Below are positions 1 to 64,000 of a stretch of DNA of 64,000 bases, piece after piece. The notes beneath the pieces are model-generated. The model saw nothing but the letters and a program-made list of their open reading frames with translations. It did no database searches and had not been told where the DNA came from. Made by a program: the position numbers and the translations under genes. The stretch's first letter is position 1. Each line of letters begins with the position of its first letter. Source of the DNA: Semisulcospira habei (lineage: Eukaryota > Mollusca > Gastropoda > Semisulcospiridae); contig BTPG01000001.1 of NCBI GenBank assembly GCA_036245525.1, forward strand, positions 223,696,418 to 223,760,417. The letters are read 5' to 3'.

Positions 1-24
1 CCAATTTCTAGGTAGGCCTGCCCC

Positions 25-144
25 CTTAAAGGGCGGTGCCAGAATAGCTTGGCGCCTCAGGTGCCAAGCTGTTCTGGCACAACCCATGAATTATCATAGT
101 CAAATTAATTTCGAGCAGCCGTGTCTCAGGATGGAAAGGGTTAA
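25..144. repeat. Family A TTAA hairpin element, left end missing
   Basis: Inverted arms (GGTGCCAGAATAGCTTGGCG and its complement) surround a short loop near position 55. The right terminus ends GGGTTAA at 138-144. Sequence left of about 26 does not match the other copies, so the left half is lost. The equivalent complete element in the other duplicate is at 14914-15128. Confidence 0.8.
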
Positions 145-722
145 ATAAAATCTTGCTTTTCTCCAAAACGGACTTGGTGGCTTTTGCGACATTACGACAA
201 CTAGAGCAAAACGTCTTCGGGCCCACGACGGCCGCAGTGGGCCCGCGCACAGCCGTGCCCTGGCAAACTGCGCCGTCGTGGGCCCGAGGACCTTTGCTTA
301 CCGGGTCCAGACCATGGTCCGCGGTACTTTTGCGTTTACAGAGACGGTTGAAGCACAAATTCGACCAACAACCCGAAAGGGACACTACCGAGGAACGTAT
401 TTGTTCAGTTTTCAAGTAGTCAAGTAGTCTTTACATAGATCTTGGATGAGTGACTCTAATACGTACACAGTCATTGCGGTCCATTGGCATTTAGCAGAAA
501 GAAAATGCAATTCCACTGAAAGCTTGGCCGGCGTATGACTTAAAAACAGCAAACATATACTTGAGGTAACAATTGAAGTGTTCCCAATAACCAATTACCT
601 CATGCATGTAATCGACGACTGAGTGTAGACAACCCAGTAAGCAAAGGTCTTACAGCCGACGTCGGCCGCAGCTGGCCCGGGGATCTGTTGCTTAATCATG
701 GTTTCTCTTCTTTTGGTTTCAG
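145..722 (+). other. End of the last intron of the upstream Ig-fold gene copy
   Basis: This stretch precedes the last coding exon of the upstream paralogue and aligns with 15129-15664 of the second copy, including the shared GC-rich palindrome. It ends in a T-rich tract and an AG acceptor at 721-722. Copy 1 keeps a GC-rich hairpin at about 640-700 that is mostly missing from copy 2. Confidence 0.7.
197..290. repeat. GC-rich palindrome, family E
   Basis: GGGCCCACGACGGCCG and its complement face each other around a GC-rich centre. Similar blocks occur at 1180-1255, 12122-12202, 15204-15295, 16131-16175, 22083-22162 and 54897-54993, so it is a dispersed family. Confidence 0.6.
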
Positions 723-971
723 ACGCCATCCGGGAATGTCTTTAACGATAGCGAACAGTGTGAGAACGGGACTTGCTACATGAACGTGAACGTGGAGGAT
801 ACTGGTACCCGGTACACCGGGCAATACGCGTGCTTCGTACCCGCGTTCCGGAGCGTTGCCATACGATGCGAGCTGTTCCCGAACAGATTCTATGCCGCAG
901 TTTTCATCATGTCGGCTCAGGTCAAGCATGGTTGGGAAGCGGCACAGAAAGCTGTACAGGGAGCTCCGTAG
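723..971 (+). CDS. Last coding exon of upstream secreted Ig-fold paralogue (partial gene)
   Basis: The exon follows an AG acceptor (721-722) and stays open for 82 codons to TAG at 969-971. Its protein closely matches the last exon of the complete gene at 15665-15931. It contains the C-terminal half of an Ig-like domain: a C-E-N-G-T-C pair, then the D-x-G...G-Q-Y-A-C strand-F motif, and it ends Q-G-A-P. It is six codons shorter than copy 2, lacking the stretch between SAQ(V/I)K and HGWEAAQK. Two N-glycosylation sequons (NDS, NGT) are visible. Its upstream exons should lie left of the window, because intron 4 of copy 2 is about 2.1 kb long. There is no frameshift or early stop, so this copy may be functional. 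The product is inferred to be secreted and its partner is unknown. Confidence 0.8.
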   Translation, partial: TPSGNVFNDSEQCENGTCYMNVNVEDTGTRYTGQYACFVPAFRSVAIRCELFPNRFYAAVFIMSAQVKHGWEAAQKAVQGAP

Positions 972-1621
972 GACGTTGAGGTTGAGAAGATGAGCAGCAA
1001 TCTACCACCTCCATCAGTCCCCCCTATCATATTCTCCCACCGCCCCCAATCACCCCCTCTCCCCCACCACCTACCACTCGTCCCTCAACACGGGAAGCTG
1101 AGACCAAAAGAACAGCTACTGGCGTCACTAGGCACAGCTACCCAATTAGCAAAAAGTCACTGTCTTCAGATCCATGACAGCCGCAGTGGTCCCGCGCACA
1201 GCCGTGCGCGGGCCCACTACAGCCGTCGTGGACCCAAGGAGCGAGCTTACTGGGTAGGATTCGGCTCCCACCCCCACCCCACCTTAAACACACCTCCCTC
1301 ACCTCCATCTGCACCCGACTTCTGCTCACCCTCATCACCGTAACTCTGACACCAAATCCACCCGGTATCGCTTCAGATACATCCTTTTGAAACATGGCCA
1401 TCACTCCTTCGTCAAACGAGGCTGGGTTGATGGCGTTGTGATAACAATACACGCCATGAACGTTTCTGAGGACCCGACTCTGCAAATGGCCGTGACTGTG
1501 AGCTGTGATCTAGGCGATTTGTTTAGGTTACTCCAAAGCTCTTGGAAAATGGTTAAAAACAGATTTGTCATTGTCATTGCTTTTGAGAGTCGTTAGCAGC
1601 TTTCAATAAATTTGTACATGA

Positions 1622-1623
<2 letters not shown>
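972..1623 (+). other. 3' untranslated region of upstream Ig-fold gene
   Basis: This sequence follows the stop codon and aligns in blocks with 15932-16540 of the second copy. It contains C-rich low-complexity DNA and a family E block, and ends at an AATAAA signal. The UTR role is inferred from position and the poly(A) signal. Confidence 0.55.
1605..1610 (+). terminator. Poly(A) signal AATAAA
   Basis: AATAAA lies about 635 bp past the stop codon and is followed within 15 bp by a GT run that can serve as the GU-rich downstream element. The same signal is found at 16518-16523 in the second copy. Confidence 0.6.

Positions 1624-1713
<90 letters not shown>
1624..1713. repeat. (GT)45 microsatellite
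   Basis: About 45 uninterrupted GT units. The homologous place in the second copy (about 16532-16550) has only a short imperfect GT-rich stretch, so the expansion happened after duplication or was lost from copy 2. Confidence 0.95.
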
Positions 1714-1720
<7 letters not shown>

Positions 1721-1880
1721 TGTGTGTTGCGTTTAGAGCGACGGTGGGCGATTGGCATAAAACTGACTCTGACAATGAAAATGAATATAAGCATTCAACT
1801 TTGAAATAGTTTCACTTTTTAAAAATATTCCTTTGCAGTACGGAGTGAACTTGTAACTGCGGAATTTGCTATCAATTCCG

Positions 1881-1885
<5 letters not shown>

Positions 1886-1919
<34 letters not shown>
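1886..1919. repeat. (GA)17 microsatellite
   Basis: Seventeen GA units. The same site in the second copy (about 16750) has none. Confidence 0.9.
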
Positions 1920-1921
<2 letters not shown>

Positions 1922-1928
1922 CAGTCTT

Positions 1929-2084
1929 TTAACTCATTCAAGGCGCCCGCACCAGTATCTGCGGAAGTGTAATCGACGACTGAGTGTAGACAACCCAGAA
2001 AGCAATTTTTTTCGAGCCGACGTCGGCGGCAACGCTATACGACATTTTTGCAGCTATTGATGATGAGCGCCTTCAATGAGTTAA
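1929..2084. repeat. Family D TTAA-bounded fold-back element
   Basis: Ends are TTAACTCATTCAAGGCGC and GCGCCTTCAATGAGTTAA. The interior carries a block also seen at 607-650 and 15594-15640 that is absent from the same element in copy 2 (about 16765-16880), so it looks like a nested insertion. The copy 2 termini have mutated away from TTAA. Confidence 0.7.
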
Positions 2085-2811
2085 ACAATGGAGATTATTC
2101 GTTTAAAGCATCAGCTTTGGAAGAAGAATGTCAAATGCACGAAAACGGCAACCAACAGGGAAAAAACAAAAACAAACGCTTCACAAAGGGTAAAACAAAA
2201 GAATGTTTTGGGTCTAAACCTTATCAAGCCCGTGTCTTTCTTCATCGGTAATAAATTTGATTGCCGACAAATCTTAGCCCTCACAAAAATAAACTATATT
2301 ATTCACGATAAATACATATTTTTGTAATACAAGTCAAGAACCAAACAACCAGAACCTGAACCAAAACACACGCACACAAATCAATGAGCATAAAATGAGT
2401 TAAATACGTGTGTTTTTTGGTCTGTGCATTTGAACCCTAGGCACTAGACCAGCGCACATTGTGTTACATATTACGGGACTATCTAACTAATCTACGGCTC
2501 TAAAGTGTTTCTTGCGCTTGCAAGGTGATGAATCCAAACAATCGTCTCTTCCCTGCCGGTAGACATGAAAGAAATTACTGGACTGAGGTATCATGGACTA
2601 TTGTCCTTCAAGACACTAATTGAACGACACATTCCACTGAAGCCTGCATGATGCGTACATAGATCCTCATGAGCCCGAGGATCCTACAAGAGGCATAGAT
2701 CTTCAGGCGCCCCCGCATCTGCGGGGCCCATGAGGATCTATACCTCTTGCAGTCGTGTGTTTTACACTATGTCCCGGAAGCAAAGACTAGAGGTTAACGT
2801 GTTATATGAGC
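2085..2811. other. Right arm of duplicated block, no gene
   Basis: Aligns with about 19,420-20,098 of the second unit. The alignment stops abruptly at 2811/2812 where a LINE fragment begins. Open frames here are not conserved between the copies. Confidence 0.6.
2687..2750. repeat. Family F hairpin
   Basis: Inverted arms CAAGAGGCATAGAT and ATCTATACCTCTTG around a GC-rich centre, with a partial arm just upstream at 2658-2680. The duplicate counterpart is at 19975-20039. Confidence 0.75.
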
Positions 2812-3885
2812 TGGTCGTCAACAACTCCCCGCAGTAGGCGGTGCTTGTATACTTGTTGGATAGGTTTATTACCAAGTGACAGTTTCAGTGGGGCAGGATT
2901 TAGCTGATGCTTCTGGCGGGTTGTTATCAACATACTTTTGGTTTTAGAAGTACTGATTAGCATACGATTTTGTGAACACCAGTCTGACACTTCGTCTAGA
3001 CTTTGCTGGAGGATATTATTTTGTGACTGTGTTGTTTCACGTTTGTCTGATGAGTATGCAGTGTTGAATTGTCAGCAAAGAGTTCGCATTTTACCTCAGG
3101 ATTTGAGATGGAAAGAGGCAGATCATTGATGAATAAAGAAAATAAAAGAGGCCCTAGGATAGATCTTTGGGGAACACCGCGCCTAGCTATACCTTATTTC
3201 GAATACCTTCCATTCGAGTAAACCTGTCGGCGGTTACTTGGGTAGGAGGAGAAAAAAGCTAAAGAGTTTGAATCAAGCTTATATACTGACAGTTTCTTTA
3301 AAAGAATGTTGTGATCGACTAAATCAAATGCTTTGGTTAGGTCCAGAAAAACTGCACCATTTAATTTGGAATTGTTTATTGATGAGAGCCAAGAGTCAAC
3401 GATGTAAACGAGTGCAGTATGACATGAGTGTTTAGGTCTAAGTTGATTCTCCAAGAATTGGAGGAGGTGCTTGCGAACGTGTTTTTTTTTTTTTTTTATC
3501 GACTTCGATAATATTGATAAGACCGAAATAGGACGGACATCGTTTGGACTTTTGGGATCTTTACATGTGGGAATGGGGACAACTTAGCATCCTTAATAGC
3601 ATCTTGAAAAATACCCTTGCTTGATAGAAAGGTTAATATGAATGTCAAGGTTTCAACTGTGTATGGAAGGAACAATTTCAGTAATGTGTTGTTTATTCCA
3701 TCCAGGCTACACGATTTGCTTGTTAGAGTAGAAATATATTTACTTATTTCAAACACTGTCATAAGAGGTATGGAGAATGACGCAACTGTTGTAGACTCAC
3801 AGTGTGTGCACAGTTTATCAGAACAACTGCAACTATCAATGCTAGAGGAAAAAGCCTACTTTAGCCTCTATACTTTTTGTTAAGT
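2812..3885 (-). mobile_element. Jockey/CR1-like LINE reverse-transcriptase fragment, broken
   Basis: On the - strand, several out-of-frame pieces resemble a non-LTR reverse transcriptase. In order they are an RT finger region (about 3760-3500), the FLDLTKAFDLVDHNILLKKL palm motif (about 3450-3200), and KTKSMLITTRQKH with VVDDQL (about 2990-2802). Frameshifts and stops separate them and the C-terminal part is missing. The element stops exactly where the similarity between the two tandem units stops, so it inserted in copy 1 or marks a rearrangement. It is related to the elements at 43583-45060, 45905-48045 and 50163-51885. Confidence 0.8.
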
Positions 3886-4738
3886 TGGGTGCGTGTGCAA
3901 CTGAGTTGCATATACCGCGTGGATTTTGACGCTCACACTAATAAATCGTGGCAGTAAGAACAAACAAACAACAAACACAAAGACTAGTTCAGTCAGGACT
4001 AGTGATGGGAGCTCTGCGTTTAGAAAGGCCTCAGTATTATGTGCTCCACTCCACCCCTTAGAAGTCTTCATAGAGTTACTTACGATATCTTGCCAAGATC
4101 TAGATTTTAATATTATAGTACTAAATATATATGGCAGTATTATAAGATATTACAATTTTTAGAATGTTTTAATATATGTATTAATTAAGTTTGTTTGATC
4201 TTTATAGACTTTTTAGTGTTTTAGTATTGAATAATATTTATTAATGTTTTTGTGTTTAGAGTATTAATGTCTTTATCTTAGTATTAGAAGTCCTACAGAT
4301 TTATATATTAATCTTTTATACACATTTCATATTATAATGTCTTGGTATTAATTAATGATTACTTAATTATTTTTATTCTTACTGTCACCCCGTCCACAAA
4401 ATTGTCATTGCCATTCAAGGGATAAATACAGTTTTTTAAACTAAACTGAATTGAATTGAATTGGTCTAGTTTAGTCATTGAAATGTGATCCCAGGGTAGA
4501 ACAGTGATGTAGTGAGTGGAATCAAAATAACTGCTCATCAGTGTATCATGTGTTTCATGATATAACCGAAGACGGGTTGAAAAAGTCATTAAACTGAAAA
4601 GATTGCTTAATTTTGAATATGAGTATGTATATAATCTACATGTAGGCCTACTTACGATGCCGTGCACCGTGTTACAAAATTGACTTCAAGTGCGTGGTCG
4701 GATGCCTGTGGTATATTTTAGATGCGTATGTGAGCGGA
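3886..4738. other. AT-rich intergenic DNA, nothing recognised
   Basis: AT-rich with many stop codons on both strands. No splice-linked coding segment or hairpin was seen. Confidence 0.5.
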
Positions 4739-4830
4739 TTAACCCGTTGCGTGTTGGTAGAGTTTTTTTTCGCGATGATTCCTGACGGAATCATAGTGGC
4801 AAAAGCCGCTACCGACACTCAAAGGGTTAA
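4739..4830. repeat. Family B TTAA hairpin
   Basis: 92 bp bounded by TTAA. Inverted arms carry TTGCGTGTTGGTAG and CTACCGACACTCAA. The centre is GATGATTCCTGACGGAATCAT. Related copies are at 19024-19113 and 21684-21774. Confidence 0.8.
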
Positions 4831-6107
4831 AGGTTTTCCTTGAGGCTACTCCACGGTTAGAATGAATCAAATGTTTAGTTCACGTGCCACGTGTGTTAAC
4901 TGTTAATCGCAGCTTAGTGTAGGTATCTAGTTGCGGATCGTGAACGAGTTTGACCAGTGCAGGTTTGTCAGTGCAACGGAGAGGCCGCCTGTCGATGCAA
5001 GTTCAATATTTCTCAGGGTACGACACTTTCTTATGTCCCATCCGGCCGGGATAGGCTATGATAAAATCCCTTGTCTGTCCTAGCATATCGTTCGCAATGT
5101 GCCGGCTTCATCTTTTACTATATTCTATCGGCTCTCTCCTTTTTGTTGTTGCTGTTCTTGTTGTTGTTGTTGATAGGAAGTTAATGATGTCTTGCTTGTC
5201 TTTTTTGTCCTGTACCGAATTATATAATGCCGGAACGCATTATTATGTATTCTCATATGATGTCAGTGTTGCCGACATTTACGATTTTGTTCGTGCCGTC
5301 TTCTCAATACTGTCATGACCATGGTGCTCAGCCAACACATGCATCGCCGCTACCGGCTTGTAGACGGACGGACAAATCTCTTGCAGTTGAAAATACGGCA
5401 AAGCAGCGAAGTTTAGTCATTTTAGTGCAGTATTTGATTTGTCAGATTTTTTTTTCTTTCGAGGTAAGCGCCGTGTCGGGGTGTCTTGTTGTTTCATGCC
5501 CGGGGCTGAAATGCGAATGTCACTGTTCGGACTCTCTTCTCTAATAAATTATGCGATTATCAATGTCCGAGCCCCCTTGAAACGCCTCTTGTGCCGATGC
5601 CGCCCCCCGCCACACACCGCCCCCCCTCCTCCCCCTTTTCTGAAATGCGGGCGGGGTACATTATTTATCAATGTTTCGCCGTCCTCATCCCGCTTGAAAA
5701 ATCATATATTGCTATTTCGTGCCCCCTCAACCTCCCCTCGCCCACCATCGACAGATGTGAGTATCAATGTTTAAGCGTAGCCTCCCTACAAACTTTTTTA
5801 GGACTACGTCTGAAAAATGACACTGTTATTTCGAAGCGAACAAAGTAGGGAATGTTTCGGCGCACCAACCCCGCCCCTTGACTGCGAGTATCAAATGTTT
5901 CGCCGGCTCCGTCGTTTGACATGCAGTCAGGCAGTTTCTGAATGTTTTTGCAGCCGCTCCTCCTCCATCACACCCCACCCCACCCCACCCCACCCCACCC
6001 CCTCGTCGTTTCTCTCTTTTCCTATCTCCACCCCTCTTTCATCAGTACATCAGGCGGTTTATTATTTAGTTTTCACTGATGGTTTTTGTGTGCTCTTTTG
6101 TTTACAG
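4831..6107. other. Upstream region of complete Ig-fold gene, no coding exon identified
   Basis: Contains T-rich and C-rich stretches and a CACCC run at about 5967-6001. Overlapping open frames at 5058-6134 on + show no domain or splice support. A promoter or 5' UTR exon of the Ig gene could lie here, but none is recognisable. Confidence 0.4.
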
Positions 6108-6194
6108 CTTGTCAAGACCCGCGGCAACCACTGATCATGATGCTCGTCAGTCCTGTCTTAGCCGCCTTGGTCACCTTGGTGGTGTATCTACAAG
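6108..6194 (+). CDS. Ig-fold gene exon with 5' UTR end and signal peptide (coding from 6137)
   Basis: A pyrimidine tract and TTTACAG precede 6108, so a 5' non-coding exon probably lies upstream. Coding begins at ATG 6137 and encodes MMLVSPVLAALVTLVVYLQ, a typical signal peptide. Donor GTAAGT follows at 6195. Phase 1 exit. Confidence 0.8.
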
Positions 6195-9100
6195 GTAAGT
6201 TCACAGGGGCCTACATGTCGCGCGAAGGGGGGGGGGGGGGGGGGGTTGAGGGTCGGGGGGGTTGAGGGTCGGGGGGGGGGGGGGGGTGTAGGGGGAGTAA
6301 TCACGAGCACAAGCGGGAGAATTAAGTAGGGGAGTCAGATAACAGGCGGTGAAAAGAGAGCGGACAGATGAATTCCTTTCCTGCCACTGGACTGGTGGTT
6401 GGTTAGTTCGGGGTTTAACGTCCACGGCACCGAAGTGATAATGGACCGCCCTGACGGGTGGGTTATGGGGGACAGGGAAATCTATTGCCTATGGAGTACG
6501 ACTTGAACACTGATCAACTCGGGCGCACTCTAACTGTGCCACTTTGATTACCAGGACCTTTCAAAGGATATGCTATTGAACAAAAGCCCGTCTTTTTCCC
6601 CCTGGATTGCATGATATTGTGTTTTTGAAATGTTTGAATTCATCATAAAGCCCCAGCCGCCCAAGGAACACAGATACAAAGTGGTCTCAGCAAGAGGCAT
6701 AGATCCTCATGCGCCCCCGCAACTGCGGGGGCTCACGAGGATCTATACCTCTTGCAGATGGATTGTGTTCACATTTTCTCGGCAGTGAATGGATGAAATG
6801 GGCGGGATGCATATAAACCCTTGCCCGTGAGAAAAAGTGAACACCAACCAGCTGCAAGAGAAATAGATCCTCATGAGCTCCATCAGTTGCGGGGGCTTAT
6901 GAGGATCAATGTTCCTTGCTGACACCACCCCACCCGGGTCTGCCCTAGGGGACTTAGGTGGGGTTAACTACTTTTTAGTTCCCAGGGTCACCCAGGTCAG
7001 CCCCACAGGGTGGGTTTTTCCCTCTATGGGATGGCGTAGGTTTATTTAACGTATTGGACCGGCTGGCGACATACATTCAATATTCTTTTCTTTTTTTTCA
7101 CAAGCAGTGCAGGCACGTCCTGAGAAAGCCTTGTTGCTGTCGGGACGATAAGCAATGTACAATTAATCAATCAATCAATCCTTGCTGACACCTCTGTATC
7201 CATGTTGCATGGACGATTGTGGCTATTTGGCGTTGAATTAACAGCGATTTTAGAAACATCTTTGTCCACTGTCAATGAGTTTGTTTAGGAGGGCAGATTC
7301 AGAATCGGCGGGATTATTATGGAGGTCCATTTTCCATGGGTATGAATAAATCACTAGCAACTAACTACGAATGAGAGCTTGCCTAGGAGAACGGTTAATC
7401 AGAGATGAGGATTGTTTAACTCGGGGACGATACGTTCGAGGGAGAGAGATTGCGCGTGTAACTGAGTGGGGGGAAACTTGATACTCGCTTTTTTTCGGCT
7501 GGGGGATAGTGATAGGGGGCGGGTGGGGTGGGGGTGGGGGGTGGGGGTGGGGGGTGATTGTTTTGGAAAGGTATTTCAAGTCATGGAACATTTTAAAAAA
7601 TTAGTGTGCAGAGCACTAGTCTTTGAAGGTAGGCGCTGTATAAGTACTCATTATTATTTATTTATTTATTATTATTATAATTATTACTATTATTATTATT
7701 ACTATGATGATTTACCTTTACACAAAAGTTCCCCCACCCGGGTCTGCCCTGGGGGATTTGGGTGGGGTTAACTACTTTTTAGTTCCCAGGGTCACCCTGG
7801 TCAGCCCCACAGGGTGGGTTTTCCCCTCTATTCTGGGGCATGTGTTTCTGTCTACCCTTGGTCCATTCACCTGTACCCCCACCCGGGTCTGCCCTGGGGG
7901 ACTTGGGTGGGGTTAGGTATTTTTTAGTTCCCAGGGTCACCCTGGTCAGCCCCACAGGGTGGGTTTTTCTCTCTATTCTGGGGCATGTGTTTCTGTCTAC
8001 CCTTTGTCCATTCACCTGTATTTGCCTTTTTAAAACTCTCCCTACTGTCTGCACTGCCTGTAGCTCTTGATATTGGATGTGTGTTGCTAAATGGTCTTAG
8101 CTTTATTTATGCCCCGTGTTGTAGGTTTATTTAATGTATTTGACCGGCTGGCGACATACATTCAATTTTCTGTTTAGTTTTTTTTCACAAGCAGTGCAGG
8201 CACGTCCTGAGAAAGCCTTGTTGCTGTCGGGACGTTAAGCAATGTACAATCAATCAATCCATTCACCTGTATTTTCCTTTTTTAAACTCTCCCTACTGTC
8301 TGCGCTGCCTGTAGCTCTTAATATTGGATGTGTGTTGCTAAATGGTCCTAGCTTTATTTAGGCCCTATGTCGTAGGTTTATTTAACGTATTGGACCGGCT
8401 GGCGACATACATTCAATATTCGTTTAGTTTTTTTTTACAAGCAGTGCAGGCACGTCCTGAGAAAGTCTTGTTGCTGTCGGGACGTTACGCAATGTACAAT
8501 CAATTTACACAAAAGTTGTCAGTCTATCCATAAAGGGCCGACCCATTCCTGACGTGAAATGTCAGTCATGCTTAGCGCGCGTTCGCCTCTCGACCAGGCA
8601 AAACGCTGTAGACCATGTGCTTCTGACTGCCAAGCGGAAGGTACTGCAAAATAATCGATATTTATGCTCGTGGGACGTGGAAGAGCGTCCATGGTTCCAT
8701 GGCGGTATTGGAGATGCGTGGAAAGCACTGTTGTGGGAAGTGTAAATCAGATTCCTGATACGCCAATCGATATCAGGTGCAGCATTTTTCCTTTCCCGAA
8801 GCCTTTATCACGACTGGCAGACACGAAAGCATGGATAAAAGCTTGCAGTCAGCCACATGGTCAACTGAACCCTGAGAGAATCACAAGACAGTAAAATTTC
8901 TACTTTTCCGTGCTACAGACGACTCGATCGCTTGTACGTACATTTTGGTCGGCTAAATTGGAGCGTAGATCTGTCGGCACATTCGTGCCAGGCTAAATTG
9001 GATCGTAGTCTGTCAGTTTTGTGCGAGGCATTCGTGCATGTACGCTGACCCCATCTGGCTGTGAGTGAGAGATGCGTCAGTGGTGTAAACAGACTAGCAC

Positions 9101-12100
9101 TAGCAGAAGTTATCGGGTGGGGGGGGGGGGGGTGGACTTTTTAGACAGACTTCAGAAAAATGTACAGATGATTATCTGCTCGAGAATTTCCTTTAGAGAC
9201 TCAGTAGCGGGATATACCCACATGTAGGTATAGGATCACTCATAATTTCAGACTGTAAACGCATACAATTTGATATTACCATCGAAAAGAGGACATATAC
9301 ATGTGTGGTCGTGCAAAATTTCAAAGCTCTACTTTTTATAGTTTATGAAAAATTACAACTTGATTTGGCGAAAATGAGACGATTTGCACATTTCATAAAA
9401 TGCTAAGTTTAGGGTCGCATAACTACATAATCTCCAGACTGCCAATCTAGAATGCTGTACTGATTAAACCCAATACCTAGTTTGTACTGATTATTTTACA
9501 GCTCCAATAATAATATACTTTAGAATATATGACATACTAATTTTCTTTTAGAAATCAACATCGAATAGCGCGCTTTATGATGGTAGCAGTCAACACTCGC
9601 GCTCTTTTCCGTGAAGCACGCATCAGTAGTACGCTTGCCGGACCCCGACTGAAGGGGCAGAGTCAAATAACAAATAGATCGGTCAATACTTACCGACAGT
9701 TATTTTTCTGTCATACAGGCCCCAGCGTTGAGGCATATAAATGGAGTTCCTCTGTGGTCGATGGGAACACACTGGAGATTTGCAGTGGAGGCAGCGCTCT
9801 CTTTTACGTCCCGTTCACTACAAAGAGCAATGAAAACGTAACGGCTAGACAGGTTTGTTCTTTCTCTGTCCCTGTATTTCCTTTAACTCATTCTGCCCGC
9901 GACACACCACGGCAAGATGTGACTCGACTAAAATAGTTCAAGGGTTGTGGCAGAATAGCTTGGCGCCTACCGACTTCCATTTATAACGCGAAAAGTGTCT
10001 GTAAGTGTACCCGCAAACAAAGAGCCACCTTGACAGCAAAACAAGAATGTTATTTGTTGCTTACTTCAGATGTTCAGCTACCTTCACAGAAAAATTGGAT
10101 GAGTTCTCGCCCATTGCTACCTTGGAGGACACAGAGTTTCAACGTGGTGGTGAAAATAAGCAAAACTGGACACTCTGTGAAGCAAGTTTCCTGTGGTATG
10201 TTTTAACACAAGTTGTGTGGATTGCTTATGATAACTGCCTCAAACGAAATTCGACTCGAAAAATTCATTAGAGAACCAGAACTTCCGGTGCACGTCATTT
10301 TCTTAATCTTATTTGATTTAATGTGAATTACTTTCAAACCATTTTTTATGCTCCAGTGACTGACACAGAGATAAAGAACACGCCCATATCTATTTGATCA
10401 GGTAAATATGGCCGCTAACCTAAAAAAAGAACTTTTGGGATTTTCATGTTTGTAGGTCATGTTGATTATTTAGGTGCCATTGACAAACGAAAAGTAGGTC
10501 AAGGCCAAACGGGCCGGATTTTCATGCACACGGACCCTAATGACACTGCACATTGGTTGGCTTTCAGCGGTGTCCTCTGCAGATGCTCCCCATATCACTT
10601 TTAATATCATGTGATGTTAGTATCACTGAAGACGTCAACCGTCATCGATGTGCGATTTTTAAGACTAAACATTCTATTTGCACACGACATATAAAACACT
10701 TTTCATAACATTTTATAATAAATTGCGTCAAAATAACCCGGATTAAAGCATATTTACGAAGAAAAGCGCTGTGGTGAAAAATTCGCGTTTTAAATGAAAG
10801 TCAGTATATAATCGATCTGTCTCCTGAATTGTAATGCAGTTCTCAGAGGATAACTCCAAAACGTTGGTATTTCGTAGCTCGGGAACAATGAGTTAAATCA
10901 ACCTGCTCAATGGATGGTATTTTAGAAGATTCTCAACTGAGGCAAAACACCTGAAAACCCTTGTATCGTCGGAATTGTAGCAATCAAAGACCGCCATGCA
11001 CACACATACAAAAACAATACTTTTCGAATCTCTATCGCTGTGACATAACAGAGTGACGCGGTAATTAAAGTCTGGCCATTGACTAGAACCCGATTTTGCC
11101 ATTTCAGTGTAATAGTGCTATTTGTTTCCTCACTAGATTTCACATTTACATTCTTTTCATTTTTATACAGCTTCTGCTGTTTCATTTGTACTGGCTCACC
11201 GGATATTCTTGTTATTTTGGTGCCCCCACCCGGGTCTGCCCTGAGGGACGGGTGGGGTTAACTACTTTTTAGTTCCCAGGGTCACCCTGGTCAGCCCCAC
11301 AGGGTGGGTTTTCCCCTCTATTTTGGGCATGTTTTTCTGTCTACCCTTGGTACATTCATCTGTATTTTCCTTTTTTAAACTCTCCCTACTGTCTGCGCTT
11401 CCTGTAACTCTTGATATTGGATGTGTGTTGCTAAATGGTCTCTTTAGGTTTATTTAGCGTATTAGACCGGCTGGCGACATACATTCAATGTTCTTTTTTT
11501 TTCACGTCCTGAGAAAGCCTTGTTGCTGTCGGGACGTTAAGCAATGTACAACCTACGTACAACCTATTATTTTTTGGTGATACTGCTGATGGAAAATAGT
11601 GAAGATGGTATTGTGTGAGGGCGATTCATTTGCCAGTTACTGTGTTTGAGGAACTAAACACATTTGGACAGTATAGTGTGCGGTTGACATATATGACCGA
11701 ACGTACAATTTTAGAGTAAATAATAAGTCACTATAACCATGTTCCTTGAGTTTAAAGGCCACACGCACGAGTGATTTTGTAAAGTTTTGTAAAGTAACAA
11801 CTTCCTTGAAGTGCAAGTTTTTCCGACCAGGACATAACAGAAAACAGTTTGTGCCATTCTTTGCAAGAAAATAAGCTTGTAGAAAGATCGGTGGTTTAAC
11901 ACTTAGCAGCAAACACGGAAACGAGTCGGTCCTTTAACTCATTCGAGACGTGCCACCTCCGGAGACGGCACGTCTCGAATGAGTTAACGTGAATGTCCAG
12001 GTTTAGCGGTATGTTTCGGTAATTGTGCGATTTCTGATTTGAGGGGTACATGTATTCCATGCCTCGTATCTTCAGCATTAACAATTGAAACTAACGCGGG

Positions 12101-15100
12101 TCGCAGAGTTGGAAAGACTGACAACCCAATGCGCAAAAGGGCATCGGACCGACGGGCCAACGGCGGCCGATTTCGGCCCGATGGGATGGACTTTGCGCAC
12201 GGGGAATGTGACAAAGTTTGAACTGTTTAATATTAAGTATAAAACATCATGTCCTAAAATATCGAGCGTTGAATCTTTCTCTCCTTTAAAATTTTCTGTA
12301 TGTAACCGCCTGGCGTCTGTGATAAATACTTGGCACTGAATGTCTCCTGTATACATGTTCTCGGTATGTCTTACAACAATTCTGTACACAAGTAATTGAA
12401 TTACGAGGTTAAAGTGAAGTAAAATTAAAAAAACTTCTGCTCATTTCCTCCTTTATTTATAGGAGAGTTCCACCGACAGGTGCAAGAGGTACACTGTAGT
12501 AGAAAAGCTGTTAGTGGTGTTTACTTGCATCAGTCACATGGATTGTGATCAGTCTTAGTTGAGGCGAGACAACATTGATTACCCCTTGTCATCGGCGAAT
12601 TTTAGCAATTAAACCCGCTCTGGAGAGATCGATTTAATTGCATTGTCTAAATAACAAACTATTACATGTTTATTATACACAGTCTTGAAATTGCATGCGT
12701 GCGACTGTGAAGTGTGGTTAAAACAAGCTTTTCAGCTGGGACGTGAAGGAGCAGGAAAAAGTCGACTGTGGAAACCAAAAGGTATAACAGACCCCTTGAC
12801 TGCTGCTGAAAATGATAATGATGATGACGATGACGATGATAATAATTACTATCTACGTTATAAGGACAATAGTAATACATTATTATTATTGTTATTGTTA
12901 TTGTTATTGTTATTGTTGTTATTGTTATTATTAAATCCTCTGCGTAGGTCCAGCATACTGGCGGTGACCCGGCGCGGGTCCGTCTCACACCGTACGGGTT
13001 CACCGTGTCCAAAGTCAACCTGTCTGATTCTGGCAATTACACTATAATCATCACCATTGCTGTTCGTGAGTCTGACCACGTGTCCTATGTCAACTACAGC
13101 CAGACCAGGACCCTGCGAGTGTTGCGTACGTATAACTGAACCCAGTAACTGCAAGGCCCTCGGGACGACTGACATCATCCCGAGTACCTTCTGCGTACGG
13201 GTCAGTCTGTCCAACCTTCCCTCATCCCATCCCAACCCCTTCATTCCATTCATCTCATCCCATCCATCGATTGATTGATTGAGTCATTGATTGATGATTA
13301 ATTGATTAATTGATTCATTCATTAATTGATTCATTCAGTGACTGATTTCATTGATTCATTGATTTATTTTATTCATGCATTGAATTCTTGCTTGTTTGAT
13401 TGATTTTCGATTTCAGAGGCACCAGTGATAAGCGGCTTCAGGCTGACCGCCTCCTTGATCCACCGCATGCGGAAACTACGACCAGTCGGGACCACTGAGG
13501 GTAGCGCGTGGCACATCGTACTATCTTGCGGGACCTTCATTAGCATGGGCTACCCTCCGGTCGATGTGTTTTGGATGGTAATATTTTTCTGCTATAACAT
13601 GGAAAAGCCTGTATGTGCAGTTTTCAGAAAAGCTTAATTTTCATTATTATACAATACAAATTTAGCTTTTAAAAAAATAATGGACATGCTGGCCTTCGAC
13701 ATAAAACGGCAGTATTAACCCTTTTAACCCCATGGCCGCATTTCACAAATTTGGAGGCGTCACCTAAGGAATTGTAAGATATAGGTAAACCATGCTAATT
13801 CAAGGGTAGTGCCAGATTAGCTTGGCGCCATCAGGCGCAAAGCTAATCTGGCACTACCCTTGAATTAGCGTGGCCCAGCCATCTCCGGTAGGGCGTCGGA
13901 GCCAAATGGGTGAATGACATTTATTTGTAACGGATTGAATCATGTCGTCATAGGCCAAAGATCACAGACCTAGTTGATTATATGGCTTTTGGTCTATGTC
14001 GACACGGTTCTCTCCCGGTTACTTGCGATTTTCCTACTTACAACTAAATGACGGGCCGTTCACCCAAGTTCCATAATTTTTGCTGTTTTTCTCATATACC
14101 ATGTTTTCAGTGGCATTTCTGCAGTCAAATGGCGATAGCCAGTGTGTCCATTTAAAAAAAAAAATAGAAAAGATAGATTTTCATTGCATAATAATGAAAA
14201 TCTCAAAAATGGAGATTTTGACTTTTGAAAATGACATATTTACTGTTTGCTAAATTGATAAAGATGCCATTTGACCACTATAACCTTTCACTTTGTAGAA
14301 CTGAATAACGCATGCTAATTTAACTTGATCTTCATAAATTTAAAAAAAAAAACCCACAGGGGTTGTCGAGCGATAACCGCGCACTGACACGCGGAGACGC
14401 TCGCTCCACAGAGATTGTATTGTATTGGGTGTGGTGGCGGTGAACACTCGGTTGCGCAGCGGTTGTCTCTCATTTCAGTACAGAGCTCGTAAGGCCCCTT
14501 TTTGATAAAGGCTGCGTGCAGACTAAACGAATAGCTCCCTTTAACCCTTTTCATCATGACACACCCATTGCTTGAAGTAAAGTTGACTAATAGTTCAAGG
14601 GTGGTGCCAGTATAGCTTGGCGCCTGAGGCGCCAAGCTATTCTGGCACCACCCTTGAACTAAAACTGTTGATCTATCTCCTAATCAGTAATGTAGCCTTT
14701 GTAGGACAATAAGGAAATTACAAAAAAATCAGCATCAGGATGTAATGGATTAACAAGGCCTTAAAAACTATTTACTCTATAGATGTTTTAGTGGTTCAGG
14801 TGTGTTTTGCGCGTGGTCAAATGCACATACAACATAGCTGCCCTTATTTGGCAAAAGCCAGTAAGATCATTTATAAGTCTGTTACTATTATTGTAATAGA
14901 CTTACGTAGTCACTTAACCCATTACATCCTGAAGCTGATTTTGTTTCAAAGTTGCTTATTGTCTTCTGAAGGCTACATTACAGATTAGGAGATAGATCAA
15001 TCATTTTAGTTCAAAGGCGGTGCCAGAATAGCTAGGCGCCTCAGGCGCCAAGCAGTTCTAGCACCACCCTTGAACTATCATAGTCAAATTAATTTCAAGC

Positions 15101-15931
15101 ATCCGTGTCTCGGGATGAAAAGGGTTAATGAAAAATCTTGCTTTTCTCCAAAACGGACTTGGTGGCTTTTGCGACATTACGACCCCTAGAGCAAAACGTC
15201 TTCGGGCCCACGACGGCCGCAGTGGGCCCGCGGAAAGCCGTGCCCTGGCAAACTGCGCCGTCGTGGGCCCGAGGACCTTTGCTTACCGGGGACTGACCAT
15301 GGTCCACGGTACGTTTACGTTCACAAAGACGTTTGAAGCACAAATTTGACCAACAACCCGAAAGGGACACTACCAAAGGAACGTATTTGTTCACATCTTT
15401 AAGTAGTCAAGTAGTCTTTACGTATATCCTGCATGAGTAATTCTAATACGTACAGTCATTGTGGTCCACTGGCATTTAGCAAAAAGAAAATAAAATTCCA
15501 CTGAAAGCATGGCGTCGTATTACTTAAATACAACAAACATATACTTGAGGTAACAATTGAAGTGTTCCCAATAACCAATTACCTCATGCATGTAATCGAC
15601 GACTGAGTGTAGACAACCCAGAAAGCAAAGGTCTTAGAGCTGGTTTCTCTTGTTTTGATTTCAGACGCCATCCGGGAATGTCTTTAACGGTAGCGAACAG
15701 TGTGAGAACGGGACTTGCTACATGAACGTGAACGTGGAGGATGCTGGTACCCGGTACACCGGACAATACGCGTGCTTCGTACCCGCGTTTCGGGACAGTG
15801 CCGTACGATGCGAGCTGTTCCCGTACAGATACTACGCCGCAGTCTTCATCACATCGGCTCAGATCAAGCAGATGATCGACTGGGTGCATGGCTGGGAAGC
15901 GGCACAGAAAGTTGTACAGGGAGCTCCGTAG
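6137..15931 (+). CDS. Secreted two-domain immunoglobulin-fold protein, complete gene
   Basis: Five coding exons join in phase: 6137-6194, 9719-9852, 12948-13125, 13417-13577 and 15665-15931 (798 bp, 265 residues). All introns are GT-AG. Residues 1-20 form a signal peptide with no charged residue. The first Ig-like domain (about 21-123) has Trp28, Cys41 and the LSDSGNYT motif (89-96), but the usual second cysteine after Tyr95 is absent. The second (about 125-240) has Cys161, Trp176 and the Y-x-C motif at 212-214, plus extra cysteines at 190, 195 and 226. Six N-glycosylation sequons are visible. There is no transmembrane segment or GPI-type tail, so secretion is inferred. Ig-fold secreted proteins in molluscs often act in recognition or signalling, but no specific family could be assigned. 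A second copy of the last exon lies at 723-971. The start is the first of two adjacent ATGs after a good acceptor at 6106-6107. Confidence 0.82.
6229..6286. repeat. G-rich low-complexity tract
   Basis: Runs of 10 to 15 G separated by GGGTTGAGGGTC, just inside intron 1. It could form a G-quadruplex or alter splicing, but that is only a possibility. Confidence 0.7.
6691..6919. repeat. Two family F hairpins flanking an inverted spacer
   Basis: Hairpins at 6691-6755 and 6855-6919 have arms starting CAAGAG and ending CTTGC. The spacer between them is itself inverted (GTGTTCACATTTTCTC against GAGAAAAAGTGAACAC), so the whole block folds at two levels. Confidence 0.65.
6926..7180 (+). repeat. SINE-like dispersed repeat, internally deleted copy
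   Basis: Starts at CACCCGGGTCTGCCCT and ends in an (AATC)n tail after AAGCAATGTACAAT. The middle is deleted relative to the full copy at 7876-8262. Confidence 0.65.
7181..7732. other. Intron 1 DNA with G-rich and TTA repeats, no gene
   Basis: Contains a GGGTGG-rich run at about 7520-7557 and an ATT/TTA repeat at about 7651-7705. Nothing else was recognised. Confidence 0.5.
7733..8502 (+). repeat. Cluster of three SINE-like repeat copies
   Basis: A 5' module (CCCGGGTCTGCCCTGGGG onward) occurs at about 7733 and 7876. A 3' module (GACCGGCTGGCGACATACAT through AAGCAATGTACAATCAA) ends at about 8260 and 8502. The full unit is about 385 bp. No tRNA-type B box was found, so the SINE label is provisional. 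Confidence 0.65.
8503..9718. other. Rest of intron 1, no gene recognised
   Basis: Contains an imperfect direct repeat with GGCTAAATTGGA at about 8952 and 8992, and a poly-G run at about 9118-9133. No exon-like segment was recognised. Confidence 0.5.
9719..9852 (+). CDS. Ig-fold gene exon 2, first Ig domain, N-terminal part
   Basis: Acceptor CATACAG precedes and donor GTTTGT follows. Encodes residues 20-64 with Trp28 and Cys41 and the NVT sequon. Enters in phase 1 and leaves in phase 0. Confidence 0.78.
9883..9975. repeat. Half copy of a family A hairpin element
   Basis: Begins TTAACTCATTCTGCCC and runs through AGTTCAAGGG to the GGCGCC core at about 9965-9970, then stops. The right arm is missing. 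It lies just downstream of exon 2. Confidence 0.7.
9976..11221. other. Intron 2 DNA, no gene recognised
   Basis: No coding segment with splice support was found. AT-rich unique-looking sequence. Confidence 0.45.
11222..11553 (+). repeat. SINE-like dispersed repeat, nearly full copy
   Basis: Same 5' and 3' modules as 7876-8262. The 3' end AAGCAATGTACAACC is followed by a short duplicate of itself. Confidence 0.65.
11934..11987. repeat. Family C short TTAA palindrome
   Basis: 54 bp from TTAACTCATTCGAGACGTGC to its near-perfect complement ending GAGTTAA. Related copies are at 21509-21559 and 60987-61063. Confidence 0.8.
12122..12202. repeat. Family E GC-rich palindrome
   Basis: Arms CCCAATGCGCAAAAGG and an imperfect complement (CTTTGCGCACGGGG) flank a centre with GGCCAACGGCGGCCG. 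Diverged copy of the element at 54897-54993. Confidence 0.6.
12885..12937. repeat. (TTATTG)n microsatellite at a splice acceptor
   Basis: T-rich repeat ending about 10 bp before the exon 3 acceptor, so it supplies most of the pyrimidine tract. A GAT repeat lies upstream at about 12810-12840. Confidence 0.7.
12948..13125 (+). CDS. Ig-fold gene exon 3, first Ig domain, C-terminal part
   Basis: Encodes residues 65-123 with the D-S-G-N-Y motif of Ig strand F. Acceptor is TGCGTAG, and its pyrimidine-rich region is formed largely by a TTATTG microsatellite. Donor GTACGT. Leaves in phase 1. Confidence 0.82.
13264..13385. repeat. ATTG/ATTC tetranucleotide-rich tract
   Basis: Imperfect ATTGATTG and ATTCATTC units fill much of the short intron between exons 3 and 4. 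Confidence 0.8.
13417..13577 (+). CDS. Ig-fold gene exon 4, second Ig domain, N-terminal part
   Basis: Acceptor TTTCAG and donor GTAATA. Encodes residues 124-177 with VLSCG (Cys161) and VFWM (Trp176). Leaves in phase 0, which matches exon 5. Confidence 0.78.
13715..13914. repeat. Family A hairpin element (subfamily A2)
   Basis: Starts TTAACCC and ends GGGTGAA, a mutated TTAA. Arms of about 35 nt surround the GGCGCC core at about 13827. Lies in intron 4. Confidence 0.8.
13926..14540. other. Intron 4 DNA, no gene recognised
   Basis: AT-rich, with a short A run at 14153-14165. No exon-like segment was seen. Confidence 0.4.
14541..14753. repeat. Family A hairpin element (subfamily A3)
   Basis: TTAACCC at the left and GGATTAA at the right, with a 34-nt inverted arm around GGCGCC. 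Its outer arms match those of 14914-15128 in the opposite orientation. Confidence 0.85.
14914..15128. repeat. Family A hairpin element (subfamily A3, inverted relative to its neighbour)
   Basis: TTAACCCATTACATCC at the left and GGGTTAA at the right, 215 bp. It is the duplicate of the truncated element at the start of the window. Confidence 0.85.
15204..15295. repeat. Family E GC-rich palindrome, duplicate copy
   Basis: Same block as 197-290 in the first unit. Confidence 0.6.
15665..15931 (+). CDS. Ig-fold gene exon 5, second Ig domain, C-terminal part and stop
   Basis: Acceptor ATTTCAG. Encodes residues 178-265 with the T-G-Q-Y-A-C strand-F motif and ends Q-G-A-P then TAG. Nearly identical to the upstream paralogous exon at 723-971, apart from a six-codon insertion and scattered substitutions. 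Confidence 0.85.
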   Translation, partial: TPSGNVFNGSEQCENGTCYMNVNVEDAGTRYTGQYACFVPAFRDSAVRCELFPYRYYAAVFITSAQIKQMIDWVHGWEAAQKVVQGAP

Positions 15932-16517
15932 GGTGTTGAGAAGATGTACAGCAGTATACTCCCTCCGCCCCCAATCATAATCTCCCCGCCCCTTCCCCCC
16001 CCCCCCCAACCCACCACGCCACCCCTCTCCCCCATTATTACTCGCCCTTCAACACGGGAAGCTGAGACCAAAAGAACGGCTACTGGAGTCATTATGTACA
16101 GCTACCCAATTAGCAAAAAGTCACGGTCTTCAAATCCACGACGGCCGCAGTGGGCTCGAGGACCTTTGCTTACTGGGTAGGATCCGGCTCCCACCCCACC
16201 CCACCCCAAACACACCTCCATCCGCACCCGACCTCTGCTCACCTCCGTCACCATAACTGACACCAAATCCACCCGGTAGCACTTCAGATACATCCTGTTG
16301 AAACGGGGCCATCACTCCTTCGTCAAATGAGGCAGGCATGGGTTGATGGCGTTGTTAGAACAATACACGCCCTGAATGTTTCTGAGGACCCGACTCTGCA
16401 AATGGCCGCGACTGTGAGCTGTGATTGTGGGATTTGTTTAGATTATTCCAAAGCTCTTGGAAAATGGTTAAAAACATTTGTTATTGTGATTGCTTTTGAG
16501 AGTTGTGAGCAGCTTTC

Positions 16518-16523
16518 AATAAA
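16518..16523 (+). terminator. Poly(A) signal AATAAA of the complete Ig-fold gene
   Basis: Lies about 590 bp past the stop codon and is followed by a GT-rich stretch. The same sequence context is found at 1605 in the paralogue. Confidence 0.6.
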
Positions 16524-17270
16524 TTTGTACATGAAAGTGTCTGTGTTTGCGTCTGAGCGACGGTGGGCGATTGGCATGAGACCGACTCGGACGGTGTGTG
16601 TGTCGGAGCGATGCGGGTGATTGGCATAAAACTGACTCTGACGGCGAAAATATAAGCATACACCATTGAAATTGTTTCGTTTTTTAAAAAATCTTCCTTT
16701 GCAGTAAGGAGTGAACTTGTAACTGCGGAACTTGCTATCAATTCCGAAAATGAGTCTGTCTTATAACTCCTTCAAGGCGCCCGCATCAATATCTGCGGAA
16801 GTGTCTTACAGCGTTGCTGGCGGCAACGCTATACGACATTTTCGCAGCTATTGATGCTGGGTACCTTCAATGAGTTCAGCAATGGAGATTATTCGTTCAA
16901 AGCATCAACTTTGGGAAAGAAAAAATAAAGTCCGTCCGTTTTTGGTGATCCCTTTGAAATGAACATCCCTGACACAGCACGCCTGCCAGTTACCCTTTTC
17001 GTCCAGATGTAAGGTCTGTCTAAAGTCTCGCTTTCATCATGGATGATGTAGCACCGCCCAGAAAACGCCGGATAGGATAAGAATGCAATAAAAACAATAT
17101 CGCAACAGCCGCTCTTCGACGCTAACCCACCAGGTCACGGTGACAGTGTTTGAGGTGCCAAGACGATTTCATTGTCTCCTGAATGCCGTTAGCAGCAGGT
17201 CTAACTTGTAGGACCAGAATGCTCCTATTAACCCCTTCACTGCCGAGAAAAACTAGACACCACACTACTG

Positions 17271-17335
17271 CAAGAGTTATATATCCTCATGAGCCACCGC
17301 AATTGCGGGGGCTCTTGAGGATCTATGCCCCTTGC
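17271..17335. repeat. Family F hairpin
   Basis: CAAGAG...CCTCATGAGCC with the complement GGGGCTCTTGAGG...CTTGC around a CGCAATTGCG centre. Confidence 0.7.
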
Positions 17336-17391
17336 CTAAACCACTTTGTATATCTCTTCTTCATGGGACGGCTGGAGCCCTTTCGCTATGA

Positions 17392-17392
<1 letters not shown>

Positions 17393-17437
<45 letters not shown>

Positions 17438-17976
17438 ATTTATATCGCGCTTAATCGTAATCGAAAGCTCTAAGCGCTTTACAGTCTGTACACAAAAATA
17501 AAAATACAATGAAATAATTATGCACATAACAAACAAAACACAATACCCGAACACACCACTTTTACAATGAACTAAACAGCAATGCAAACATAATAATTTA
17601 TGTTCTAATTAACATTCAGTCTAAACAAGGAGGATTACAGAACTACAACTATGGCATCAAACACTAGCAGTTATTCAAAGTAAAGCTTAAAGAGGTGAGC
17701 TTTCAACGACCTCTTGAAGTCGGAGACAGACTCACTGTTTCTAACCTCAAGAGGCAGTGTATTCCATAACACTAGGGCTTGATAAACAAAAGTGCGCTGA
17801 CCAAATGTTTTAGTTTGGACAGTAGGTACACACAACATCCGTTTATCAGAAGAGGAGCGGAGCTCACTGAATTGACAAATTTCATACGTGCAATGTCCGT
17901 ACAGTGGCAGTGAATGGTCAGTTGATCGGCTTCTTCCATCCATGTGCCCATAGCCCCTTCTTACTGCCAGAAACAC
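17393..17976 (-). mobile_element. 3' end of a LINE with (AAT)n tail
   Basis: The - strand open frame 17976-17671 ends with a pattern common at LINE reverse-transcriptase C-termini: TFGQRTFVYQALVLWNTLP followed by FKRSLKAHLFKLYF and a stop. Downstream is the widespread invertebrate tail with AGCGCTTAGAGC and TATAAATACTCA followed by an (ATT)n run at 17393-17433. The 5' part of the element is missing. Confidence 0.75.
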
Positions 17977-18129
17977 AAATGCTCATGTACCCTTACAGGC
18001 TATCTGGGCCCTTGAGAATCTGTTCATTTTGCTGGCAGCGTCTGGCATTATTCACACGTTCTTGAGACTGTCCGGTTTGTATACTGACCAGCAAAAGGAA
18101 CGTGACATTTTTGGAATCGTGGGAAACAT

Positions 18130-18343
18130 TTAACTCGTTCAGCTCGACGACCGTATTTCCCAAATTTTGGAGGCGTCATCTAACGACTACGCACATGTTG
18201 CAGGAGATGGATCGACCATGATAATTCAAGGGTAGTGCCAGATAAGCTTGACGCCGACAGGCGCCAAGCTAATCTGGCACTACCCTTGAATTATCATGGT
18301 CGACTCACATCCTGCTGTAGTGCGTCAGGGCTGAGTGGGTTGA
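18130..18343. repeat. Family A hairpin element (subfamily A2)
   Basis: 214 bp from TTAACTCGTTCAG to GAGTGGGTTGA (right TTAA mutated). Nearly perfect arms around GGCGCC. Confidence 0.85.
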
Positions 18344-18454
18344 GTTCCCGCCTGTGCAGGGATGACGATCTACATCTTGCGGGACGTGTGGGTGTGTGGT
18401 GTTCGCTGTATCCCGGAAGTGATGTTTGTTTGTTTGTGTGTCAGGGTGTGCTTG

Positions 18455-18500
18455 CGTGTGCTTGCGTGTGTGTGTGCACACGCGTGTGTGTGTGTGTGCA

Positions 18501-18538
<38 letters not shown>

Positions 18539-18550
18539 TGTGTGCGCGCG
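18455..18550. repeat. GT-rich microsatellite
   Basis: Interrupted GT runs with CACACGCG and GCACACGTG palindromic breaks. Confidence 0.85.
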
Positions 18551-18555
18551 TGAAT

Positions 18556-19023
18556 GTCTGAATTTTAAACGCTTGGCAGTAACCTTTTTTGATATGTTTG
18601 AATCAAAACATAGTTACACAAAACAACGTTACATCTCAATCATTTATTGCCATTTGGATACAATACTTCGAGCTGAAAAGTGAAAGTTTATTCTTGACGC
18701 TATATTCACACCACACAAAATGTATACAAAATGGCAGTCACTGCCAAAGCTAAAATGTACAAATAAATTACATATCACACAATACAACAACATGAATGTC
18801 CTATTGTTTACAACAAAAGACATAAAAATAGAGAATAAAACACAGTAAAGAACAAGTAAACCTGAGACATGCCATCAATAATAAACATAATGTTTGTTAT
18901 TTCCACTGCTGATAGCTGTATACCGTTGTCAGATAGAATATGTTAAAACAATACTTACTAGGTACTCTTAATACTGATTAGAGTCATAACTGGCACAAAA
19001 TCAATGTAAATTTGACACTTACC
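18556..19023. other. AT-rich DNA, no gene recognised
   Basis: No coding or repeat structure supported. Confidence 0.4.
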
Positions 19024-19113
19024 TTAACCCATTGCGTGTCGGTAGCAGTTTTAGTCACGATGATTCCTACAGGAATCATCGCGACTAAAACCGATTCCGA
19101 CACGCAAAGAGTT
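19024..19113. repeat. Family B TTAA hairpin
   Basis: 90 bp from TTAACCCATTGCGTGTCGG to CCGACACGCAAAGAGTTAA. The centre GATGATTCCTACAGGAATCAT is a perfect palindrome apart from its middle. Confidence 0.85.
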
Positions 19114-19974
19114 AAACGATGCAGAACTAGGAATTAACGAAGCCAATAAATATTTGATAAAGCATACGTATGCAAGCACACAGATACGGTGTAGCAACAA
19201 AACGATAAGACTAAAAGCAATTTTCTTAGTTTTAAATACTCAGCCTACAAAAATACAGCACAGCCAGTGCATCAAACTTTGCCGTAACTGATACAAGGCG
19301 CCCAGTATCCATAGCTGCTAAAATGTGGCGTAGCGTTGCCTGCTATACGACACTTCCACAGCGATTTACGACACTTTCGCAGCCTTAAATAATTTCAGAT
19401 TTATGAATTCCAGAAAAAAGTGACTGGCAAGAATGTCAAATGCACGAAAACAACCAACAGGGACAAAAAACAAACAAAACGCTTCACAAAGGGTAAAACA
19501 AAAGAATGTTTTGGTCATCACAAAAATAAACGTATATCATTCACGATAAATACATATTTTTGAAATACTAGGCAAGAACCAAACAACCAGAACCTGAACC
19601 AAAACACACACACGCACGCACACACACACGCACGCACGCACATGCGCGCACACACGCATACACACAAATCAATGAGCATAAAATTAGCTAAGTACGTGTG
19701 TTTTTAGTCTGTGATTTTGAACCCTACGCACTAACCAGTGCACACTGTGTTACATATTACGGGACTATCTAACTAATCACGGCTCAAAAGTGTTTTTTGC
19801 GCTTGCAAGATGATGAATTCAAACAATCGTCTCTTCCCTGCCGATAGAAGTGAAACAAATTACTGGAATGAGGTATCATGGACTATTGTCCTGAAAGACA
19901 CTGACTGAACGACACATTCCACTGGAGCCTGCGGCATGATGTGTAAATAGATCATCATGAGCCCGAGGATTCTA

Positions 19975-20039
19975 CAAGAGGCATAGATCTTCATGAGCCC
20001 CCGCAGATGCGGGGGCTCATGAGGATCTATACCTCTTGC
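19975..20039. repeat. Family F hairpin
   Basis: Counterpart of 2687-2750. Arms are nearly perfect here, around CCCCCGCAGATGCGGGGG. Confidence 0.8.
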
Positions 20040-20098
20040 AGTCGTGTGTTTTACACTATGTCCCGGAAGCGAAGACTAGAGGTTAACGTGTTATATGA

Positions 20099-20781
20099 AT
20101 TGGACACTGGCAGTTTACACGCACGCTGGTACAGCATGGGCGGTTGCAGGACGGGTGTTTCTTGAACATGAAGAGACATTTTGGTACGTCATCTGTGACT
20201 GGCTTGCTTTGACGCTCCTTCTGGTTGAATTGTTCTCGTTTGGCGGGTTTCTGTCGCTTGAACAACGCTGTGGACTTCAGATTGATGGTCGTCTGTTTAG
20301 GAGCCTGAAGAGGTGCTGTAATTTCACGAGGGAAAAAAAAAAGAAGTTTATTGCTATCACTGTGTTTTTACTTTAAAGCTCAGGTAAGGTAGCCGTCGTA
20401 AGTGGGAGAGGGTGTGTGTGTGTGTGTGTGTGTGTGCGTTAAGAGTCCCTTTTCCGTTTGGGCCAATTGCTTAAAGGGACAATGAGCACGTCGATAGTTA
20501 GCGAAAGTGCTTTCCAGTCTTTAAAAAATCAAGCGCTTTTGAAAAGGTAGTATGGGTGGGGTGGGGGGGGGGGAAGGGGGGTGGGGGAGGGGGGCACAGA
20601 CAGAAAGACAGAAGAAAGGAAGAATCAAAATTTAAAGGCAGCGATCATTTTTCGTTGACCGACATGTCTAAAAGACATGAGGGGTGGGGTTGGTGGAATG
20701 AGAGGGGGAGTATATCTGTACACATTTTCGACTTGGACTTCGTTAATTTCCTTGATATTATCTCTCTATTCTCCTTCACAT
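20099..20781. other. Intergenic DNA between convergent genes, no gene
   Basis: Contains a GT run at about 20411-20437 and a G-rich run at about 20550-20596. The + open frame at 20095-20376 has no domain or splice support. Confidence 0.45.
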
Positions 20782-20787
20782 TTTATT
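20782..20787 (-). terminator. Possible poly(A) signal of the CUB/sushi gene
   Basis: AATAAA on the - strand about 330 bp past the predicted stop at 21119. It would give a 3' UTR containing a whole hairpin element. Weakly supported. Confidence 0.35.
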
Positions 20788-21118
20788 CTTTTTTTCCACC
20801 AGGAGTTTCCAGAACACCTACTAGACACCGACTAGTCCCACGCCGATTCCCAACCTTTGATTTCTTATCTGTTGAACTCTGACACGATACCGCTCGGTGG
20901 AAAATACCCGTAGCCGGCCGCGATATCGAACGATATAGTCTATAGTAGTCAGGTGATTAACTCATTCCACACCAGGACCGAAATCGTCCAGTTTTGAAGT
21001 TGCCCTCTGAAGGATTGTATTACAATTCTAGAGAGATCGAGCATGATAGTTCGAGGGTGGTGCCAGAATAGCTTGGCGCCTATGGGCGCCAAGCTATTCT
21101 GGCACCACCCTCGAACTA

Positions 21119-55503
<34,385 letters not shown>

Positions 55504-56135
55504 CTCCGTCTCTGGGCTGTCTGTGCTTCTGAAGTGGGGAAAAAAACACAACAAAAACATTTTTCTGTACAAGGGAAATTCGCACTGAATATACGACAAC
55601 AACTAGAGAACGCGAAATTCAAAGTTCCAAGACTGCATTTCTTTTATCCAGTATTCGGGTATGAAGGAAAGATATCAATCACAAGTTTGATGCATATTCG
55701 CTTATATGCACCCCTGATTTCACTGCTTGCTTTCCGGTACAGTGACATCACAAAGCACACAATCGTTTGCCGCTCTGGCAGCATTCTTATATCTAAATTT
55801 CCTCTTGATAATTAAGACAGATCGATTTAGCTCAACTGTTGGTCAGACTTTTTAAAATTTCCTTTAACAAAAATAGCAGGGGCAGTAGTGTAGAGCAGGA
55901 AAATTGAAAAAGAAAGAAAAACGATCGTCATATCTCTCTTGTTTTCAAATATACGAAATGAACGCGTCATTTTTTGACAAACATAACAAAAGAAAAGTCG
56001 ACACCCCAAGAAAAAATGATCACCCAAGTTAATCGCTGTACGCATACCAGTATGTACAGTGTATTATAAAAATAATAATTTGTCATAAAAACAATATTAT
56101 AAAACATTATTTGTTAGCATGATATCTTTACTTAC

Positions 56136-56245
56136 AAGTGTAAGCTTCTTTCCAACACCGTCATATAGCTGGCGTCTGGTTTCGGATAAACCCATCTCAG
56201 AGCCTCAGACTTATATACTCTTGTATCTTCCTGGTTACTCCCATC
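56136..56245 (-). other. Candidate 5' non-coding exon of the CUB/sushi gene
   Basis: On the - strand, a strong donor GTAAGT follows 56136 and an acceptor-like TTTGACTCTAG precedes 56245. It lies about 600 bp upstream of the signal-peptide exon, whose own acceptor demands an upstream exon. It could also be read as a coding exon (37 open codons), but its phase does not fit the known exons. The diverged duplicate at about 59,140-59,235 has lost both sites. Confidence 0.3.
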
Positions 56246-56265
56246 CTAGAGTCAAAGGTCAGTTA

Positions 56266-56479
56266 TTAACTCATTCTACCCCAACACCGAAATCCCCAAA
56301 TTTTGCCGTTGTCCTCTGAAGACTGCACTCTAGTGCAGGACATAGATCGACCATGATAGTTCAAGGGTGATGCCAGAATAGCTTGGCGCCCATAGGCGCC
56401 AAGCTATTCTGGCATCACCCTTGAACTATCATGGTCGATCCTTATCTTGCTGTGGTGTGTCTGGGGTAGAAAGAGTTAA
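56266..56479. repeat. Family A hairpin element (subfamily A1) with paralogous empty site
   Basis: 214 bp from TTAACTCATTCTACCCC to GGGTAGAAAGAGTTAA. The matching place in unit 2 (59246-59249) has one TTAA and no element. Confidence 0.9.
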
Positions 56480-56949
56480 GTTAAGTTTTCTTTAAATGAC
56501 ATCTGCAAATAAGGTCAGTCATAAAATACAGAATTACTAAATGTCTAAAAATACACAAGCTTCACCAGCTTTGAACTTGCGCTACCTATGCAAAGAAACA
56601 GTGCTAAGTCGAGTTTACTAGGTACGCGGAACTCTGCCATCCCCCCCTCCCCCTCCTCCTCCTCCCCCCTGACACCATTCCACTTCCCTTAAAAAAATGC
56701 GTTGGAGAAGTGTCGTAGATAATGTAGCTCTACCCCTTTTACCGGACGTGTGCAGAGCAGGAAGGAATGTGGGAAGACAGGAGTTGACGCATTTGTTTGC
56801 CATAACCTAATCTGCATGACCACCGGCGACCGACGGCGAATCATCAGCCTGAGAACGGGTGTACCTCGCGTCCGTCATTTCTTTCTAATAAAAACGCATG
56901 ACATAGTAAGAATATTTAACGATGTATGGAGGAGGGTGGGGTGAGGGGG

Positions 56950-56966
56950 ACACACACACACACACG

Positions 56967-57028
<62 letters not shown>
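56950..57028. repeat. (AC)n microsatellite
   Basis: About 39 AC units with two interruptions. Confidence 0.9.
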
Positions 57029-57029
<1 letters not shown>

Positions 57030-57747
57030 CTGTAAAAGACAACAACTACACTTAAAGCCCCTACATGATGCCCCCCCCCCCCCCCCTTTCCCACCTCCTT
57101 ATACGAACGTTCGAACGTTACCATTTTCGGATGTCCGCATTTTATGAGGTTTCTGATTGGTTAACTGGTTACACATTCCTCTAGGTGTTTTATCACACAT
57201 TCTTTTTACATTGACAACGTTTTATTGCCTGACAATGATATTCAAACGTATGACGTAAATTAGTACCTCGTTCATACTTTGTAATGTCTATTTGCGCGTC
57301 TCATTCTCTTTTTTTACTAATGGCTTGTGAAATATTGATCTTTTCGATGTTTACTTGTATTTTCTTGTCTTGGAAAAAATCTCAATTCTGCATCTACAAA
57401 TCTGATTTGGTTTTCACAGAAAACGTTTAGGTGTGCTACAAGCCACCGAAGATGCGGAATACGATGGGACAGAACACATAACTTTCTTAAAGAAAGCCAT
57501 GACGTAATGAGGATGGCCACACTGATAAGAAATGCTCAAAAATACATTGTTTTTAATGGTGACATTTCATGAAACGCCGTGAAAGTAAAAGCTTTCTGGT
57601 CATCTTCTTGAAAATATCCACTTCTCATTTTTGCTTTTATTGTGGGCATATTCTGCGCCCAGTGGCAGTCAAGGGATAAAGATGTCAGACAGAAAAACCT
57701 GAGGTATGCATTTAACCATTTTTCATAATTTATGTGCTCATTCTTTT

Positions 57748-58046
57748 TCCTTTCTCTGTCCTTTATTTTTGTACGTTTTGATTTGGTTAGATGGTTGTTC
57801 GTTGGTGGTTTGCTCTCATTTTTTTGTGCCTGCTGCTTTTTGTCTGTCTGTCTGTCTGCCTGCTTGTCATACTGTCTCGACCCGTTCTTTCTTAATTTGT
57901 TTCATGGTTTGTTGCTTGATTACCTGTCTCTTTGAGTCTCTGTTTGGTTAGTATTATGTGTTTATTTCTTTGTTTGTTTTCTTTGACTTTGTTTGTTTGT
58001 TTTTTGCTTGTTAAGTCTTAACCAGTGAACAGTCTTGAGAACAAAT
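57748..58046. other. T-rich spacer, no gene
   Basis: Includes CTGT and TTTG repeats at about 57840-58010. Confidence 0.5.
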
Positions 58047-58098
58047 GTGTTGATCTGTGATTTTGGACCGTAAGGTTCAAAATTACAGACCAGCACAC
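58047..58098. repeat. Family H fold-back repeat
   Basis: GTGTTGATCTGTGATTTTGG faces CAAAATTACAGACCAGCAC. A half copy follows at about 58188-58225. Confidence 0.7.
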
Positions 58099-58479
58099 AG
58101 ATGTAGGAAAATTGCAAGGACACAGAAATAAACTGACGACAACAAATTTCAAGAGGACGAGATGTGTGGTCTCAGTGATATTGTATCCTAAGACTACAGG
58201 CCGTAAGGTCCAAAATCACAGGCAATAAAACAGATGTAGAAAAAAATGTTAAACAAAAATTTACAGATAGTGGAGATAAGAAAACATCCAGCTTGTCATG
58301 GAACTGAACTGAAACTTGTATTAGCTGAGCTGTTTCCTGTTATCAGTTTGCGAAATGAACACTTCACTTAAAAAAAAAAAAAAAAACAAAAAGAAGAAGA
58401 AGAAGTAGAAGAGAAGAATAAAGAAAACAAAACGAAGCCGCCCCCACCCCCACTCCACCCCTCCACCCCCCCTCCCTCT

Positions 58480-58735
58480 CTCTCTCTTCTCCTTCCAGTC
58501 CGCCCTCAAAACTCACCTCTTTCAACAGTTCTAGCACTATACCACCACACTCCCCACCCTAAGAAGACTGTCGTAATGTATCTCACTATTTGTGGTACGT
58601 GAGTCGTTGTCTAAAGCGTGCGCATGCGCGCGCGAGTTGTGAGTGCGCGCTTAGAGTTATAATTACTATAAGATAAGCACATTATAAATACCTTAATTAT
58701 TATTATTATTATTATTATTATTCCCTCCCAACAAA
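58480..58735 (+). mobile_element. LINE 3' end remnant with (ATT)n tail
   Basis: A short + frame reads SALKTHLFQQF then stop (to about 58535), the usual end of LINE polyproteins. A GCGCGCTTAGAG and TATAAATACC tail with (ATT)n at 58702-58722 follows. Same tail class as 17393-17976. Confidence 0.65.
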
Positions 58736-58828
58736 AAAGGTCGACACCCACGTTCACTCCGAATACGCCTATACGTGTAATAAAAAGTTTTAATTCGTAA
58801 TAAAACTCAGAACATAAAACGTCAGCTA

Positions 58829-59040
58829 TTAACTCACTGTTTTCAAGGTACAAAATACCCACATTTTGGAGTTATCCTGAGGACTGCATTACAATTTAGG
58901 AGACAGATCGACCATGATAGTTCAAGGGTGGTGGCAGAATTGCTTGGCGCCTATAGGCGCCAAGCAATTCTGCCACCACCTTTGAACTATCATGGTCGAG
59001 CCATACCTCGCTGTGGTGTGTCGCGGGCAGAATGAGTTAA
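58829..59040. repeat. Family A hairpin element (subfamily A1)
   Basis: 212 bp from TTAACTCACTG to GCAGAATGAGTTAA with very long perfect arms around GGCGCCTATAGGCGCC. Confidence 0.88.
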
Positions 59041-59980
59041 CACTATATCGCTACGTACAAGTTTGTCTTATTAAGTTGTTTTTTATATTTAATTTTTTTC
59101 ATTTTTTAAATTTATTTTTTATTTTTACACCAGCGTTAAATAGCCAGCGTCTGGTTTCGGATGAACCCTTCATAGCATCAGATTTTTAAATACTATTGCA
59201 TCTTCATGGTGACTATCACCCCAGAGTCAAAGGTCAGTTATAAAGTTAATTTTTCTTCATTTATAATATCAGCGAATATGGTCAGTCATAAAATACAAAA
59301 TACACAAAGTATGAGATAATGCCACACGCTCCACAAACTTTGAACCTGAACTATATTTTCATTAGTGCTAAGGTCGGTTTACTTGGAATACGGAATTTCC
59401 AATTTTTGACGCCCCCCCCCCCCCACTCTTCCCCAGTCTCTTTCCGTTATTACAAATATTTTGCAGAGCAAGAAAGTAGGAACAGAGGTGTTGACGCCTT
59501 TATTTGCAGTAAACCTAGTTTTCATGAACACCGGCGACCAACGGTGAATCGTCAGTCTGAGAACGGGTGTAACCCGCGCCTGTCATTTGTTTCAAACAAA
59601 ACGTAATGGTATATAATAATATATAATGGGTAGGTGGGGGGTGGGGGAATAAGGGGGGGGGGGGGCGGGGCGCAATTACGAATTATGTCAAAGGGATGTA
59701 GGAAAGTGCCATAGAATGTCATACCAGTTCCTTCGATATTGCAGTTATTTTTGCAATTGTTGTTTTTATTTTTGTCTCTGGAGGAGGCTTGGCTAGTAGG
59801 GAGTAATGTAGCGATTGAGGAAAGAAATATGGCAACATGAAACTTTTGCATACAATGTTTAGATGTGATAATTATGACATACTTGCCACACGACAGGCTC
59901 AGCCTCCCGGTCCGGCCAAACTGAACCACTGGAACGGACTGAAGAACTATGCTCAGTTGCATGAGTGGGAACTTAGTCTT

Positions 59981-60040
59981 GCTCCAGCCACTAAGCAAGG
60001 CGCTCCGATATAGCGGAGCGCATTGCTTAGTGGCTGGAGC
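59981..60040. repeat. Short fold-back repeat
   Basis: GCTCCAGCCACTAAGCAA and its complement around GCGCTCCGATATAGCGGAGCGC. Looser outer pairing extends to about 59948 and 60060. Confidence 0.8.
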
Positions 60041-60564
60041 AGTACTATGCTCACTCATTGAGCCCTGGTGATTTCCCGCCTCGGCGCATGGCCGCTCTCA
60101 AATCATTTACCGCTGAGCGCCAGTACGGCAGACGATAACTTCTTATCTAAGCTTACTACGCGCACATGACACGCAACTCATTTCATTGACTTCACTTACT
60201 CACCAAGTTTCAAACATTCACGGTTCAAATGAGAGGCCATGGTGGGCGTTCGACTTCCTTGTACTAATGGCTTGTAAAATATTGATCTTTATGACGCAAG
60301 CTTAAATAAATCTGTTCAGGTTGTTGAGTTTAAAACCCGTGTAGCAGTTGTCATAGTTCCTTCTGATTCCTGCTCTTCGCCCCACCCAACGTTCTTCAGA
60401 CAGGCTATTGCCGCTTAACAACATATAGGTCAATAGTATTGACACGCATTCTCTTGTCTTTGAAAAAACAAATCTCTCAATTTTCGATCATTACATTTCG
60501 TTACTTTTTTTGGAAGGGAATTGTGTTTCATAAGCCATCGAAGATGTGGAATAAGATGCTACAG

Positions 60565-60669
<105 letters not shown>

Positions 60670-60986
60670 CCGGCTCAGTTACAAGGCATAAGGCCGGGCC
60701 CGGCCCGGCGCTTGCGTGACCAGTATCCACATTTCACTTTCGCTGTTTTTGTCGGCAAAGGGGACATCTATGGTTAGGCTTTTGTCTGTTGCAGTGCAGA
60801 CTGCAGAAACACAATTTGCACCCTCTGGCAGCCCATCGGTTAATATGTAAGAAGTTAGCTAGAAAAGCCTGAGCTGTGCATTTAGCTATTTTTCTTAGCC
60901 GTTCACATTGTGCAATTAAGTTGTTAGACTCGGTACAAACGTTCCAACCGTGCGAGATGAAACGTTCCAACCGTGCGAGATGCCGC

Positions 60987-61063
60987 TTAACTCATTCGAG
61001 ATTTGTCGCATCAGGATACGCGGCATAAGCGTATCCGGATATCATTCGTCTCGAATGAGTTAA
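60987..61063. repeat. Family C TTAA palindrome, longest copy
   Basis: 77 bp from TTAACTCATTCGAGA to TCTCGAATGAGTTAA, with inner GGATACGC and GCGTATCC arms. Confidence 0.82.
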
Positions 61064-61411
61064 TCAGTAATATTCAGTACTCCGAATGAAGAGGCGGCAG
61101 TGGACTGTTTGAACAGGTTAACCTATCGCTGTCATACAGCTGACCCGCATGTAGTGTCGAGCAGTCTTTTTTTTGTAAGGTGAATCATTTCGCACTGAAG
61201 TAAATGTATTGTGCCATTGCGTGCGCCTGTAAACTGAAAAATAGTCACTGACTGCTGTCGAATACTTTATGATACAGCTCTCCTGACCTCACAAGTATAC
61301 ATAAAAATTATATTTTATCTATGCGCTCCAAGTAATTTGTTAGTTATTTAGTTGTTGGGGTTTAACGCTGAGCAGGCGACTAAGACCATCTCACGGAGGT
61401 CCAAGTGAATT

Positions 61412-61416
<5 letters not shown>

Positions 61417-61468
<52 letters not shown>

Positions 61469-61470
61469 CT

Positions 61471-61517
<47 letters not shown>
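61417..61517. repeat. (GT)n microsatellite, interrupted
   Basis: Two GT runs separated by GCGCGCGTGCTG. A G-rich run follows. Confidence 0.9.
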
Positions 61518-61519
<2 letters not shown>

Positions 61520-61617
61520 GCCGGGGGGGTGGGGGTGCGTGGGGGGGGGGGAGGTTAAAAAATAGTTTCGTTAAATAGTAGTGATCGAAGCTGTCACGAT
61601 TTTTTCATGAAGTTGTT

Positions 61618-61621
<4 letters not shown>

Positions 61622-61676
<55 letters not shown>
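61622..61676. repeat. (GT)n microsatellite
   Basis: About 27 GT units. Confidence 0.9.
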
Positions 61677-61679
<3 letters not shown>

Positions 61680-61889
61680 ATTTCTTCTGCGAATGAAGAT
61701 AAGCAGCGACTGATCTCTCTGTTTGTTTGTCTGTTTTGACAAAGTGGATTTACCTAAAATAATAATAAATATTGTGTTGTAACCGTCTTTTCTACGCGTG
61801 TTTCTTTCTCCGTTGGGTACTTCTTTGCATTTTACACGCTTGGCAGTCACCTTTTTGGTCTGAATAATTTTTTTTGTATCTCTCTTGAT

Positions 61890-62050
61890 TTTGGATGTGT
61901 GTTGCTAATTAATGGTCTTAGGTTTATTTAGCGTTTTAGACCGGCTGGCGACATACATTCAATATTCTGTTCATTTTTTTTTTCACACGAATTGCTGGCA
62001 CGTCCAGAAAAAGTCTTTATGCCGTCGGGACGTTTAGCAATGTACAACCA
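61890..62050 (+). repeat. SINE-like dispersed repeat, 3' module
   Basis: GACCGGCTGGCGACATACAT to TTTAGCAATGTACAACCA. 5' module missing. Confidence 0.65.
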
Positions 62051-62279
62051 GTCGGGACGAAAGACAATAATAAGACAAGAAAACCATTGTCAACATAAAG
62101 ATTTATTACGGTGTTATTATTTCAGTGTGTATACTTGTTTTTATCTGATGTATGTATGGATCATTTTGGAAATGTCTGTAACTTTTTTGTTACTATAAAG
62201 TACACTTTGCATACTGTGCATTGTTTCAAAAGTCACAGGAAGCATAAACCTTAGCTGAGTTGGTATACCTCACCTTCTA

Positions 62280-62930
62280 CCTAGGTTAAACGCACCAGTG
62301 GCGCCATTGTTATTATTTTTCGCACCAGACCGGTCGCTCAGACCGGCCATGTGCACCAGAACTGCGCGCGCAGGTTGGCTTCTGCACTTTTAGTGTGGTC
62401 TCGTACGTTCACGCAGAAGATTCTGATCGCAGTAAAAAAAAAGGTTTGTTTGCGGTTTTAACTTCAGCCGCGCCTTTTACCTCCCCTAACACGCCAGTTT
62501 TGTGTTGAGATGGCGGAGGCGTGTCATGCCCCACGCCACTGAATCAAGTCCATTATACATGTAGTGCGGTCATTTCTCGAACTTCAACTATGACGGTGCT
62601 TTCTGCCGCAAACAAAGCAGATGTCGCAAAATCACCTCCATTGAGGATTAAAAGAAACTATTTTTCAAATCTGCCAAATCGCGTAATGTTTCGTGGTGAT
62701 AGCATAAGGATGGATGCATTATTGCCGGATTGCATATGGGAAAGGGTTTATTCTTTATTCATGTTATTTTGCAGCAATCAAACGACGGTCACGTGATTCT
62801 TTCTCCGAGGTTGCCCATTACAGGTGCAGAAAGCACACGCTCTAAACCGATCGGGTGCACCAGACCGGTCCGAACGACCGGTCTGGTGCCAAAATAGCAA
62901 CATTGGCACCGCTGGTGCGTTTAACCTAGG
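62280..62930. mobile_element. Fold-back DNA element with long inverted ends
   Basis: 651 bp. Ends CCTAGGTTAAACGCACCAG and CTGGTGCGTTTAACCTAGG, with further paired GCACCAGACCGGTCG blocks to about 60 bp inside each end. TTAA sits three to six bases into each terminus, so a TTAA target is possible. The interior frame 62521-62796 has no recognisable domain. Confidence 0.75.
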
Positions 62931-63238
62931 CACTGGACTCGGCTAAACTTTATTGTCGCACTTGCTAGAACTCGGTATATTTCTCTCTCCATTTTATGAA
63001 TAGAGGCACATAAGTCGCTGAAACCCTTTACGTGCCGAAGGCAAGAACTAGTTTTCCTCATCACAAAGTTGCCAGAAAAAGGATTGACTGCTCTTGATTG
63101 TTTGATTTGAAGTGTTTACAAACAATTACTGTGTTTTTAAATGCATGCACCTTTGATGTGATTAATAAAGGCTGAAGTTTCAAGTGATTTCTTATGTTGT
63201 CAGTTAATTAATTAATGTCAGTGTTCTGTTTTGTCATT

Positions 63239-63452
63239 TTAACTCATTCTACCCCAAGACCGAAATCCCCAAATTTTGAAGTCGTCCTCTGAAGATTGCG
63301 TTGCAGTGCAGGACACAGATCGACCATGATAGTTCACGGGTGATGCCAGAATAGCTTGGCGCACATAGGCGCCAAGCTATTCTAGCATCACGCTTGAACT
63401 ATCATGGTCGATCTTTATTTTGTTGTGGTGTGTCTGGGGTAGAATAAGTTAA
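63239..63452. repeat. Family A hairpin element (subfamily A1)
   Basis: 214 bp from TTAACTCATTCTACCCC to GGGTAGAATAAGTTAA. Very similar to 56266-56479. Confidence 0.88.
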
Positions 63453-63506
63453 GTGTCAGTTTCTTCATGTGGGTCTTTTTCTATCTTTCATATTTTTCCA
63501 CACTTT

Positions 63507-63734
63507 TTAACCCGCATCGTACTGAGGCTAAAAGCTTCAAATTTGTACACTGCCATAATATGCAAGCTACATTACAATACTTACAGATGAGGACATAGAC
63601 ATAGATGAGGCTTTAGTTCAAGGGTGGTGCCACAATAGCTAGGCGAGAGGCGCCAAGCTATTCTGGCACTACCCTTGGACTATTTTAGTCACACTTGTTG
63701 CACACACTGGTGTATTCCGAATGATAAGGGTTAA
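63507..63734. repeat. Family A hairpin element (subfamily A3)
   Basis: 228 bp from TTAACCCGCATCG to AAGGGTTAA. Core arms are shortened at GCTAGGCGAGAGGCGCC. Confidence 0.8.
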
Positions 63735-64000
63735 TATTCAAAATGCTCTGTTGCTGTTTGTCTCAAACTCCAGAGTACATAAAAAAGTCCTTTAATTTCC
63801 ATAATTCTCACATAAATGCCACGATAAACTGTTTTGCTGCAGAAGGACAAATCGTAGCAATGTTTTAAAGATTTCCTCTGTAAAAATCGTAATCGAAAGG
63901 CTACGGGCCAGTGTTCATTCAATTTTGCACCATACAATGTTAAAAATGTTAATGCATACATACACATTAAGTTGAAAAAAAAATTAATGTGAAAAAGAAG
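63735..64000. other. End of window, nothing recognised
   Basis: AT-rich, no coding or repeat structure supported. Confidence 0.4.

Follow-up and report, generated by a model that had tools for sequence, protein, structure and literature searches.

In the genome of Semisulcospira habei, short non-coding DNA transposons (MITEs) make up a very large and recently active family, here called family A. Its members very probably form a non-autonomous piggyBac-type family that inserts into TTAA by cut-and-paste, with duplication of the TTAA. The elements are built around a palindromic core whose arms are conserved more than the spacers and the ends, and this core is the part that lineages keep. Matched changes in the two arms were seen in family A and in two further families, C and D.

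The window, i.e. the whole stretch of 64,000 nucleotides that was analysed (C1:223696418-223760417, within the 1.98-Gb genome), contains thirteen copies of family A, which had been listed in a first-pass annotation and were all found again (Table 1). TTAA borders had been ascribed to every one of them. They were observed for nine of the thirteen copies as delimited and for ten after one element was redelimited, but not for the copies at 13715, 18130 and 25-144. The redelimited element had been placed at 9883-9975 and is indeed present there, but its true extent is 9883-10896 (1,014 bp, minus strand). One arm and approximately 840 bp of other DNA lie between its ends. This interior has no match elsewhere in the DNA collected (window, fetched loci and a 200-kb sample), and the element might be a longer form or a form with captured DNA.

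Table 1 Coordinates of family A copies and related features in the window and, for families C and D, in sampled loci (L numbers)
Feature	Position	Strand	Remarks
Young family A copy	56266..56479	+	214 bp, TTAA at both ends
Hairpin core of the 56266 copy	56345..56440	.	arms at least 44 bp, complementary at all 44 pairs tested; folding gives a loop of 4 bases
Family A copy	25..144	+	without left half, right TTAA kept
Family A copy	9883..10896	-	1,014 bp, TTAA-bounded, left arm replaced by ~840 bp of other sequence
Family A copy	13715..13914	+	type 2 core, right end TGAA
Family A copy	14541..14753	-	relative of the 14914 copy, reverse orientation
Family A copy	14914..15128	+	TTAACCCATTACATCC end type
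Family A copy	18130..18343	+	type 2 core, right end TTGA
Family A copy	20957..21168	+	two coupled arm changes (GAGCATG, TTCGAGG)
Family A copy	26705..26918	+	type 2, nearly entire element folds back
Family A copy	31126..31315	+	type 2, hairpin tip deleted
Family A copy	58829..59040	+	two coupled arm changes (GTGGCAG, GAATTGC)
Family A copy	63239..63452	+	91% identity to the 56266 copy
Family A copy	63507..63734	+	TTAACCC(G/T)..ATC end type
Paralogous unoccupied block	59124..59348	+	target position TAAA
Family C	window 11934-11987, 60987-61063; L031:6344-6423; L048:1801-1880; L050:1173-1252; L036:8200-8280		
Family D	window 4739-4830, 19024-19115; L046:2993-3085; L011:3124-3213		

The inverted ends read TTAACYCATT(C) and TTAACCCTTT, following the pattern 5'-CYC..GRG-3', and the termini are thus CYCATTC-like as first described. 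Inverted ends starting with CCC/CYC, next to a TTAA target that is duplicated, are as in piggyBac-type MITEs. Several end types surround the common palindrome, namely TTAACTCATTCTACCCC, TTAACCCATTACATCC, TTAACCCTTATCATACTG and TTAACCCATTTAGCCCC. The collected DNA contains 94 paired hairpins, many of them fetched with the 56266 copy as query and this copy being included twice; of the 145 perfect CYCWTT ends in their vicinity, 112 are preceded by TTAA. Anywhere in the 200-kb sample the same is true for only 41 of 451 CYCWTT words, and 24 of these 41 again lie near a hairpin. Chance is therefore excluded as the source of the association between TTAA and CYCWTT.

A genome-wide copy search, as proposed in the first-pass annotation, points in the same direction. 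In the whole genome, 5,297 exact matches (2,593 + 2,704) to the 28-bp left terminus of the youngest subfamily were counted, 4,641 of which (2,264 + 2,377; 88%) are preceded by TTAA; reversed-sequence controls yielded zero occurrences. The other 656 young left ends, which have no preceding TTAA, are compatible with decay or truncation. With the 56266 copy as query, 40 full copies were scored of 867 first-look candidates. All 40 show 99-100% identity and they are spread over eight contigs (C1-C8); the full search score was reached at five places, including the query itself. TTAA is present at both ends in 28 of 30 fetched young copies (approximately 99-100% identical to the 56266 copy, which is one of the 30). 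The two exceptions have TTTT and TTAC, respectively, at the right end.

Abundance was estimated from 20 spread stretches of 10 kb (200 kb in total), which were scanned with a profile of the arm. The 55 matches correspond to 23 paired and nine single hairpins. Since the density differs much among the stretches, with seven matches in one (L040) and none in seven of the 20, the genome total, on the order of 100,000 copies, is only a rough extrapolation. A core 20-mer of family A had zero exact matches in viral and bacterial/archaeal sequence collections. In the open-access literature searched, no publication was found that deals with family A or with arms of piggyBac MITEs changing in a matched manner.

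Unoccupied target sites were sought by comparing joined flanks, with a single TTAA, to the collected DNA. This yielded 76 rows spanning a junction, some of which are nested copies of the family. The clearest case is the insertion in L016, for which 15 unoccupied paralogous rows were obtained. Twelve of them have an exact single TTAA at the junction, with no gap there, and the remaining rows read TTAT, GTAA and TAAA; the alignment on the left side is short (14-20 bases). For the remaining insertions, most of the unoccupied counterparts have a word different from TTAA at this place. L010 aligns across the junction in eight rows with TTAA in one, L005 in six rows with TGAA in five. For L023, which lies inside an older family copy, the relatives read mostly TTAG, and the unoccupied counterpart of the two insertions in L001 reads TAAA in both cases. 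L018 is shorter than its relatives by about seven bases next to the junction. The occupied copies carry TTAA on both sides where the unoccupied relatives read other words, which fits insertion into copies that had first mutated to TTAA. Three further elements (L003, L020, L027) have used the TTAA that borders an older copy of the family as their insertion site.

In the window, the 56266 copy does interrupt a duplicated block, as had been noted: positions 59124-59348 are 77% identical to its joined flanks and gap-free at the junction. The TTAA at 59246-59249, which had been taken for the empty target, instead aligns to a TTAA in the right flank (GTTAAG), while the true target position reads TAAA.

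Transposase genes of the fitting type are present in the genome. In a search with PF13843, all 116 scored matches, of 1,058 first-look candidates, exceeded the Pfam cut-off and 93 were free of stops within the match, whereas none of 14 control genomes was positive in the same search. Some of the matches form groups with identical scores, which suggests recent transposase copies. Together with the TTAA-preceded young ends and the empty site in L016, these many piggyBac transposases support the initial proposal that a non-autonomous hairpin family uses its target in the piggyBac manner, and we infer that one or more of the resident transposases move family A.

The ends of autonomous elements were sought in six 590-base stretches located 3' of transposase matches. 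L051 and L052, which belong to one family, are almost the same as far as ...TTAGTGGGTTAA and differ thereafter. As the divergence follows directly after TTAA, the end of this autonomous element is TTAA-CCCACTAATGCCC. No recognisable element end was found in the remaining four stretches. For a second autonomous element, a presumed terminal sequence of 41 bases did not locate the end. When compared to TTAA-CCCACTAATGCCC, four of eleven left ends in the window (14914, 18130, 56266 and 63239) outscored all 200 shuffles; the other seven left ends and all right ends did not score above the shuffles. The single readable autonomous end is hence similar to the family A ends, but not the same. The first-pass annotation had suggested looking for a piggyBac-like transposase with the same ends: many piggyBac transposases were found, but, with only one autonomous end readable, none with the ends of family A itself. 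Read in one frame, the 3' stretches begin with tails that contain cysteines, such as GLHDKCFQQYHTH, and then reach a stop. A subterminal AAAACCCCTACCC motif is common to L051, L052 and L053, which represent different piggyBac groups; an inverted repeat, GTCCCA..TGGGAC, comes after it.

Mobilisation of family A by another TTAA-using superfamily, Kolobok or Sola3, is very improbable. Sola3 also produces TTAA duplications, and no partner element with family A ends was found. TTAA duplications are made by Kolobok as well as by piggyBac (PMC9587614), but Kolobok ends are described there as 5'-RR..YY-3', while those of family A are 5'-CY..RG-3' and start with 5'-CYC. Ends of the CCCAT and CCCTT kind are typical of piggyBac, for which an animal survey names the motifs CCCTT, CCCAT, CCCTC and CACTA (PMC10813416); the CTC start of the young form is not among these four. 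The abundance of piggyBac genes in this genome likewise argues against the two other superfamilies.

Seven of the 21 reading frames of at least 120 aa in the window were scanned against Pfam; no transposase was detected among them and three were assigned to reverse transcriptase. The window contains an open reading frame of 1,025 aa (37761-40838) with endonuclease and reverse transcriptase domains, which we read as of the non-LTR type. Relatives of its reverse transcriptase are mostly found on short contigs. One of them is filed under Plesiomonas shigelloides and is probably host contamination.

For the comparison of core and ends, type-2 copies were picked by the left spacer alone, which avoids selection for conserved arms. 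This gave 29 matches, of which the 22 full-length ones were used and seven were dropped. Divergence from the consensus was 6.8% in the arms (129/1,890), 15.2% in the left spacer (166/1,095), 11.9% in the right spacer (52/436) and 12.9% in the ends (87/672). The same 22 copies showed 17 coupled changes versus 1.4 expected.

Coupling was also examined in a larger set of 66 hairpins (36 from fetched loci, 20 from the sample and ten from the window), which remained from the 94 paired hairpins after removal of 28 identical or gapped ones. Among its 2,835 cells, 112 have the same change in both arms, 296 a change in one arm only and 24 different changes in the two arms. From the frequencies of uncoupled changes, 6.9 coupled cells are expected. 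When columns were shuffled 500 times with subfamily-wide changes kept, the coupled cells averaged 35.7 and never exceeded 49; the cell counts are inflated by relatedness among the copies. The coupled cells represent 31 types, 20 of which occur in a single hairpin. In family C, 19 coupled cells were observed versus 0.5 expected (shuffle maximum 11, nine copies), and in family D 20 versus 1.4 (shuffle maximum 16, 14 copies, several of them ragged), with a few of these cells falling in loop columns. Members of family C are TTAA-bounded, near-complete palindromes of approximately 80 bp (54-81 bp) with TTAACTCATTCG-like ends, whereas family D comprises TTAA-bounded palindromes of approximately 92 bp that are centred on GATGATTC and have TTAACCCTTTG-like ends. 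A perfect palindrome of 89 bp in L002 (3114-3202), also TTAA-bounded (TTAAAACACGCGCTGGG...), is unlike families A, C and D.

One arbitrarily chosen transversion was followed genome-wide. It is present in one arm of 595 hairpins and in both arms of 29, of which 22 have a loop of four bases, five of three and two of six. The three loop lengths suggest more than one origin of the double change. The expected number, estimated from the collected DNA, is 8.9 or 3.9 and rests on one and three matches, respectively, so that the count at this site is suggestive only.

These observations could quite possibly be accounted for by template-switch (quasi-palindrome) correction or gene conversion, acting in any palindrome and with no role in transposition. 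Such a process agrees with coupling in three palindrome families, with the 20 of 31 coupled types of family A that each occur in a single hairpin and with double changes at three loop lengths, the latter being weakened by the few matches behind the expectation. It agrees less well with the 296 cells of uncoupled change kept in old copies and with the young subfamily, in which all nine arm variants are single-sided (30 copies). A failure of arm variants to spread in the young subfamily is not supported at significance: variants common to several young copies were zero of nine in the arms and five of 20 at other positions, which points towards a need for intact arms but is not significant (Fisher p 0.15, 30 copies).

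We tentatively put forward a reading in which the intact palindrome favours mobilisation, while arm correction may supply the matched changes. Non-autonomous family A copies are very probably cut and pasted into TTAA by resident piggyBac transposase(s), with the TTAA duplicated. The intact palindrome might aid this step, e.g. by offering the transposase a symmetric binding site. New subfamilies would then be founded mostly by copies whose arms match, and spacer and ends would drift meanwhile. For piggyBac, 19-bp palindromes near both ends have been described, and the piggyBat transposase reads palindromes through its two cysteine-rich domains (PMC11707139). Symmetric sites must change symmetrically, and both the central conservation and the coupling would therefore be explained if the palindrome is a transposase site. 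Perfect arms of 44 bp are not explained by a symmetric site, which makes arm-to-arm correction, possibly at replication, a natural second ingredient. The length of the arms (at least 44 bp), far above that of the 19-bp piggyBac palindrome, counts against the palindrome as a mobilisation signal, as does an unmatched arm base common to the 14914 and 63507 copies (GCTAGG). It is conceivable, though less likely than not, that palindromic TTAA-MITEs evolve under a hairpin-specific process that restores or requires matched arms in each round of mobilisation, so that the two arms would change as a unit, with the palindrome as functional core and the ends as replaceable parts.

Two other explanations of the matched arms are less probable still. 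For the fish Angel elements, amplification via a single-stranded hairpin has reportedly been proposed, and in family A one arm would then template the other in each round. The perfect arms of the young subfamily (44/44 tested pairs) and the matched changes by which copies of other subfamilies (20957 and 58829) differ from it would agree with this model. It is improbable, as the TTAA duplication and the inverted ends fit cut-and-paste by a transposase and the asymmetry between left and right is preserved within a subfamily. That compensatory selection acts on an RNA hairpin produced by the elements appears highly improbable. The predicted RNA fold is very stable (down to -137 kcal/mol), but a scan of Rfam gave no family match reaching the gathering score, and a coupled transversion, for instance from A-T to T-A, would require two steps via a mispair.

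By description only, family A can be likened to Angel and other fold-back MITEs, which are short and consist largely of an inverted repeat. With the piggyBac superfamily it has in common the TTAA target with its duplication and C-rich ends including CCCAT and CCCTT (PMC10813416), and transposase genes of this superfamily reside in the same genome; unlike autonomous piggyBac elements, the copies, at approximately 214 bp, offer no room for a transposase. The genome combines a piggyBac-type MITE that has amplified recently with many piggyBac transposases that are stop-free in the matched domain, so that donor and helper are testable together. The thousands of copies also constitute a large natural data set on mutation and correction of palindromes in an animal genome.

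In layout, family A is closest to the CMITEs of Acropora corals (PMC2872659). As reported there, these also duplicate TTAA, have ends mostly of the CCCTTT kind and comprise families with different ends around a better-conserved internal region, which is their chief peculiarity; an element-free allele was observed as well. CMITEs are approximately 100 bp long with an internal region of 75 bp, for which the account of their structure describes no palindrome, whereas family A has approximately 214 bp and a central palindrome. Their number in A. millepora was estimated at approximately 1,600 copies, compared to thousands in one subfamily of family A alone. The conserved palindrome with its matched changes bears on the question raised by CMITEs of why the interior is kept while the ends drift.
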